From positions 1 to 64,000 of the forward strand of contig NZ_FOSQ01000013.1 in NCBI RefSeq assembly GCF_900114315.1: a DNA stretch of 64,000 bases, read 5' to 3'. Below the pieces are notes generated by a model. That model did no database searches. It was not told where the DNA came from and saw nothing but the letters and a program-made list of their open reading frames with translations. The translations under genes and the position numbers were made by a program. This document shows positions 1 to 64,000 of the stretch, piece after piece; the first letter of the stretch is position 1; every line of letters begins with the position of its first letter. This DNA is from Falsiroseomonas stagni DSM 19981. Its GTDB lineage: Bacteria > Pseudomonadota > Alphaproteobacteria > Acetobacterales > Acetobacteraceae.

Positions 1-306
1 AGCCGTCATGTCGCTCCAGGCGCCCATGCCGTCATCACTCTCGATGGCGCGGGCTGGCACCAGACCGGCGGCAAGCTCCAGGTCCCGGAGAACATCAGCC
101 TGCTACCATTGCCGCCCTACTCGCCCGAGTTGAACCCGGTCGAGAACGTCTGGCAGTTCCTGCGCCAGAACCAGCTCAGCAACCGGGTCTACGAAACCTA
201 CGACGCTATCGTCGATGCGTGCTGCGATGCCTGGAACGCCCTCATCAACGATCCAAGCCGCATCACCTCCATCGCCACCCGCGACTACGCACAGGTCAAC
301 CGTTGA
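1..306 (+). mobile_element. IS630-family transposase, C-terminal part (cut by window edge)
   Basis: The open frame runs in from the left edge and ends at the TGA at 304-306. It shows the end of a DDE catalytic domain: LDGAGWH carries the second Asp, and the PYSPELNPVENVW block, with the final Glu, is the hallmark of IS630/Tc1-mariner-like transposases. Only about 101 residues lie in the window, so completeness cannot be judged. The DNA just after the stop (TTGGTATTAGACGAGCG near 311-327) may be the terminal inverted repeat, but the other end is not visible. The element borders the rearranged 600-2340 segment and could have contributed to it. Confidence 0.88.
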
Positions 307-434
307 GGGCGTTGGTATTAGACGAGCGTCCCTTTTTTAACCAGATTGCCGAGATTTCACGCAACTCCCGATCACATAATCTTGCCTGGGAGGGGGCCTG
401 CCCGCAGGGTGACGCGGGGGAGGAACCACATCGC

Positions 435-1022
435 ATGACAGGGAATTCGCCGAAGGGCCTCGGGCGCCGCCTGCTGGTCATCCGCCTCGGTGTCGCGGCG
501 CCGAGCATGGCGCTGGCGGGTGGCGCGGCCGCCGCCCCGGCGCGGCAGTCAGGGCCGGAGACGGGCGCGACGCCGGTCCAGGGCCGCTACACCGGCATCA
601 ATGACAGCGACCCGAGCGACGGGCCCGGCTATGGCCGCGGCCAGCGGCGCGGCACGGGCATCACGGACAGCGACCCGAGCGACGGCCCCGGCAATGGCCG
701 CGGCCAGCGGCGCGGCACGGGCATCACGGACAGCGACCCGAGCGACGGCCCCGGCAATGGCCGCGGCCGCCCGCGCGGCACCGGCCTGACCGACAGCGAC
801 CCCAGTGACGGCCCCGGCAACGGTCGCGGCCAGCGCCGCGGTACGGGCATCACGGACAGCGACCCGAGCGACGGCCCCGGCAATGGCCGCGGCCAGCGGC
901 GCGGCACGGGCATCACGGATAGCGACCCGAGCGACGGCCCCGGCAATGGCCGCGGGCGACGGACGGGGCTGACGGACAGCGATCCCTCCGACGGGCCTGG
1001 ACAGGGGCGTCGCGGGCGCTGA
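435..1022 (+). CDS. Secreted protein with seven 21-residue DSDPSDGPG repeats
   Basis: I do not recognise a named family. The start at 435 has a GGGGGAGGAA ribosome site at 414-423; the longer upstream frame reads back into the transposase and is discarded. Residues 1-36 look like a signal peptide (an Arg pair, a hydrophobic run, then an AAAAPA cleavage region). From about residue 53 the rest is seven near-identical units, TG-I/L-T-DSDPSDGPG followed by NGRG-QRRG. The D-S-D-P-S-D-G-P-G core resembles acidic Ca-binding loops, while the Gly/Arg spacer is basic. A periplasmic or extracellular, possibly cation-binding, flexible protein is an inference. The repeats are nearly identical at DNA level, so copy number should vary readily. 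Confidence 0.7.
   Translation: MTGNSPKGLGRRLLVIRLGVAAPSMALAGGAAAAPARQSGPETGATPVQGRYTGINDSDPSDGPGYGRGQRRGTGITDSDPSDGPGNGRGQRRGTGITDSDPSDGPGNGRGRPRGTGLTDSDPSDGPGNGRGQRRGTGITDSDPSDGPGNGRGQRRGTGITDSDPSDGPGNGRGRRTGLTDSDPSDGPGQGRRGR
591..1019 (+). repeat. 63-bp in-frame tandem repeat, about seven units
   Basis: The coding repeat of the preceding gene. Internal units from about 630 to 950 are almost identical in nucleotides, while the first and last units have diverged. One unit plus the last unit is found again at 2144-2230. Confidence 0.9.
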
Positions 1023-1496
1023 GCGGAGGGCGCTGAAACAGGAAAGGCCCGGCGCCATCGGCACCGGGCCTTCTTCACTGTCGCCGGGCGAAGGCCCTCA
1101 GGCCTTGCCGTGGCAGCTCTTGTGCTTGTTCGCGTGGGACTTATTGCCCTGTTTTCGCTGATTAAAATATGCGTAGATCGCTTAAGCCAAACATCTGCGC
1201 AATTTGATTCGGGTGCGCCTTCGGTAGCACCACGCAATGAACTGAGCGCCTGTGCATTTATTCACAAGGACATGATCTGCGCGATCAGCCCATGAGTTCC
1301 ACAGCAGCACGCCTCTGGTCGCTATTCGCGGGTCAAGTTTGCTGCGTGCCATTCCAGCCTCCCCAGACCTTGCCTCCAATTGATTTAGTTGTTTACTTCA
1401 ATTCCTTTAGGCAATCTCTAGACTTAACTCGCCACAACTATTCTTGTTGAGGGCGCATTGCGCATGGGACTCTGCCTCAGTTTAGAGGAATTTCTC
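1023..1496. other. Gene-free stretch: duplicated secA tail, then lower-GC DNA
   Basis: 1023-1128 matches 2231-2336, including the terminator and the last codons of secA on the minus strand (left copy reads KSCHGKA-stop; true secA reads KHCHGKA-stop). From about 1129 the DNA is clearly more AT-rich and matches nothing else in the window. I see no convincing gene in 1129-1496; the promoter of the carbonic-anhydrase-like gene should lie here. Confidence 0.65.
1044..1076. terminator. Rho-independent type hairpin, left copy
   Basis: The stem AAGGCCCGG pairs with CCGGGCCTT around a short loop (1044-1072), followed by a T-rich tail TTCTTC. It lies 22 nt after the repeat-protein stop. An almost identical copy at 2252-2280 ends secA on the other strand, so this hairpin was duplicated with its surroundings. 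Confidence 0.75.
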
Positions 1497-2066
1497 ATGT
1501 TGCATTGCACATCCACGGCGCCACACGCCATCCATCACGCCGCTTGCGGGTGCGGTGAGCCTACCCCAGGCTTCGCGCGACGCAGCGTGCTCGCAGCTGC
1601 AGGCGTCCTGATGGGCACAGCCCTGCTTGGTCGCCCAGTTGCTGCGGCGAGTGGCGATTACGAGGCGATGCTGGTCAACTGCATTGATCCGCGGTTCACC
1701 ACCAACAGCCTTCAGCACATGACCACGAACGGCATGCGCGACAAATACAGCCAGTTCGTGATCGCTGGCGGTCCGATTGGCGCCGTGCATGAGCGCTTTG
1801 CGCCCTGGCATGGTGCCTTCTGGGATAACCTGGACATTACGGTGCAGCTGCACAACATCAAGCGAGTTGTGGCTTTGACTCACAGGGACTGCGGCGCAGC
1901 CAAGCTCGCCTTTGGTGATGCAGCTGTCGCCACTCGGCAATCGGAAACAGAGGCTCACGCGGCAGCACTGCGCGTCTTCTCAGCAGAGGTCCGGCGCAGG
2001 AAGCCTACACTTGTTGTTGTGGCAGGCATCATGGATTTGAACGGCACCGTGGACGCAGTAAGCTGA
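1497..2066 (+). CDS. Tat-exported beta-carbonic-anhydrase-like protein
   Basis: A 189-residue protein. AGAGGAA at about 1483-1489 sits 7 nt before the ATG at 1497, so this start is preferred over 1458. The twin-arginine signal ARRSVLAAAG is followed by a hydrophobic stretch and an AAA-type cleavage region. The mature part has NCIDPR (the C-x-D-x-R zinc and Asp-Arg dyad motif) and, about 75 residues on, THRDCGAAK (the H-x-x-C zinc motif), the signature of beta-class carbonic anhydrases. It is short for the family and periplasmic export is less usual, so a divergent CA-like zinc protein is the safer call. GC content is visibly lower than in neighbouring genes. The gene sits alone between two copies of a duplicated segment, which suggests acquisition by transfer. 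Confidence 0.72.
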   Translation: MLHCTSTAPHAIHHAACGCGEPTPGFARRSVLAAAGVLMGTALLGRPVAAASGDYEAMLVNCIDPRFTTNSLQHMTTNGMRDKYSQFVIAGGPIGAVHERFAPWHGAFWDNLDITVQLHNIKRVVALTHRDCGAAKLAFGDAAVATRQSETEAHAAALRVFSAEVRRRKPTLVVVAGIMDLNGTVDAVS

Positions 2067-2143
2067 GATAGCTCGCCATGGCATGAGACACCTGCGCAGC
2101 GGTCTTCAGGGATCGCTGCGCGCCAGTCTCGTCATCACCATCC

Positions 2144-2230
2144 GGCTACGGCCGTGGCCAGCGCCGCGGCACGGGCATCACGGACAGCGATCCGAGCGAC
2201 GGGCCTGGACAGGGGTGTCGCGGGCGCTGA
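2144..2230 (+). pseudogene. 3' remnant of a second copy of the 21-residue-repeat gene
   Basis: 2144-2230 reproduces GYGRGQRRGTGITDSDPSD in frame, joined to the last repeat, and ends at the equivalent TGA (2228-2230). It corresponds to the first repeat fused to the terminal repeat of the intact copy, with the intermediate units missing. There is no start codon, signal peptide or ribosome site upstream, so it is a decayed or truncated duplicate. Confidence 0.75.
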
Positions 2231-2251
2231 GCGGAGGGTACTGAAACAGGA

Positions 2252-2284
2252 AAGGCCCGGCGCCATCGGCACCGGGCCTTTTTC
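2252..2284. terminator. Bidirectional terminator between repeat-gene remnant and secA
   Basis: GC-rich stem AAGGCCCGG/CCGGGCCTT at 2252-2280 with a T run on the plus strand and the complementary A/T run on the minus strand. It lies 22 nt downstream of the secA stop and serves convergent transcription. Confidence 0.8.
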
Positions 2285-2305
2285 ATGGTCGCCGGGCGAA
2301 GGCGC

Positions 2306-5035
2306 TCACGCCTTGCCGTGGCAGTGCTTGTACTTCTTCCCCGACCCGCAGGGGCAGGGGGCGTTGCGCGGCGTGGCGGACCAGGTGGCGGGGTCGTTCG
2401 GGTCGACGCTGGCGGCCACCATGGGCTGGCGCACGGCCTGGGTCGCCGTGCCGTATTCCATGGCCGGGCCGCCATCCGCGAAGGCCAACTCGTTCGGCGG
2501 CGCGTCGTGCCGCAGGTCCATCACCTGCACCGGTTCCGGCATGGGCGGCGGCGCGTCCGGGCGGATGTCGATGCGCATCAGCACGCTGGTGGTGCGCTCC
2601 CGCAGATCCTCCAGCATGCTGTTGAACAGGTTGAAGGCTTCGGACTTGTATTCGTTCAGCGGGTCCCGCTGGCCATAGGCGCGAAGGCCGATGCCCTGGC
2701 GCAGATGGTCCAGCGACAGCAGGTGTTCCTTCCACACCGCGTCGAAGATCTGCAGCAGCAGGCTCTTCTCCACCATGCGCATCAGGTCGGTGCCGATATT
2801 CGCGACGCGGGCGGCATAGGCTTCGTCCGCCGCCTTCTCCAGCCGCTCCCGCACCTGCGTCTCGTCGATCCCTTCCTCCCGCGCCCAGTCGGCTACGGGC
2901 AGGTCGAGCCCGAGGATGGCGAGCACCTTGTCCTGCAGCCCGGTCAGGTCCCACTGCTCGGGATAGGCGTTTTCCGGGATGGCGGCATCGATCAGCTTGC
3001 CGATCGTCTCCCGCCGCATCTCGGCAACCGTCTCGGCGACGTCGGGCGCGGTCATGAAGGCGCGGCGCTGGGCGTAGACCTCCTTCCGCTGGTTGTTCAT
3101 GACGTCGTCGTATTTCAGCAGGTTCTTGCGGGTGTCGAAGTTGCGCGCCTCGACCTTCTTCTGCGCCTTCTCCAGGGCCTTGTTGATCCAGGGGTGGACG
3201 ATCGCCTCCCCCTCCTTCAGGCCGAGCTTCTGCAGCATGCCGCCCATGCGGTCGCTGCCGAAGATGCGCATCAGATCGTCTTCGAGGGAGAGGAAGAAGC
3301 GGCTCGCCCCCGGGTCGCCCTGACGGCCGGAGCGGCCGCGCAGCTGGTTGTCGATGCGGCGGCTTTCATGCCGTTCCGTGCCGATGACGAGCAGCCCGCC
3401 CGCCGCCTTCACGGCGGGGCGCATCGCCTCCACCTCCGCCTTGTGGCGGGCCAGCGCGGCTTCGTATTCCGGGCTGTCGCTGTTGCCCACCTCGGCGCGC
3501 GCCAGCATGTCGGCGTTGCCGCCGAGCTGGATGTCGGTGCCGCGGCCGGCCATGTTGGTGGCGATGGTGACGGAGCCGAGGCGCCCGGCCTGCGCCACGA
3601 TGCCGGCTTCCTGTTCGTGGAAGCGGGCGTTCAGCACCTGATGCGGCACGCCCTTCTGCTTCAGCAGTTCGGAGATCAGCTCCGACTTCTCGATGCTCGT
3701 CGTGCCGACCAGCGTCGGCTGGCCGCGTTCCCGCGCCTCCGCGATCAGCAGGGCCACCGCCTCATACTTCTCGCGCGCGCTCTTGTAGACCTCGTCATCC
3801 GAATCGACGCGGGCCACCGGCACGTTGGTCGGGATCTCTACCACTTCGAGCTTGTAGATCTCCGCGAACTCATCGGCTTCGGTGGAGGCCGTGCCCGTCA
3901 TGCCCGCGAGCTTGGGGTACAGGCGGAAGTAGTTCTGGAAGGTGATGGAGGCCAGCGTCTGGTTCTCGGGCTGGACCGTCACATGCTCCTTCGCCTCCAG
4001 CGCCTGGTGCAGGCCGTCGGAGTAGCGGCGGCCTTCCATCATGCGGCCGGTGAATTCGTCGATGATGACGACCTTGTCCTGGCGGACGATGTAGTCGACG
4101 TCCCGGGTGAACAGCACATGGGCGCGCAGCGACTGGTTGGCGTGATGCACCAGCGTGACGTTGGAACTGTCGTAGAGGTTGCCCTCCGTCAGCAGCCCGG
4201 CGTCGCGCAGCGCGTTCTCCAGCGCCTCCGTCCCGTTCTCCAGCAGATGGACGGTCTTGAGCTTCTCGTCCTTCTCGAAGAGCGTCTTGTCCTTGACGAG
4301 CTCCTTCATCACCAGGTCGACGCGGTTATAGAGTTCCGAGGTGTCGTCGGTGGGGCCGGAGATGATGAGGGGCGTGCGCGCCTCATCCACCAGGATGCTG
4401 TCGACCTCGTCCACGATGGCGTAGGCGAAGTCGCGCTGGACCATCTCCTCCAGCCGGTACTTCATGTTGTCGCGGAGGTAGTCGAAGCCGAATTCGTTGT
4501 TGGTGCCGTAGGTGACGTCGCAGGCATAGGCGTCGCGCCGTTCGTCATCCGTCATGCCATGGACGATCACGCCGACGGACAGGCCGAGGAAGCGGTAGAG
4601 CCGCCCCATCCATTCGCTGTCGCGCTTGGCCAGGTAGTCGTTCACGGTGACGACATGCACACCGCGGGCGGGCAGTGCGTTGAGGTAGACGGGCAGGGTG
4701 CCGACCAGGGTCTTGCCCTCGCCGGTCTTCATTTCCGCGATGCGGCCGTCATGCAGCACCATGCCGCCGATCATCTGCACGTCGAAATGCCGCAGGCCCA
4801 GCACGCGCTTGGCGGCTTCGCGCACCGTCGCGAAGGCCTCCGCCTGGATGTCATCGAGCGTCCTGCCCGCGGCGAGTGCGGCGCGGAATTCGGCGGTCTT
4901 GGCCCGCAGCGCGTCATCCGACAGCGCGGCGAGGCTGGGCTCCAGCGCATTGATCGCCGGCACCCGCGCCTGGTAGCGCTTGACCTGGCGGTCGTTGGAA
5001 GTGCCGAAGAAGGCGCGGACGAGGCGTTGGAACAT
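2306..5035 (-). CDS. secA: Preprotein translocase ATPase SecA
   Basis: A 909-residue motor ATPase that drives unfolded preproteins through SecYEG at the inner membrane. The [11 protein letters not shown] start at 5035 matches the family N-terminus; the longer frame to 5260 adds a low-complexity shadow. Walker A is GEGKT near residues 105-109, and the [12 protein letters not shown] block (DEVD helicase motif) lies near 210. The C-terminal SEC-C zinc site is C894-P-C896 and C905-H906, which typically binds SecB and phospholipid. It is divergent from the PPIase gene, so export motor and periplasmic folding factor share a promoter region at 5036-5289. Confidence 0.98.
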
Positions 5036-5289
5036 GGGGTCCTGGGGTCTCCGGCCGGCGCGGCGCCGGCCCGGGTCCACCCGCCCGGCGGGCGCCCGCG
5101 CCGACATCGATCGGGGGGCGCGGCCGGCCAGGCAAGGGCCCAATGCCGGCGGCGGCGCGGCAGCGGGAGAGATAGGCGGGCGACCCCGCCGCGTCAACGC
5201 GAAGCCGCGGGGCCTGCCCCGCGCGCCCCCATTCTTGTGGCAGGCCCCATCATCGGCCATCTTCCGCCCCCTGACGGAGAACCCCCCGA

Positions 5290-6201
5290 ATGCGCCGCAC
5301 GGCCCTGTTGTTCGCCGCCCTGATCCTGCCGGCCGGCATGGCCCTGGCGCAGGGCTCGCCTGCTGCCCCCTTGGCCGCCCCCTCGGCCGCCCCCGCCAAT
5401 CCCGTGGTCGCGCGCGTCGACGGCCAGGATATCCGCCTGGACGATGTGCAGGACGAAGCCCGCCGCCTGCCGGAGGAACTGCGGAACATGCCCCCGCAGA
5501 TGCTCTTCCCCCTGCTGCTGGACCAGATGATCACCCAGAAGGCGATCACCCAGGCCGCCCGCGCCGCCAACCTGGCGCAGGACCCGGAAGTGGCCGCCCG
5601 GCTGCGACGGGTGGAGGAGGAGACGCTGCAGCAGGCCCTCATCACCCGCGCCGTCGCCCCGCTGCTGACGGAGGAGGCGCTGCGCGCCCGCTACCAGCGT
5701 GACATCGCCAACCGCCCCGCGGAGGAGGAGGTGCGCGCCCGCCACATCCTGACGCCGACCGAGGCCGAGGCCCGCACCGCCATGGCCGAGGCCCGCCGGG
5801 CCGGTGCCGATTTCGCCGAGGTGGCCCGCCGCCGCTCCACCGGCCCCGGGTCCCGCGAAGGCGGCGACCTCGGCTTCTTCAAGCGCGGCGACATGATCCC
5901 GGAATTCGCGGAAGCCGCCTTCGCCATGCAGCCCGGCCAGATCAGCACGGCGCCGGTCCGCACCCAGTTCGGCTGGCACGTCATCAAGGTGGAGGAACGC
6001 CGCGCCGTGCCGCCGCCGCCCTTCGAGGAAGCGCGCGAAGGGCTCCGCCAGACCGCCTTCGAGGAGGGTGTGAACGCGGAGGTGGAGCGCATCCGCGCTG
6101 CCGCGCGCATCGAGCGCTTCGGCATGGATGGCAACCCGGCCCCCGCACCGTCGCTGCTGGACCGCGCCGCGCCGCCCGCCCCCGCCCAACCCCGCCGCTA
6201 G
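5290..6201 (+). CDS. Periplasmic parvulin-type peptidyl-prolyl isomerase
   Basis: A 303-residue protein with a cleavable signal peptide ([16 protein letters not shown], cleavage after MALAQ) and a GGAGA ribosome site. Residues of about 30-145 form a SurA/PrsA-like N-terminal helical region. A rotamase domain follows at about 147-240, with ARHIL at its start, [12 protein letters not shown] and the closing [12 protein letters not shown], all parvulin hallmarks. The tail is Pro/Ala-rich. It probably catalyses proline isomerisation and chaperoning of exported proteins. It lies 15 nt before argJ and is probably co-transcribed. The spacing from divergent secA fits a secretion-folding pairing. Confidence 0.93.
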
Positions 6202-6216
6202 AAGAAGATACCGACC

Positions 6217-7455
6217 ATGGCCGGCAAGGACCTTCCCGTCTCTCCCCTCGCGCTGCCCTTGCCGGAACTGCCGCCGGTGCCGGGCGTCAGCCTCGGCTCC
6301 GGCCGTGCCGCCATCCGCTACACGACGCGGGAGGATGTGACGATGATGGTCTTCCCGCAGGGGACGACCGTCGCGGGCGTCTTCACGAAGAACAAGTGCC
6401 CGGGCGCGCCGGTGGATTGGTGCCGCGCGGCGCTGGCGGGTGGCAAGGCGCGGGCGCTGGTCGTCACCGCCGGCAATTCCAACGTCTTCACCGGCAAGGC
6501 CGGCCGCCAGACCTGCGCGGATACCGCCGCCGCCATGGCGCAACTCGCGGGCTGCAAGCCGAAGGAGGTCTTCCTCGCCTCCACCGGCGTGATCGGGGAG
6601 AAGTTGCCGACCGAGAAGCTGGTCGCGGCGCTTCCCGGCCTGTTCGGCGCGCTGGGCGATGATGGCTGGCAGGGCGCGGCGCGCGCCATCATGACCACCG
6701 ACACCTTCCCCAAGGGCGCGACGCGCACCGCGAGGATCGGGGACGCGACGGTCACGGTCAGCGGCATCGCCAAGGGCAGCGGCATGATCGCGCCCGACAT
6801 GGCGACCATGCTCTGCTTCCTGGCCACCGATGCGAAGATCCCGGCGCCGGTCCTCCAGAAGATCCTGGCCAAGGGCAGCGACCGCTCCTTCAACTGCGTC
6901 ACGGTGGATAGCGACACCTCCACCAGTGACACGGTACTGATGTTCGCCACGGGTGCGACGAAGCACGCCCGCGTGCCCGCCGAGGGTGGCGCCATGCTGA
7001 AGGATTTCACGCGGGCGGTGCATGAGGTCCTGATGGACCTGGCCCTCATGGTCGCGCGCGATGGCGAGGGCGCGCAGAAGCTGATCCAGATCGACGTGAC
7101 GGGCGCCGTCTCGGCCAAATCGGCCCACCGCATCGCCATGTCCATCGCCAATTCGCCCCTGGTGAAGACCGCGATCGCGGGCGAGGACGCGAATTGGGGC
7201 CGCATCGTCATGGCCGTCGGCAAGGCGGGCGAGCCGGCGGACCGCGACAAGCTCTCCGTCGCCGTGGGCGGCACCTGGATGGCGCGGGAGGGCGGCGTCG
7301 TCGCCGGCTATGACGAGACGCCGGTGGTCGCCCATATGAAGGGGCGCGAGGTGATGATCGAGGTCGACATCGGCCTCGGCCGCGGCAAGGCGCGGGTTTG
7401 GACCTGCGACCTGACGCATGGCTATATCGACATCAACGGGTCGTATCGCTCCTGA
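6217..7455 (+). CDS. argJ: Bifunctional ornithine acetyltransferase / N-acetylglutamate synthase ArgJ
   Basis: A 412-residue enzyme of the cyclic arginine pathway. It moves the acetyl group from N-acetylornithine to glutamate and, in the bifunctional type, also makes N-acetylglutamate from acetyl-CoA. The self-cleavage and nucleophile site is visible as IAPDMATMLCF, with Ala196-Thr197 the expected cut between alpha and beta chains. The glycine-rich oxyanion region is STGVIGEKLP (122-131), and the C-terminal GEDANWGR and DINGSYRS blocks are conserved. Other arginine genes (argF, argD) lie at 28.8-30.9 kb. The stop is followed by a hairpin array. Confidence 0.97.
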   Translation: MAGKDLPVSPLALPLPELPPVPGVSLGSGRAAIRYTTREDVTMMVFPQGTTVAGVFTKNKCPGAPVDWCRAALAGGKARALVVTAGNSNVFTGKAGRQTCADTAAAMAQLAGCKPKEVFLASTGVIGEKLPTEKLVAALPGLFGALGDDGWQGAARAIMTTDTFPKGATRTARIGDATVTVSGIAKGSGMIAPDMATMLCFLATDAKIPAPVLQKILAKGSDRSFNCVTVDSDTSTSDTVLMFATGATKHARVPAEGGAMLKDFTRAVHEVLMDLALMVARDGEGAQKLIQIDVTGAVSAKSAHRIAMSIANSPLVKTAIAGEDANWGRIVMAVGKAGEPADRDKLSVAVGGTWMAREGGVVAGYDETPVVAHMKGREVMIEVDIGLGRGKARVWTCDLTHGYIDINGSYRS

Positions 7456-7522
7456 GGGGCGCCTCCTCCCGGATGTAGAGGCTCCCGCGCCGTCCGCCGA
7501 AGCGGATGCCCGGCGGGACGCA

Positions 7523-7677
7523 GGGGCCGCGATGCGGGCCCCAAGGCGAAAAGACCGGGGCCGCGATGCGGCCCCCGAGGGAAGAAGACCGGGGCCGCGA
7601 TGCGGCCCCCGAGGGAAGAAGACCGGGGCCGCGATGCGGCCCCCGAGGGGTAAAGACCGGGGCCGCGATGCGGCCCC
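7523..7677. repeat. Tandem hairpin array, five units of 34 bp
   Basis: GGGGCC starts recur at 7523, 7557, 7591, 7625 and 7659, exactly 34 bp apart. Each unit holds a palindrome, GGGGCCGC-GAT-GCGGCCCC or a near variant, followed by a purine-rich spacer ending in AAGACC. The array lies in the 359-bp gap (7456-7814) between argJ and the GNAT-Nudix gene. No U-tract follows the stems, so classical intrinsic termination is not assured. Spacers are identical to one another, so this is not a CRISPR. The remaining parts of the gap show nothing I recognise. Confidence 0.85.
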
Positions 7678-7814
7678 GGGGCAACGGTCGAGCGGTCGCG
7701 AACAAAACGATCACGCCGGCCCGCCAGGCGACCTTACCGCCCCCCACGCCTCGCGTTATGAGCGGCACGGCAGTTCCCCCTTCACGACGCCGGCAGGACC
7801 GTTCCCACCGACCC

Positions 7815-8906
7815 ATGGCGACCTCCCTCCCCCTCGCGCCCGACGCCCCCGCCCCGCAGGACGCCGATCCGCTCGCGCCGCCGCCCTTCGCGCCGCTGCG
7901 GACGGAACGCCTGACCATCCGCCCGCTTCGGCCGGAGGACGCGGCCGACCTGCACCGCCTGGTGAATGACTGGGAGGTGGCGAAGACCCTGGCGCGGGTG
8001 CCCTTCCCCTATCCCCGCGACCTGGCCGATGAATGGATCGCCTCCACCCGGATGCAGATGGCGGCGGGCCATGCCTGGCACCTCGCCATCACCGGCCTCG
8101 AACAGGCGGGAACGCCGGAGGAGCGGGAGGTGCTGGTCGGCTGCATCGGCCTGACGCGGGATGCCGGCAAGCGGGAGGCGGAGCTGGGCTACTGGGTCGG
8201 CCGCCGCTTCTGGGGCCATGGCGTGGGGCCGGAAGCGGCCGGGCGCGTGGTGAGCTGGGCCTTCGCCAATATCGACGTGGACCGGCTGGTGGCGTCCGCC
8301 CTGGTGGACAATGAACGCAGCCAGAAGCTGCTGGGCCGCATCGGCTTCCGGGAAACCGGCGACGGCGTGCGGGATTTCGTGGCCCGCGGCGGCCCGATGC
8401 CGGTCAAGCTGTTCGAGATGACGCGCGCCGACCTGCCCGCCCCCGCCCCTTCCGCCACGCCGCCGGCCGCGCCCGCCCTGGCGGATGGCCCGGCCGATGC
8501 GCCGGGGAAGAAGATCCTCCTCGTCGCCGCCTGCGCGCTGATCGATGGCGATGGCCGCGTGCTGCTGGCCAGGCGGCCGGAGGGCAAGCCGCTCGCCGGC
8601 CTCTGGGAATTCCCGGGCGGCAAGGTCCATGCGGGGGAGACGCCCGAAGCCGCCCTGATAAGGGAGCTGAAGGAGGAGCTGGCGATCGACGTCGCCGAGA
8701 GCTGCCTCGCCCCCTTCGCCTTCGCCAGCCATGGCTATGAGAAGTTCCATCTATTGATGCCGCTGTATCTGTGCCGGCGCTGGACGGGCGCGGTGACGGC
8801 GGTGGAAGGCCAGGCGCTGGCCTGGGTCAGGCCGCAGAAGCTGGCCGACTACGCCATGCCGCCGGCGGACAAGCCGCTGGTCGCGCTGCTGCGGGATTTC
8901 CTGTAG
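7815..8906 (+). CDS. GNAT acetyltransferase fused to a MutT-type Nudix hydrolase
   Basis: A 363-residue fusion. Residues 26-205 are a RimJ/RimL-like GNAT domain (LRTERLTIRPLRPEDA at its start; GYWVGRRFWGHGVGPEA as the acetyl-CoA loop; the NERSQKLLGRIGF helix). A Pro/Ala linker spans about 206-232. Residues 233-363 are a Nudix domain with the box G269-x5-E275-x7-R283-E284-x2-E287-E288, preceded by LLARRPEGKPLAGLWEFPGG as in 8-oxo-dGTPases. It likely sanitises oxidised nucleotides while also acetylating an unknown amine. An upstream ATG at about 7755 is in frame, but neither start has a strong ribosome site. Confidence 0.9.
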   Translation: MATSLPLAPDAPAPQDADPLAPPPFAPLRTERLTIRPLRPEDAADLHRLVNDWEVAKTLARVPFPYPRDLADEWIASTRMQMAAGHAWHLAITGLEQAGTPEEREVLVGCIGLTRDAGKREAELGYWVGRRFWGHGVGPEAAGRVVSWAFANIDVDRLVASALVDNERSQKLLGRIGFRETGDGVRDFVARGGPMPVKLFEMTRADLPAPAPSATPPAAPALADGPADAPGKKILLVAACALIDGDGRVLLARRPEGKPLAGLWEFPGGKVHAGETPEAALIRELKEELAIDVAESCLAPFAFASHGYEKFHLLMPLYLCRRWTGAVTAVEGQALAWVRPQKLADYAMPPADKPLVALLRDFL

Positions 8907-8968
8907 CGACCGCCCCACGACCCCGGCCATCATCGTACCCTGACCGAATAGCCTGAGGATTCCGCCTG

Positions 8969-9730
8969 ATGACGGAGACCAACCCCATCGCCTGCCTTCT
9001 CGTCATCGGCAACGAGGTGCTGTCCGGCCGCACGCAGGACGCCAACATCAAGTTCCTGGCGACGCGACTCGGGGAGATCGGGATCCCGCTGCGGGAGGTC
9101 CGCGTGATCCCCGACGTGAAGGACACCATCGTCGCGACGGTGAACGAGGTCCGCCGCAGATTCGACCATGTCTTCACCACCGGCGGCATCGGCCCGACCC
9201 ATGACGACATCACGAGCGAATGCATCGCCGCCGCCTTCGGCGTGCCGTGGGAACCGCATCCGGAGGCCTGGGGACGGCTGGAGCGCCACTACAAGCCCGG
9301 GGAGTTCAACGCCGCCCGCCAGCGCATGGGCACCATGCCGCGCGGCGCGGCGCTGATCGACAACGCCATCTCCATCGCCCCGGGCTTCTCGATGGAAAAT
9401 GTCCACGTCATGGCCGGCGTGCCGCGCATCATGCAGGCGATGTTCGAGGCGCTGGCGCCCACGCTCCAGGGCGGGCCGCCCATCGCGTCGCGCACCGTGC
9501 ACGCCAATGGCGTGATGGAGGGGCGGATTGCGGAGGGGCTGGCGGATATCCAGCAGCGGTGGCCCGACCTCGATATCGGCAGCTACCCCTACTACCGGAT
9601 GGGCGGCGGCGGCGTGGCGCTGGTGGCCAAGGGAAGCGACCCGGACGCGGTGGACGCGGCCTCCGCCGCCATTACCATGCTGCTGCGCGCCATCGGCAGC
9701 CAGCCCGTGCAGGGGGAGCCACCCGTCTGA
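8969..9730 (+). CDS. CinA-like competence/damage-inducible protein (MoaB/MogA fold)
   Basis: A 253-residue single-domain protein with the molybdopterin-binding fold of CinA N-termini. It opens with ACLLVIGNEVLSGRTQDAN and carries the TTGGIGPTHDDIT loop and the GFSMENVHVMAGVP block, all canonical. The C-terminal nicotinamide-nucleotide amidase domain of full CinA is absent. Relatives are annotated as ADP-ribose or FAD pyrophosphatase-like, but the physiological role is unsettled. The ribosome site TGAGGA lies before the ATG at 8969. The gene follows the GNAT-Nudix gene by 62 nt on the same strand. Confidence 0.9.
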   Translation: MTETNPIACLLVIGNEVLSGRTQDANIKFLATRLGEIGIPLREVRVIPDVKDTIVATVNEVRRRFDHVFTTGGIGPTHDDITSECIAAAFGVPWEPHPEAWGRLERHYKPGEFNAARQRMGTMPRGAALIDNAISIAPGFSMENVHVMAGVPRIMQAMFEALAPTLQGGPPIASRTVHANGVMEGRIAEGLADIQQRWPDLDIGSYPYYRMGGGGVALVAKGSDPDAVDAASAAITMLLRAIGSQPVQGEPPV

Positions 9731-9914
9731 GGCGAAGGGTTCAAGCCATGGTCCGGGGGGGCGTCCATGCCGCCAGCGCGGGGGCGACATGCACGCTCCT
9801 GCCCACTATTGCGCGACGCGGGACCACCCCCATCTGGCCTGCTGAGGAAGGCGCCGTGACGCGGCGGCGCGACAAGACAGACGCCGCATCCAGACGCCAT
9901 CAGGAAGCAAGACC

Positions 9915-10553
9915 GTGAACATCCAGACCCCCGCCAGCCTCGCCGACCCCCAGGCATCCACCATCCAGCGCCCGTCCCGGGCCGAAGCGGAAGCCGCCGT
10001 CCGCACCCTGCTGCTCTGGGCCGGCGACGACCCGAACCGCGAGGGCCTGGTCGATACCCCCGCCCGCGTCGCCCGCGCCTATGAGGAATTCTTCGGCGGC
10101 TACGAGGTCGACCCCGTCGAACTCCTCGCCCGCTCCTTCGAGGAGACGGACGGCTACGACGAGATGGTCGTGCTGCGCGACATCCGCCTGGAATCGCATT
10201 GCGAACATCACCTGGTGCCGATCATCGGGCGCGCGCACATCGCCTACATCCCCGATGGCCGGGTCGTCGGCATCTCCAAGCTCGCCCGCGTGCTGGAAGC
10301 CTATGCCAAGCGCCTGCAGATCCAGGAGAAGCTGACGGCGCAGGTGGCGAACACAATCGAGACGGTGCTGAAGCCCAAGGGCGTCGCCGTGGTGATCGAG
10401 GCGCAGCACCAGTGCATGACCACCCGCGGCATCCACAAACCCGGTGTCAGCATGGTCACGTCCCGCATGCTCGGCGCCTTCCGCGACGATGCCTCCACGC
10501 GCCGCGAGTTCCTCGCGATGATCGGCTCCCCGCGCCTCGGCGCGGAGGGGTAG
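9915..10553 (+). CDS. folE: GTP cyclohydrolase I
   Basis: A 212-residue enzyme converting GTP to dihydroneopterin triphosphate, the first step of tetrahydrofolate synthesis. The start is GTG at 9915 with AGGAAG upstream. Signatures are [18 protein letters not shown], the [19 protein letters not shown] zinc and catalytic region, [19 protein letters not shown], and [14 protein letters not shown] with the second zinc Cys. Full length for a type IA enzyme. It stands as its own unit, with a strong hairpin 20 nt after the stop. Confidence 0.98.
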
Positions 10554-10572
10554 CCCCGCCACCCCGGACGAT

Positions 10573-10605
10573 CGACCTGCGGCCGCCATCAATGGCCGCA
10601 GGTCG
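10573..10605 (+). terminator. Hairpin after folE
   Basis: CGACCTGCGGCC (10573-10584) and GGCCGCAGGTCG (10594-10605) form a perfect 12-bp stem with a 9-nt loop. No T-run follows. A second smaller stem GGCAGG/CCTGCC lies at 10705-10721, upstream of the octapeptide gene. Confidence 0.7.
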
Positions 10606-10795
10606 CGCATCCCCGCCGCCGGCCCGGCGGCGGAGACGGCCCGCCCTGATGGCGCGCTGCCGGCCGGACCAGCCGGCCACCAACGGAATCTTCACCATCG
10701 CCACGGCAGGATAAGCCTGCCGCCCTGCTGCGCGGCCGCTTCGCTGGACGACGCCGGGCACCCCATCCGCCCGGCCGCGACGAGGGCAGAGGGCG

Positions 10796-13700
10796 ATGCA
10801 GGTCACGTCCATCATCCTGCGGGCCGCCGGGCAGACCCTGACGGTCAATACCCTGACGCCCGAGCAGGTCGGCAACCTCAGCGATGCCTTCCTGGCGCGG
10901 ATCACGCCGCAGGCGATCGCCGCCCTCGGCAATGACCAGCTGGCAGCCCTGACGCCGGCGGCGATCGGCAAGATCCAGGCCCGCGCCTGGACCGGCCTCT
11001 CCTCGACCCAGGCATCGGCGCTGGGCACCGCGCAACTCGCTGCCTTCGGGACGGCGGCGATCGCCGCCCTGCAGCCGCAGACGGTCGGCGCCCTGGGCTC
11101 CACCCAACTCGCGGCCCTCGCCCCCTCCCAGGTCGCCGCCATCCCGCCCACCGGCATCGCCGCCCTCTCCCCGGACCGGATCGCCAGCCTCTCCGCCACC
11201 CAGGCGGGCGCCCTGGGTGCCCGGCAGGTCGCGGCGCTCCGGCCCGTGGCGGCCGCCGCGCTCAGTGCGGAGGCCCTCGGCGCGATCGGCACCGCGGCGC
11301 TGGCGGCCATGCAGACGGGCAGCATCGCGGCACTCGGCACCGACCAGATCGCGGCCCTGTCCACGGCGCAGCTGGGCAGCCTGACGCGCCAGCAGACCGC
11401 CGCGCTGAAGCCCGCCCAGGTGGCCGCGCTGGGCACGGCGCAGATCGCTTCCCTCTCCCCCACCGCCACGGCCGGGCTGAGGACCATCACCGTCGCCAGG
11501 CTCTCCGCGGATGCGCTGGGCGCGCTGTCCACCGCCCAGCTGGCGGCGATGGAGGGGCGGCAGCTGGCAGCGATCGCCGCCGATGATCTCGCGGATCTCT
11601 CGGGCGCCCAGCTCGCCGCCATCAGTGCCTCCGCCATGGCGCTGCTGACGGTGGGCCAGATGGCGGCCTTGGGCACGGAGGATCTGGACGCGCTGACCAC
11701 CGGGCAGATCAGGGCCCTCGGCCGCGCGCAGGTCGAGGCCTTCTCGGCGGCGGAGGTCGCCTCCCTGGAAACCGCGCAGCTCGTCGCCCTGTCCGCCGCG
11801 GGGATGGCGGGGCTGGAGGCGGAGGATTTCGCGGCCCTTTCCAGTCATCAGCTCCGCGCCTTCACCAGCACGCAGATGGCATCGCTCCGCGCCGCGCAGG
11901 TCGGCGCCCTGTCATCCACGGCCATCGCCGCGCTGCGACCGGACCAGGTGGCCGCGCTGTCGCCGACTGCGCTGGCCGCGCTTTCCTCCGATGCCTTCGC
12001 GGCGCTGGGGACGGAAACGCTTGCCGCGCTCCGGCTGCCGCAGATCCGCGCGCTGGGATCGACGCAGATGGCGGCCCTCGGCTCCGCCAGCCTGGCCGCG
12101 CTGAGCGCCAGCCAGGTGGCGATGCTGGGTTCCGCCGCGCTGGCGGGCCTGTCGACCACGGCGGTGCGGGGCCTGACCGTCGATGCGCTGGATGGGCTGT
12201 CCGCCGGCGCGCTGGGTGGAATGCCGCCCGCGACGCTGGCGGCGCTGTCCACCACGCAGGTGGCGGGGCTGTTGCCGCGGCAGCTGGCGGGCCTCGGCTC
12301 CGCCCAGGTGGCGGCGCTGGCCAGCACGGCCATCGCGGCGCTGACCACGACCCAGGTCGCGGCCCTCTCCTCCACCGGCATCGCGGGACTGTCGGCCGAT
12401 GCGGCCGCGGCGCTGTCCACCATGGGCCTGGCGGCGCTGGGGCGGCCGCAGATCGCCGCCCTGTCCAGCACCGCCTTCGCCGCGCTGACCACGACGCAGA
12501 TCGCCACGCTGACGACGACCCAGATCGGCGGCCTGACCGCCACCCAGGGCGCGGCGCTGACGACCGAGGCCCTGGCCGCGCTGGGCACGGCGGGCCTGGC
12601 CGCCCTGCCGCCCAGCGCCCTCTCCGGCCTGCTGCCGACAAGGCTGGCGAGCCTGTCCACCGAACGCCTGGCATCGCTCTCGACCACGCAGATCGCCGGC
12701 CTGACGGCCTCCCAGGTCGAGGCGCTGGATTCCGCCCGAATCGGCGCGCTGACGACGACGCAGCTCGGCGCCCTCACCCGCGTGCAGGCCACGGGGCTGA
12801 CCTCCACCGTGCTGGCCGGCTTCTCCACCGGGCAATGGGCGGCGCTGTCCAGCAAGGCGGTCGCCGGCCTGTCATCGGGGGCGATTGCCGCGCTGGACCC
12901 GGGGGAGGTCGCCGCCCTGTCCTCCGCCGCCATCGGCGCGCTGCGCCCGGCCACGCTCGCCGCGCTGGGCACGGCGCATCTGGCGGCGCTCAACACCACG
13001 CAGGTCAGTGCCCTCGATGCCGGGCAGGCCGGGGCGCTGGCGGCGGAGGACATGGCCGCCATCGGGACCGCCGGGCTTGTCGCGCTGTCGAGCAGCGCCA
13101 TCCGCGGCCTGTCCACGGCGGCGATCGGGGCGCTGGATGCCGGCTTCCTCTCCGCCCTGTCCACGGCGGGACTCGCGGCGCTGACCTCCAGCCAGGGTGC
13201 GGCGTTGCAGGCTGGCGCGGTGGTGGCGCAGGGCACGGCACGGCTGGCCGTGCTGGCGCCGGCCGTGATCGGCGGGCTGCAACCCGGCGCGGTGGCGGCA
13301 CTGGCCAGCACACAATTGCAGTCGCTGGGCACGAGCCAGGTGGCGGCGCTGGGCTCCGCCGCCCTGGCGGCACTGTCCTCCACGCAGGTGGCGGCGCTGT
13401 CCTCCGCGCAATTCGGGGCGCTGTCCTCGGCGGCGATCGGTGGGCTCGACCCGGACAGCGTCACCGCCCGGCTTGGCGCGATGACCACCACGCAGGTCGC
13501 GGGGCTTGTCTCGACGCAGGTGGCGGCGCTGGGCAGCTCGGCGGTCGCGGGCCTTGCCTCCACCGCCCTCGCCGCGCTGGGATCCAGCGCGATCGCGGGG
13601 CTGAGCACCGACTCGCTCGCGGCGCTCGGCAGCGGGATCACGGGGCTGACGAGCGCCCAGATGCGCGGCCTCGGCTCCGCGCAGATGGCCGCCTTCACGA

Positions 13701-14209
13701 CGGCGACGCTGGGCGCGCTATCCGCCGCGCAGATCGGCGCGCTGGGCTATTCGGCGACGCGGGCGCTGACGACGGAACAGATCGGCGTGCTCGACACCGC
13801 GCAGATCGCCGGGCTGGGCACGGTGCAGATGCTGGCGCTGACCACGGACCAGCTGGGCGCCTTCACCACCACCCAGCTGCGCGCCCTGACAACGACGCAG
13901 ATCGCCGCCCTGACCACGGCGCAGGTGGCGTCGCTGACCACGGAGGCACTGGCGGCGCTGGGGCCGGAGGATACGCCGGGGCTGACCACGCTCCAGCTCC
14001 AGGCGCTGGCGCCCACGGATATCGGCGTGCTGGGCGCGGAGGCCTTCGCCGCGATGCAGCCCGGGACGCTGGCCGGGCTGGATCATGGCCAGCTGGCGGC
14101 GGTGACGACGGCGCAGCTGGCCGCGATCCGCGCCCGCCAGGTTGCCGCCTTCACCCAGGCGCAGCTGCAGCAGTTCAGCGAACCGCAGCTGGCGGCCCTC
14201 TATGGCTAG
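10796..14209 (+). CDS. Giant octapeptide-repeat protein (about 140 units of 8 residues)
   Basis: A 1137-residue protein of unrecognised function. After about 20 N-terminal residues (MQVTSIILRAAGQTLTVNTL, not a clear signal peptide), essentially the whole chain is an 8-residue repeat of form [V/I/L]-A-A-L-[S/T/G]-[T/S]-[T/A]-[Q/E/A], for example VAALSTTQ or IAALTTTQ. The hydrophobic anchor keeps its phase to the C-terminus with only two visible breaks, a 12-residue unit (VTARLGAMTTTQ) and a 7-residue unit (LAALGSG). S/T-x-x-Q/E before a short hydrophobic segment resembles a helix N-cap box, so a compact solenoid or fibre is plausible but inferred. DNA-level units have diverged, arguing for an old, maintained array. 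The same repeat sits inside the DUF1217 protein of the flagellar cluster. The gene is monocistronic; its stop overlaps the convergent ridA-family stop. Confidence 0.85.
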   Translation: MQVTSIILRAAGQTLTVNTLTPEQVGNLSDAFLARITPQAIAALGNDQLAALTPAAIGKIQARAWTGLSSTQASALGTAQLAAFGTAAIAALQPQTVGALGSTQLAALAPSQVAAIPPTGIAALSPDRIASLSATQAGALGARQVAALRPVAAAALSAEALGAIGTAALAAMQTGSIAALGTDQIAALSTAQLGSLTRQQTAALKPAQVAALGTAQIASLSPTATAGLRTITVARLSADALGALSTAQLAAMEGRQLAAIAADDLADLSGAQLAAISASAMALLTVGQMAALGTEDLDALTTGQIRALGRAQVEAFSAAEVASLETAQLVALSAAGMAGLEAEDFAALSSHQLRAFTSTQMASLRAAQVGALSSTAIAALRPDQVAALSPTALAALSSDAFAALGTETLAALRLPQIRALGSTQMAALGSASLAALSASQVAMLGSAALAGLSTTAVRGLTVDALDGLSAGALGGMPPATLAALSTTQVAGLLPRQLAGLGSAQVAALASTAIAALTTTQVAALSSTGIAGLSADAAAALSTMGLAALGRPQIAALSSTAFAALTTTQIATLTTTQIGGLTATQGAALTTEALAALGTAGLAALPPSALSGLLPTRLASLSTERLASLSTTQIAGLTASQVEALDSARIGALTTTQLGALTRVQATGLTSTVLAGFSTGQWAALSSKAVAGLSSGAIAALDPGEVAALSSAAIGALRPATLAALGTAHLAALNTTQVSALDAGQAGALAAEDMAAIGTAGLVALSSSAIRGLSTAAIGALDAGFLSALSTAGLAALTSSQGAALQAGAVVAQGTARLAVLAPAVIGGLQPGAVAALASTQLQSLGTSQVAALGSAALAALSSTQVAALSSAQFGALSSAAIGGLDPDSVTARLGAMTTTQVAGLVSTQVAALGSSAVAGLASTALAALGSSAIAGLSTDSLAALGSGITGLTSAQMRGLGSAQMAAFTTATLGALSAAQIGALGYSATRALTTEQIGVLDTAQIAGLGTVQMLALTTDQLGAFTTTQLRALTTTQIAALTTAQVASLTTEALAALGPEDTPGLTTLQLQALAPTDIGVLGAEAFAAMQPGTLAGLDHGQLAAVTTAQLAAIRARQVAAFTQAQLQQFSEPQLAALYG

Positions 14210-14592
14210 GCGACAGCTTCCGCTTCCACCTCGAACACGAAGCGCGGGTCGGCCAGGCCCGCCACGACCAGCAGCGTGCTGGTGGGGGCGAGGGTGCCGA
14301 GGAACTTCTCCCGCTCCGCCCGCCACGGCCCGATCAGGGCGCGGTCGGTCAGGAAGACGCCCATCTTCACGATATTGGCAGGCCCCATGCCATGGGCGGC
14401 CAGGATGGCGCCGAGATTGGCCAGCGCCTGGGCGATCTGCGCCTCCCCGCCCGACGCGATGCTGCCATCGGGCCGGACGCCGATCTGCCCGGAGATGACG
14501 AGGCGCCGGCCCGGCCCCTCCACCAGCGCGGCATGGGAGTAGCGAGACCCCGGGGCATGGACGCCGTCCGGGTTGGTGAAGGTGACGGGCAT
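14206..14592 (-). CDS. RidA/YjgF family enamine-imine deaminase-like protein
   Basis: A 128-residue protein of the RidA superfamily, whose members hydrolyse reactive enamines and imines from PLP enzymes. The fold-typical blocks are GPGRRLVISGQIGVRPDG, QIAQALANLGAILAAHGMGPANIVKMGVFLTD (active-site side), and a C-terminal LADPRFVFEVEAEAV in which Arg sits where the substrate carboxylate is bound. GAGGAG precedes the ATG at 14592. Its stop codon overlaps that of the convergent giant repeat gene. It follows the lipoprotein gene by 21 nt, so the two are probably one transcript. Confidence 0.9.
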   Translation of the reverse strand: MPVTFTNPDGVHAPGSRYSHAALVEGPGRRLVISGQIGVRPDGSIASGGEAQIAQALANLGAILAAHGMGPANIVKMGVFLTDRALIGPWRAEREKFLGTLAPTSTLLVVAGLADPRFVFEVEAEAVA

Positions 14593-14613
14593 GATGTCGC
14601 TCCTCAGAGTCTC

Positions 14614-15294
14614 TCAGCGGGGCCGGGTGGCGGAGAGGTCCTCGCGCTCCACCGTCTCCGGCGCGGGCGCGGCGGGGGTGGTGACGGCTTCCTGCATCCA
14701 GGCGCGCAGCGTGCGGCGGACCTGGAACTCGAACTCCACATTCAGCTGGTCCATCGCCTCCCGCACCACATCCTCCGCCGCGCGGGCACGGGCGCCGGGG
14801 GTGGCGCCATCGGGCAGCGTCCGGCCGCGCCGGGCCTCGGCCTCCACGAAGGCGACGCGCCGGCCCTCCGGCGACAGGATCTCCAGCCGGCAGAGCAGCT
14901 GGCAGGTCAGGCGTTCCCCGGGTTCCCCGGCAAACAGGCTGGTCAGGCCACCCCCGCCCGACAGGCGTTCGCGGGTGAAGCGGGCCTGGCTGATGATGAA
15001 GCGGCCCTGGCCCTCCGTCCCGACAGGCACCAGGCGTTCATCCGCCATGCGCCGCATCTCCACATCCGGCCGCAGCGCGGGCGCGGGGTTGGAGAGCTGG
15101 ACAGCACCGGGCAGCGGGTCCGCGACCTCGATATCCTGCACATTGAGGCGCAGCGGCGTCAGGTGCCGGTAGCCGGAGACGAGGGGCGGCAGGGCGACGG
15201 GTTCGGAATCCCCGCCACAGGCGGCAAGGCCTATCGGCAGCAACAGCGGCGCCTTCAGCAGCGAGCGGCGCATCATGGTCGTATTCGGGGGCAT
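14614..15294 (-). CDS. Conserved envelope lipoprotein of unknown function
   Basis: A 226-residue protein with a signal peptide and lipobox (LPIGLAAC, lipidated Cys26). The mature part opens with a Pro-rich stretch, then a compact domain (residues of about 45-200) containing VEMRRMADERLVPVGTEGQG and CQLLCRLEILSPEGRRVAFVEAEA, with predicted alternating strands and helices. I cannot place it in a named family with certainty. The start at 15294 has GGAGG about 11 nt upstream; in-frame ATGs at 15276 and 15273 are possible alternatives. Confidence 0.75.
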   Translation of the reverse strand: MPPNTTMMRRSLLKAPLLLPIGLAACGGDSEPVALPPLVSGYRHLTPLRLNVQDIEVADPLPGAVQLSNPAPALRPDVEMRRMADERLVPVGTEGQGRFIISQARFTRERLSGGGGLTSLFAGEPGERLTCQLLCRLEILSPEGRRVAFVEAEARRGRTLPDGATPGARARAAEDVVREAMDQLNVEFEFQVRRTLRAWMQEAVTTPAAPAPETVEREDLSATRPR

Positions 15295-15364
15295 GGGATG
15301 GGGGGCCTCCGGCAGGAATGGGCGAGACTAGACACGGGGCGCGCCCGATGGGCAACGGGCGTGG

Positions 15365-16342
15365 TCAGGCCCGCCCGGCCTGGCCGCGCACTTCCGCGCG
15401 GTCGAAGCGGAAATCCACCGCGCAGAACTCGCAGGTCATGGTGATGGCGCCGGCTTCCGCCATGTGGTCCAGATCCTCCTGCCCGAAGCTTTCCAGCACG
15501 GAGGCCAGGCGCGCGCGGGAACAGCGGCAGCCGAAGGACAGGGCCCGGGCGCCGGCGGCGGCCACGCCTTCCGCATGGAACAGGCGATGCAGCAACTGGT
15601 CGGGCGTCAGCGCATCATCCAGCAATTCGGCCGGCGTGACGGTGGAGGCGAGGATCTGGGCGGTGCGCCAGGCTTCCTCATGCGCCTCCGAATCCAGCGC
15701 GGCGCCGATGCCGCCATCGGCGGCGACGCGTTCGATCACCAGCGCGCTGGCGCGCCAGCCGGAGAGGCTGCGGCCGCAGGCCAGCCACACCTGGCTTTTC
15801 AGCTGCTCGGAATTCTCGAAATAGGCGCCGGTCATGCTGGCCAGGCTGTCGCCCTCGATCGCGACGATGCCCTGGTAGCGATCCATGTCCGGCCCCTGGT
15901 CGCAGGTGAAGGCCAGGTAGCCATCGCCCAGCAATTGCTTGGCGCTGGGCTGGGGGTGTTCGGCCAGCAGGGCGTCGAGCTTTTCCGCATCCACCTTGGC
16001 CGTGCCGCGCAGCGCGCCACCATCGGTGCAATCCGCCAGCAGCATGGTGACCGGGCCATTGCCCTTGGCCTGGAGGCTGAAGGAGCCCTTGTATTTCAGG
16101 GCCGTGGCCAGCGCCGCCGTCAGCGCCAGCGCCTCTCCCATCAGTTTCAGCACGGTGGGGTGCTGGCTGTGGCGACCGAGCAGCGCATCGGCCAGCGCAC
16201 CCAACCGCACCAGGCGCCCACGGACGGGCTGTTCCTCCAGGTGGAAGGGCAGCACGCCGCGCGGCACGACGATATCCGGCACCGGCGGGCGGTCATGGTT
16301 CAGGAAGGCGGGCGTGGCGGGGGACGACGTCGGATCGATCAC
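15365..16342 (-). CDS. hslO: Redox-regulated chaperone Hsp33
   Basis: A 325-residue cytosolic holdase that is activated by oxidation. The start is GTG at 16342. The N-terminal substrate-binding domain (residues of about 25-235) shows the ALTAALATALKYKGSFSLQ region typical of Hsp33. The C-terminal zinc switch has its four cysteines: GCRCS (C-x-C) and TCEFC (C-x-x-C). In many alphaproteobacteria hslO follows argDF; here it is separated from them by about 12 kb. The nearest gene on the same strand upstream is bamF. Confidence 0.96.
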   Translation of the reverse strand: MIDPTSSPATPAFLNHDRPPVPDIVVPRGVLPFHLEEQPVRGRLVRLGALADALLGRHSQHPTVLKLMGEALALTAALATALKYKGSFSLQAKGNGPVTMLLADCTDGGALRGTAKVDAEKLDALLAEHPQPSAKQLLGDGYLAFTCDQGPDMDRYQGIVAIEGDSLASMTGAYFENSEQLKSQVWLACGRSLSGWRASALVIERVAADGGIGAALDSEAHEEAWRTAQILASTVTPAELLDDALTPDQLLHRLFHAEGVAAAGARALSFGCRCSRARLASVLESFGQEDLDHMAEAGAITMTCEFCAVDFRFDRAEVRGQAGRA

Positions 16343-16471
16343 GGGCAGCTACCAGTCGGGGAGGGTAAGCTGCCTAGATAGGGGCGATGCGCGCGAAGGC
16401 CCAGGGGCTGGGCGCAGGGGCGTGGCGCATGGGCTGGGCGCGCCCGCCGCCCGCCGCCCGTCACGCCGGGA

Positions 16472-17026
16472 TCAGAACAGCCGGTTCAGGATGCCGGTGC
16501 GGCTGTTGGTGGTGGCGGGCTGCTGGATGGGCGTGGTGCCCTCCGTCGTCTCCCGCCCCAGCGCCGCATTCTCCCGCAGCCGCTGGGCTTCGCGCGCCGA
16601 GTCGACGGCGGTGCCGGGCGGCGGAGCCTCGCGCCAGAACATCAGGCGGTCGACGACGCTGCGCTCCGGCCGGTCCAGCCGCAGGCTTTCCGCATCGACG
16701 GCACGGCGGACATCGCCGCTGACGGGACCGCCGGCCTGGGCCAGCAGCGCGCGTTCCGCCCCCGAGGGCGCCGCGGCGGTGGCACCCGCCGCGCCGCCGA
16801 GGATCGCGGCCGGCGCGCGGGCCTGGTCCTGCGGCCGGGGGGCGCCCGGCGTGGGGGGCGGCAGGTCCGACATGCGCGGCGGCACGGAGAGCGGCGCGCG
16901 GGTCGTGACCTGGAATTCATCCGGCGGGTCCCGCGTGAAGCCGAGGGACCGGGCGGTGTCGCCGCCGCAGCCCGCGAGCGTCACGACCAGCGGCAAGCCG
17001 AGCAGGAGGGTGCGGATACGGTTCAT
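16472..17026 (-). CDS. bamF: DUF3035 / BamF-type outer-membrane assembly lipoprotein
   Basis: A 184-residue lipoprotein with lipobox VTLAGC (Cys20). The conserved RSLGFTRDPPDEFQV and TRAPLSVPP block right after the signal is the DUF3035 signature, described in alphaproteobacteria as the BamF subunit of the beta-barrel assembly machine. The rest is Pro/Ala-rich and low in complexity up to a C-terminal GILNRLF. The start overlaps the lspA stop by 4 nt (ATGA), so the lipoprotein and the peptidase that processes it are translated together. The Bam role itself is family knowledge, not seen here. Confidence 0.85.
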   Translation of the reverse strand: MNRIRTLLLGLPLVVTLAGCGGDTARSLGFTRDPPDEFQVTTRAPLSVPPRMSDLPPPTPGAPRPQDQARAPAAILGGAAGATAAAPSGAERALLAQAGGPVSGDVRRAVDAESLRLDRPERSVVDRLMFWREAPPPGTAVDSAREAQRLRENAALGRETTEGTTPIQQPATTNSRTGILNRLF

Positions 17027-17520
17027 GGCGTCTGATCCTTACCGCCGCCTGAGGGCCGGAACAAGGCATCCGCGAGCAGGCAGCAGACGCCGATCACGAT
17101 GGCGGCATCCGCCACGTTGAACACATACCAGTGCCACCCCCAGGCATGGGCGTCGGCGAAATCCGCCACGGCCCCGAAGCGGGCGCGGTCGATGACGTTC
17201 CCGATCGCGCCGCCGACCACCGCGCCGAGCGCCAGGGCCGTGAGGCGGTTCTCCGCCCGCGCCATCCAGCGCAGCAGGAAGCCCGCGATGGCGAGCGCCA
17301 TGACGCCGAGCGCGATCTGGGTCCAGAGGCCGTCGCCCGCGAACATCCCGAAGGTGACGCCGCGGTTCCAGACCATGGTCAGGTCGAAGCCGAAGGGCCC
17401 CCAGGCAAAAAGCGGGATGTGCCCGACCTGCGGCAGCCCGACCTCATAGAGGATGTACCATTTGGAGACCTGGTCGGCGACCAGGACCGCGATGGCGAGG
17501 ATCAGGCCGATTCGCAGCAT
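17023..17520 (-). CDS. lspA: Lipoprotein signal peptidase (signal peptidase II)
   Basis: A 165-residue inner-membrane aspartyl protease that cleaves prolipoproteins before the lipidated Cys. Four membrane segments are apparent. The catalytic signatures are VIDRARFG (first Asp) and FNVADAAIVIG (second Asp), with MVWNRGVTFGM ahead. The start at 17520 overlaps the ileS stop by one base; the longer frame to 17610 is antisense-like extension into ileS. The ileS-lspA-bamF order is a common alphaproteobacterial operon. Confidence 0.96.
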   Translation of the reverse strand: MLRIGLILAIAVLVADQVSKWYILYEVGLPQVGHIPLFAWGPFGFDLTMVWNRGVTFGMFAGDGLWTQIALGVMALAIAGFLLRWMARAENRLTALALGAVVGGAIGNVIDRARFGAVADFADAHAWGWHWYVFNVADAAIVIGVCCLLADALFRPSGGGKDQTP

Positions 17521-20381
17521 CAGGCGGCGCCGACCACCGCATCGCAGCGGCGGCAGAGTTTTCCTGAATGCCCGACGACCTCCGGCAGCACGCGCCAGCA
17601 GCGCTCGCACTTCTCGCCGGGGGCGACGGCATGATCGATCATCGCGCTAATCGTACCCGGCGGGAAACCGTCGTCCTCTGGCTGGATTTTCATTGCTGAC
17701 ACAATGCACACGGCGGCCCAGTCATCCGCCGAGAGTAACTTTGCGTCTGCAGGCGGAAGGCGGACGGTCGGCGCTGCCTGTAAGCTTGAACCAATCACAC
17801 CTGACGCCCGCAGCCGTTCGAGAGCGCCGGTGATCAGCCTGCGGATACTCCTTATGCGATCCCACTTCTCCGCCAGCGCCTCGTCGCGCCAGGCGGCCGG
17901 GATGGCGGGCCAATCCTCCAGGTGGATGGACCCATCCTCCGACGGGAAGCGCGCCAGCCAGGCTTCCTCCGCGGTGAAGGACAGCACCGGGGCGAGCCAG
18001 GCGCAGAGGCAGCGATGCAGCACATCCAGCACCGTCCGCGCGGCGCGGCGGCGCAGGCTGTCCGGCGCGTCGCAGTAGAGCGCGTCCTTGCGGATGTCGA
18101 AGTAGAAGGCGCTGAGATCGGTCGAGCAGAAATTGTGGATCTCGGGATAGACGCCGGTCCAGTCGAAGCGCGTCGGGCTGGCGGGATCGGCCGCGGCGCG
18201 GAGCTTGGTGTCGAGCTCCGTCAGGCGGTGCAGCACCCAGCGTTCGAGTTCCGGCAGTTGGTCATGCGGCAGCTTCTCGGACTCGGAGAAGCCATCCAGG
18301 CTGCCGAGCAGCCAGCGCAGCGTGTTGCGGATGCGGCGATACAGTTCCGCCTGCTGCTTCAGGATCTCCGGCCCGATGCGGAGGTCGAGCGAGGTGTCGG
18401 CGTTCATCACCCAGAGGCGCAGGATATCCGCGCCATACTGCTTCATCACGTCCTGGGGCGCGGTGACGTTGCCGAGTGACTTCGACATCTTCCGGCCCTG
18501 CTCATCGAGCACGAAGCCATGCGTCAGGATCGCCTTGAAGGGCGCGACGCCATTGGTGCCGACGCTTTCCAGCAGCGAGGAATGGAACCAGCCGCGATGC
18601 TGGTCGGAGCCTTCGAGGTAGAGGTCCGCCGGGAAGGGCAGGCCGCGCGGCGGCAGGACGAAGGCGTGGGTGCTGCCGGATTCGAACCAGACATCGACGA
18701 TGTCCATGACCTGCTCGTAGTCATCCGGGTTCCGCTCATTCCCAAGGAAGCGCTGCGCGGCGCCGGGCTGGTACCAGGCGTCGGCACCCTCCACGCGGAA
18801 GGCTTCCAGGATGCGGGTCATCACCGTCGGGTCGCGCAGCGGCTCGCCCGTGCGCTTTTCCACGAAGACGGCGATGGGCACGCCCCAGGCGCGCTGGCGG
18901 CTGATGCACCAGTCCGGCCGGGCGGCGACCATGCTGCCGATGCGGTTGCGGCCGATATCGGGGACGAAGTGCGTCTTCGCGATGGCGTCGAGCGACTTGG
19001 CGCGGATCTGGCGCTCATCATCCATGGCGATGAACCATTGCGGCGTGGCGCGGTAGATCACCGGCTTCTTGGAGCGCCAGCTATGGGGGTAGCTGTGCTG
19101 CAACTTGCCGGTCGCCGCCAGGGTGCCAAGCGCGGTCAGCGCGGCATAGACCGATGTGTGCGCCTTGAAGACGTGCTGGCCCTCGAAGCCCGGGGCCTGG
19201 ACGGTGTAGGTGCCGTCATCGCCGACGCATTCCGGAATCTCGATCCGGCTGTCCGGATGCAGGCGGTTATGCGCGACGACGAGGGCGAAGTCCTCCTCGC
19301 CATGGCTCGGCGCGATATGGACGATGCCGGTGCCGGCATCATCGGTGACGTAGTCGCCGGCCAGCATCAGGGCATCGTGGTTGTAGGCGCCGGCGTGGCC
19401 ACGAAGGGGGGCGGCACAGGCCGCGCCCTCGAACTCCGTACCCGGGAAGGTACGCACCAGCGTGTGGGTGGCGATCTTCGCGTCCGCGCAGAATTGCGGC
19501 AGCAGCGCGAGCGCCACCAGCATCCTGGCGCCTGGCTTCACCAGCGCGCCATCGGCCACGCTGTCCACATGGATCTCGGCGTAGGTGATCTCCGGCCCAT
19601 AGGCCAGCGCCCGGTTGCCCGGGATGGTCCAGGGCGTCGTCGTCCAGATCACCACATCGGCGCCGACCAGATGGCGGGAGGCCGGGGCGCGCAGCACGCG
19701 GAACAGCGCGTGCAGCGTGGGCGAGACATGGTCGTGGTATTCGATTTCCGCTTCGGCCAGCGCGGTCTTCTCGACCGGGCTCCACATCACGGGCCGCAGC
19801 CCGCGATAGAGCGAGCCGTTCATCAGGAACTTGCCGATCTCGCCGGCGATCACGGATTCCGAGGGGAAGTCCATGGTGGCGTAGCGGCCCTGCCAGTCGC
19901 CGAAGACGCCGAGGCGCGTGAACTCATCCCGCTGCACGCCGAGCCAGTGCTGCGCATAGGCGCGGCATTCCGCGCGGAAATCGAGGGTCGGGACGCTGTC
20001 CTTGTCATTGCCCTTGGACCGGTACTCCTCCTCGATCTTCCATTCGATCGGCAGGCCGTGGCAGTCCCAGCCCGGCACGTAGTTGGCATCATGCCCGGCC
20101 ATCTGGGCGGCGCGGTTGATGACGTCCTTCAGGATCTTGTTGAGGGCGTGGCCGATATGCAGCGGGCCGTTCGCATAGGGGGGGCCGTCATGCAGCACGA
20201 AGGTCGGGCGGCCCTTCGACTGGGCGCGGATGCGGTTCCACAGATCCAGCTTCTGCCAGCGGGCGATCCATTCGGGTTCGCGCTTCGGCAGGTCGCCGCG
20301 CATGGGGAAGGCGGTCTTCGGCAGGAAGACGGTGCCGCGGTAGTCGCGGGCCGAGGTCTCAGGGGTCGCGGCGTCGGTCAT
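17520..20381 (-). CDS. ileS: Isoleucyl-tRNA synthetase
   Basis: A 953-residue class I synthetase that charges tRNA-Ile. The HIGH motif is in [17 protein letters not shown], the KMSKS loop is [11 protein letters not shown], and the editing CP1 domain contains [13 protein letters not shown]. The C-terminal zinc finger is C-x-x-C (CERCW) with [22 protein letters not shown] is taken as the start because homologues begin just before the [11 protein letters not shown] segment; the longer frame adds a low-complexity prefix. It heads the ileS-lspA-bamF unit and has its own leader of about 400 bp. Confidence 0.97.
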
Positions 20382-20601
20382 CGGTGCGGTCTCGGGCGGC
20401 CCGGCGGGCGGGCGCGAAAGGGGGTGTTCGGCGCGCGGCGTGTCCCGACCCTCAGGAGAGGGCCGGGCCGCTAATTCGAAGGGCGGGCTGCCGGAACATG
20501 CGACCATATGCGGAGGCGGAGGCGCCGGGGTCAAGCGGCGGGCCGGGCTGTGGCCTTGAGGTCACTAAACCTACAGCGGATTTAGCCGATTATGCCAATT
20601 A

Positions 20602-20622
20602 GGTGCCTTTAGCACCGTTTTT
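20602..20622 (+). terminator. Orphan intrinsic terminator
   Basis: GGTGC, a 5-nt loop CTTTA, GCACC, then GTTTTT. It reads as a terminator on the plus strand, where no gene ends nearby; an unannotated small RNA or antisense transcript over the ileS 5' region could explain it. Confidence 0.55.
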
Positions 20623-20707
20623 CGCATGGGGGCTCCGCCTCCCTGCCCGGCTCCAACTGACGACGGTCCAGGCCCGTCTCGGGCCCCTGGTCCCTTTGGG
20701 CGGATAG

Positions 20708-20735
20708 GGTCCGGGAAAGGCAGCGCCGTTCCCGG
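20708..20735. repeat. REP-like palindrome
   Basis: GGTCCGGGAA with GGCAGCGCC and TTCCCGG pairs into a hairpin. Close relatives lie at 37490-37518 and 39608-39633, all in intergenic DNA. Confidence 0.6.
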
Positions 20736-20792
20736 AATCACCGCCGTTGCCCCACGAACATAACCAGAACGAACTGCCGAACGCCAGCGGAA

Positions 20793-22046
20793 TCAGACCC
20801 CCTCCGGCCGCCCCGCGATCGCCACCGACAGCGCTTCCGGCTTCAGCAGTCGCCCCGCCACGCCGCGCAGCCCTTCGACCGTCAGCGCCCGCAGGCGTTC
20901 GCTCCGCCGGTCCAGCCAGTCGATCGGCCGGTTGTTCCGCCGCAGCGCCAGCAGCGTGCCGGCGATGCGGCGGCTGTCCGTGAATTGCAGCGGCAGGTTG
21001 CCGGTCAGGAAGGCGACGGCATCGTCCAGTTCCTCGGCCGTCGGGCCTTCCGCCGCCATGCGCGCCCATTCGGCGCGGGTGACGGCCATCGCCTCCCCCA
21101 CCTTCGCGTTGTCGGTGGCCGAGGACCCCACCACGAAGCCCTGGCCGAACAGCGTGTCGAGTCCGGCGCCGATGCCATAGGTCAGGCCCCGCTGGACCCG
21201 CACGGCTTCCATGAGGCGGGAGGAGAAGCCGCCGCCGGCCAGGATACGCAGCACGACCTGGAAGGCTTCCCAATCCGGGTCGCTGACCGCCAGGCCCGGC
21301 TGGCCGAACTGGATGGCGGATTGCGGCGCGGGCACGTCGATGATGCGGGGCGCGAAGGGCACGAAATCCGGCAGGGGGGGCGGCGTGGCGGGCGCACCCT
21401 CCGGCAGCCCGGCGAAGAGCCGCGGCAGCAGCGCGGCCAGATCGGCGGCGGTGATGGCGCCGGAAGCCGCCACCAGCACGCCGCCGGCGCGAAGCTGGCG
21501 CGCCAGCGCGTCCCGGATCGCCTGCTCGGGCAGGGTCGACAGGGTCTCCACCGTGCCGCCGGTGGGGCGGCCGGCGGGGTGGTTCGGATAGGCGGCGGCC
21601 CAGAAGGCGCGGCCGACCTGGCCGCGCGGCGTCTCCAGCTGGGACCGCGCGCCGGCCACGGCCCGGGCGCGCATCCGCGCCACGCTGTCCGGCGCCAGGC
21701 GCGGTGCCGTCATCGCCAGGTTGGCCAGGCGCACCGCTTCCGGCAGCGCCGGCAGCAGGGCGCGGAGCGAACCCTCGAACCCGTCCCGCTGCGCGTCGAA
21801 GCCGAGGCCGATGGCATTGTCCCGCAGCGCATCGGCGAAGCCGACATTGTCGAGCTCCCCGGCGCCATCCGTCAGCAGCGCGGCGCCCAACGCCAGCGCC
21901 CCGGCGTGGTCCGGCGCATCCAGCGCCGCGCCGCCGCCCCAGCCCCAGGCGAGGGAGACGACGGGGACGGAGTGGTCCTCGATCAGCCAGGCGGTTAAGG
22001 GGCCGGCGGTGACGGTCTGGATGTCGAGCCTGAAGGGGGTATTCAC
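20793..22046 (-). CDS. M16 family peptidase-like subunit without zinc motif
   Basis: A 417-residue M16-fold protein. The start is GTG at 22046, overlapping the stop of the upstream M16 gene (GTGA). It keeps the N-terminal and C-terminal M16 halves (VVSLAWGWGGGAALDAPDHAGAL; a late RVQRGLTYGIGAG segment typical of the substrate-binding Arg/Tyr pair). The H-x-x-E-H zinc site is missing: the equivalent position reads HAGALALGAALL. This is the usual active-plus-inactive M16 heterodimer pattern, in which this subunit contributes substrate binding. Partner is the gene at 22043-23479. Confidence 0.9.
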   Translation of the reverse strand: MNTPFRLDIQTVTAGPLTAWLIEDHSVPVVSLAWGWGGGAALDAPDHAGALALGAALLTDGAGELDNVGFADALRDNAIGLGFDAQRDGFEGSLRALLPALPEAVRLANLAMTAPRLAPDSVARMRARAVAGARSQLETPRGQVGRAFWAAAYPNHPAGRPTGGTVETLSTLPEQAIRDALARQLRAGGVLVAASGAITAADLAALLPRLFAGLPEGAPATPPPLPDFVPFAPRIIDVPAPQSAIQFGQPGLAVSDPDWEAFQVVLRILAGGGFSSRLMEAVRVQRGLTYGIGAGLDTLFGQGFVVGSSATDNAKVGEAMAVTRAEWARMAAEGPTAEELDDAVAFLTGNLPLQFTDSRRIAGTLLALRRNNRPIDWLDRRSERLRALTVEGLRGVAGRLLKPEALSVAIAGRPEGV

Positions 22047-23479
22047 AGCCGCACCTCCGCCGGGGCGGCGACGCCTTCGGGCAGCAGCCACCCGCTGCCG
22101 GAGGGGGCGCGGCCGAGCACGGTTTCGGCGGCGCGGGCCACCTGGTCGCGCGTCACGGCCCGCATGCGGCGGGGCCAGTATTCGACCGTGTCCATGGACA
22201 GGCCGATGGCGAGTGCGTTGCCGATCATGCGCGGCGCGGCGCCCAGCCCATCCAGCGCCAGCAGGGAACCGGCGGACATCTGGCGGATGCTGCGCGCGAC
22301 CTCGGCCTCGGTCGGGCCGCCGGCATCGAGCAGCCGCTTCACCTCCGCCGCGATGGCCTGTTCCACCCGTTCGGGCGCGACCTCGCGCCGCGGCGTCGCG
22401 GCGATGTCGAAATCGGTCCAGCCGGCGACGTCACCGTCGTAGCTGGCCGAGGCCGCCAGCGCGATGCCGCCTTCCACCAGCGCGCGGTGCAGGCGGGACC
22501 CCTGCCCGCCGCCGAGCAGGTGGCGCAGCACCTCCAGCGGATCGGCCAGCGCGGAATCGCCCGCGGTCATGGACGGCGCCTGCCAGGAGCGGACGAAATT
22601 CGCCTCTCCCCGAAGGCGCGGATCGTTGCGGACGAAGCGGGGCTCGGGCGGGCTGGCGGGGGGCGGCGCGCGGTCGCGCGGCACGGCGGGGCCGGCGGGC
22701 AGGGCGCCCCATTCGGCTTCCGCCACCTTCCAGAACTCCTCCGCCGAGACGGCGCCGGCGACCACCAGCACGGCATTGCCCGGGGCATAGCGGGCGCGGA
22801 AGAAGGCCAGCAGGTCGGCATGGGAGATGGCGCGGATCTCCTCCTCCCACCCGATGATCGGGCGGCCGCGCCAATGCTGACGGCCCCACATGGCGGCGTC
22901 GAAGCCCTCGTAGAACAGCGCGCGGGGGGAGGAGCCGGTGCGCTGGGCGCGTTCCTCCAGGATCACGCGCCGTTCGCTTTCCATCTCGGCCGCCGGGATC
23001 AGGGCGCCGGCGAAGCGGTCGGCCTCCATCATCGTCACCAGCGGCAGGCGGCTGGCCTCCACATGCTGGAAGTAGCCGGTGACGTCGCGGCTGGTGAAGG
23101 CGTTGTCATTGCCCCCTTCCCGCGCCACGCGGCGGGAGAATTCGCCGGAGGCGACGCGCGGGCTGCCCTTGAACAGCATGTGTTCGAGGTAGTGGGCGAT
23201 GCCCGACAGGCCCGGCGGATCCTCCCCGCCCCCCGCCGCGACATAGGCGTAGTTGGCGATCACCGGCGCGCGGCGCTGCTCCACATGCGCCACCCGCAGC
23301 CCGTTCGGCAGGGTGCGGAGCGTGGCACCGAAGAGGGGCCGGTCCTCCAGCGACGTGCCTGGGGCGGCGGCCCCCTGGCCCGCCCCTTGGGCCAGGGCGG
23401 CCGGGGCGGCGAGCGGGGTGGCGATCAGGGTGGCGGCGGCCGCGGCCTGCAGGCAGGTGCGGCGGGTGATCGGGTTCAT
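22043..23479 (-). CDS. Zinc-dependent M16 family peptidase, exported
   Basis: A 478-residue processing-peptidase-like zinc protease. The N-terminus RRTCLQAAAAATLIATPLAA is a Sec or Tat signal, giving a periplasmic enzyme. The inverted zinc motif H-x-x-E-H is HYLEH, within SGIAHYLEHMLFKGS; the downstream Glu ligand lies in ESERRVILEERAQ. It is translationally coupled to the inactive M16 partner downstream. The start at 23479 is chosen because it opens directly at the signal peptide; the longer frame is antisense to the divergent gene's leader. Confidence 0.94.
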   Translation of the reverse strand: MNPITRRTCLQAAAAATLIATPLAAPAALAQGAGQGAAAPGTSLEDRPLFGATLRTLPNGLRVAHVEQRRAPVIANYAYVAAGGGEDPPGLSGIAHYLEHMLFKGSPRVASGEFSRRVAREGGNDNAFTSRDVTGYFQHVEASRLPLVTMMEADRFAGALIPAAEMESERRVILEERAQRTGSSPRALFYEGFDAAMWGRQHWRGRPIIGWEEEIRAISHADLLAFFRARYAPGNAVLVVAGAVSAEEFWKVAEAEWGALPAGPAVPRDRAPPPASPPEPRFVRNDPRLRGEANFVRSWQAPSMTAGDSALADPLEVLRHLLGGGQGSRLHRALVEGGIALAASASYDGDVAGWTDFDIAATPRREVAPERVEQAIAAEVKRLLDAGGPTEAEVARSIRQMSAGSLLALDGLGAAPRMIGNALAIGLSMDTVEYWPRRMRAVTRDQVARAAETVLGRAPSGSGWLLPEGVAAPAEVRL

Positions 23480-23603
23480 GCCCGCAAGATGGGCCCGGAT
23501 CGGCGCCACGCAAAGGCGGCATGGTTTCGGTGTGTATCGGCGCGCTCGCCCCGCCACCGGCCGCGTGGTAGGGCGGACACGTAACGTTCCGCGATGCACC
23601 GCC

Positions 23604-25043
23604 ATGCATGTCCGGCCCGCGCTGGCAGCCCCCCCTGCCCTGTTCCCCGCGCCGCCGCGCGATGCGGGATGGCGCGCGACGGGGCTGGTGGTGCTGGCCT
23701 CCCTGGTCGCGTCGCTGCTGGCGCTGCTGGCCTTCGGCCCGATGATGACGCCGGACAGCCCGACCTACCTGGCCTATGCGGAGGCGCTGCGCGCGGGCCC
23801 CCTGCCGGAGGGAGAGGCGCTGCTGCGCCAGGGATCGGCGCCCGCCACGCTCTTCCGCACGCCGGGCTACCCGGCGGTGATCGCGATGCTCCAGGCGGTC
23901 TCGCCCACGGGCTGGGTGGGGCTGCTGGTGGCGCTGCAGATGGCGGCGCAGGCGGGGGTGGCAGGGCTGGCACATCGCGTGGCCCTCGCCTTGGGGCTGC
24001 GGCCCTGGATGGCGGCGGCGGCGGCGCTGATGCCGGCGCTGGGCGTCACCATCGCCATGCAGGTCGCGGTGATGACGGATGCCTTCTACGGCGCGCTGGC
24101 CAGCAGTGCCGCGCTGCTGCTGCTGCGCGCCGGACTCCGGGGCGGCAGCCTGCGGGACGTGGCGCTGGCGGGGCTGCTGCTGGGCGCCGGCCTGCTGGTG
24201 CGGGAGGCGACGGCCTATCTGGTCCTGGCCTTCCTGCCGGCGGCCGCCATCGCGGCAGGAAGGGCGCTCGGACGGCGCATCATCGGCGTGGGCCTGGTGC
24301 TGGCGCCGGTGCTGCTGTCGGCGGGCTGGCTGATGACGGAAAACCACCGCCGCAGCGGCCATGCGGTGCTGTCCACCACGAAGCAGATCGTGATGGTGCA
24401 GGCGGTGCTGCCGCTGCTGGCCCGCGGCGTGCCGGTCTTCGATGGCGATGACCTGTTCGACCGGACAGTGCGCGACCATGTGGTGCCGCGCGGCTACCAG
24501 GGGCTGGATGCGATGAACGCCGCGCTTTTCGCCGCGGGGATGACGGCGCCGGAGATCGCGGCGGTGGCGGGCGACCGCTACTGGCGCGCCTGGCGGCAGC
24601 ACCCCGCGGAGATGCTGCGGGCCATGATGATCCGCACCCCGGTGAAGCTGTTCCAGATCGGCTTCATGCCGGTGGATGCGGTGGCGGAGTTGCATCTGCG
24701 CTTCGACCGCCCGCGGCCCTGGTACGGAAGGATCGATGCCATCATGGACCGGCTGAAGGGCGGCTCGGCCGCCGCGCTGGCGGCGCTTCTGGCGCTGTCG
24801 GGCAGCCGGGCCATCGCGCTGGCGCTGGCGGGGGCGGCCATGCTGGCGCCGCTGCTGCTGCGGCGCGATCCCCGCTTCCCGGCGATGCTCGGCGCCTGGC
24901 TGATCTGCGGCGGGTTCCTCGGCGTCTATGTGCCGGTGCATGTGGAGCAGCGCTACCTGATGCCGGTGGCGCCGCTCCTCGTACTGGTGGGGATGGTGGT
25001 GCTGGATGCCGCCTGGCGCGCCCTAGGGCCTGTGGACCGTTAG
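23604..25043 (+). CDS. Polytopic membrane protein, ArnT/PMT glycosyltransferase-like
   Basis: A 479-residue inner-membrane protein with about ten hydrophobic segments. The first loop after TM1 contains GPMMTPDSPTYLAYAEAL, the Asp-bearing motif of GT-C lipid-linked glycosyltransferases (ArnT/PMT, DUF2029-like). A large soluble loop (residues of about 270-385) and a final RYLMPVAPLLVLVGM membrane stretch with Arg-Tyr are also typical. The donor and acceptor cannot be told from sequence. No good ribosome site precedes the ATG at 23604, so the start is uncertain. It is divergent from the M16 peptidase operon. Confidence 0.75.
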   Translation: MHVRPALAAPPALFPAPPRDAGWRATGLVVLASLVASLLALLAFGPMMTPDSPTYLAYAEALRAGPLPEGEALLRQGSAPATLFRTPGYPAVIAMLQAVSPTGWVGLLVALQMAAQAGVAGLAHRVALALGLRPWMAAAAALMPALGVTIAMQVAVMTDAFYGALASSAALLLLRAGLRGGSLRDVALAGLLLGAGLLVREATAYLVLAFLPAAAIAAGRALGRRIIGVGLVLAPVLLSAGWLMTENHRRSGHAVLSTTKQIVMVQAVLPLLARGVPVFDGDDLFDRTVRDHVVPRGYQGLDAMNAALFAAGMTAPEIAAVAGDRYWRAWRQHPAEMLRAMMIRTPVKLFQIGFMPVDAVAELHLRFDRPRPWYGRIDAIMDRLKGGSAAALAALLALSGSRAIALALAGAAMLAPLLLRRDPRFPAMLGAWLICGGFLGVYVPVHVEQRYLMPVAPLLVLVGMVVLDAAWRALGPVDR

Positions 25044-25167
25044 CCTGCGGGCGCGTTCGGCGGCGCTTTTCCGCGCCTGCGGCGTCAGGCGGCTTGCCGC
25101 GGCCCTGGCAGGCACGAAAAATCCCTCGCCGCCCGCATCCCGGGGCTACCTGTCCACAGGCCCTAGG
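25022..25167. repeat. 16-bp perfect inverted repeat spanning convergent gene ends
   Basis: CCTAGGGCCTGTGGAC at 25022-25037 is exactly complementary to GTCCACAGGCCCTAGG at 25152-25167; the inner 30 or so bases are also partly complementary. Both convergent genes stop inside or next to the arms. A GGCGCGC heptamer occurs just outside each arm (25015-25021; 25169-25175). It could be a small non-autonomous mobile element or a long bidirectional terminator structure. Confidence 0.6.
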
Positions 25168-26857
25168 CGGCGCGCAGACGGCTGGCGAAGCTCGCCACCT
25201 CCGACCGTAGGGCGGCCCCCTGGCGGCCGACCGCGGCGCCGGCTTCGCGCAGCGTCGTGATCCCCGCCGCGCCGGCGGCGACTTCTTCCGTCAGGACGTT
25301 GATGTCGGCGGCGGCATCCTGCGTTCCGGCGGCGGCTTCCGCGGCGTTGCGGGCGATCTCCCGCGTCGCGGCGCCCTGTTCCTCCACCGCCGCGGCGATG
25401 CTGCTGGTGACCTCCTCCATCCGCCCGACGGCGTCGGCGATGCCGCGCACCGCGCCCACGGCCTGGTCGGTGGCGCCGCGCATGGCGCCGATCTGGCTCG
25501 CGATCTCCTCCGTCGCCTTGCCGGTCTGGGCGGCCAGGGCCTTCACTTCCTGGGCCACCACGGCGAAGCCCTTGCCGGCCTCCCCGGCGCGCGCGGCCTC
25601 GATCGTCGCGTTCAGGGCCAGCAGGTTGGTCTGGCCGGCGATATCGCTGATGAGCTTCACGACATCGCCGATGCGCGTCGCGGCCTCGGCCAGGCTGGCG
25701 ACGGTGGTGTCCGACGCCCGGGCCGCGGATGCCGCCTCCTGCGCCGTGCGGGCGCTTTCCGCGACCTGGCGCGTGATTTCCGCCACCGAGACGGCAAGTT
25801 CCTCGGCCGCCGCCGCCACGGCGTTGACGTTGCCGGTGGCCTGGCTGATGCGGGCGGCACTCTGCCCGGCCCGGCTGGCCGTGCGGTTGCTGGCGTCCCC
25901 CACCGTCTCCGCCGCCGCCAGCAGCGCATCGGCGGAGGTCCCGAGTTCGGCGGCGATGGCGCCGACCGCCTCCTCCAGCTGGCCAGCCGTCGCGGCGCGG
26001 GCGGCGATGCGACCGGCCTGGGCTTCCTGGCGCTCGACCTCCGCCGCGCGGGCCTGGGCCTGGGCGACAGCGGTGGCATCGCGCAGCGCGGCGACGGCGC
26101 GGCCGATATCGCCGAGTTCGTCGTGCCGGTCGGTGCAGGGGACATCGGCATCGAGCTTGCCGGCGGTGATGGCGCGCAGCGCGATGGACAGGCCCTGCAG
26201 CGGGCGCAGCGACCGGCGCAGCAGCCACCACAGCAGCCCCCCCGCCAGGACCAGCGTCAGCCCCGCGGCCAGCAGGGCGCGCTTCAGCAGCGCATCGGCG
26301 CGGGCATCGGCTTCCGCCATCGACACGGCAACGCCGATCATGCCGACGACGCGGCCGCTGGCGTCCTTCACCGGCTCATAGGCGCCGAGATGCGGCTGGC
26401 CGAGGATCTCCACGCGGCCCTCATAGCGTTCGCCCCGGCCATAGACGGCATCCCGCACGGGCCCCGGGCCGATGGGGGCGCCCACGGCGCGGCTGCCATC
26501 GGGGCGCATGACATTGGTCGCCACCCGGACTTCGCCCGCGAAGATCGTCGCGACGCCGCCGGTGACGCGCCGGACGGTGTCCACCAGGTCATGCCGCCCG
26601 TTCAGCGTGGTATCGCCCAGCCGCAGCGTCTCGCCCTCCAGCCGCCATTGCGTGCCGAGCGGCCTCACCACTTCCGCCAGCAGGGCGAGGTTGGCGCGGA
26701 TGGCGGCCTGTTCCTGCCGGCGCTCCTGCTCCCGGTTGTCGGACAGGATCATCGCGATGGGGATGACGGCGCTGATGGCCAGCATCGCCAGCGCCACGAC
26801 CAACAGGCCCGCCCGGAGGGAGGGGCGGAACAGGCGCGCGAGCGCCGGCGGGATCAT
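25163..26857 (-). CDS. Methyl-accepting chemotaxis protein, sCache-type sensor
   Basis: A 564-residue chemoreceptor. TM1 lies at about residues 15-37, followed by a periplasmic Cache domain ([19 protein letters not shown] and [24 protein letters not shown] are Cache_3/Cache_2 hallmarks), TM2 at about 190-212, a HAMP domain ([23 protein letters not shown]), then the signalling coiled coil whose hairpin tip is [23 protein letters not shown] at 26857 is preferred over the in-frame TTG at 26866, although GGAGG is better spaced for the latter. A paralogue lies directly upstream; the ligand is unknown. No che genes are in the window. Confidence 0.92.
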
Positions 26858-26934
26858 GGCGAGCAAGGGAGCCTCCGGCGGGTGGTCGGAGGCTCCCGTC
26901 TACGTTACGTGGATGAAAGAAGATTGAAGATCGC

Positions 26935-28635
26935 TCAGCCCACGCGCATGCGCCGGGCGAAGTTCGCCACCTCCGTCCGCAGCGTGCCGCCCTGGGTGCC
27001 GACAGCCGCGCCGGATGCGCGCAACGTCTCGATGCCCGCGGCGCCGGCGGCGACTTCCTGGCTCAGCCCCTCGATATCCGTGGCGGCGGCCTCGGTGCCC
27101 TGCGCAGCTTCCGCGGCGTTGCGGGCGATCTCCCGCGTCGCGGCGCCCTGCTGGTCCACCGCCGCGGCGATCGTGCCGGTGACCTCCTCCATCCGCCCGA
27201 CCGCGCCGGCGATGGCGCGCACCGCGCCCACGGCCTGGTCGGTGGCGCCGCGCATGGCGCCGATCTGGCTGCCGATCTCCTCCGTCGCGCGGGCGGTCTG
27301 GGCGGCCAGGGCCTTCACTTCCTGGGCCACCACGGCGAAGCCCTTGCCGGCATCGCCGGCGCGCGCGGCCTCGATCGTCGCGTTCAGCGCCAGCAGGTTG
27401 GTCTGGCCGGCGATATCGCTGATGAGCTTCACGACATCGCCGATGCGCGCGGCGGCTTCGGCCAGCCCCGCCACGGTGGCGTCGGAGGCGCGGGCCGCTT
27501 CCGCCGCATCCTGCGCGCTGCGGGCGCTTTCGGTGACCTGGCGGGTGATCTCCGCGACCGAGACGGAGAGTTCCTCCGCCGCCGCGGCCACGGCATGCAC
27601 GTTGCGCGTGGCCTGGCCGATGCGCGCCGCGCTTTCCCGGGCGCGCAGGCTGATCCGGTTGCTGGCTTCCCCCACCGAACCCGCCGCCGCCAGCAGCGCA
27701 TCGGCGGCGCCCGCGACATCCTGCGCGATCCCGCCCACGGCCTGCTCCATCTCATCCGCCGCAGTGTGGCGGGCGGCGTCGCGGGCGGCTTCGGCCTGGT
27801 GGCGCTCGGCCTCGGCCGCCGCCTGCATCCGGCCGGCTTCGACCGCGCGGTCGCGCAGCACGGCGACGGCGCGGCCGATCTCCCCCAGCTCGTCACGCCG
27901 GTCGAGGCAGGGCACGGCGGCATCCAGGCGGCCGGCGCCGATGGCGCGCAGCGACCCGGCCAGCAGGCCCAGCGGGCGCAGCGCGCCACGCAGCATCGCC
28001 CAGAGCATGGCGGCGGTGACCAGTGCCAGGATGCTGCCGGCGACGATGATGTCGCGGGTCTGCGCATCCAGGACGGCGGTCACGGCAGCCAGGTCCTGGC
28101 CGACGAAGAGGATGCCGATCTGGCGCCCCGACGCATCGCGGATGGGTTCATAGATCGTGAGGTGGGGACGGCCGAGGATCATCGCCTCCCCCCGATAGGT
28201 CTCGCCCCGCCGCACCGCGTCCAGCGCCGGCCCGGCGCCCAGCGTCGTGCCGACGGCGCGGCCGCCATCGGGCCGGGCGACGTTGGTGGCGATGCGGGTC
28301 TCTCCGGCGAAGATGGTGGCGACGCCGCCGCCGCCCTGGCGCACCCGGTCGGGGATACGGTTGTTGTCGTTCATCAGCGTGTCGCCGCGGAACAGGCGGT
28401 TGCCGTCCTCCAGCCGCCAGGTGGCGCCGGTATCGGCCAGCAGCGCGTTCATCAGCACCAGGCTGCGTTCCAGCCGCGCCTCGGCGGCCGCCCGCTCATG
28501 CCCTTCCAGATTCCGCAGGCTCCAGGCCCCCAGCACCGCGAAGCTGCCCAGCAGCGTCAGCACGGACAGGACGAGGATGCGTGTTCGCACCCCGATACCC
28601 GCCACCATGGACCTGGGGTCGAAGGAGAGCGTCAT
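26935..28635 (-). CDS. Methyl-accepting chemotaxis protein, paralogue of the neighbour
   Basis: A 566-residue chemoreceptor with the same plan as the preceding gene: TM1 ([17 protein letters not shown]), a Cache domain with [21 protein letters not shown] and [27 protein letters not shown]2, HAMP ([14 protein letters not shown]) and the conserved tip [20 protein letters not shown]. The signalling domains of the two are nearly identical, whereas the sensory halves differ, so they arose by tandem duplication and probably report different ligands. The genes are 77 bp apart. ATG at 28635 is chosen; the longer frame starts upstream without support and ATG 28608 is possible. Confidence 0.91.
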
Positions 28636-28758
28636 GTCGGATATCCCGCAGCCAGGCGCCAACAGGCGCCGGGCCGAGGTGCCGCAGCCCGCCCCGTCCA
28701 GGGCCGGCCGCCAGCGAGAATGCAGGAAGTTTACTTAATCTTCACTGAACAGACAGCT

Positions 28759-29712
28759 TCAGGCCGCGCCGAGAGCCCAGAGCAGCACGCCCTTCTGGGC
28801 ATGCAGGCGGTTCTCGGCCTCGTCGAACACCACGCTCTGCGGGCCGTCCATGACTTCATCGGTGATCTCCTCCCCGCGATGGGCGGGCAGGCAGTGCATG
28901 ACGATGGCGTCCGGCGCGGCGCCCTTCAGCAGGGCGGCGTTGAGCTGGTAGGGGGCGAGGAGGTTGTGCCGGCTGATCTGCGCATCCCCCTTCTCATCCG
29001 ACATGGAGACCCAGGTATCGGTCACCACGCAGCGCGCGCCGGCGACGGCGGCGTGGGGGTCGGCCGTCAGCTCGATCCGCGCGCCTTCGCGCCGCGCCCA
29101 GTCGACGAGTTGCGCGGGGGGCGCGAGTTCCGGAGGCGTCGCGAGCCGCAGCGTGAAGTCGAAGCGCGCGGCGGCCTGGATGAAGGATTGCGCGACGTTG
29201 TTGCCATCCCCCGTCCAGGCGACGACCTGGCCGGCGATGGGGCCGCGATGTTCCTCGAACGTCATCAGGTCCGCCATCAGCTGGCAGGGGTGGGAGACGT
29301 CGGTGAGGCCGTTGATGACGGGGATCGTCGCGTGTTCCGCCAGCTCGCGGATCTTCGCGACATTGTCGGTGCGCAGCATGATGGCATCGACGTAGCGGGA
29401 CAGCACGCGGGCGGTATCGGCCGGGGTCTCTCCCCGGCCGAGCTGCATGTCCTTCGAGGACAGCACGATGGCATCGCCGCCGAGCTGGCGGATGCCGACC
29501 TCGAAGCTGACGCGGGTGCGGGTGGAGGGCTTCTCGAAGATCAGGGCGACGGTCTTGCCGGCCAGCGGCTTGCCCTCGACCTGCCCGCGCTTGGCCTGCA
29601 CGCCGAGGTCGAGCATGCGCCGCAGGGTGGCGGCGTCATGGTCCATCAGTTCGAGGAAATGCCGGGGGGCGGGCCTGCCGCCCCCCGCGACACGATCGGA
29701 CGCCAGGCTCAC
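28759..29712 (-). CDS. argF: Ornithine carbamoyltransferase
   Basis: A 317-residue enzyme making citrulline from ornithine and carbamoyl phosphate. Carbamoyl-phosphate site [11 protein letters not shown] (S-T-R-T-R), [11 protein letters not shown], and the ornithine-loop Cys in [12 protein letters not shown] are all present. The start is GTG at 29712, overlapping the argD stop as GTGA; the longer frame is antisense-like. With argD this gives two successive arginine-pathway steps in one coupled unit. Confidence 0.97.
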
Positions 29713-30920
29713 TTCGCGGCGACCTGCGCCTGCGAAGGGGTCATGCGGAGGCAGGCGCGGTCGAGCAGGGCGAGCGCCTGCTCCACCTCCGTCTCCGTGA
29801 TGATGAGGGGCGGCGCCAGGCGCAGCACATTCATCCCCGCGGCGACGGTCAGCAGGCCCTCCGCCACGGCGGCGCCCTGCATCTCCCCGTTGTTCACCTC
29901 CGGCCGGAGCTTGAGGCCGAGCAGCAGCCCGGCGCCCTGCACGCCAGAGATCACCGTGGGATGCTTCGCGGCCAGGTCGAGCAGGCCGCGCCACAGCACT
30001 CGGGCGACGCGGTCCACCTGGTCCAGGAAGCCGGGCGCAAGCACCACGTCCAGCACCGCATTGCCCGCGGCGCAGGCCAGCGGCCCGCCGCCATAGGTGG
30101 TGCCATGGGTGCCGGGCTTCAGGTACTTCGCCACCTTCTCCCTCGCCAGGATGGCACCCAGCGGGAAGCCGCCGCCGATGCCCTTGGCGGAGGACATGAC
30201 ATCAGGCTCGATCCCCGCCCATTCATGCGCCCAGAGCTTGCCGCTGCGACCCATGCCGGTCTGCACCTCATCGAGCGCCAGCAGCAGCCCGAATTCGTCG
30301 CAGACGGCGCGGAGTTCGCGCAGGAAGCGGAGATCGGCGGGGCGGACGCCGCCCTCCCCCTGCACCGGCTCGATCATGATGCCGGCGGTCTGCGGGCCGA
30401 TGGCGGCGCGGACCGCGTTCATGTTGCCGAAGGGCACATGATCGAAGCCCTGCACGGGCGGGCCGAAGCCGGCCAGGTACTTCTCATTGCCCGTGGCCGA
30501 CAGCATGCCGAGGGTGCGGCCGTGGAAGGCGCCCTCGAAGCAGATCATGTGGAAGCGCTCGGGATGCCCCTGCTCCGCATGGTACTTCCGGACGGCCTTC
30601 ACCATGCCCTCGTTCGCCTCGGCGCCCGAATTGCAGAAGAAGACGCTGTCGGCGAAGGAATGCGCGACATGGCGCGCGGCCAGTTCCTCCGCCTGCGGCA
30701 CGCGATACAGGTTCGAGACGTGCATGACCTTGGCCGCCTGCTCCGCGATCACCTTCGTGAGATGCGGGTGGCCGTGGCCGAGGCTGGAGGTCGCGATGCC
30801 CGCGCCGAAATCGAGGTATCGTCGCCCATCCGTCGTCCACAGCCAGGCGCCCTCGCCCCGCTCGAAGGCGAGGTCGGCGCGGTTGTAGGTCGGCATCAGG
30901 GCGGGGATCACGTGATCCAT
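29709..30920 (-). CDS. argD: Acetylornithine aminotransferase
   Basis: A 403-residue class III PLP aminotransferase that turns N-acetylglutamate semialdehyde into N-acetylornithine. Visible signatures are [19 protein letters not shown] (phosphate-binding region), [37 protein letters not shown] with the cofactor Asp, and [14 protein letters not shown] with the Schiff-base Lys. ATG at 30920 fits homologues ([16 protein letters not shown]), though GGAGG abuts it too closely; ATG 30953 is an alternative. It overlaps argF by 4 nt. Confidence 0.95.
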
Positions 30921-31049
30921 CCTCCGTCGGTCCGCGCGGCCTTGGACGTCCATTCGCCAAGGCGGGCGTGGAAGCGGTGGAAATTGCACGAAAGGCGCGC
31001 CGGGGTCAAAACCCCGCGCGCCACCCGATGCGGCCTGGCGGCCAGGCGG

Positions 31050-31808
31050 TCAGAAATACCCGCCCTTCTCCGTGATCTGGCGCACGCTGTCGCCCTCCGC
31101 CACCCAGCGGAAGATCTCCCGCTCATTGCCCAGGATCTGCTCGGCCCGTTCCAGCACCGCGACCGCCAGGCGGCGCGGCACCACCATCACCCCGTCCATG
31201 TCCCCCACCACGATGTCACCGGGGCGGATCCAGACCGAGCCGACCTTGATCGGCACCTGGTAGTGGGAGATCAGGCAGCGGCCGAGCGACCCGTTGGGGG
31301 AGCGGTAGCGGTAGAACACCGGGAAATCCTTCTGCAGGATCTGCGCGGTGTCGCGGATGCCGCCATCGATCGCGGCCCCGCGCACGCCGAGCCCGACCGC
31401 GGTCGCGGTCATCACGCCCCCCCATTGCGTGCCTTCCATGTCGCCGGTCGCGTCCCAGACCACGAAGTCGTTGCGGCCCATCTGCTCGATCATGCCGGTG
31501 CGGAAGGTCAGCTCCCCGGTCACCTTCAGGTTCGGCGCGCTCTTCACCGTGAAGGCGAAGCCCGCGACGGTGCGTTCGGGCCGCAGCGGGCGGAGATGGC
31601 CGGGCAGCGCCTGGTCCATCAGCACATGCTCCCGCAGCACGTCGGAGATGGCGCCGGTGTAGAGCTTCTCATACCGCGCCAGCAATTCGTCGTCCGGGAT
31701 GGGCAGGGGCGTGATCTCGTGCACCTCCCGCTCGGCGATCAGTGCCTCCAGCTTCATCATCTTCGCCTCCTTCTGGAGGGCCTGGGTATCGACGTCGTGG
31801 TCGGCCAT
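31050..31808 (-). CDS. RraA-like protein (HMG/CHA-type aldolase family)
   Basis: A 252-residue protein of the RraA-like family, which includes 4-hydroxy-4-methyl-2-oxoglutarate and carboxy-hydroxy-oxoadipate aldolases and oxaloacetate decarboxylases. The G-G-I-R-D catalytic and substrate motif is AAIDGGIRDTAQI (about residues 143-155), and the metal Asp region is GDIVVGDMDGVMVVPRR. A 50-residue N-terminal extension precedes the fold. AGGAACC lies before the ATG. It is the last gene of a TctC - mannonate dehydratase - RraA operon, so a retro-aldol or decarboxylation step on a sugar-acid-derived keto acid is likely (inference). Confidence 0.88.
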   Translation of the reverse strand: MADHDVDTQALQKEAKMMKLEALIAEREVHEITPLPIPDDELLARYEKLYTGAISDVLREHVLMDQALPGHLRPLRPERTVAGFAFTVKSAPNLKVTGELTFRTGMIEQMGRNDFVVWDATGDMEGTQWGGVMTATAVGLGVRGAAIDGGIRDTAQILQKDFPVFYRYRSPNGSLGRCLISHYQVPIKVGSVWIRPGDIVVGDMDGVMVVPRRLAVAVLERAEQILGNEREIFRWVAEGDSVRQITEKGGYF

Positions 31809-31839
31809 GGCGGCGGTTCCTGCCTGTTGTGTGGGGGAA

Positions 31840-32826
31840 TCAACCGAGGCAGGTGGCGCGCATCAGCCCGCGCATCCAGCCCACGGTGAAGACCATGCCG
31901 GTCGGCTCGTAGCCCGCGGTCATCGCCTGCGCGGGCGTCGGCAGGCTGCCGGGTGCGTCGCCCTCCATCGACGGCGCGTGATCGGGGCGGATCGGCACAT
32001 CGAGGCCCGCGGCGGCATAGGCGCGGAACAGCGCGGGCATGTCGGTGATGCCCTCATCCGGGAAGGTTTCCTCGAAGGCCTCGGCCGTGCCGCGGAGGTC
32101 GCGGACATGGATGAAGCGGATCAGCCTGCCCCATCGCGCCACCAGCGCAGGCAGGTCCTCCCCCGCCACGGCCAGCGTGCCCTGGCAGAAGGTGATGCCG
32201 AGGGCGGGCGAGGGCGCGATGGCGCAGGCGCGTTCCAGGTCGGCGGCCGAGATCAGCACGCGCGCGACATTGCGCAGCATCGGCACCGGCGGGTCGTCGG
32301 GATGCAGGCCGATGGTGACGCCCGCGCGTTCCGCCACCGGCACGACAGCGGTCAGGAAGGCGGCCAGGTTGCGCCACATCGCCGCCGCCGTGACGGTCCT
32401 GTCCACCGCATCAGGCAGCACGCCGGCATCGGCCAGCCGGAAGCGGGAGACATGCGCGCCGCCGCGGCCGGGTGCCGCAGCCTCCGTCCGGTTCCAGCCG
32501 GTGGCCATGAAGTTCTGGCAGATGAGGCCGATGCCGAGACGGCCGGCTTCCTCCACCATCGCGCAGTACCGCGCGACATCCTGGTCCGCGCCGGGCAGGC
32601 CGAGCTTGACGCGGGAGAGGTCGAACTGGTCGCCCTCCAGCCCGATCAGGCGCATGCCGGCATCCGCGAAGCGGTCCCGCACCCGGGCCAGCACGCCGGG
32701 CTGCCAGGGGGCCGCATCGCCCGTCAGCTCCGGCGCGCATTTCGAGATGGCGGCAGTGATCCCCATCTGCCGCGCCAACCGCCAGCTGCGATTGGGATGC
32801 GGCGGCAGCAGCATCGTCAGTTCCAT
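31840..32826 (-). CDS. UxuA-family mannonate dehydratase-like enzyme
   Basis: A 328-residue TIM-barrel protein. Family motifs are HPDDPP (start of the metal site), ALGITFCQGTLA, IRFIHVRDLRG and RPDHAP, which carry the Cys, His and Asp metal ligands of D-mannonate dehydratase. It is shorter than classical UxuA (about 390 residues), like many alphaproteobacterial members linked to uptake operons. The reaction would remove water from a sugar acid to give a 2-keto-3-deoxy acid; the true substrate is not determined here. It lies 11 nt after the TctC gene and 31 nt before the RraA gene. Confidence 0.86.
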   Translation of the reverse strand: MELTMLLPPHPNRSWRLARQMGITAAISKCAPELTGDAAPWQPGVLARVRDRFADAGMRLIGLEGDQFDLSRVKLGLPGADQDVARYCAMVEEAGRLGIGLICQNFMATGWNRTEAAAPGRGGAHVSRFRLADAGVLPDAVDRTVTAAAMWRNLAAFLTAVVPVAERAGVTIGLHPDDPPVPMLRNVARVLISAADLERACAIAPSPALGITFCQGTLAVAGEDLPALVARWGRLIRFIHVRDLRGTAEAFEETFPDEGITDMPALFRAYAAAGLDVPIRPDHAPSMEGDAPGSLPTPAQAMTAGYEPTGMVFTVGWMRGLMRATCLG

Positions 32827-32837
32827 GGTGCCTGCCC

Positions 32838-33809
32838 CTATTGCGGGCGGATGCCGAGGGCGCGGATCAGGTCGCCCCAGCGCGCAACCTCGCCGAGGTA
32901 GAAGGCCTGCGCCTCCTCCATGCTGGCGCTCGGCGCGGGCTCCACGCCGGCGCGCAGCAGGGCTTCCTGCACGGCCGGGTTGGCGGCGGCGGCGACCGTT
33001 GCCTCGAACAGCCGCGTGATCACCGGCGCAGGCGTGCCGGCGCGGACCATGACGCCGTGCCAGGACCGGAAATCGACCTCCGGCCCGAAGCCCAGTTCCC
33101 GGGTCGTCGGCACGTCGGGCAGCATGGCGATGCGCGTCTCCTGCATCACCGCCAGCACGCGCATCGCGCCCGCCGCGACCTGGCCGGGCAGGACGTTGTC
33201 GACCGGCGTGAAGGTGCCGTGCACCGTGCCCGCCAGCATCGCCTGGTAGACGGGCGTGGTGCCGCTGAACGGCACCATCAGCGGCTGGAAGCCCGCGGCG
33301 CGGCCGAAGAGATGCGCGGCCAGGAAGCCGGAGGCACCGACGCCGCCATGGCCGAGCGTCAGCCGTTCCGGCGACTGCCGCGCGAAGGCCAGCAGGTCCG
33401 CCAGCGTGCGGAAACCCGTGGAGGCCGCGACCGCGATCACCACCGGCACGGCCGTCATGCGCGCGACCAGCGTGATGTCCCGCTGCGGGTCGTAGCCGAC
33501 ATTCATCAGCCAGGGATTGGTGCCGAGCGTGATGGGCGCGAGGCCGATCGTGTAGCCATCCGCCGGCGCCCGCAGCATCGCCAGCGCGGCGATGTTGCCC
33601 GACGCGCCGGGGCGGCTGTCGATGACCAGGGGCTGGCCGAGCCGGGCCTCGATCTCCCGCCCCATGGTGCGGGCGACGATGTCGATCGTGCTGCCCGGCG
33701 CGAAGCCGTTGACGAAGGTGATCGGGCGCGTGGGCCAGGCGGCCTGGGCGCGGGCGGGCAGCGCGGGCGCGGCAAGGCCTGCGGCCAGCAGATGGCGACG
33801 GCGGATCAT
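32838..33809 (-). CDS. TctC/Bug-type tripartite tricarboxylate solute-binding protein
   Basis: A 323-residue periplasmic receptor. The start at 33809 has GGAA 7 nt upstream; the signal MIRRRHLLAAGLAAPALPARA has a Tat-like Arg run. The Bug signature follows: PTRPITFVNGFAPGSTIDIVAR, then GQPLVIDSRPGASGNIAALAMLRAPADGYT. It captures carboxylates for a TctAB permease, but no TctA or TctB gene is in the window. As first gene of the operon divergent from the IclR regulator, it probably feeds the mannonate-dehydratase and RraA enzymes downstream. Confidence 0.92.
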   Translation of the reverse strand: MIRRRHLLAAGLAAPALPARAQAAWPTRPITFVNGFAPGSTIDIVARTMGREIEARLGQPLVIDSRPGASGNIAALAMLRAPADGYTIGLAPITLGTNPWLMNVGYDPQRDITLVARMTAVPVVIAVAASTGFRTLADLLAFARQSPERLTLGHGGVGASGFLAAHLFGRAAGFQPLMVPFSGTTPVYQAMLAGTVHGTFTPVDNVLPGQVAAGAMRVLAVMQETRIAMLPDVPTTRELGFGPEVDFRSWHGVMVRAGTPAPVITRLFEATVAAAANPAVQEALLRAGVEPAPSASMEEAQAFYLGEVARWGDLIRALGIRPQ

Positions 33810-33845
33810 GGACGGTTCCTTCCCCTTGCCGATGCTCGGCATATT

Positions 33846-33877
33846 AGTTATTATTTGAACTGCCAGTTATTATCTGG
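33846..33877. promoter_or_regulatory. AT-rich operator candidate for the IclR regulator
   Basis: AGTTATTATTTG (33846-33857) and AGTTATTATCTG (33865-33876) are direct repeats with a 19-bp period; the second lies in the palindrome CCAG-TTATTAT-CTGG (33863-33877). This is the only strongly AT-rich spot locally and sits between the divergent TctC operon and the iclR-type gene. Confidence 0.65.
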
Positions 33878-33910
33878 TATAACTCAACCCGATCCGAGGG
33901 CGAGCGGTCA

Positions 33911-34690
33911 ATGGAAATCCGTGCGTCCGGGGACGACGCCGCCCCCGCCATGGCCCACCGCATCCCCGCCATCGACCGGGCGGTCGATGTGATGGAGGCG
34001 CTGGCCGGCGGGCCGTCGGGGATCCGCGACCTCGCGCTCCGCCTCGGCATTCCGCGGTCCACGGTCTATCGCGTGCTGAATTCGCTGGAAGCGCGGGGGG
34101 TGGTGGTGCGCGGCGACGGCAATACCTATCGCCTCGGCCCCCTGTTGCTGCGCCTGGCGCGGGCGGTGCCGTCGGGATTCGACCTGGTGGCGCTGGCGCG
34201 CGGGCCGATGGAGGAGGCGGCGCGCGCCCTGCGCTGCACCGTTAAGCTGTCGGTGCTGGAGGGGATGGAGGCGCTGGTGGTCGCGATCGCCGAAAGCCCG
34301 GAAAGCTACGCCGTGACGACGCAGGTCGGGCGGCGCTTCCCGCTGCATGCCGGGGCGGCGAGCAAGCTGCTGACGGCCTTCGCGCCGGATGATCTGCGGT
34401 CACGCCTGCTGGCAGGCCCGCTGCCGCAACGGACGCCGGCGACGCTGACGAACCGCGCCGCGCTGCGCCGCGCGCTGGATGACGCGCGGACGGCGGGATG
34501 CGCGACGGATGCCGGGGAATATGCGCCGGGCATCCGCGCCGTGGCCGCGCCAGTCTTCGGGCCGGACGGCGCCTGCGTGGCGGCCCTCAGCATTCCCTAT
34601 CTCGACGGCACGGAGGCCATGCGGGAGATCGCGCTGCGCGACGGCGCGCTGCGCTGCGCGCAGGCGATCTCCACCAGGCTGGGCGGCTGA
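33911..34690 (+). CDS. IclR-family transcriptional regulator
   Basis: A 259-residue regulator. An N-terminal winged helix-turn-helix (residues of about 18-80, GIRDLALRLGIPRSTVYRVLNSLEARG) is followed by the IclR effector domain (AVTTQVGRRFPLHAGAASKLLTAF; EYAPGIRAVAAPVF; AALSIPY). It probably controls the divergent TctC-UxuA-RraA operon in response to a carboxylate or sugar-acid intermediate, through the AT-rich repeats next to its own start. No clear ribosome site is seen before the ATG. Confidence 0.92.
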   Translation: MEIRASGDDAAPAMAHRIPAIDRAVDVMEALAGGPSGIRDLALRLGIPRSTVYRVLNSLEARGVVVRGDGNTYRLGPLLLRLARAVPSGFDLVALARGPMEEAARALRCTVKLSVLEGMEALVVAIAESPESYAVTTQVGRRFPLHAGAASKLLTAFAPDDLRSRLLAGPLPQRTPATLTNRAALRRALDDARTAGCATDAGEYAPGIRAVAAPVFGPDGACVAALSIPYLDGTEAMREIALRDGALRCAQAISTRLGG

Positions 34691-34692
34691 GC

Positions 34693-35046
34693 CTACTGGC
34701 GCACGCCGCCGCTGTTGGCGGGATAGGCGCCGGAGGTGTTGGAACCCGTCGCGCGATCATAGGCGCGTTCCGCCGCCGTGCCGGGCGGGTTGGCGCGGGT
34801 TCCATCGGACTGGGACGGATAGGCGCCGGAGGTGTTGGTACCCGCCGCGCGGTCCAGCGCGCGCGTCGCGCCGGTGCCGGAGGGGTTGTTGCCGGTGCCG
34901 TCGGCGCTGGTGGGCGGGCTGCCCGTGGCGCGGTCATAGGCGCGCTGGCTGGCGGTGGAGGGCGGGTTGCCCGGGCGGCCATCCTGCGGATTGGCGCAGG
35001 CGACCAGCGGCGCGAGGGCCGCCAGGGCGAAGAGGGTACGCTTCAT
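34693..35046 (-). CDS. Small lipoprotein with NPPGTAxxRAxDRAxG repeats
   Basis: A 117-residue protein with lipobox LVAC (Cys17) and GGAGAC before the ATG. The mature part holds three copies of a motif of about 17 residues, N-P-[PS]-[SG]-T-x-x-x-R-A-[YL]-D-R-A-[TA]-G, separated by Gly/Ser/Thr-rich linkers with a SGAYP element repeated twice. The same motif is found twice in the adjacent PRC-barrel protein. Function unknown; an envelope or stress-related accessory role is a guess from the lipoprotein signal alone. Confidence 0.7.
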   Translation of the reverse strand: MKRTLFALAALAPLVACANPQDGRPGNPPSTASQRAYDRATGSPPTSADGTGNNPSGTGATRALDRAAGTNTSGAYPSQSDGTRANPPGTAAERAYDRATGSNTSGAYPANSGGVRQ

Positions 35047-35099
35047 CGGTTCAGTCTCCGTTGGAGGCAGGCACGGTCAGGGACGACAGGCGGGCGGGA

Positions 35100-35732
35100 T
35101 CAGCCGCGGCGGGTCGCGTTGTCGTAGGTGAAGGCCGGCAGCGACTGCAGGCTCTCCTTGCTGGCGCCCTGGAGCATCCAGCGGTTGCGTTCGCCATTGT
35201 GGGTCAGGCGCTCATACGGCACGGCGACCAGGCGGGCGCCGATGCCGAGGAAGCCGCCGACGGAGATCACCGCCACGGGCTGGCCACCGGCGGCCGGGAC
35301 GATGAGGTCGTCGACCTCACCGATGCTTTCGTTGTTCTCGTTGTAGACGGTGCTGCCGATCACCTGGCTGGCGCGGCGGCCCTCCCGCAGGCGCATGCTG
35401 TCCACGGCCATGCCCGGGCTCGTGGCGCCGGTGGTGGCGCCGGTGGCGGTGGGGGCATTGCCCGCGGCGCGGTCGACCGCGCGGCCGGCGGCGGTGCCGG
35501 GCGGGTTGTTGCCGGTGCCGTCGGGATCGGTGCGGTTACCGGTCACGCCATCCAGCGCGCGCTGGGTCGCGGTGGAGGGCGGGTTGCCCGGCGTGCCACC
35601 CGCGGGGCGGGTCTGCGTGGCCGGCGGCTGCTGGCTGGTGCCGCCCGGATTCGCCTGGCCGAAGGCCAGCATGGGCGCGGCGCAGAGCGCGGCCGCGGTG
35701 GTCATGGTCAGGATCGTCTTGCTGGTGAACAT
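35100..35732 (-). CDS. Exported PRC-barrel domain protein
   Basis: A 210-residue protein with a signal peptide (about residues 1-26). Residues of about 27-110 are low-complexity, with two copies of the NPPxTAxxRAxDxxxG motif shared with the neighbouring lipoprotein. A C-terminal PRC-barrel (about 118-205) has VIGSTVYNENNESIGEVDDLI and GFLGIGARLVAVPYERL, typical of stand-alone PRC proteins that bind surfaces or partners in the periplasm. The start at 35732 has GGGAGACC upstream. Probably co-transcribed with the lipoprotein 53 bp downstream. Confidence 0.85.
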   Translation of the reverse strand: MFTSKTILTMTTAAALCAAPMLAFGQANPGGTSQQPPATQTRPAGGTPGNPPSTATQRALDGVTGNRTDPDGTGNNPPGTAAGRAVDRAAGNAPTATGATTGATSPGMAVDSMRLREGRRASQVIGSTVYNENNESIGEVDDLIVPAAGGQPVAVISVGGFLGIGARLVAVPYERLTHNGERNRWMLQGASKESLQSLPAFTYDNATRRG

Positions 35733-35847
35733 GGCGTGGGGTCTCCCGGGATTGCGGGCCGGGGCGTCACATCCCGGCCATGCCACCCCAACGCGGCGAG
35801 AGCCCCGGTGGTTGCGAAAGGCGTCCCGTCAACCACCCGCCATCCCG

Positions 35848-35931
35848 CCGCGCCTCAGGCGCGCAGTAGCCATCCCCGCGCCTCAGGCGCGCAGGCGCCA
35901 TCCCCGCGCCTCAGGCGCGCAGGCGCCATCC
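35848..35931. repeat. Three tandem 28-bp hairpin units over the permease stop codon
   Basis: Units at 35848-35875, 35876-35903 and 35904-35931; the last two are identical and the first differs at two positions. Each contains the palindrome GCGCCT-C-AGGCGC. The third unit carries the last six codons and stop of the ABC permease (35911-35913), so the other two are downstream copies of the gene's own end. Confidence 0.85.
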
Positions 35932-36714
35932 CTGTCGCACCAGACGCAGCGCGACGAACCACAGCCCGAGCGTGGTGGCCGCCAGCGCGAGCAGGCCGAG
36001 CGCGGTATTGCCTTCCGCATGGCCCGCGATGCCGGCGCGGAAGCCATCGATCATCCAGAACAGCGGGTCCGCATGCGCCACCATCCGCACGCCCTCCGGC
36101 AGGCGCTCCACCGAGTAGAAGGTACCGGACAGGAAGGCGAGCGGCGTGATCACGAAATTGGTGATGGTCGCCATCTGGTCGAATTTCTGCGCCCAGAGCC
36201 CCGCCAGCACGCCGAGGATCGCCATCAGCGTCGATCCCAGCACGGCGAAGGCCAGCGCGGTGAACGGCGCGGGGATGGAGAAGCCGACGATGGGCCACAT
36301 CGTCGCCACCACCACGGCCGCCACCGCCAGCCCGCGCAGCGCCGCCCCCGCCACAAGCCCGCCCAGCAGCGCCGCCGGCGGCAGCGGCGCCATCAGCAGG
36401 TCCACGATGTTGCCCTGCACCTTCATGATGATCAGCGACGACGCCGAATTGGAGAAGGCGTTCTGCGCCAGCGCCATGACCACCAGCCCCGCGCCCAGGA
36501 ACTCCAGATAGGGGATGCCACCGACCTCCTTCTTCGTCTCGCCCAGCGCGAGCACGAAGACGGCGAGAAAGAGCAGCGTGGTGACGACGGGCGCGCCGAG
36601 CGTCTGCGCCCAGACTTTCAGGAAGCGCTTCGTCTCCCGCGATGTCAGCGCGACGAAGCCGCGCCAGGCGGGGTGCGTAGCATCAATGGGGGAGTCGGGG
36701 GTGAGGGTCGCCAT
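35911..36714 (-). CDS. ABC-2 type transporter permease
   Basis: A 267-residue membrane protein with six predicted segments. An N-terminal amphipathic region (RGFVALTSRETKRFLKVWAQTLGAPVVTTLLFLAVF) leads into TM1, and GAGLVVMALAQNAFSNSASSLI and FVITPLAFLSGTFYSVERLPE are ABC-2 hallmarks (the LSGTFYSVERLP loop is typical of YadH/NodJ-like exporters). The partner ATPase is not visible on either side, so it must be encoded elsewhere. ATG 36714 is used; ATG 36729 in frame adds five residues. It is divergent from recX. Confidence 0.9.
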   Translation of the reverse strand: MATLTPDSPIDATHPAWRGFVALTSRETKRFLKVWAQTLGAPVVTTLLFLAVFVLALGETKKEVGGIPYLEFLGAGLVVMALAQNAFSNSASSLIIMKVQGNIVDLLMAPLPPAALLGGLVAGAALRGLAVAAVVVATMWPIVGFSIPAPFTALAFAVLGSTLMAILGVLAGLWAQKFDQMATITNFVITPLAFLSGTFYSVERLPEGVRMVAHADPLFWMIDGFRAGIAGHAEGNTALGLLALAATTLGLWFVALRLVRQGWRLRA

Positions 36715-36743
36715 GAGGGGGCGGACCATGGCAGAATAAGCCC

Positions 36744-37367
36744 ATGGCACAAGAGCGGCGCCGCAACCCCCGCGCCGGGCACTCCCCCTCCGAACCGCGT
36801 CCGCCTGGACCGCCGCCCGGCGCCGCGCGGCTGCAGGAAGCGGCGGTGGCGCACCTCGCGCGGTTTGCCGCGACCGAGGTCGGGCTGCGACGCGTGCTGA
36901 TGCGGCGCGTGGATCGCTGGAAGCGCGCGGCGGAAGCATTCGGGATGACGGATACCGAGGCCGCGGTCGCCGCGGGCCGGCAGGCGGCGGCGGAGGTGGC
37001 GAAGAAGATGGTGGCAACAGGCAGCGTGGATGACGCGGCCTTCGCGGAAAGCCGGGCGCGGCGCCTGCTGCGCGGCGGCAAGTCCCGCCGCGCGGCGCTG
37101 GCCCACCTGGCGGCGAAGGGCGTGGATGCCGAAACCGCCGCTGCCGCGCTGCCGGAGGAGGAAGGGGCGGAGTTGGATGCGGCGCTGGCCTTCTGCCGGC
37201 GGCGGCGGATCGGGCCGTTCGGACCGGCGGAAACGCCGATCGAGGAACGACGGAAGGCGATGGCGGCGCTGGCGCGGGGTGGCTTCGGGCGGGATGTGGC
37301 GGGGCGGGCGCTGGGGATGGACCCCGGCGAGGCGGAGGATCGGCTGCTGGCGGCAAGACAGGGGTGA
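36744..37367 (+). CDS. recX: Regulatory protein RecX
   Basis: A 207-residue protein of the RecX family, which limits RecA filament growth. The helical RecX repeats are visible: VAHLARFAATEVGLRRVLMRRV, then SVDDAAFAESRARRLLRGGKSRRAALAHLAAKGVD, and a final PIEERRKAMAALARGGFGRDVAGRAL. A Pro-rich 30-residue N-terminal extension is less conserved. recA is not in the window. The stop is followed by a strong GC hairpin. Confidence 0.9.
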   Translation: MAQERRRNPRAGHSPSEPRPPGPPPGAARLQEAAVAHLARFAATEVGLRRVLMRRVDRWKRAAEAFGMTDTEAAVAAGRQAAAEVAKKMVATGSVDDAAFAESRARRLLRGGKSRRAALAHLAAKGVDAETAAAALPEEEGAELDAALAFCRRRRIGPFGPAETPIEERRKAMAALARGGFGRDVAGRALGMDPGEAEDRLLAARQG

Positions 37368-37383
37368 CGGTGCGTCTTGGCCC

Positions 37384-37404
37384 GGGGGGAAGGCCGTTCC
37401 CCCC
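37384..37404 (+). terminator. Hairpin after recX
   Basis: GGGGGGAA, 5-nt loop GGCCG, TTCCCCCC, 16 nt downstream of the recX stop. A very strong stem without a T tract. Confidence 0.6.
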
Positions 37405-37489
37405 GATACCCCCCATGCCAAGTGCCAGCGCGCCCTTGAAACCCAGGACATGGATGATGGTCCAGGAGTCTCTGCCTCCTGACGGATGG

Positions 37490-37518
37490 GGTCCGGGGAA
37501 GGCAGCGCCTTCCCCGCC
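37490..37518. repeat. REP-like palindrome before azlC
   Basis: GGTCCGGGGAAGGC pairs with GCCTTCCCC. It is the same type as at 20708-20735 (shared GGTCCGGG..GGCAGCGCC..CCCG core). It ends a few bases before the azlC start, where it could mask the ribosome site. Confidence 0.65.
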
Positions 37519-37524
37519 TGCGCC

Positions 37525-38268
37525 ATGACCATCCGCGGCCCCGTCACCTTCACGCGAAACGGCGTTCGCCGCGGTGCCGTGACCTCCGTGCCCCTGCTGA
37601 TCGGCATGGTGCCCTTCGGACTCGTCATTGGCGTGCTCTCCGCCGCCAAGGGGCTGAGCTTCGCGGAGACGGTGCTGATGAGCAGCTTCGTCTTCGCCGG
37701 CGCGGCGCAGCTGGTGGTGCTGGAACTCTGGACCGATCCGGCGCCGATCCTGGCGGCGACCATCGCGGCGGCGGTGGTGAACATCCGCATGGCGCCGATG
37801 GGGGCGGCGCTGGCGCCGTGGCTCGACAAGCTGCGGGGCTGGAAGCTGTGGGGCACTTTGTCCACGCTGGTGGACCATTCCTTCGCCCTCGGCGTCGCGG
37901 AACAGCGGGCGGGCGGGCGGGATGCGGGGTTCCTGCTGGGGGTCGGCCTCTGCATCTGGGTCGGCTGGGTGGGCACCGTGGCGGCAGGGCATCTGGGCGG
38001 CGGCCTGGTGCGGGTGCCGCCGGGGCATCCGCTGTTCTTCGCCTCCATCGCGGCCTTCCTGTCCATCCTGGTGCCGCTGTGGCGCGGGCCGCGGCTCGAC
38101 CTGCTGCCCTGGGGCGTCGCGGCCATCGTCGCCATCGCGGCGCATCGCGCGGCGCTGCCCGTGCCGCTGCCGCTGCTGCTGGGCAGTTTTGCCGGTGCGG
38201 GGCTGGGCGCCTGGATGGAGCTGCGCGGCCGGGGGATGCCACCGCGGGAGGATGCGCGCCGTGGCTGA
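37525..38268 (+). CDS. azlC: AzlC-family branched-chain amino acid exporter subunit
   Basis: A 247-residue inner-membrane protein of the AzlC family. Signatures are GVRRGAVTSVPLLIGMVPFGLVIGVLS, the FVFAGAAQLVVLELW motif, and NIRMAPMGAALAPWLDK. About seven membrane segments. With AzlD it forms a LIV-E exporter pair. ATG at 37525 begins right at the conserved N-terminus and follows a REP-like palindrome. Overlaps azlD. Confidence 0.93.
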   Translation: MTIRGPVTFTRNGVRRGAVTSVPLLIGMVPFGLVIGVLSAAKGLSFAETVLMSSFVFAGAAQLVVLELWTDPAPILAATIAAAVVNIRMAPMGAALAPWLDKLRGWKLWGTLSTLVDHSFALGVAEQRAGGRDAGFLLGVGLCIWVGWVGTVAAGHLGGGLVRVPPGHPLFFASIAAFLSILVPLWRGPRLDLLPWGVAAIVAIAAHRAALPVPLPLLLGSFAGAGLGAWMELRGRGMPPREDARRG

Positions 38269-38578
38269 GATGTGGATGGTGCGCTGGGACGTGCTGGCGG
38301 CCATCACCGGCATGGCCTTGGTGACCTATGCCTGCCGGGCGGGGGGCTATGCGGTGCTGCGCGCGGTGCGCCCGCCGCCCTGGGTGGAGATGGTGCTGCG
38401 ACACCTGCCGGGGTGCCTGTTCGCCGCCTATGTCGCGCCGCCGCTGCTGGCACTGGGATGGCCGGGCTGGATGGGCGCCGCGGTGGTGGTGGGCGTGCAG
38501 GTGGCGACGCGGAACATGGGCGCGGCAATCATCGCGGGGATCGCCGCGACCTGGGGGCTGCGGGTACTGGCGGGGTAG
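38261..38578 (+). CDS. azlD: AzlD-family branched-chain amino acid exporter subunit
   Basis: A protein of about 105 residues with four membrane segments. MALVTYACRAGGYAVLRA, VEMVLRHLPGCLFAAYVAPPLLA and VATRNMGAAIIAGIAATWGLR are AzlD hallmarks. GGGAGG at 38246-38251 best fits the GTG at 38261, which overlaps azlC; ATG 38252 and ATG 38270 are alternatives. Small partner of AzlC. Confidence 0.9.
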   Translation: MAEMWMVRWDVLAAITGMALVTYACRAGGYAVLRAVRPPPWVEMVLRHLPGCLFAAYVAPPLLALGWPGWMGAAVVVGVQVATRNMGAAIIAGIAATWGLRVLAG

Positions 38579-38605
38579 GCGGCTGCCTCCCTCGCCAGCT
38601 TGGCG

Positions 38606-39571
38606 CTACTGCCGTTCGAGGCGCGCGCGGTCGATCACCTGGTTCCAGCGAGCGACCTCCCCGGCCACGAAGCCCCGCATCTGGTCAGGTGAATTGGGGG
38701 CGACGCGGGTGCCGAGTGCCTCCAGCCTTTCGCGCACGGCGGGGATCGCGACGGCGCGGCGGAGTTCGGCGTTGAGGCGTTCGACGATGGGCGTCGGCGT
38801 GCGGGCGGGGGCGGCCAGGCCGACCCAGGAGACCACCTCGAACCCCGGCGCGGCGCTGGCGACGGTCGGCACCTCCGGCAGGCTGGGCCAGGCGGTGGCG
38901 CTGGTGACGCCGAGCGCGCGGACGGTGCCGGCGGCGATGCCCGCGCCCGTCACGGTCACGCTGTCCACCATCATGTCGATGCGGCCGGAGAGCAGGTCCG
39001 TCAGCGGCTGCGTGCCGCCGCGATAGGGCACGTGGGTCAGCGAGACGCCGAGCGTCTGCGCCAGCAATTCACCCGTGAGGTGCTGCGTCGAGCCGACGCC
39101 GACGGAGCTGAAGGTGAGGCCGCCGGGATCGCGCCGCGCGCGCGCCGCCATGTCCGCCAGTGACGTGATGGGGCCATCGGCGCGCGTGGCGACGACGAAG
39201 GGGAAGACGGAGACGGTGGAGATGAAGCTGAAATCCTCGATCGGGTCGAAGCGCAGCGTGCGGAACAGCGCCGCGGAGACGGCGTGGCCGCCGGTCAGCA
39301 GGATCAGCGTGTGGCCATCGGGCCGGGCGCGGGCGGCGGCTTCGCTGGCGATGTTGCCGCCCGCGCCGGTGCGGGCTTCGACGACGACGGGCTTGCCCAG
39401 CGCCTCGGCGAGCGGGGCGGCGATGACGCGGGCGATGACATCGGCGTTGCCGCCCGCGCCGAAGCCGTGCAGCAGCGTGATGGGCCGGTCGGGCCAGGTC
39501 TGCGCGAGGCTGGGTGTGGCAAGCGCCGCGAGTGGGGCCGCGAGCGCCGCACGCCTGCTGATGATGGTCAT
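38606..39571 (-). CDS. TctC/Bug-type solute-binding protein in the homogentisate operon
   Basis: A 321-residue periplasmic receptor with signal MTIISRRAALAAPLAALATPSLA and AGGAGG 10 nt before the ATG. The Bug motif WPDRPITLLHGFGAGGNADVIAR is followed by KPVVVEARTGAGGNIASEAAA. It lies 87 bp downstream of the GntR gene on the same strand, behind an intergenic hairpin, so it is probably the last gene of SDR-hmgA-GntR-TctC. It may capture an aromatic acid or related carboxylate; no TctAB partner is present. Confidence 0.9.
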   Translation of the reverse strand: MTIISRRAALAAPLAALATPSLAQTWPDRPITLLHGFGAGGNADVIARVIAAPLAEALGKPVVVEARTGAGGNIASEAAARARPDGHTLILLTGGHAVSAALFRTLRFDPIEDFSFISTVSVFPFVVATRADGPITSLADMAARARRDPGGLTFSSVGVGSTQHLTGELLAQTLGVSLTHVPYRGGTQPLTDLLSGRIDMMVDSVTVTGAGIAAGTVRALGVTSATAWPSLPEVPTVASAAPGFEVVSWVGLAAPARTPTPIVERLNAELRRAVAIPAVRERLEALGTRVAPNSPDQMRGFVAGEVARWNQVIDRARLERQ

Positions 39572-39607
39572 TTCCTGTCGTTCCTCCTGATTGTTTCTTG
39601 ACGGCGG

Positions 39608-39633
39608 GGTCCGGGGGGCGCCACGCCCCCCGG
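39608..39633. repeat. REP-like palindrome between GntR and TctC genes
   Basis: GGTCCGGGGGGCG pairs with CGCCCCCCGG; a second small stem (TGAGGCGGAGCCTCA) follows at about 39641-39655. Confidence 0.6.
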
Positions 39634-39658
39634 CGGAGTGTGAGGCGGAGCCTCACCC

Positions 39659-40429
39659 TTATTCGTTCTGCGCCACGTCGAAGCTCACCCCGAAGCGGAA
39701 CCGGTCCGCGCGGTAGTCGATCTCCACCAGGTCCAGCACGCGGCGTTGCGCGTCCTGGCTGATGCCCGTGAAGAACAGGATGGGGCTGAGCGGCGGCACG
39801 CCGAGCAGGCGCGTCACTTCTGGGCTGCCGGCGCGGGCTTCGATGCTGTTCTCGATGCGGGAGACGGGCAGGTTCAGCGCATCGCGCAGCACGCGCGTCA
39901 TCGGCCATTTCGCGAGGACGTCGAGCGGCACGCGGCGCCCGTGTTCGACGGGAAGCCAGTTGACGGCGTGGCTGACGACCTCGCCCGCGTTGCGGCGCAG
40001 GCGTCGGAACATGGACAGCGCCGCGGCGCCGGGAAACTGCGCGGCCAGGCGCGGCGGCACGGGCAGTTCCGCCTGTTCCAGCAGTTCGAATTCCTCCGCG
40101 CTGTGCTGCGCGAAGTGGGAATCGAGCGAGCCGCGGAGTTCGAGGGGCGGCGCGGTCGGTGCATCGGCGGCGACGAAGGTGCCGCGGCGGCGGTGGCGGG
40201 TGATGACGCCTTCCGCCTCCAGCGGTTTCAGTGCCTCCCGTACCGTCACGACACCGACGCCGTAGTGGCGGGCGAGCTCGGCTTCGGTCGGCAGGCGCAT
40301 CGCCTGCGCCTGGCGTGGCCGCGCGCGGATCGCCGCCAGCAGATGCTGGTGGACCTGGTAGCGCAGCGGCAGGTCGCGGCCGAAGGAGGCGGGCGCGGGC
40401 CAGAGCGTGCCCGCCTCGTCACCGCTCAT
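39659..40429 (-). CDS. GntR/HutC-family transcriptional regulator
   Basis: A 256-residue regulator. The winged HTH (residues of about 22-85) includes [41 protein letters not shown], and the C-terminal UTRA-like ligand domain spans about 100-250. The start at 40429 overlaps the hmgA stop (ATGA), tying its synthesis to homogentisate dioxygenase. It likely senses an aromatic intermediate and controls the operon, including itself. Confidence 0.92.
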
Positions 40430-41775
40430 CGCGGCCGGAAGTCGCGCGTCAGGCCGTCCCAGCAATCGGGGTAGCCGGTATCCATGAGTTCGAGCGAGGA
40501 GGCGTAGCCCGTGGGGGACATCGGGTAACGGGTCTCGAACATGAAGGCCATGGTGCCGGACAGGCGTTCTGGCTTCAGTTCGCGGGTGGACGCCTTCTCG
40601 AAAGCCTCGGTATCCGGGCCATGGGCGATCAGGGCGTTGTGCAGGCTCATGCCGCCCGGCTTGAAGCCTTCGGGCTTGGCGTCGTACTGGCCGTAGATCA
40701 GGCCCATGAACTCGCTCATGACGTTCATGTGGTACCAGGGCGGCCGGAAGCTGTCCTCCATCACCACCCAGCGCTCCGGGAAGATGACGAAGTCGACGTT
40801 CGCGGTCCCGGGCGTTTCGGACGGTGCTGTCAGCACCGTGTAGATCGAGGGATCGGGGTGGTCGAACAGCACCGATCCCACCGGGGAGAAGCGGCGAAGG
40901 TCATACTTGCAGGGCGCGAAATTGCCGTGCCAGGCGACGACATCGAGCGGCGATTGCGCGAGCTGCGTGGTGTAGAGCTTGCCCTGCGACTTCACGAGAA
41001 GCTCGCAGGGTTCCTCCCGGTCCTCATAGGCCGCGACGGGCGTCAGGAAGTCGCGCGGATTGGCCAGGCAGTTGGCGCCGATCGGGCCGCGTTCCGGCAG
41101 GGTGAAGTAGGCGCCATAGTTTTCGCAGACATAGCCGCGTGCGGGACCATCCGGCAGGTCCACCTTGAACTTCATGCCCTTGGGGATGAGGACGATCTCG
41201 CCGGGCGTGGCGTGCAGCCGGCCGCATTCGGTGAAGACCTCGATGGCGCCGATCTGCGGCACCAGCAGCATCTCCCCATCCGCGTTGTAGAAGTAGCGGT
41301 TATCCATCGATCGGTTGGCGAGGTAGACATGGCTCGCCATGCCCGCCTGCATCTGCGCGTCGCCGCAGGTCGTGATGGTGCGGAGCCCCTGGATGAAATC
41401 CGTGGGTTCCTCCGGCATCGCGATGGGGTGCCAGCGCAGCTGCCCGATGCCGAGGTCGCTTTCATCGCGGCAGGGCGCGGTGCGGATCAGCCCGGCATCG
41501 ATGCGGCGGAAGCCGTTGCCGTGCCGGACGCTCGGGCGGATGCGGTAGAACCAGGTGCGCTTGTTGGCGTGGCGCGGCGCGGTGAATGCGGTGCCGCTGA
41601 GCTGTTCGGCATAGAGGCCGCGGGGCGCCTTCTGCGGCGAATTGCGGCCGACCGGCAGCGCGCCGGGCACGGCCTCCGTCGCGAAGGAATTGGCGAAGCC
41701 GGTCATGTAGGCCAGCGTGCCGTCGGACGGCGAGAGCACCGCCTCGCTCGGCGGCATCAGCACGGTGTCGGGCAT
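40426..41775 (-). CDS. hmgA: Homogentisate 1,2-dioxygenase
   Basis: A 449-residue Fe(II) ring-cleavage enzyme of tyrosine and phenylalanine breakdown, giving maleylacetoacetate. Family signatures are [61 protein letters not shown] (His and Glu iron ligands) and [15 protein letters not shown] (last His). AAGGGA lies 8 nt before ATG 41775. Maleylacetoacetate isomerase and fumarylacetoacetase genes are not in the window. It is coupled to the GntR regulator downstream and follows an SDR gene. Confidence 0.97.
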
Positions 41776-41792
41776 CGGAACATCCCTTCTCA

Positions 41793-42572
41793 TTACAGGT
41801 GACGCCCGCCATCGACGAGGATGGCGGTGCCGGTGGTCAGGCGCAGATGCGTGGCCGCCGCCATGATGGCGAGTGCGACGTCATCGGCTTCGGCGACGGT
41901 CTTGAGCGGCGTGGTCGCGGCCTGGCGCTCCACCCCTTCCCGCCCGCGGCCCGGCACGAAATCCGTGGCGACGGCGGCGGGGGAGACGCTGATGATCCTG
42001 ACCTCCGGCCCCAGCACGCGGGCCAGCGACATGCCCATGGTGTCGAGCGCCGCCTTCGACGCGCAATAGGCGATGGAGGAGCCGAGGCCGGTGGAGGCCG
42101 AGAGCGAGGAGACATTCACCACCACCGCATCGCCGCCCCGCTTCATGAGCGGCGCGAAGGCGCGGATGGTGGAGAAGGGGCCACGGACATTGGTGATCAG
42201 GATGCGGTCGAAGCTGGCATCGTCCAGCCCTTCGAGGTCGGCATGCGGCACCGCGCGCGTCACGCCCGCGGAATTCACCAGCACGTCGCAGCGCCCATAG
42301 GCGGCTTCGACCTTCGCCGCGGCGGCGCGGATGGCGGCGCTGTCCTCCATCGGGATGTGCAGCGCCAGGTGGCAGCCGGGGCCGGGCAGTTCCGCGACCA
42401 GCGCGGCCGCGCGGTCCGCGCCGCTGTTGTAGCCGATGACGACGGAAGCGCCGGCAGCGGCCAGGCGGCGGACGGTGGCGGCACCGATGCCGCTGCTGCC
42501 GCCGGTGACGACCGCGACGCGGCCCTCCAGCCGGTATTCGCCCTGGCCCCCCGCCCGCAATGCACCGCTCAT
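41793..42572 (-). CDS. Short-chain dehydrogenase/reductase
   Basis: A 259-residue classical SDR. Cofactor loop is [15 protein letters not shown] (about residues 22-36), [14 protein letters not shown] marks the NNAG position, and the catalytic Ser, Tyr-x-x-x-Lys is in [31 protein letters not shown] precedes the ATG. Its place directly before hmgA suggests a step feeding or clearing an aromatic-acid intermediate, but the substrate cannot be read from sequence. Confidence 0.92.
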
Positions 42573-42669
42573 GCGCTTCCTCCAATCCTTCTATGGATAG
42601 GAGGAATATGCCGAAGCCTCCCCCGCGGTCAACGCAACTCTACGACCGCGCCACGCGGTCGACGCCGGA

Positions 42670-45600
42670 TCACGCCGCCGCGCGGGCCAGTGCGCTGTCC
42701 AGCGCCATGGCGAGTTCCGCCAGGCTGTAGGGCTTGGCCAGGCGAAGCGGGCCGGGGCCCTCGGGCCAGGGGCCGGCATGGCCGGTGGCCAGGATGACCG
42801 GCAGGCCCGGATGCAGCGCCGCGATGCGCCCGGCCAGCGCCGCGCCCGTCATGCCCGGCATGGCGAAATCGGTGACCACGGCGCTGAAGGGCTCGGCCGC
42901 CGCATCCAGCACGGCCAGCGCCGCCTCTCCGGAGGTGGCGGTCGCGACCTCGTAGCCCAGCTCCTCGATCAGGGCGGCGGTGCTGTCGAGGACGAGGGGT
43001 TCGTCATCCACCAGCAGCACGCGCCCGGTGCCATGCGGCGCCACCACTTCCGGCGCGGCGGCCAGCGGCAGCGCCGGGGCGCCGGAACGCGGCAGCCAGA
43101 GCGTGCAGGTGGTGCCCTGCCCCGGCGCGCTGTCGATGGTGAAGGCGCCGCCGGACTGGTGCGCCAGGCCATGCACCATGGACAGGCCGAGCCCCGTCCC
43201 CTGCCCCGGCCCCTTGGTGGAGAAGAAGGGCTCCACCGCGCGGGCGAGCGTGGTCGCATCCATGCCATGGCCGGTATCGCTGACCGCGATGCGCAGCATG
43301 GGCGCCGCCGCATGCGGCACGACGCCGGCCTGCGGGGGGGCGACGCCCTGCGGGGGCGTCGCCTCCTCCACCACCACCTCGATGCGGCCGCCATCGGGCA
43401 TGGCGTCCCGCGCATTCACGACCAGGTTGATCAGCGCCAGTTCCAGCGCATGCGGATCGACCAGCGCGGGCGGCAGGCCGGCGGGTGCCTGCACCGCCAC
43501 CGTCACGCGCGGGCCGGCGGAACGCGCGATGAGGTCGCGGAGATTGGCCAGCAGGGCAGCGAGATCGACGGCGGAGGGCCTGAGGTCCTGCCGCCGCGCG
43601 AAGGCCAGCAGCCGCTGCGTCAGCTGCGCGCCGCGCTCCGCGCCGAGCGTCGCGGCATCGAGGTGCCGGATGACGGCCGGCGGCGGTGCCTCCCCCAGGC
43701 GCTTGCGGGCCAAGGCGAGGTTGCCCAGCACCGCCATCAGCAGGTTGTTGAAGTCATGCGCCACGCCGCCGGTCAGGCGGCCCAGCGTCTCCATCTTCTG
43801 CGCTTCCAGCAGTTGCGCCTGCGTGGCCTTCAGGTCGGTGACGTCGCGCGCCTCCGGCACCAGGAGGGAGACGATCCCATCCTCCCCCCGCACCGGCTTG
43901 ATGGAGAAGTCGACCGTGATGATGCTGCCATCGGCGGCGCGCATCCGCGCTTCCCGCCGCACGAAGCCGCCTTCGGCCGCCTGGCGGATGGCAGCGCGCA
44001 CGGCCTCCACCTCCTCCTCCGGCCACCAGGGGGCTTCCCAGGATTTGCGGCCGGCGATGCTGGCGCCGCTGGTGCCGACCAGGCGCAGCAGCGCCTCATT
44101 CGTCTCCAGCACCGTGCCATCCGGCGACAGCAGGCCGATGAACTGGAAGGTGGCGTCGAAGATGCCGCGGAACCGCGCCTCCCCTTCCCGCAGCCGGGCA
44201 TTGGCATCGGCCAGGGCGCGGGTCCGTTCGGCGACGCGGCGTTCGAGGATGGCGTTGGCTTCCGTCAGCGCCTGGGCTTCCCGCCGCCGGGCGGAGACGT
44301 CGAGCGCGATGCCGAGCAGGCGCCGCGCCTCCCCGCCGATGGCGCGCCGCACTTCCGCGCGCACGCCGATCCAGCGATCGGGCTCGGCGTCCCGCATCCC
44401 GGGGCCGCGGGACGTCGAGGGTGGCGCCAGGCGGAATTCGATGTCGAGCGGCGCATCCCCGCGCACCGCGGCATCCAGCGCCGCCTGCAGCGCGGGGCGG
44501 TCCTGCGGGTGGACGGCGCGCAGCGCGGCGCGGGTGGAAACGCGCCGGCGGATTCGCAGGCCCCAGGCCAGGAAGACATCGCCGATCAGCGTCAGCCTTC
44601 CATCACGCAGGTCCCAGTCCCACAGGCCGATGCCGCCGGCCTGTTCCGCCAGGCGCAGCCGCGCCTCCCCTTCCTGGACGGAGGCCAGCAGATCCTCCCG
44701 CTCCGCCAGCGCGAAGGCCAGCGCGCTGCCGCGTTCCTCGGCGGAGGCCAGCGCCTGCCCCTCGCGCCGCGCGGCGCGCAGCGCGGCGATGGCGAGCAGC
44801 CCGGCGATGGCGATGGAGGCGCCGAACAGCAGCCCGTTGCGCAGCAGCCTGGCATGGAAGGGCGCCAGCACATGGTCGCGGGACATGGCGGCGGTCGCGA
44901 CCAGGGCGAGGCCGGGCGTGCTGGACCAGGCCACCAGGCGGCGGCTGCCATCGGCGGCCGTATCCTCCCGCCGCCCGATGGGGCCGGGCAGCGGGTCGGG
45001 CGCCGGCACCGCCAGGCCCACCGGCGGCACGGGCCATTGCATCGCCACCGTGCCATCCTCGCGGGACAGGCGCAGCATGGCGCCGGGGCCGAGTGCCAGC
45101 CCGGCCGCCACCTGGCTGATATCCGCGCTGCCGATGGCAATGACGATGGCGGCGGAGAGCGCGCCCGTCTCGTCGCGGCGGGCGCGGCTCCAGGTGAAGT
45201 ACCAGCCGCTTTCCGGGCGGCTGAACAGCATGCCGGAGATGTGGTCGCGCCCCCCCTGCAGCAGCGGCGCGAAATAGGCGCGGTTCGAGTAATCCCGCCC
45301 CAGCAGCAGCGTGCCTTCGCTGCTGCCGGCGACATGGCCCTGCCCATCCATGATCCAGAGCTTGGAGACTTCCGGCGTGCTGGCGGCAAGGGCGGCGAGC
45401 AGGGGCTGCCGGCGTTCCCCCAGTTCCTCCATGCCATGGCGGTCGAGCAGGGCTTCGACCCGTTCGGCGGTGATGGCGGCGATGCGCAGCACGCGGTCGG
45501 TGTGCTGCGCCAGCAGGGCCGCGGTGTTCTCCGCATCCGTCCAGCCCTGTTCCAGCGTCGACTGGCGATCCAGCAGCACGGTGGCGGCGAAGAGCCAGGT

Positions 45601-45729
45601 GGCGGTCAGCGCGAAGGCCGCCAGGCTCAGCGTCAGCCACCGCCCGCCCCGGGCCGCCGCGCGCCCCTGGACGGCGGGGACCTGCCCCCCCTGGCCCCGA
45701 CCCGGCTGGCCCACCGACCGTCCCGCCAT
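42670..45729 (-). CDS. Membrane hybrid sensor histidine kinase (dCache-PAS-PAS-HisKA-HATPase-REC)
   Basis: A 1019-residue protein. TM1 at about residues 31-52; a periplasmic dCache-like sensor at about 53-295 (GRDYSNRAYFAPLLQGG; GWYFTWSRARRDETGAL); TM2 at about 297-319. Two PAS domains follow (about 355-480, 512-632). The phospho-acceptor H658 is in GGVAHDFNNLLMAV (HWE/AHDFNN class). The HATPase has NARDAMPDGG, DTGHGMD and GTGLGLSMVHG. A C-terminal receiver (VLLVDDEP; VVTDFAMPGM; KPYS) spans about 900-1015. The receiver-terminated layout suggests internal phosphorelay with an outside HPt or phosphatase control. GGAAG precedes the ATG. Alone, divergent from pgi; no cognate regulator adjacent. 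Confidence 0.93.
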   Translation of the reverse strand: MAGRSVGQPGRGQGGQVPAVQGRAAARGGRWLTLSLAAFALTATWLFAATVLLDRQSTLEQGWTDAENTAALLAQHTDRVLRIAAITAERVEALLDRHGMEELGERRQPLLAALAASTPEVSKLWIMDGQGHVAGSSEGTLLLGRDYSNRAYFAPLLQGGRDHISGMLFSRPESGWYFTWSRARRDETGALSAAIVIAIGSADISQVAAGLALGPGAMLRLSREDGTVAMQWPVPPVGLAVPAPDPLPGPIGRREDTAADGSRRLVAWSSTPGLALVATAAMSRDHVLAPFHARLLRNGLLFGASIAIAGLLAIAALRAARREGQALASAEERGSALAFALAEREDLLASVQEGEARLRLAEQAGGIGLWDWDLRDGRLTLIGDVFLAWGLRIRRRVSTRAALRAVHPQDRPALQAALDAAVRGDAPLDIEFRLAPPSTSRGPGMRDAEPDRWIGVRAEVRRAIGGEARRLLGIALDVSARRREAQALTEANAILERRVAERTRALADANARLREGEARFRGIFDATFQFIGLLSPDGTVLETNEALLRLVGTSGASIAGRKSWEAPWWPEEEVEAVRAAIRQAAEGGFVRREARMRAADGSIITVDFSIKPVRGEDGIVSLLVPEARDVTDLKATQAQLLEAQKMETLGRLTGGVAHDFNNLLMAVLGNLALARKRLGEAPPPAVIRHLDAATLGAERGAQLTQRLLAFARRQDLRPSAVDLAALLANLRDLIARSAGPRVTVAVQAPAGLPPALVDPHALELALINLVVNARDAMPDGGRIEVVVEEATPPQGVAPPQAGVVPHAAAPMLRIAVSDTGHGMDATTLARAVEPFFSTKGPGQGTGLGLSMVHGLAHQSGGAFTIDSAPGQGTTCTLWLPRSGAPALPLAAAPEVVAPHGTGRVLLVDDEPLVLDSTAALIEELGYEVATATSGEAALAVLDAAAEPFSAVVTDFAMPGMTGAALAGRIAALHPGLPVILATGHAGPWPEGPGPLRLAKPYSLAELAMALDSALARAAA

Positions 45730-45844
45730 TCCGCTTCCCTTCGCAGTCCTCCGTCGGAACGGTATCTAGACCGAGAACCGGACCCGGCACACGCTCGTTA
45801 GGGCGCGGCCGGAACATTGGCCGGCGGCATAGCGGAGGGCAGCC

Positions 45845-47491
45845 ATGACGGATGGAGAGGCTTGGGGGGCGCTGATGGCGCTTGGCCGCCAGCCCGGTGC
45901 CGCCGCCATCCGCCCGAAGCTGGATGCCGATCCCGCCCGCGCCGCCGCGCTGACCCACCATGCCGCGGGGCTGATGCTCGACCTGTCCCGCACGGCGCTG
46001 GTGGCCCCGGTGCTGGATGCGCTGCTGGCCCTGGCCCGGGCCCGGGGGGTGCTGGCCTTCCGGGACGCCATGGCGGCGGGGAAGGCGGTGAACAGCACGG
46101 AAGGGCGCGCCGCGCTCCACCTGGCGCTGCGCGGGCCGGCCGGCGCCTTCCAGGCGGGGGCGGAGGATGCCTCCGCCGTCGTGCATGGCACGCTGGCGGC
46201 CATGGCGGGCTTCGTGCGCGGCGTGCATGACGGCACCCTCCGCGGCGCGCGGGGGGATCGCTTCACCGATGTCGTGAATATCGGCATCGGGGGATCGGAC
46301 CTCGGCCCCGCCATGGTCACGCGGGCGCTGTGGCGGCATGGCATGCCGATGCGGGCCCATTACCTCGCGAATGTGGACGCCCATGCGTGGGAGGCGCTGC
46401 GCCCCACGCTGGACCCCGCCCGCACACTGGTGCTGGTGGCGTCCAAGACCTTCACGACGCAGGAGACGATGGCCAATGCGGGGCTGGTGAAGGCCTGGCT
46501 GGCGGCGGCGCTGGGGGAGGCGGCGGCGGGCGCGCATCTGGCGGCGCTGTCCACCAACCTGCCCGCGACGGCAGCCTTCGGCATCGCGCCCGACCGCGTC
46601 TTCGGCTTCCGGGACTGGGTCGGCGGGCGGTTCAGCCTGTGGTCTTCCGTCGGGCTTTCCATCGCGCTGGCCTGCGGGATGCCGGCCTTCGAGGGCCTGC
46701 TGGCCGGCGCGCGCGCGATGGACGAGCATTTCCTGTCGGCGCCGGAGGCCACCAACCTGCCGCTGCTGCTGGCGGCGGTGGAGGTCTGGCACGTGAATGC
46801 GCTGGGCTACCCCGCCCGCGCCGTGCTGCCCTATGACGAACGCCTGTCGCGCTTCGCCGCCCATCTGCAGCAGCTGGAGATGGAGAGCCTCGGCAAGCGG
46901 GTGACGGTGGAGGGCGCGCCGGTCGCCCATGCCACCGGGCAGGTGGTGTTCGGGGAGCCGGGGACGAATGCCCAGCATTCCTTCCTGCAATTGATCCACC
47001 AGGGCACCACGCCGGTGCCGGTGGATTTCGTGCTGGTCGCGCGGCCGGACCATACGCATGCGGAAAGCCACCGCATCCTGCTGGCCAATGCGCTCGCCCA
47101 GGCCGAGGCCCTGGCCCGCGGCAGGACGGAGGCGGAGGCGCGGGCGGAGATGGCGCGGGCGGGCCTGCCCGCCGCGGAGATCGACCGCCTGGCGCCGCAC
47201 CGGACCTTCCCAGGCAACCGGCCGAGCGTCTCCATCCTGCTGCCGGCGCTGACGCCGGAGACGCTGGGCGCCCTGGTCGCGCTGTATGAGCACAAGGTCG
47301 CCTGCCTCGGCGCCTTCTGGGGCATCAATCCCTTCGACCAATGGGGGGTGGAGCTGGGCAAGCAACTGGCCGGCGGCATCCTGCCGGCCCTGGCCGGGCA
47401 GGCGGAAGCCGCCGATGCCGCAACCGCGGCGCCTCCGCTCGACGCCGCCACGGCGGCGATGGTGGCGGCGATCCGGCGGCTCCAGGCGTAG
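45845..47491 (+). CDS. pgi: Glucose-6-phosphate isomerase
   Basis: A 548-residue full-length enzyme interconverting glucose 6-phosphate and fructose 6-phosphate. Signatures are NIGIGGSDLGPAMV, ASKTFTTQETMANA, DWVGGRFSLWSSVGLSIA (PGI signature 1) and FGEPGTNAQHSFLQLIHQG (signature 2, catalytic Glu and His). GGAGGG precedes the ATG. Followed closely by the convergent flgD, with 18 bp between stops. Confidence 0.98.
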   Translation: MTDGEAWGALMALGRQPGAAAIRPKLDADPARAAALTHHAAGLMLDLSRTALVAPVLDALLALARARGVLAFRDAMAAGKAVNSTEGRAALHLALRGPAGAFQAGAEDASAVVHGTLAAMAGFVRGVHDGTLRGARGDRFTDVVNIGIGGSDLGPAMVTRALWRHGMPMRAHYLANVDAHAWEALRPTLDPARTLVLVASKTFTTQETMANAGLVKAWLAAALGEAAAGAHLAALSTNLPATAAFGIAPDRVFGFRDWVGGRFSLWSSVGLSIALACGMPAFEGLLAGARAMDEHFLSAPEATNLPLLLAAVEVWHVNALGYPARAVLPYDERLSRFAAHLQQLEMESLGKRVTVEGAPVAHATGQVVFGEPGTNAQHSFLQLIHQGTTPVPVDFVLVARPDHTHAESHRILLANALAQAEALARGRTEAEARAEMARAGLPAAEIDRLAPHRTFPGNRPSVSILLPALTPETLGALVALYEHKVACLGAFWGINPFDQWGVELGKQLAGGILPALAGQAEAADAATAAPPLDAATAAMVAAIRRLQA

Positions 47492-47509
47492 CGCGGCGGC
47501 CGCGCGCCC

Positions 47510-48175
47510 TCAGCGCGCGGCGACGATGTCCCTGATCCGGTCATAGGCGACGTTCACCGCGCCCATCTTCAGCGTGACCGCGCCATCGACGCGCGTCGCG
47601 CCCGTCACCTCCGCGGTCACGGTGTGGCTGATGGCCGCGGTGCCGCCGTCACTGGCCTGGCCGGTGACGGTCAGGCGGTAGCTGCCGTCGTTGCGCAGCT
47701 GGCCGCGGGAATCCTTGCCGTCCCACTGCCAGGTGCTGGCGGCGGTGCCGAGCGGCACGGTCTGGGCGCGGACCAGGTTGCCGGTGGTGTCGCGGATCTC
47801 GATCCGCGCGGCGCGGGCCGTGCCGGCGGCGGGCAGGTTCACATCCGCGCGGCCGTTCTGCAGCGGCAGGCGGTCCGATTCCACCGTCACGCGCCGGCCG
47901 ACCAGCGCCGCCGCCTGGCCCAGCTGCCCGGCCTGCTGCAGCGACAGCAGCGATTGCAGCGTGGTGTTGGTGTTCATCTGCTGTTCGACGGTGGAGAACT
48001 GCACCAGCTGCTGCGTCAGCTGGTTGGCGTCCATCGGCTGGGTCGGGTCCTGGTTCTGCAGCTGCGTCGTCAGCAGCCGCAGGAAGGTGTTCAGGTCGGC
48101 CGACAGGCGGTTGCTGCTGGCGGTCGCCTGGGCGCCGGAGGTGGTGGAATTGGTGGCGCTGATGCTGCCGCTCAT
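47510..48175 (-). CDS. flgD: Flagellar hook assembly (cap) protein FlgD
   Basis: A 221-residue hook scaffold. The N-terminal FlgD signature is FLRLLTTQLQNQDPTQPMD, then QLVQFSTVEQQMNTN. The C-terminal FlgD Ig-like and tudor-like parts show WQWDGKDSRGQLRNDGSYRL. AAGGAGA lies 6 nt before the ATG. It follows fliK by 12 nt and shares its sigma-54 type promoter. Confidence 0.97.
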   Translation of the reverse strand: MSGSISATNSTTSGAQATASSNRLSADLNTFLRLLTTQLQNQDPTQPMDANQLTQQLVQFSTVEQQMNTNTTLQSLLSLQQAGQLGQAAALVGRRVTVESDRLPLQNGRADVNLPAAGTARAARIEIRDTTGNLVRAQTVPLGTAASTWQWDGKDSRGQLRNDGSYRLTVTGQASDGGTAAISHTVTAEVTGATRVDGAVTLKMGAVNVAYDRIRDIVAAR

Positions 48176-48187
48176 GGCGTTTCTCCT

Positions 48188-50254
48188 TCAGACGGCAAGG
48201 TCGAGGAGGCCGCGATGCGCGGCCCCCTGGCGATGGAGGGGCCCGTTCCCGGGCAGCGGGGGGACCGCATCGCGGGGCGCGGCGGCCCGGGGGGATGAGG
48301 CGCCCTGCGCCTGGCCCTGGGCCAGGGAATCCCGCTGCGCCTGGTCCCGCGCCGCGCCGCCATCGCCGAGGCTGAAGGACAGGCTTGTCCCACGCTCCCC
48401 GAGCCCGGCATCGGCCAGGGCGCGTTCCAGGTCGCGGGCGTCGCGCTGGAGCAGCGCCAGCGTATCGGCGCGCTCCGCCGTCACGCGCACCAGGGCCTCG
48501 CCCCGGCTGCGGTCGATCGAGACCTCCACCCGGCCGAGTTCCACCGGGTCCAGCGTCAGCGTCAGGCTCGATTCGCCGCCCAGCGCCAGGGCGACGGCGA
48601 AGGGCGCGACCTGGCGGGCCGGCCAGGCGACCTGCGTGGCGCTGGCGCGGGCCAGCATGGGCGGGGTGCGCGGCGCCGGATCGGTGGCGGCGGGGGGTTG
48701 TGGCGGCGTGGCCGCGGCATCGGCGCGCGGCTCGGCAGCCGGCGTCGCCGCGTGATGGCCGCTCGACGGCGGCTCGACGGCGATGGCCGGGACCGGGCGG
48801 CTGGCCTCGGCACCGGGGGTCGCGGCGGCCGGGGCCTCGGCCAGGGGGGCGGCGCCCTCGGGCAGGGGCGCCGGATCGGTGACCGGGGCGGCGTCCAGCT
48901 TCGTGGGGCTGCTGGCGGGACCGATGGCGGGGCCAAGGGCGACGGCGGGGGCAGCGTCGGCGCCGGTGGCGGTCACCGCCACGGCATTGCCGTGCCGCGC
49001 GGAGGCAGGGCCGGATGGAGGGGCGGCGGGCCGCGTTCCCGCGGCGGCCTGGCCGGCGACGACGACCACGCCGGCCATGGGCAGGGTGGCGGCGGCGGGA
49101 AGCGCGGCCTGGTCCGGGCTGGCCGCCTGGGATGGCGGGCCGGCGCCCGGGGCCGCGGCCGCGGTCGGGGCCGGGATCGCGCTCGGCGCCGGGGTCGCGC
49201 CAGCCGGCGCGGCGGCGGCGGATGGCGGGGCCGGTGCGACCCCCGTCACCCCAGGCGGCGCGACCGGGACGGCATCCGGCCCGTCCGGCGCCCCGGATGG
49301 CATCGCCGCCGCGACGGCCTCCGCCAGCCGCGCGGGGTCCGGCGCCGCATCGGGACCCGGGGGCACAGGCCCGGCCGCTGCCCCCTGGATCGCTGACGCC
49401 TGCGTTTCCGCCGGCTGGGTCTCCGCCGTCCGCGTCACGCCGCCCTGGGCCGCCGCCGGGCCGGCCATCGGGGCCGGTGCTGCGGCGGGCATCGATGATT
49501 CGGGCAGTGGCGCCGAAGCGGCCTCCGCGGGCCCCGCCGGCGGCGATGGGGCAAGGGGGGCCGCGGCCGCTCCGGCGGGCGCCGGCGCGGCACCATCGGC
49601 GAGGACAGGCGCCGGCGCCTGCAAGGATGGAAGGCTTGGCACGGCACCACCCGGCGGGGCAGCCGCGGCACCGGGGGCGCTGGCGCTCGTTGCCACCGAT
49701 GGCGGGGCGGCCGGCGGCGCGGGCGTGGTCGCGCCCAGGGCGGGCGGGGGCGAGGCGGGTTGCGCCAGCGGGGCGACCGGCAGCGCGGCCATCGCCTGCT
49801 CGATCGCCATTGGCGTCACCGGCAGGAGTCCGGCCGTGGCCGCGACGTCCGGCGCCGGGTCGGGGCCCAGGGAGAGATCGGGCGGAAGGCCAGGGGCAGG
49901 CTCGGCCACCAGGTCCGCGGCCGGGTCGGGGGTTGGCGGCATGGCACCCGCCGCGGCGTCCCCGATCCCCTCGGAGGCACTGGCCGGCATGTCCGGCGGC
50001 GGACCGGCGGGACTCTCAGCGCTGGTGGCGTCCGCGATCGTGCCGGTGATGCCCCCGGGGCTCGCAACCGGGCCTTCCCCGGGGGCGGCCGCCCTGTCGG
50101 GGACCTGGGCCTCGCCACCCGCCGCCACCGCGCCTTCCAGCACCTGGCCGAAACGGCCTCGCCCGGCCGGGCCGCCAGGGGGCGGGCCAGGAGGCGGGCC
50201 GGAGGACGCCGTGGCGCTGCCGGGCGGGCTGGCCAGGGGAATGGAAAGGTCCAT
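48188..50254 (-). CDS. fliK: Flagellar hook-length control protein FliK
   Basis: A 688-residue protein. Residues 1 to about 560 are Ala/Pro/Gly-rich and of low complexity, as expected for the molecular-ruler part. The C-terminal switch domain (about 565-660) carries LTLTLDPVELGRVEVSIDRS and LLQRDARDLERALADAGL, the Flg_hook signature. It sets hook length and switches export specificity to late substrates. The start at 50254 (MDLSIPLASPPG) is 33 nt downstream of a -24/-12 element; the open frame upstream to 52705 is antisense to flgE/flgK and not real. First gene of fliK-flgD. Confidence 0.93.
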   Translation of the reverse strand: MDLSIPLASPPGSATASSGPPPGPPPGGPAGRGRFGQVLEGAVAAGGEAQVPDRAAAPGEGPVASPGGITGTIADATSAESPAGPPPDMPASASEGIGDAAAGAMPPTPDPAADLVAEPAPGLPPDLSLGPDPAPDVAATAGLLPVTPMAIEQAMAALPVAPLAQPASPPPALGATTPAPPAAPPSVATSASAPGAAAAPPGGAVPSLPSLQAPAPVLADGAAPAPAGAAAAPLAPSPPAGPAEAASAPLPESSMPAAAPAPMAGPAAAQGGVTRTAETQPAETQASAIQGAAAGPVPPGPDAAPDPARLAEAVAAAMPSGAPDGPDAVPVAPPGVTGVAPAPPSAAAAPAGATPAPSAIPAPTAAAAPGAGPPSQAASPDQAALPAAATLPMAGVVVVAGQAAAGTRPAAPPSGPASARHGNAVAVTATGADAAPAVALGPAIGPASSPTKLDAAPVTDPAPLPEGAAPLAEAPAAATPGAEASRPVPAIAVEPPSSGHHAATPAAEPRADAAATPPQPPAATDPAPRTPPMLARASATQVAWPARQVAPFAVALALGGESSLTLTLDPVELGRVEVSIDRSRGEALVRVTAERADTLALLQRDARDLERALADAGLGERGTSLSFSLGDGGAARDQAQRDSLAQGQAQGASSPRAAAPRDAVPPLPGNGPLHRQGAAHRGLLDLAV

Positions 50255-50286
50255 GCGGGTGCCGGATGCGGTTCGGGGCCGCCAGC

Positions 50287-50301
50287 GCAACGGCCATGCC
50301 A
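50287..50301 (-). promoter_or_regulatory. Sigma-54 type promoter for fliK-flgD
   Basis: On the minus strand TGGCAT-N5-TTGC (50301 down to 50287) has exact -24/-12 spacing, 33 nt before the fliK start. Confidence 0.7.
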
Positions 50302-50340
50302 GGGCCGGGCCGCCGGCCGGCGGCAGAAGCCGGTCCCTGC

Positions 50341-50382
50341 CCGGCAGGATCTGCCGCCGGCCGGCAGGACTGGTCCTGCCGG
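50341..50382. promoter_or_regulatory. Palindromes between divergent sigma-54 promoters (activator-site candidates)
   Basis: CCGGCAGGAC, 2-nt loop, GTCCTGCCGG forms a perfect inverted repeat at 50361-50382; a related half-palindrome CGGCAGGATCTGCCG occupies 50342-50356. They share the GGCAG..CTGCC core and lie between the two -24/-12 elements, where an FlbD-type activator would bind. Confidence 0.6.
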
Positions 50383-50397
50383 CGGGGGGGCAGGCGC

Positions 50398-50412
50398 TGG
50401 CACGCGGGTTGC
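50398..50412 (+). promoter_or_regulatory. Sigma-54 type promoter for flgE operon
   Basis: TGGCAC-GCGGG-TTGC at 50398-50412 matches the -24/-12 consensus with 5-nt spacing, about 98 nt before flgE. Confidence 0.75.
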
Positions 50413-50509
50413 GCTGGCACGGCCAGGCGGGGTGCGAAGGCACCGCGACAACCGGGCCCGGGGGGCGGCGACGCCACCGGTCCCAAAACCCTTCTGGAGC
50501 ATCCGGACC

Positions 50510-51877
50510 ATGTCGCTGCTCGGCTCGATGACCACCGCGATCAGCGGCCTTGCCGCGCAGGCCCGCGCGCTGGGCCATGTCTCCGACAACGTCGCCAACA
50601 GCCAGACCGTCGGCTTCAAGCGCACCGACACCAACTTCACCAACTGGCTGACGCGGTCGAACCTGCGGGTGAACCTGCCGGGCTCGGTGGAGGCGCGGCC
50701 GGACTACACCAACACCGTGCAGGGCACGATCGAGCAGGTGGAGAACCCGCTGGCCATGGCGATCGCCGGCCAGGGTTTCTTTTCCGTCGCGCAATCCCGC
50801 GGCGGCTCGGGCGCCGACGTGATCTTCGACGACCGGCAGATGTTCACCCGCGCCGGCGACTTCGCCATGGACCGCGACGGCTACATGGTGAATGGCAGCG
50901 GCTACTACCTGGAAGGCTGGACCATGCTGGCGACCGGCCAGCCGGACCGCACCACGCTGGCGCCGATCCGCATTTCCGAACTCGTCTACAACCCCGTGCC
51001 GACCAGTTCCATCGACCTGGCGGCGAACCTGCCGAGCAATGTGGACGCGGTGGCGGCGATCCCCGCCGCAGCCCCCTGGGCACCGACGGAGGACCCGGTC
51101 AGCAGCGTCATCCAGATCTATGACGCGCTGGGCAACCAGCAGCAGGTGACGCTGGACTGGTGGCGTCTGGATACCGACACCTGGCGGCTGCGCATCACGC
51201 CGGAGAACGACACGACGAACCCCGCCGATGGCCGTTTCGTGGATGTGCGGTTCGGCGGCCAGATCGCCGCCGGCCCGCCGGTGGTGACGGCGGCGCCCGG
51301 CACGATCTCCTCCATCACCATGCGGGCCAACACCACCGGCACCACGCCCGCGCCGACCGAGACGGGGGACAACGCCTTCCTCGGCTTCACCGTTGACTAC
51401 GGCTACGGGAACCAGGAGGTGCAGATCAACCTGGGCGGCTTCGGCGTGCCGACGGGCCTGACCATGTATGCGGGCACCGAGTATTCGGTGCGCGACCTGT
51501 CGCAGGATGGCGTGCCGCTCGGCGCCTATAACGGCGTGACGGTGCGGGAGAATGGCGACGTCGCGGTGAACTACGACAATGGCCAGACGCGCATCGTGGC
51601 GCGCGTGCCCGTCGTGGCCTTCAACGATCCGGACAAGCTGCAGAAACTGGACGGCCAGGCCTACCTGCGCACCGTGGAAAGCGGGGAGGCGCGCGTGACC
51701 GACGCCTCCACCAACGGGGTCGGCAAGCTCGTCACCAATTCCGTGGAACGGTCGAACGTCGACATCGCGGCGGAATTCTCGAAGCTCATCCTCGCGCAGC
51801 GGGCCTATACCTCCAACACCCGCATCGTCACCGCCAGCGACGAGATGCTGCAGGACACCATCAACATGAAGCGCTGA
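50510..51877 (+). CDS. flgE: Flagellar hook protein FlgE
   Basis: A 455-residue hook subunit. The N-terminal rod/hook motif is SLLGSMTTAISGLAAQARAL, then VSDNVANSQTVGFKRTDT. The central domains are beta-rich and variable. The C-terminal motif is NSVERSNVDIAAEFSKLILAQRAYTSNTRIVTASDEML. The start at 50510 agrees with the family; the open frame upstream overlaps fliK on the other strand. Transcribed from the -24/-12 element about 98 nt upstream, together with flgK 25 nt downstream. Confidence 0.97.
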   Translation: MSLLGSMTTAISGLAAQARALGHVSDNVANSQTVGFKRTDTNFTNWLTRSNLRVNLPGSVEARPDYTNTVQGTIEQVENPLAMAIAGQGFFSVAQSRGGSGADVIFDDRQMFTRAGDFAMDRDGYMVNGSGYYLEGWTMLATGQPDRTTLAPIRISELVYNPVPTSSIDLAANLPSNVDAVAAIPAAAPWAPTEDPVSSVIQIYDALGNQQQVTLDWWRLDTDTWRLRITPENDTTNPADGRFVDVRFGGQIAAGPPVVTAAPGTISSITMRANTTGTTPAPTETGDNAFLGFTVDYGYGNQEVQINLGGFGVPTGLTMYAGTEYSVRDLSQDGVPLGAYNGVTVRENGDVAVNYDNGQTRIVARVPVVAFNDPDKLQKLDGQAYLRTVESGEARVTDASTNGVGKLVTNSVERSNVDIAAEFSKLILAQRAYTSNTRIVTASDEMLQDTINMKR

Positions 51878-51902
51878 GGCAGCACCGCCGGGGAGCTGAG
51901 CG

Positions 51903-53432
51903 ATGGGCCTCGACCTCGCCTTCACCGTCGCGCGCAGCGGCCTTCGGCTGCTGGAGCGCCAGATGGCGCGCGCGTCCCACGACATCGCCAATGCGGGCGT
52001 CGATGGCCATACGCGCAAGGTGCTGGAAGGCCGCACGCTGACGGCGGCGGGCACCGGCATCGGCGTGCGCAGCCAGCCGGTGGCGCGCGACGTGGACCTG
52101 GCGCTGATCGCGGCGCAGGACCGCGCGAAGGGCGATGTCGCGGCGGGCGCGCTGCGGGAGGACCTGCTGCGCGGGGTGGAGGCGGCGCACGGGTCGCCCG
52201 AGAATGGCGACAGCGTCGGCGGGCTGATGGGCGGGCTGCGCGACGCGATCGTGGCGCTGCGGGAAGCGCCGGCGGATGCGATCCGCCGCGGCACCGTCGT
52301 CACCGCGGCGGAAACGCTGGCCGGGCGGCTCAACAGCGTCTCCGCCGCGATCGGGGAGGCGCGGCAGCAGGCGCAGGATGCGATGCGGACGGAGGTGGAG
52401 GCGCTGAACGCCAACCTCTCCGCCATCGCCGGGCTGAACGACGCGATCCGGCGGGAGGCCGCGTCCGGCCGCAGCACGGCGGAGCTGGAGGACCAGCGGG
52501 ACCAGGTGATCGGGCAGGTGTCGGAAAGCCTCGACATCACGGTCATCCGCCGCGGCAACGGGGAGGTGACGCTGGTGGCGCGCGGCGGCATCACGCTGCC
52601 GCTGGAGGAAGGGGGCCGCCCCTTCACGCTCGCCGATGCGACGGTGGGGTCCGGTGCCTGGCACGGCAATGGCGGCACGCTGCCCGGCGTGATGCTGGAT
52701 GGCATCGACGTGACGCGCCGGCTCGCCGGCGGGCGGCTGGGCGCGGCGGCGGAATTGCGGGATGCGACACTGCCGCGGATGCAGGCGGAAGCGGATGTCG
52801 CCGCGTCTCAGCTGGCCTACCGGATGGAGGCGCAGGGCCTGCGGCTGTTCACCGACGATGCCGGCACGGTGCCCGACGTGACCCAGCCCTATGCCGGCAG
52901 CGCCATGGTGGGCTTCGCCGGCGCCATCCGGGTGAACCCGGACGTGGTGGCGGACCCCGCCCTGGTGCGGGACGGCACCCATGCGGTGGTGGCGGCGCCG
53001 GGCGGGCCCACGGCCTTCACGCCCAACACCGCCACGGGGCCGGCAGGCTTCGCGACGCTGCTGGACCGGGTGCTCGACTTCACCTTCGGCGCGGAAGTCG
53101 CCGCGGGCACGCCGCAGCCTGGCTTCGCCAGCGGCGGGCTCGGGCCGGATGGCACGCTCTCCTCACCCCTCAGCGGGCTGCGGACGCTGGAGGATTACGG
53201 CAGCGCGCTGGTCGCGGAACAGGCGGGCACCCGCGCGGCCGCGACCGCCACCAGGGAACGCGCGGAAGGGCTGCGGGATGTCCTGGCCTCCCGCCTCCAG
53301 CAGCGATCGGGGGTCGATGTGGACAAGGAGGTGGCGTCGATGGTGCAGTTGCAGACCGCCTACGGCGTGAATGCGCGCGTGATCTCCACCATCCAGGCGA
53401 TGTGGGACGCGCTGTTCGGCGCGGTGCGCTGA
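51903..53432 (+). CDS. flgK: Hook-associated protein 1 FlgK
   Basis: A 509-residue hook-filament junction protein. The N-terminus (LAFTVARSGLRLLERQMARASHDIANAGVDGHTRKVLEG) is the FlgK/FlgE-type D0 helix with the N-x-x-x-x-G-x-x-R-x element, and the C-terminal helix SGVDVDKEVASMVQLQTAYGVNARVISTIQAMWDAL is the matching D0 partner. The centre is beta-rich. Located between flgE and flgL; flgL begins 2 nt after its stop. Confidence 0.96.
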   Translation: MGLDLAFTVARSGLRLLERQMARASHDIANAGVDGHTRKVLEGRTLTAAGTGIGVRSQPVARDVDLALIAAQDRAKGDVAAGALREDLLRGVEAAHGSPENGDSVGGLMGGLRDAIVALREAPADAIRRGTVVTAAETLAGRLNSVSAAIGEARQQAQDAMRTEVEALNANLSAIAGLNDAIRREAASGRSTAELEDQRDQVIGQVSESLDITVIRRGNGEVTLVARGGITLPLEEGGRPFTLADATVGSGAWHGNGGTLPGVMLDGIDVTRRLAGGRLGAAAELRDATLPRMQAEADVAASQLAYRMEAQGLRLFTDDAGTVPDVTQPYAGSAMVGFAGAIRVNPDVVADPALVRDGTHAVVAAPGGPTAFTPNTATGPAGFATLLDRVLDFTFGAEVAAGTPQPGFASGGLGPDGTLSSPLSGLRTLEDYGSALVAEQAGTRAAATATRERAEGLRDVLASRLQQRSGVDVDKEVASMVQLQTAYGVNARVISTIQAMWDALFGAVR

Positions 53433-53434
53433 CC

Positions 53435-54475
53435 ATGTCGACGATCTCCATGATCGGCAGCATGGCGCTGGAACAGGCGTCGATGCGCCAGCGGGTGGAC
53501 GTGATCTCCCGCCAGGTCAGCACCGGGCAGCGGGGCGCGGTGCATGGGGACCTCGGCCTCGATGCGCGGCGGGCCATCGACCTCAAGGTCGAGATCAACA
53601 AGCGGGAGGTCTTCACCGCGGCGGCGGACCGCGCGCTGGCGCGGGCGGATGCGGCGCAGACCGTGCTCGGACGGCTGCACGACCTGGCGAGCAATGTGGC
53701 GGCGGAGGCGTTGCGCGCGCGCACCCTGGGCGCGGTCGCCGTCGAGTCCCTGGCCGACATCGCCCGCGCGGCGCTGGAGGAGGCGGCGGCGCTGCTGAAC
53801 ACGCGCCATGGCGGCGAATACCTGTTCGGCGGTTCGGATGTGACGAACCCGCCCGTGCCGGATGCCGCGAACATCACGACCGGGCCGATGGCGACCGCCA
53901 TCGCCGCATCGGTCGCGACGCTGGATGCCACCAATGCCGCGACGGTGCTGGCGGATACGCAGGCGATCGCCACCGATCCCGCCACCACCCCCTTCTCCGC
54001 CTTCCTGGAAGGCGACGGCACGACGGAAGCGCGCCGGGCGCTGCAGGTCTCGGACGGGGAACGGGTTTCGATCGGCGTCTTCGCCAACCGCGACAGCGCG
54101 GATGAGGTCACGGCCTCCTGGGGTCGCGAATTGCTGCGCGGGCTGGCGACGCTCGCTTCCGTCAGCCAGGCTCAGTTCGACACCGGGGAGGGCTGGCAGG
54201 AGCTGCTGGAGGGCACGACCGGGATGCTGAACGGCGCGACCGGCGGGCTGGCGGCGGAACAGGGCAAGCTCGGCGCCGCCTCCGCCCGCATCGATGCGAC
54301 GCGGGAGCGGCATGCGGACATGCTGGTGGCGCTGCGCACGCAGCTCGGCGACGTGGCGGAGGTGGACCTGGCGCAGGCCTCCGCGGAGCTGGCGCAGGTG
54401 AGGGAGCGGCTCGAAGCCTCCTACACCGTGACGACGATGGTCTCCCGCCTCTCGCTCGTGTCGATGCTGGGGTAG
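53435..54475 (+). CDS. flgL: Hook-associated protein 3 FlgL
   Basis: A 346-residue flagellin-fold junction protein. The N-terminal helix (RQRVDVISRQVSTGQRG, RAIDLKVEINKREVF) and the C-terminal coiled coil ending LEASYTVTTMVSRLSLVSMLG pair as D0/D1. HGGEYLFGGSD is the FlgL-typical G-x-x-L-F-G-G segment. Follows flgK by 2 nt, so the three hook genes form one unit. Confidence 0.94.
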   Translation: MSTISMIGSMALEQASMRQRVDVISRQVSTGQRGAVHGDLGLDARRAIDLKVEINKREVFTAAADRALARADAAQTVLGRLHDLASNVAAEALRARTLGAVAVESLADIARAALEEAAALLNTRHGGEYLFGGSDVTNPPVPDAANITTGPMATAIAASVATLDATNAATVLADTQAIATDPATTPFSAFLEGDGTTEARRALQVSDGERVSIGVFANRDSADEVTASWGRELLRGLATLASVSQAQFDTGEGWQELLEGTTGMLNGATGGLAAEQGKLGAASARIDATRERHADMLVALRTQLGDVAEVDLAQASAELAQVRERLEASYTVTTMVSRLSLVSMLG

Positions 54476-54680
54476 CGGTGGCGTGGCAGGGTTCCGGAAG
54501 GGGATGATGGCATGAGGGATGACGGGATGGATCGGGGGCGCCGCCTTCAACCCTGGTTAAGCCGAATGGGTGATGATGCGTCTGCGACGTGCGTCCCCGG
54601 TACCAGTGCCGGGGCGCGCGGCGCGCCCTCGAAGGATCGAGCACGCGGCGCAGGCTGTGTGGTGGCGAAAGATTCGCGTT

Positions 54681-54698
54681 GGCCGGCGTTCGCCGGCC
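54681..54698. promoter_or_regulatory. Strong hairpin in the flgL-flbT gap
   Basis: GGCCGGCG-TT-CGCCGGCC is a perfect 8-bp stem; GCGAA-AGA-TTCGC lies just before it (54664-54676). The 282-bp gap also holds CCCCGG/CCGGGG at about 54597-54616. These may end the flgEKL transcript or shape the flbT leader. I found no good -24/-12 element here. Confidence 0.45.
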
Positions 54699-54757
54699 CC
54701 CCGGCATGGCGGGCCGCTACCCCCCCGCCGCCATGCCGCCAGGCTTGGGAGAGTGGC

Positions 54758-55234
54758 ATGTCCACGTTGGTGCTCGAGATGCGTGCCGGTGAGTTGATGG
54801 TGGTGAACGGCGCGTCGCTGCGTTTCCGCAGCCGGACCCGGGTGGAGCTTGTTGCCAAGGCGCGTTTCCTGTTCGGCAAGCAGGTGATGGCCCCGGAGGC
54901 CGCGAACACCCCGGCGCGCCGCATCTATTTCGCCCTGCAATGCGCCTATGTCGGTCCCGAGGAGGATCGCGAGGCCGCCATGGCCGACGCGCACCGGCTG
55001 GTGGCGGAGTTCCAGGAAGCGACGACGTCATCGATGGCGCGGCAGCTGCTGGAGCGCGCGCTGGCGATGGCGGAGCAGGATGAATGGTACCAGGCGCTGC
55101 GGCTGGTGCGGCACGTGATGCGGCATGAGGCGACGGTGCTGGGGCTGGATGTGCAGACCGGGCTGCCGATGCCGATGGTGGGCGTCGCCGCGGCGGCGGC
55201 AGCGGCGACGGCGATGCGGCCGCACGCCGAATAG
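54758..55234 (+). CDS. flbT: Flagellin translation regulator FlbT
   Basis: A 158-residue protein of the FlbT family, which in Caulobacter binds the flagellin mRNA leader and promotes its decay until the hook is complete. MSTLVLEMRAGELMVVNGASLRFRSRTRVEL and KARFLFGKQVMAPEAANTPARRIYFALQCAYVG are characteristic. GGGAGAG lies a few bases before ATG 54758; the longer frame upstream crosses hairpins and is dismissed. It precedes flagellin and flaF, its usual partners. Confidence 0.94.
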   Translation: MSTLVLEMRAGELMVVNGASLRFRSRTRVELVAKARFLFGKQVMAPEAANTPARRIYFALQCAYVGPEEDREAAMADAHRLVAEFQEATTSSMARQLLERALAMAEQDEWYQALRLVRHVMRHEATVLGLDVQTGLPMPMVGVAAAAAAATAMRPHAE

Positions 55235-55237
55235 TTT

Positions 55238-55290
55238 TCCTGCCACGCAGGCTGGAGCTTTACGCAAGCTTCATCCCCCGCGTGGCAGGA
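55238..55290. promoter_or_regulatory. Inverted repeat upstream of flagellin
   Basis: TCCTGCCACGC (55238-55248) and GCGTGGCAGGA (55280-55290) are perfectly complementary across a 31-nt spacer. It follows the flbT stop by 3 nt and lies about 140 nt before the flagellin start. It may be the flbT terminator, an activator site, or part of the flagellin leader on which FlbT acts. Confidence 0.5.
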
Positions 55291-55427
55291 TATGGAGGAA
55301 GGCCCGCGGATGGCGGGTCTCTGGCCGGTAGCGGCGGCGTCGTAGCGACGCGGTGCGCCCGGTCCCGTGAGGAGGGAGGCAAAAGGCCGGCCTGACCACG
55401 GAACGCCTGATCAAGGAGATGGGGACA

Positions 55428-56618
55428 ATGTCCTCCGTCAACACCAATGCCGCCGCCATGGCGGCGATCCGCTCGCTGAACAATATCGGCAAGGACATGG
55501 GCAAGACCCAGCAGCGGATCGAGACGAATCTGCGCATCAGCAAGGCGGATGACGATCCTGCCGTGTTCGCGATCTCGCAGAACATGCGCGCCGACCTGAA
55601 CGGCATGACGGCGGTGAAGGACAGCCTGAAGTTCGGCAAGTCCGCGCTGACGGTGGCGCGTGACGCGGCGACGCAGATCTCCGACGAGCTGGGCCGGCTG
55701 AAGCAGACGATGACGCAGGGCCAGCAGCAGGGCCTGGACGCGGACCAGATCAACAACCAGATCACCAACGCGCTGCAGAACATCGACGCCTTCGCGCGTT
55801 CCGCCACCTTCAACGGCGTGAACCTGCTGGTGAACGGCCTGACGGTGGATGGCGTCACCAACACCTCCGTCGACATCGTGCGCGACATCCAGGGTTCCGT
55901 CACCTCCGTGCAGGGCACGGACAGCACGGCCGCGGGGCTGGACCTGACGGGCCTGTCCGTCACCTCCGCCGCGCGCACCGTGACCTTCGACGACACGCTG
56001 GCGCCGGCGAATGGCGAGGTGCTGACCGTGACGGTGCAGCGTGACCTCGACAATGATCCGGCGACGGCGCTGGAAGACGTGGACCTGGTGTTCGAATTCA
56101 GCGACGGCACCGCCGCGCTGGGCACAACGCCGGACCCGAATGTGCGTGTCTATGACGTGCAGTTCGAGGCGACGGACAGCCCGCTGACGCGCATCACCGC
56201 GCTGATCACCCGCATGAAGGAAGCCGGGCTGGATGCCGGCCTGAACAATGAGGGCGAGCTCTACATCCGCGGCAATTCGGAGGATGTCACCACCGACATC
56301 ACCGGCGCCACGGTGGAAGCGGCGCCGGCGGCGGGCACGGGCCAGGATGAGGCGATCGCGCTGGTGGAAGGTGCCATCGACCTGATGGGCACGCGGCTTG
56401 CGAACCTCGGCGCCAATATCCGCCAGGTGGACGGCCTGACGACCTTCACCACCCAGCTGAACGACTCGATCAAGGAAGGCCTCGGCGCCCTGGTCGATGC
56501 GGATCTGGCGGAGGAAAGCGCGCGACTGACCAGCCTGCAGACCAAGCAGCAGCTGGCGACGCAGTCGCTCTCCATCGCCAACGAACAGAGCCAGTCGCTG
56601 CTCAGCCTGTTCCGATGA
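55428..56618 (+). CDS. fliC: Flagellin
   Basis: A 396-residue filament subunit. AAGGAG at 55413-55418 abuts the ATG at 55419 but is 9 nt before the ATG at 55428, so the start MSSVNTNAAAMAAIRSLNNI is chosen. D0/D1 N-terminus includes RISKADDDPAVFAISQNMRAD; the C-terminal half is ARLTSLQTKQQLATQSLSIANEQSQSLLSLFR. The middle (about residues 140-300) is a variable beta-rich domain rich in Thr, Asp and Val, exposed on the filament. Only one flagellin gene is seen here. Confidence 0.97.
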   Translation: MSSVNTNAAAMAAIRSLNNIGKDMGKTQQRIETNLRISKADDDPAVFAISQNMRADLNGMTAVKDSLKFGKSALTVARDAATQISDELGRLKQTMTQGQQQGLDADQINNQITNALQNIDAFARSATFNGVNLLVNGLTVDGVTNTSVDIVRDIQGSVTSVQGTDSTAAGLDLTGLSVTSAARTVTFDDTLAPANGEVLTVTVQRDLDNDPATALEDVDLVFEFSDGTAALGTTPDPNVRVYDVQFEATDSPLTRITALITRMKEAGLDAGLNNEGELYIRGNSEDVTTDITGATVEAAPAAGTGQDEAIALVEGAIDLMGTRLANLGANIRQVDGLTTFTTQLNDSIKEGLGALVDADLAEESARLTSLQTKQQLATQSLSIANEQSQSLLSLFR

Positions 56619-56641
56619 TCGGCTGAAGCGTCGTCGAAGAC

Positions 56642-56674
56642 GGCGGGGGTGCCGGCGGTTCCGGCGCCCCCGCC
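56642..56674 (+). terminator. Hairpin between flagellin and flaF
   Basis: GGCGGGGG.GCCGG pairs with CCGGC.CCCCCGCC around a CGGTT loop, 24 nt after the flagellin stop and 23 nt before flaF. There is no U tract, so it may protect the abundant flagellin message while letting some flaF be read. Confidence 0.6.
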
Positions 56675-56697
56675 GATGTGCGTCAACCGGAGGGACC

Positions 56698-57102
56698 ATG
56701 AGCGCAGCGCGCTACGCCGCCACCCAGAACGCCCACGCGCATCCGCGCGACATCGAATTGCGCGCCTTCCGCTACGTCAACGGCCTGATGGCCGCAGCCA
56801 CCGACACGAAATCCCGCGCCGTGGCGCTGGAGAAGGTGCACCGCATGTGGTCCATCTTCATCAGCGATCTGGGGTCGCCCGGCAACAGGCTGCCGCCGGC
56901 GCTGCGCGGGCAGCTCATCTCCCTCGGCCTCTGGGCGCAGCGGGAGACCGACCTGCGCCTGGAGGATGGCGGCAGCCTGGAGCCGCTGATGGCCCTGCAT
57001 CGCGACATGATCGAGGCGCTGGAAGCCCAGCGCGGCCTGCCCGCAAGGCCGGCAGCGACGCCCACGGCGGCAACGCTGCATTTCGTCGCGGGATCGGCCT
57101 GA
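56698..57102 (+). CDS. flaF: Flagellin biosynthesis regulator FlaF
   Basis: A 134-residue protein of the FlaF family, needed for flagellin synthesis or secretion in alphaproteobacteria and antagonistic to FlbT. Typical blocks are RDIELRAFRYVNGLMAAA, ALEKVHRMWSIFISDL and LRGQLISLGLWAQRETD. GGAGGG lies just before the ATG. The next gene begins 1 nt after its stop. Confidence 0.93.
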   Translation: MSAARYAATQNAHAHPRDIELRAFRYVNGLMAAATDTKSRAVALEKVHRMWSIFISDLGSPGNRLPPALRGQLISLGLWAQRETDLRLEDGGSLEPLMALHRDMIEALEAQRGLPARPAATPTAATLHFVAGSA

Positions 57103-57103
57103 C

Positions 57104-58408
57104 ATGCTGCCCGGCCTTGGCGCGCTGACGGCCTTCGCCGTTGCGCAGCGCGAGGGCTCGAGGCTGGAAGCCCGCTTTGCCGACCGCCGCGACAACAAGG
57201 CGGCGATGGACCGCTTCCGGGAGGCGGCGACGCAGCACCAGGATGTCGAATCCCTGCTGCGGGACCGCCGTACGCTGCAGGTGGTGCTGGAAGCCTTCCA
57301 GCTGGAAGGCGAGATCGACAAGCGCGGCATCCTGCGGAAGATCCTGACCGAGGATCCGACCGCGGAAGGCAGCCTGGCCAACAAGCTGACCGACCGGCGC
57401 TGGCGCGAACTGGCCAGCGCCTTCGCCACCCGCCAGGCCAGCGCGCTGACCACGACGCAGGTGGCCGCGCTGACGACGACGCAGGTCGCGGCGCTGACCG
57501 CGAAGCAGGTGGCGGGGCTGAGCACCGAACAGGTGCGGGCCCTGTCCAGCACGCAGGTCGCCGCGCTGTCCACCACGCAGCTTCGCGCGCTGGGCAGCGC
57601 CGCGATCGCCGTGCTGGACCTGCCGGATGTGCGGGCGCTGGGATCGACGCAGGTCGCGGCGCTGCGGCCTGCCCAGGTGGCGGCGCTGACGCCGCTGCAG
57701 GCGGCCGTGATCGATCCCGGGGAGATCCGGCAATGGGGTGCCGCGCAGATCCGCGCGCTGTCCTCGACGCAGATCGCCGGGCTCGGCACCACCCAGGTCG
57801 CGGCGCTGCGCACCGACCAGCTGGCGGCGATGAGCTTCGACCAGTCCCGCGCGCTGACGACGCGCCAGCTGGCCGCCCTCGGCAGCACGCAGATCGCCTC
57901 GCTGAGCCGGGCCACGCGCCTCGGCGATGAGGCGGCGGAGGCCGCGGCGGCGGCGGAAGCGCGGGCGGCATCGCCCTTCGCCGCCGATCCCGGGCTGCTC
58001 GACCGCATCACGGCCGGGGCCATCACAAACCGCTACGAGAAGGCGATGGGCGAGGGCAATCCCGGGCTGCGGGAGGCACTGTACTTCCTGCGCAACGCCG
58101 CCAAGGTCACGACCATCGTGGGCCTGATGGAGGACAAGGCGTTGACCGCGGTGGTGCGCGGCGCGCTCGGCCTGCCGGAGAGCTTCGGCGTGCTGGATTT
58201 CGACCAGCAGAGGACGCTGCTGACGCAGCGGCTCGACATCACGAAGCTTCAGGATACGAGGGAGGTGGCGAAGCTGGCGCAGCGCTACCTGGCGCTGTCC
58301 GCCACCCCCACCGCCGGCGGGAATTCGGCGGTGATGGGATTGTTCGGCGGCAGCAGCGCCAGCGCCATCGCCAACCTGTCCACGCGGCGGATATCCTTTA
58401 CCGCTTGA
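57104..58408 (+). CDS. DUF1217 flagellar-cluster protein split by about 20 octapeptide repeats
   Basis: A 434-residue protein. Residues 1-110 (ESLLRDRRTLQVVLEAFQLEG, IDKRGILRKILTED, KLTDRRWRELASAFAT) match the N-terminal half of DUF1217, and residues from about 285 to the end (ITNRYEKAMGEGNPGLREAL, LTAVVRGALGLPESFGVLDF) match its C-terminal half. Between them residues 112-268 are an uninterrupted 8-residue repeat; hydrophobic anchors fall at 120, 128, 136 and onward to 264 without a phase break. The unit (V-A-A-L-T-T-T-Q) is the same as in the giant protein at 10796. DUF1217 proteins occur in alphaproteobacterial flagellar loci, but their function is unknown. Starts 1 nt after flaF. An export or filament-associated role is inference. 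Confidence 0.85.
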   Translation: MLPGLGALTAFAVAQREGSRLEARFADRRDNKAAMDRFREAATQHQDVESLLRDRRTLQVVLEAFQLEGEIDKRGILRKILTEDPTAEGSLANKLTDRRWRELASAFATRQASALTTTQVAALTTTQVAALTAKQVAGLSTEQVRALSSTQVAALSTTQLRALGSAAIAVLDLPDVRALGSTQVAALRPAQVAALTPLQAAVIDPGEIRQWGAAQIRALSSTQIAGLGTTQVAALRTDQLAAMSFDQSRALTTRQLAALGSTQIASLSRATRLGDEAAEAAAAAEARAASPFAADPGLLDRITAGAITNRYEKAMGEGNPGLREALYFLRNAAKVTTIVGLMEDKALTAVVRGALGLPESFGVLDFDQQRTLLTQRLDITKLQDTREVAKLAQRYLALSATPTAGGNSAVMGLFGGSSASAIANLSTRRISFTA

Positions 58409-58497
58409 TCCCCGCCGCGTGCAGCGGGGTGGCACCGCGTGATCCCCGCCTCCGGCGGTGGGGCAGCAGCGCGTGATGCCCGCCGCCAGCGGCGGGC
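58407..58497. repeat. Three hairpins with 34-bp period after the DUF1217 gene
   Basis: Units start GATCCCC/GATGCCC at 58407, 58441 and 58475. Stems are CCCCGC/GCGGGG (58410-58429), CCCCGCC/GGCGG.GGGG (58444-58463) and GCCCGCCGC/GCGGCGGGC (58478-58497). The first overlaps the DUF1217 stop codon; the last ends 6 nt before the convergent FlaG-like stop. Confidence 0.8.
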
Positions 58498-58503
58498 GCG
58501 GCC

Positions 58504-58788
58504 TCAGCTGGAGACGTCGACGCTCGGGGCGGGTTCCGGGCGCGGCTGGTCGCGATAGGCTTCCAGTTCCTTGGGCGTCGGGATCGACAGCGACAATTCC
58601 CCCACCGAGTCACGGAACTCGATCACCACCAGGCTCAGCGCCGGATCGATGCGGAGGCGCGGGTTGGGCATGGCAGGGGCGACATCCGCCGGCGCCCGCT
58701 CGGCCGTCGACGGCGTCTGGCCGCGCGGCGGCAGGATCGGCGTCGCGGGGGAGGCGGGGCTGGCGGGCTGGAGCATGGTCGTGCTCAT
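58504..58788 (-). CDS. FlaG-like small flagellar protein
   Basis: A 94-residue protein. The first 40 residues are Pro/Ala/Thr-rich and disordered; residues of about 43-80 (RLRIDPALSLVVIEFRDSVGEL then SIPTPKELEAYR) follow the FlaG pattern of a short beta pair ending in a Glu-Ile/Leu-x-x-I-P-x-x-E-L motif. The match is by pattern only and the gene could be an unrelated flagellar-cluster hypothetical. Convergent to the DUF1217 gene across a hairpin array. Confidence 0.55.
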   Translation of the reverse strand: MSTTMLQPASPASPATPILPPRGQTPSTAERAPADVAPAMPNPRLRIDPALSLVVIEFRDSVGELSLSIPTPKELEAYRDQPRPEPAPSVDVSS

Positions 58789-59027
58789 GGTCGGAATCTT
58801 CCGGAAGCGCCCTCCTGGCGGGATTGTCCGACCCGGTCAGGGCGGAGGCAGAGTGCCGGACATGGGATTTCCGGCCTCCAGGACCACCTTGCGGGAAAGC
58901 CGCTACGGAAGTGTTAAGTGCGGTGGAAGAATGCCTCACGGCACGAGAATCGGTCTTGACCGGCGGCACTGCGATTTGACCGCGTGACGGGGCGGGAGGA
59001 TGCTGCACCACGGAAAAAAACCTGGTC

Positions 59028-60110
59028 GTGGCCCCCTCCCCTTCCCCCTCCCCTTCCGCGCCGCCGGGTCCCCCCCCAGGCCCGCTCGCCTATCTGCTGA
59101 CGGCCCTGGTCGCGGCGGGCGGTGGGGCGCTGTTCTCCCTGCTGCATATCCCGCTCGCCTGGATGCTGGGCGCCATGGCGGCGACGGGGGTGCTGGCCTG
59201 GCATGACCGGGCGGCGGTGGCGCCGCCGATGCGGCCCATCGGGCTGGTGTTCCTCGGCCTCGGCTTCGGGCAGACCTTCTCCACCCCCGTGCTGGCGGCG
59301 CTGGCCACCGCCCTGCCCTGGCTGGTGGTGGCGGCGGTGGCCAGCATCATCATCGGCGCGCTGGTGGCGCAGGCCTTCGCGCGCATGGCGGGGACGGATA
59401 CGCGGACGGGCTATTTCGCCGCGGTGCCGGGCGGCGTGATCGTCATGGCGGTGCTGGCGCAGCGGGCCAATGTATCGGTCCCCGCGGTGACGCTGGCGCA
59501 GACGATCCGCGTGATGCTGGTGGTGGTGATCTTCCCGCCGCTGATCACCTGGCTGGCCCCGCAAGGGGGCGCGGGGGCCTTCCTGGCGGAACGGCCGGCG
59601 GTGGATCCGATGGGCCTGCTGCTGCTGGTGCCCGCGGGCTTCGCCGCCGCCTTCCTGTTCCGGCTGATGCCGCTCGCCAATCCCTGGATGCTGGGCCCCT
59701 GCGCCATGGTGGTGCTGATGGCGGCCTTCGATGTGCTGCCATCCGGCGTGCCGACCTGGATGGTCAATCTCGGCCAGATCGGCATGGGGGCGAGCCTCGG
59801 CCAGCGGCTGAGCCGACGCTTCATCCTGAGTTCGCGGCGCCTGGCGCTGGCCTCCGTCGGCTCCACGCTGCTGCTCTCCGCCATCCTCGCGGGAAGCGCG
59901 GTGCTGCTCGCCTGGGTATCCGGCCTGCCGGTGACGGCGGCGCTGCTCGGCATGGCGCCGGGCGGGATGCCGGAGATGACGATCACGGCCAAGGCGCTCG
60001 ACATGGCGGTGCCGCTGGTGCTGGGCTTCCACCTCGTGCGCACCGTCGCCTGCAACCTGCTGGTCGATCCGATCTGGCGGATCGCGGTCAGGATCGGGCT
60101 GGCGAAGTAG
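59028..60110 (+). CDS. AbrB-family membrane transporter
   Basis: A 360-residue inner-membrane protein with about ten segments in two related halves. The pattern GGALFSLLHIPLAWMLGAM recurs in the second half as FRLMPLANPWMLGPCAM, and GYFAAVPGGVIVMAVLAQ and GMAPGGMPEMTITAKAL are the duplicated P-G-G motifs of the AbrB (YdfJ-like, often mislabelled ammonia monooxygenase) family. Substrate unknown. The start is GTG at 59028 after a Pro/Ser-rich N-terminus; the A-run ahead gives no clear ribosome site, so the start is uncertain. Confidence 0.86.
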   Translation: MAPSPSPSPSAPPGPPPGPLAYLLTALVAAGGGALFSLLHIPLAWMLGAMAATGVLAWHDRAAVAPPMRPIGLVFLGLGFGQTFSTPVLAALATALPWLVVAAVASIIIGALVAQAFARMAGTDTRTGYFAAVPGGVIVMAVLAQRANVSVPAVTLAQTIRVMLVVVIFPPLITWLAPQGGAGAFLAERPAVDPMGLLLLVPAGFAAAFLFRLMPLANPWMLGPCAMVVLMAAFDVLPSGVPTWMVNLGQIGMGASLGQRLSRRFILSSRRLALASVGSTLLLSAILAGSAVLLAWVSGLPVTAALLGMAPGGMPEMTITAKALDMAVPLVLGFHLVRTVACNLLVDPIWRIAVRIGLAK

Positions 60111-60179
60111 CGGCGATAGAAGTCATTGAATCCAGAGCAAGAATTGCGTCCGGATGGGTCCATCTGAACGCATATTGCC

Positions 60180-61175
60180 CTATGCCGCCCGCCAGTTGAG
60201 GCGCCGCAGCAGCCATTCGCGATAGGCCAGCGCGATGTCGGCGGGCGCGCATAGCGTGGTGGACAGGACGGTCGCCTCCGCCGGGCCGGCGCGGCGCGCG
60301 CCGTCATCCAGCGCGCCCGGCGTCTCCTCCACCCATTTCTGGGCGGCACCGCGCCACAGCGCGACGACATCGGCCGCGGTCAGCGGCGGCAGCACCAGCA
60401 GCGCGCGCGCCCGCAGCGCGGCACCGGCGGCCCGTGCGGCATCCAGCAGGTCCGGTCGGTGCGGATCGGGCAGAAGGTCACCCAGGGCGGGGATCTCCGG
60501 CGCCATCGGGTCGCGCACCCCGCCCGCGGCATCGAAGGCGAACCAGGCCGACAGGCCGAGCGACGCGGCGCGGGGGCCGGGCGCGGCGCCGCAAAGCACG
60601 AGAGCATCCGCCTGGCCCTGGCGCACCGCCGCTTCCGCCGCCGTGCCGGACAGGCCGAAGATCGGCGTGGCGCGACGGCCGAGCAGGTCCAGCGCCAGCA
60701 GCGCCGCAACCTCCGGCGCGCCGGGGCTGGGCAGCGCGATGCGCAGCGGCGTGCCATCCGCCGGCGCGCCGCGGCCCGCCACCACCGCCGCCTGCAGGCT
60801 GGCGCAGAGGGCGGGCCATTGGCGCGGTTCGTAGCGGGCGCGGCTGTCGCCCACCAGCTGGGCCTGGACCGCCAGCCCCGGCAGCATCAGCAGCACGCGG
60901 CCATCGGGCGCGCTGGAGGAGGCGAAGCGGTTGGCGGCGGTGATGCCATCAGGCCCGCCCAGGACGGAAACCCGCACCGCGGCGGCCTGCACCAGCCCGC
61001 GGGCCAGCGCCGCGGCGGCCCGGGCGGCGAGCCGCGCTTCCGGCCCATCCTCCGGCCCCGGCGCCAGCAGCGTGGCGGCTTCCGGCACGGGGGCGGCGGC
61101 GGAGGACGGGCGCGCGACCGCGCCCAGCGCCGCCGCCAGGGCCGCGCCGGTGAGCCCCCTTCGGGTCGGGTGCAT
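60180..61175 (-). CDS. Divergent TctC/Bug-like exported binding protein
   Basis: A 331-residue protein. MHPTRRGLTGAALAAALGAV is a Tat-like signal. The fold order resembles Bug proteins (ANRFASSSAPDGRVLLMLPG where Bugs have AARAxPDGYTL; LLALDLLGRRATPIFGLSGTAAEAAVRQGQADAL where they have PYxGxxxAxxALLxGxVD), but the phosphate/carboxylate loop near the N-terminus is missing. It is probably a periplasmic binding protein that has lost canonical ligand residues. ATG 61175 preferred; ATG 61184 possible. Alone between AbrB and the LOV kinase. Confidence 0.65.
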   Translation of the reverse strand: MHPTRRGLTGAALAAALGAVARPSSAAAPVPEAATLLAPGPEDGPEARLAARAAAALARGLVQAAAVRVSVLGGPDGITAANRFASSSAPDGRVLLMLPGLAVQAQLVGDSRARYEPRQWPALCASLQAAVVAGRGAPADGTPLRIALPSPGAPEVAALLALDLLGRRATPIFGLSGTAAEAAVRQGQADALVLCGAAPGPRAASLGLSAWFAFDAAGGVRDPMAPEIPALGDLLPDPHRPDLLDAARAAGAALRARALLVLPPLTAADVVALWRGAAQKWVEETPGALDDGARRAGPAEATVLSTTLCAPADIALAYREWLLRRLNWRAA

Positions 61176-61273
61176 GCTTCCCATCCCCCTCGGCCTCTCC
61201 GTCCGCCGCCACCTAGCCGCCGGATTGAGGCGCAATCGTGGCAGCCTCGTCGCCGGGGGGATCGGGCCGGGCT

Positions 61274-63442
61274 TCAGGATCGCGCCTCCGCCGCCTGGCC
61301 GGCGGCGCGGGTCAGCGCGGCCAGGCTGCGCTCGACCAGGCCCGGCAGGGCGGCCAGCAGCGAATCCGCGCGGGCCCGGTCCCCGGCGCGGGATGCGGCT
61401 TCCAGCGCCAGCGCGGCTTCCCGCAGCGCCGCCGCGCCGAAGGTCCCCGCCGCGGCCTGCAGGGAATGAGCTTCCTCCTCCAGCACCGGCAGCGCCGGCG
61501 CGGCCAGCAGGCGGCCAAGCCGGGCCTCGGTTTCCGCGACGAAGATGGCGATCAGGTCCGGCAGGCGCCCGGGGCCGAGCGCCCCACGCAACTCTTCCAG
61601 CGTCGCCCGGTCCAGCAGCGAATGGGCGGGGCCGGGCTCGGGGCCGGGCGCGGGGCGCCGGGGGCGGCGTTCCATCAGGGCGGCGACGGTGCCGACCAGC
61701 GCTTCCCGGTCCACCGGCTTGGGGAGGTGCCCATCCATCCCCGCGGCGAGGCAGCGTTCGACATCGCCCGGCATGGCGGCGGCGGTGAAGGCCAGGATGG
61801 GCACCAGCGCGGCCTCCCCCGGCAAGGCGCGGATGCGCGCGGTGGCGGCATAGCCATCGAGGCCCGGCATCCGCACATCCATCAGGATGACGTCGTAGGA
61901 CCCGCGGGCGGCGGCGGCGACGGCTTCGACGCCATCCGTCACCAGATCCACCGCGAAGCCGGCGCGGCGCAGCATGGCGGCGGCGACAAGCTGGCTCGCC
62001 TCCCCATCCTCCGCCAGCAACAGCCGGCCGCGCGAGGCGCCATCCGGCGGGCGGCGCGGGGCGGGCGGCGCGGGCGCGTCGGGGACCAGCAGCGCGGGGG
62101 ATGGGCCGGCGGGCTGGTCGACCGCCGCGACCAGGGGCAGGTCGAAGCGGAAGACGCTGCCGGCGCCGGCCTCGCTTTCCACCGCGATGGTGCCGCCCAT
62201 CAGCCCGACCAGGCGGCGGCAGATCATCAGGCCCAGCCCCGATCCGCCATGCCGTCGCGCCGTGCCCGAATCCGCCTGCTGGAAGCGCTGGAACAGGCGG
62301 CGGCGGAGGGAGGGGGAGATGCCGCAGCCGCTGTCCTGCACCTCCACCACCAGGCGGTCGGCGAAGCGGGCCAGGCGGATTTCCACCGCGCCGGCGGCGG
62401 TGAACTTCACGGCGTTGTCGGCCAGGTTCATCAGCACCTGGCGCAGGCGCTGCGGATCCCCCACCACGCGCTTCGGCAGGCCGGGGTCGATGCGGGCACA
62501 GAGCCCGATGCCCTTCTCCGCCGCCGCCGCGGCCTGCAGGGCCAGCACGTCCCGCACCGGCTGGTCGAGGTCGAAGGCGATCTCCTCCAGCACCAGGCGC
62601 CCGGCCTCGATCCGCGACAGGTCCAGGATCTCGTTCACCGTCCAGAGCAGCGTGTCCCCGCAGCGCCGGGCGGTGTCGACATAGGCGCGCTGTTCCGCAT
62701 CCAGCGTCGTGTCGGTGAGGAGGGAGAGCGTGCCGAGCACGCCGTTCAGCGGCGTGCGGACCTCATGGCTCATGAAGGCGAGGAATTCGGACTTCTCCTC
62801 GCTCGCGCGCTCCGCCGCGCGGCGGGCGCGTTCGGCGGCGCGGGTCGCGGTCCGGGCGGCCTGTTCGGCGGCCACGCGCTCCGTCACGTCATGCTGGATG
62901 CCGAGGATGTGGCGGAGCGCGCCATCCGGGCCGAAGACCGGGGAGAGGTGGAGTTCGTTGACGAAGCGGCGGCCATCGCGCCGGTAGTTCACCAGGCGGA
63001 TGTCGAGGGGCCGCGCCTCCCGCACCGCCGCGCGGATGGTGGCGAGCGCCGCGGGGTCCGTCCCGGGCCCCTGGAGGAAGCGGCAGTTGCGGCCGATCAC
63101 GGCCTCCGGCGGATAGCCGGTGATGCGGTGGAAGGCGGGGTTGGCGAAGATGATGGGGCAGTCCGGCAGCGTCGGGTCGGCGATGACGATGCCGGTGGGC
63201 GCGGCCGCGGCGGCGGCGGCCAGCACGGCCGGAAAGGCGCCCGCCGCGAGAGCGGCATCAGGAGAACCCGCCGCGAGAGCGGCGGGACCGGCAGCAGGGT
63301 CCGGGAAGCCCGCCGCCGGTCCGGGGAGTGACCCGGCGGCGGGCGACAGTCTGGCCGGCGTCTCCGGCGGCGGGTCGGCTTCCGATCCCGCCGGCGGGGG
63401 CCGGCTAATCGTCGTACTGGATGAGCGCTTCGAACGGGACAT
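61274..63442 (-). CDS. LOV-domain blue-light hybrid histidine kinase (LOV-HisKA-HATPase-REC-HPt)
   Basis: A 722-residue soluble kinase. A low-complexity Ala/Pro N-terminus (to about residue 80) is followed by a LOV/PAS domain with the photoreactive motif GRNCRFLQG (Cys120), [18 protein letters not shown] and the flavin-sensing Gln in LGIQHDVT. Then a coiled linker, HisKA ([11 protein letters not shown], His226), HATPase ([30 protein letters not shown]), receiver ([12 protein letters not shown], Asp522) and a C-terminal HPt ([13 protein letters not shown], His659). No membrane segment. AGAGG sits 8 nt before ATG 63442; the start lies within the end of apt. No response regulator is next to it. 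Confidence 0.92.
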
Positions 63443-63989
63443 CGAGCCGGCCTCTGCCACCGAGGAAGGTCAATTCGATCAGGGCCGCGGCGCAGGGCAC
63501 CACGGCACCGGCCTGGCGGAGCAGGGAGATGCCGGCCGCCATGGTGCCGCCCGTCGCCAGCAGGTCATCCAGCAGGATGACGCGCTGGCCGGGCTGGACG
63601 GCATCCGCCTGCATCTCGATCCGGTCCGTGCCGTATTCGAGCGCGTAGCTGAGCCCGATGGTCAGCCCCGGCAGCTTGCGCGGCTTGCGCAGCATGACGA
63701 AGCCGAGGCCGAGTTCGAGGGCGAGCGGCGCGGCCACCAGGAAGCCCCGGCTCTCGATGCCGGCCAGCACCTGGGGCCGGTGCGGGCGGATGATGTCCGC
63801 CATCCGCGCCATGGCGGTGCGCCAGGCGGGCCCGTGCCGGAGCAGGGTGGAGATGTCGTAGAAGAGGATTCCCGGCTTCGGGAAATCCGGGATGCCCCGG
63901 ATGTGGTCCTTCAGCTCGATCGAGGGATCGGGCACCAGGCGGGTGGCATCGGCGGGAAGGCTGGAAGGGGGAGGATTCTGGTCGGCCAT
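63405..63989 (-). CDS. apt: Adenine phosphoribosyltransferase
   Basis: A 194-residue purine-salvage enzyme making AMP from adenine and PRPP. Signatures are [39 protein letters not shown], and the PRPP loop [14 protein letters not shown]. The N-terminal 20 residues are an extension. Its last 38 bases overlap the start of the LOV kinase in another frame. Upstream context is cut by the window edge. Confidence 0.96.
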
Positions 63990-64000
63990 GCGGGTGGTCA

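Follow-up and report, generated by a model that had tools for sequence, protein, structure and literature searches.

We found that a gene in the flagellar cluster of Falsiroseomonas stagni DSM 19981 encodes a DUF1217 protein whose two halves are held apart by an array of ALTTAQ octapeptides. The insertion is real and conserved, and its host is a gene for flagellar assembly. DUF1217 and ALTTAQ are both catalogued families, and their combination by insertion is new. Within the window, i.e. the whole stretch of 64,000 nucleotides analyzed (contig NZ_FOSQ01000013.1, positions 1 to 64,000), the Pfam model for DUF1217 (PF06748) matched the gene product in two stretches (E = 4.4e-39, 134.5 bits against a cut-off of 22.9), and the ALTTAQ_rpt model (PF20080) matched between the DUF1217 halves in seven stretches (E = 2.4e-34, 117.1 bits against a cut-off of 26.4). 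The preliminary description of this DNA had placed an unbroken run of octapeptides inside the domain from residue 112 to 268; both the insertion and its unbroken character were borne out, while its start was corrected to residue 113, giving a gap-free array of 156 aa. The linker that follows is the place where array-bearing inserts differ in length, and the tail past residue 399 was modeled by AlphaFold2 with low confidence. Orthologues without the array in other Falsiroseomonas genomes align continuously, which indicates a true insertion rather than a reading artefact, and a chance repeat or frame artefact was ruled out by the Pfam scores, the conservation of the array and these array-less orthologues. 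The same genome holds a second, array-less DUF1217 gene on another contig, where it adjoins flagellin, FlaF and FlbT.

Table 1 Genes and protein parts of the window, with positions counted from its first letter.
Feature	Position	Strand	Basis
DUF1217 gene with ALTTAQ array, 434 aa	57104..58408	+	ORF; PF06748 and PF20080 matches
N-terminal DUF1217 half, residues 1-112, helical	57104..57439	+	Alignment; AlphaFold2 model; solved relative 2o8s
ALTTAQ array, residues 113-268, 19.5 octads	57440..57907	+	Gap-free alignment; AlphaFold2; PDB relative 9zem
Linker, residues 269-290, predicted helix	57908..57973	+	Alignment; AlphaFold2
C-terminal DUF1217 half, residues 291-399	57974..58300	+	Pfam; alignment; AlphaFold2
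flaF, directly upstream of DUF1217	56698..57102	+	PF07309, E 1.1e-19
Flagellin	55419..56618	+	PF00669/PF00700
ORF holding flbT, domain at residues 86-210	54512..55234	+	PF07378, E 4.4e-29
flgL-like hook-associated protein	53402..54475	+	PF00700/PF00669; TIGR02550 below cut-off
flgK	51903..53432	+	TIGR02492 above cut-off
fliK (part of longer ORF), hook-length control, same cluster	48188..50500	-	PF02120, E 4.5e-13
flgD, hook cap, same cluster	47510..48175	-	PF03963, E 2.8e-21
Small conserved neighbour, possibly FlaG-like	58504..58788	-	Matched next to DUF1217 in named relatives
Giant ALTTAQ protein, 1137 aa, outside flagellar locus	10796..14209	+	PF20080, 39 stretches, E 1.9e-150

The window's protein was aligned with those of 21 named loci from Falsiroseomonas, Roseomonas and allies (22 proteins, 11 with the array). 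The array splits DUF1217 in 11 of the 15 Falsiroseomonas genomes examined, the window's own included, and the same syntenic gene encodes a continuous DUF1217 in the remaining four (G004, G006, G008 and G011), such that the array is not required for the gene's retention. Anchor-to-anchor distances were 200–208 aa with the array against 30–41 aa without it. All 11 array rows had an array of exactly 156 residues with 0 gaps, which rules out a length-variable module, and the array itself showed none of the variation in insertion length among relatives that the preliminary description had proposed to look for. Relative to the window's protein, array identity spanned 0.90–0.32 and flank identity 0.90–0.61 (mean pairwise identity 0.50 for the array and 0.72 for the flanks). 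The octad register was kept although array identity falls to 32%: in comparisons of three distant rows with the eight remaining ones, mean octad identity was 0.377 at the same index versus 0.304 at other indices, and in 138 of 456 cases no other index scored higher than the same one, with ~24 expected without ties. The array behaves as a retained domain of fixed size.

A single supported clade of 15 rows comprised all array genes together with four array-less ones. The best tree had two changes, and trees with one change accounted for 0% of bootstrap trees for the first tree and 2% of 200 for the second, in which the Sneathiella row was left out; a single array origin was not rejected (p-AU = 0.147). 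We infer from the shared site, length and register that one old insertion, followed by losses, is favored. The earlier suggestion that the module moves between proteins finds no backing in an array fixed at 156 aa within one supported clade. A ruler or tape measure could be read into a length without any variation across 11 of 11 rows, yet this is highly improbable, given that array-less orthologues sit in the same operon within the genus and that fliK, the usual hook ruler, is present in the same cluster.

Structure prediction described the insertion as a helical solenoid in an otherwise recognizable DUF1217 fold. In the AlphaFold2 model of the array-bearing protein (whole-model pLDDT 84.4, pTM 0.65), the array formed a succession of short helices joined by brief turns, each octad being mostly one short helix plus turn, with pLDDT of 85–95 per ten-residue block. 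Foldseek matched this model best to 2o8s (E = 2.4e-5), which is AGR_C_984 of Agrobacterium, a solved member of DUF1217; both halves of the window's protein match this family, to which it adds the 156-aa helical array and the linker in the loop that joins the halves. For an array-less orthologue, the model also matched 2o8s (E = 6.6e-10, TM 0.76/0.83) and nothing else at E ≤ 0.001, with no axial, cap or FliD fold listed, and an axial-protein fold for the DUF1217 core was rejected on these grounds. In this orthologue model the insertion point is the loop between helices 98–106 and 118–140.

After 2o8s, the array-bearing model matched mesothelin chains weakly (Foldseek E of 0.056 and up, TM 0.21/0.33), and the array matched the mesothelin profile below the Pfam cut-off (E = 0.0094), a likeness in both fold and profile that stops short of demonstrated kinship. 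The mesothelin superfamily is known from animals. Its repeat units are longer than the ALTTAQ octads, and the suggestion that mesothelins bind glycans provides a lead for the array (both from the accessible part of PMC2628672). By sequence, array residues 127–235 match PDB entry 9zem, ‘HeliScrew4’ (E = 1.2e-13), a stand-alone chain of 120 aa known here by molecule name alone, and the giant ALTTAQ protein matches the same entry (E = 1.9e-15); a literature search found no paper naming ALTTAQ or HeliScrew. The array is predicted to fold as a mesothelin-like helical screw of ~20 short helices.

The loop that receives the array also holds inserts elsewhere in the family. We chose 20 wider-family loci for long open frames among the matches listed, a selection that speaks to the existence of inserts and not to their frequency, and in 15 of these the stretch aligned with the core model's N-terminal half stopped at positions 108–113, the site of the array. 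Roseomonas-type inserts were ~115–125 aa long, with one of ~217 aa that apparently holds two copies (L111), and no known domain scored above the Pfam cut-off in the ~120-aa type among seven loci scanned. Longer inserts measured ~320–343 aa in seven loci and ~485 aa in L126. FlgE_D2, a hook-protein domain, was found above the Pfam cut-off in the inserts of four loci (L121–L124), and no family reached the cut-off in those of L117, L118, L119 and L126. Three loci adjoin a gene for a type III export ATPase (L121, L123 and L125), L123 adjoining flhA as well, and no flagellar neighbor was seen next to L119 or L126. The FlgE_D2-bearing proteins, from other Acetobacteraceae, have their insert at the core position of the array, but there it is the outer domain of a hook protein, whereas the window's protein carries an octapeptide solenoid. 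The loop has the look of a site where attached domains can be exchanged.

Other arrangements of DUF1217 were also seen. One gene (L125:2364-4514, minus strand) repeats the N-terminal half several times before a single C-terminal half, and at L058 (G048:C1:60000-70500) two neighboring genes encode proteins of ~930–970 aa in which DUF1217 lies close to the N-terminus and the ~700 aa behind it match no Pfam family above the cut-off. Long frames with DUF1217 occur in other genomes of the class, too.

The flagellar setting proposed from the letters was confirmed by family models for flgK, a flgL-like gene, flbT, flagellin, flaF, fliK and flgD, with the true start of flbT probably lying further inside its ORF. 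A 1-nt gap separates the flaF stop from the DUF1217 start (TGA-C-ATG), and across 11 such junctions the two genes overlapped in two, stood one base apart in eight and two bases apart in one. Flagellin followed by flaF lies directly upstream of DUF1217 in 20 of the 21 named loci, and the order flgL-flbT-flagellin-flaF-DUF1217, with or without the array, recurs in 16 of 21; the exceptions are four Elioraea loci without a matched flgL or flbT and Sneathiella, which has a different order. The DUF1217 copy of Roseomonas marmotae is found in a cluster ordered flagellin-flaF-flbT-DUF1217-fliI. The position claimed for the gene, between flaF and a FlaG-like gene, held on the flaF side (PF07309) but is unproven on the other, where the small neighbor had no Pfam family at E ≤ 1 and a two-sequence BLAST against Azospirillum FlaG gave a weak match (27% over 48 aa, E = 0.017). 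Among 193 sampled genomes of the class, DUF1217 was present in 23, all 23 with FlaF, which itself was present in 73 (p = 1.6e-11, kinship not corrected); 50 of the 73 FlaF genomes had no DUF1217 match. DUF1217 is a flagellar family; the flagellar gene neighborhood is usual for its members but does not enter the family's definition.

The family is very probably linked to a mutant phenotype. According to the accessible part of PMC12363192, CP1 of Phaeobacter inhibens is essential for motility, the mutant being immotile and complementable; the mutant exoproteome retains FliC and most other flagellar proteins. No flagella are seen on the mutant by electron microscopy, and some cells bear an undefined polar structure. 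The same text places fliC-flaF-flbT-CP1 on a 124-kb plasmid of Cereibacter sphaeroides. On C. sphaeroides plasmid pA (NZ_CP030273.1, 124,316 bp), which also holds the rhamnose genes mentioned there, Pfam models identified, on a single strand, flagellin, flaF and flbT followed by DUF1217. Since this order equals that of the paper, CP1 is very probably DUF1217, an identification based on gene order and not on the sequence of CP1. If so, the description of CP1 as exclusive to Rhodobacterales fla1 clusters (PMC12363192, accessible part) would hold only for close orthologues. The mutant phenotype resembles failed filament building from exported flagellin, as in a Salmonella flgKL mutant that is unable to assemble filaments and has 62% of its FliC in the supernatant (portion available of PMC12221982).

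The explanation that we favor, with moderate confidence, is that the DUF1217 protein acts late in filament assembly and has a single site for domain insertion, which here carries a mesothelin-like screw of fixed size. The two helical halves would form one fold, with the loop between two helices as the insertion site, and the protein would be needed late, after flagellin export and before the filament stands, as the CP1 mutant suggests. In one Falsiroseomonas–Roseomonas clade, the site would carry the fixed-size solenoid of ~20 short helices, and in other lineages a FlgE_D2 hook-type domain or other domains. We infer that the array serves the assembly factor as a stable accessory domain for binding; given the rest, it may face outward at the filament or hook junction, by analogy with the outer domains of axial proteins, which is a guess that we put forward tentatively. 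Several observations weigh against the late-assembly explanation. CP1 was not detected in the P. inhibens exoproteome in the accessible part of PMC12363192, which argues against an abundant outer part, and the fold search on the core gave 2o8s and no axial or cap protein. That paper's text restricts CP1 to Rhodobacterales fla1 clusters while DUF1217 is wider, and the available portion of an A. fabrum motility screen names four genes without assigned function, none described as DUF1217 (PMC9812332), which speaks against DUF1217 being essential everywhere. In addition, no DUF1217 match was found in 50 of the 73 sampled FlaF genomes, and the gene is kept without the array in four genomes of the genus. 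Elsewhere in the literature, in the parts available to us, DUF1217 is listed between MotA and FlgF in Brucella with no function given (PMC7410920), is called similar to FlgF (PMC9430466) and is not mentioned in PMC12826043.

An action inside the cell is possible, if somewhat doubtful: DUF1217 would be a cytoplasmic chaperone or regulator working with FlaF and FlbT, and the array would scaffold flagellin or another partner. The tight coupling of the gene to flaF and flbT is consistent with this, as are the absence of CP1 from the exoproteome and a core without fold match to axial proteins, and the authors of PMC12363192, in its accessible part, discuss CP1 and CP3 as possible chaperones or as factors against premature assembly. 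However, a cytoplasmic factor would be an odd carrier for the FlgE_D2 domain that this loop holds elsewhere.

We regard it as unlikely that DUF1217 is a filament cap or junction protein standing in for FliD where FliD is missing. In its favor, the CP1 mutant exports FliC with no flagella seen, as the Salmonella flgKL mutant likewise sheds FliC; FliD is described as absent in P. inhibens (PMC12363192, accessible part); and no FliD_C match was found in the 15 Falsiroseomonas genomes, nor was the FliD family among the Pfam matches in the window. Yet FliD was rare in sampled FlaF genomes irrespective of DUF1217 (2/23 with and 2/50 without), 48 of 73 FlaF genomes had neither protein, and the two were not anti-correlated within FlaF genomes (p = 0.59) and only weakly so over all 193 (p = 0.11), results by which a clean replacement of FliD was rejected. 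The fold search also gave no FliD-like match, and CP1 was not detected outside the cell (PMC12363192, in the text available). Similarly low in probability is the wider proposition that DUF1217 would be the extracellular cap or junction protein of many FliD-less alphaproteobacterial flagella, with the loop as a socket in which the ALTTAQ screw, FlgE_D2 and further inserts would serve as interchangeable outer domains, comparable to the variable ones of flagellin.

The late-assembly explanation bears on how flagella without FliD assemble their filaments. If CP1 is DUF1217, a phenotype in which flagellin is exported and flagella are not seen becomes tied to a Pfam family without an assigned function, for which a solved structure is available and which is widespread in Alphaproteobacteria. 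An insertion site with interchangeable domains is a direct handle on the export and contacts of the protein. The main interest lies in this site, which elsewhere holds a hook-protein domain, and in the link to a mutant phenotype, above the repeat itself, although the array also represents a natural octapeptide helical screw at one length, from a repeat that varies widely in giant proteins.

That repeat, as stated in the preliminary description, is common to the DUF1217 gene and the giant gene of the window, both of which match PF20080. Within DUF1217 the array has a fixed 156 aa and orthologous octads inside a folded domain, whereas the giants vary from 1137 aa in the window to open frames of 2254–2729 aa in relatives. 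Two kinds of giants occur in the genus. The window's kind (a 1137-aa ORF, with open frames of 1191 aa in L136 and 1222 aa in L137) has housekeeping neighbors, with a GTP cyclohydrolase gene adjoining and a NUDIX gene near, and L136 is the same in this respect. The second kind has complete open frames of 2254–2729 aa adjoining GT41 glycosyltransferase genes, and in the window's genome (G000) it is interrupted by contig ends; ALTTAQ frames running off C22:1-960 and C24:1-612 (L141 and L142) are probably one further giant gene split by assembly.

Giants were present in 8 of 11 array-bearing Falsiroseomonas genomes versus none of four array-less ones (Fisher 0.026, kinship not corrected), which agrees with the co-occurrence that had been raised earlier, but three array genomes (G002, G009 and G014) had the repeat only inside DUF1217 with no giant seen; some of the genomes are drafts (G014 has ~1040 contigs), so that gaps in the assembly can account for a giant that is not seen. 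Four other genomes in the class sample contained ALTTAQ. Three of these had no DUF1217, which partly bears out the objection named in the preliminary description, that the repeat gene occurs freely in non-flagellated genomes lacking the DUF1217 form; but each of the three has FliD or FlaF, and none is thereby shown to be non-flagellated. The repeat was also present in Caulobacter, with no DUF1217 match. The giants are not obligatorily linked to the DUF1217 array.

A mobile octapeptide system that links the giant and the DUF1217 gene to the flagellum, as a sheath or surface layer, is very unlikely. It would account for a single repeat family, for giants occurring only with the array form in the genus and for some giants near flagellar genes (Rhodovastum, C. 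sphaeroides on the same plasmid, and G557), but not for most other ALTTAQ genomes of the class, or Caulobacter, lacking DUF1217, for array genomes without a giant (3/11), or for the fixed register and length in DUF1217. The related claim that the repeat ties both proteins to the flagellum was not upheld, with the window's giant lying among housekeeping genes and those three genomes having none. On plasmid RHOApa of Rhodovastum atsumiense (L150), a giant is two small genes away from fliI, flgC, fliE, fliQ and flhA, and in G557 (C1:4045863-4066962) a giant with a 3232-aa open frame is located ~12 kb from a DUF1217 gene whose 509-aa open frame has an unsplit DUF1217 match.

Large giants adjoin GT41-type (O-GlcNAc transferase-like) genes, sometimes a pair, both in relatives and in the window's own genome (L134, L135, L138, L139, L140, L141, L143 and L145) and further in L131 (C. 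sphaeroides plasmid pA), L146, L147, L148, L150 and L154. GT41 was not found around the giants of L136, L137, L149, L151, L152-L153, L155, L156 or the window, nor in L142 and L144, where only a giant's far end is included. This adjacency suggests that the Thr/Ser-rich octads of the giants concerned are glycosylated. Type I secretion genes lie near the giants of the C. sphaeroides plasmid and two Pseudomonas plasmids (L131, L147 and L148), and these giants may be exported that way. Separately, positions 590-955 of the window comprise a 63-bp tandem repeat in 5.8 copies.
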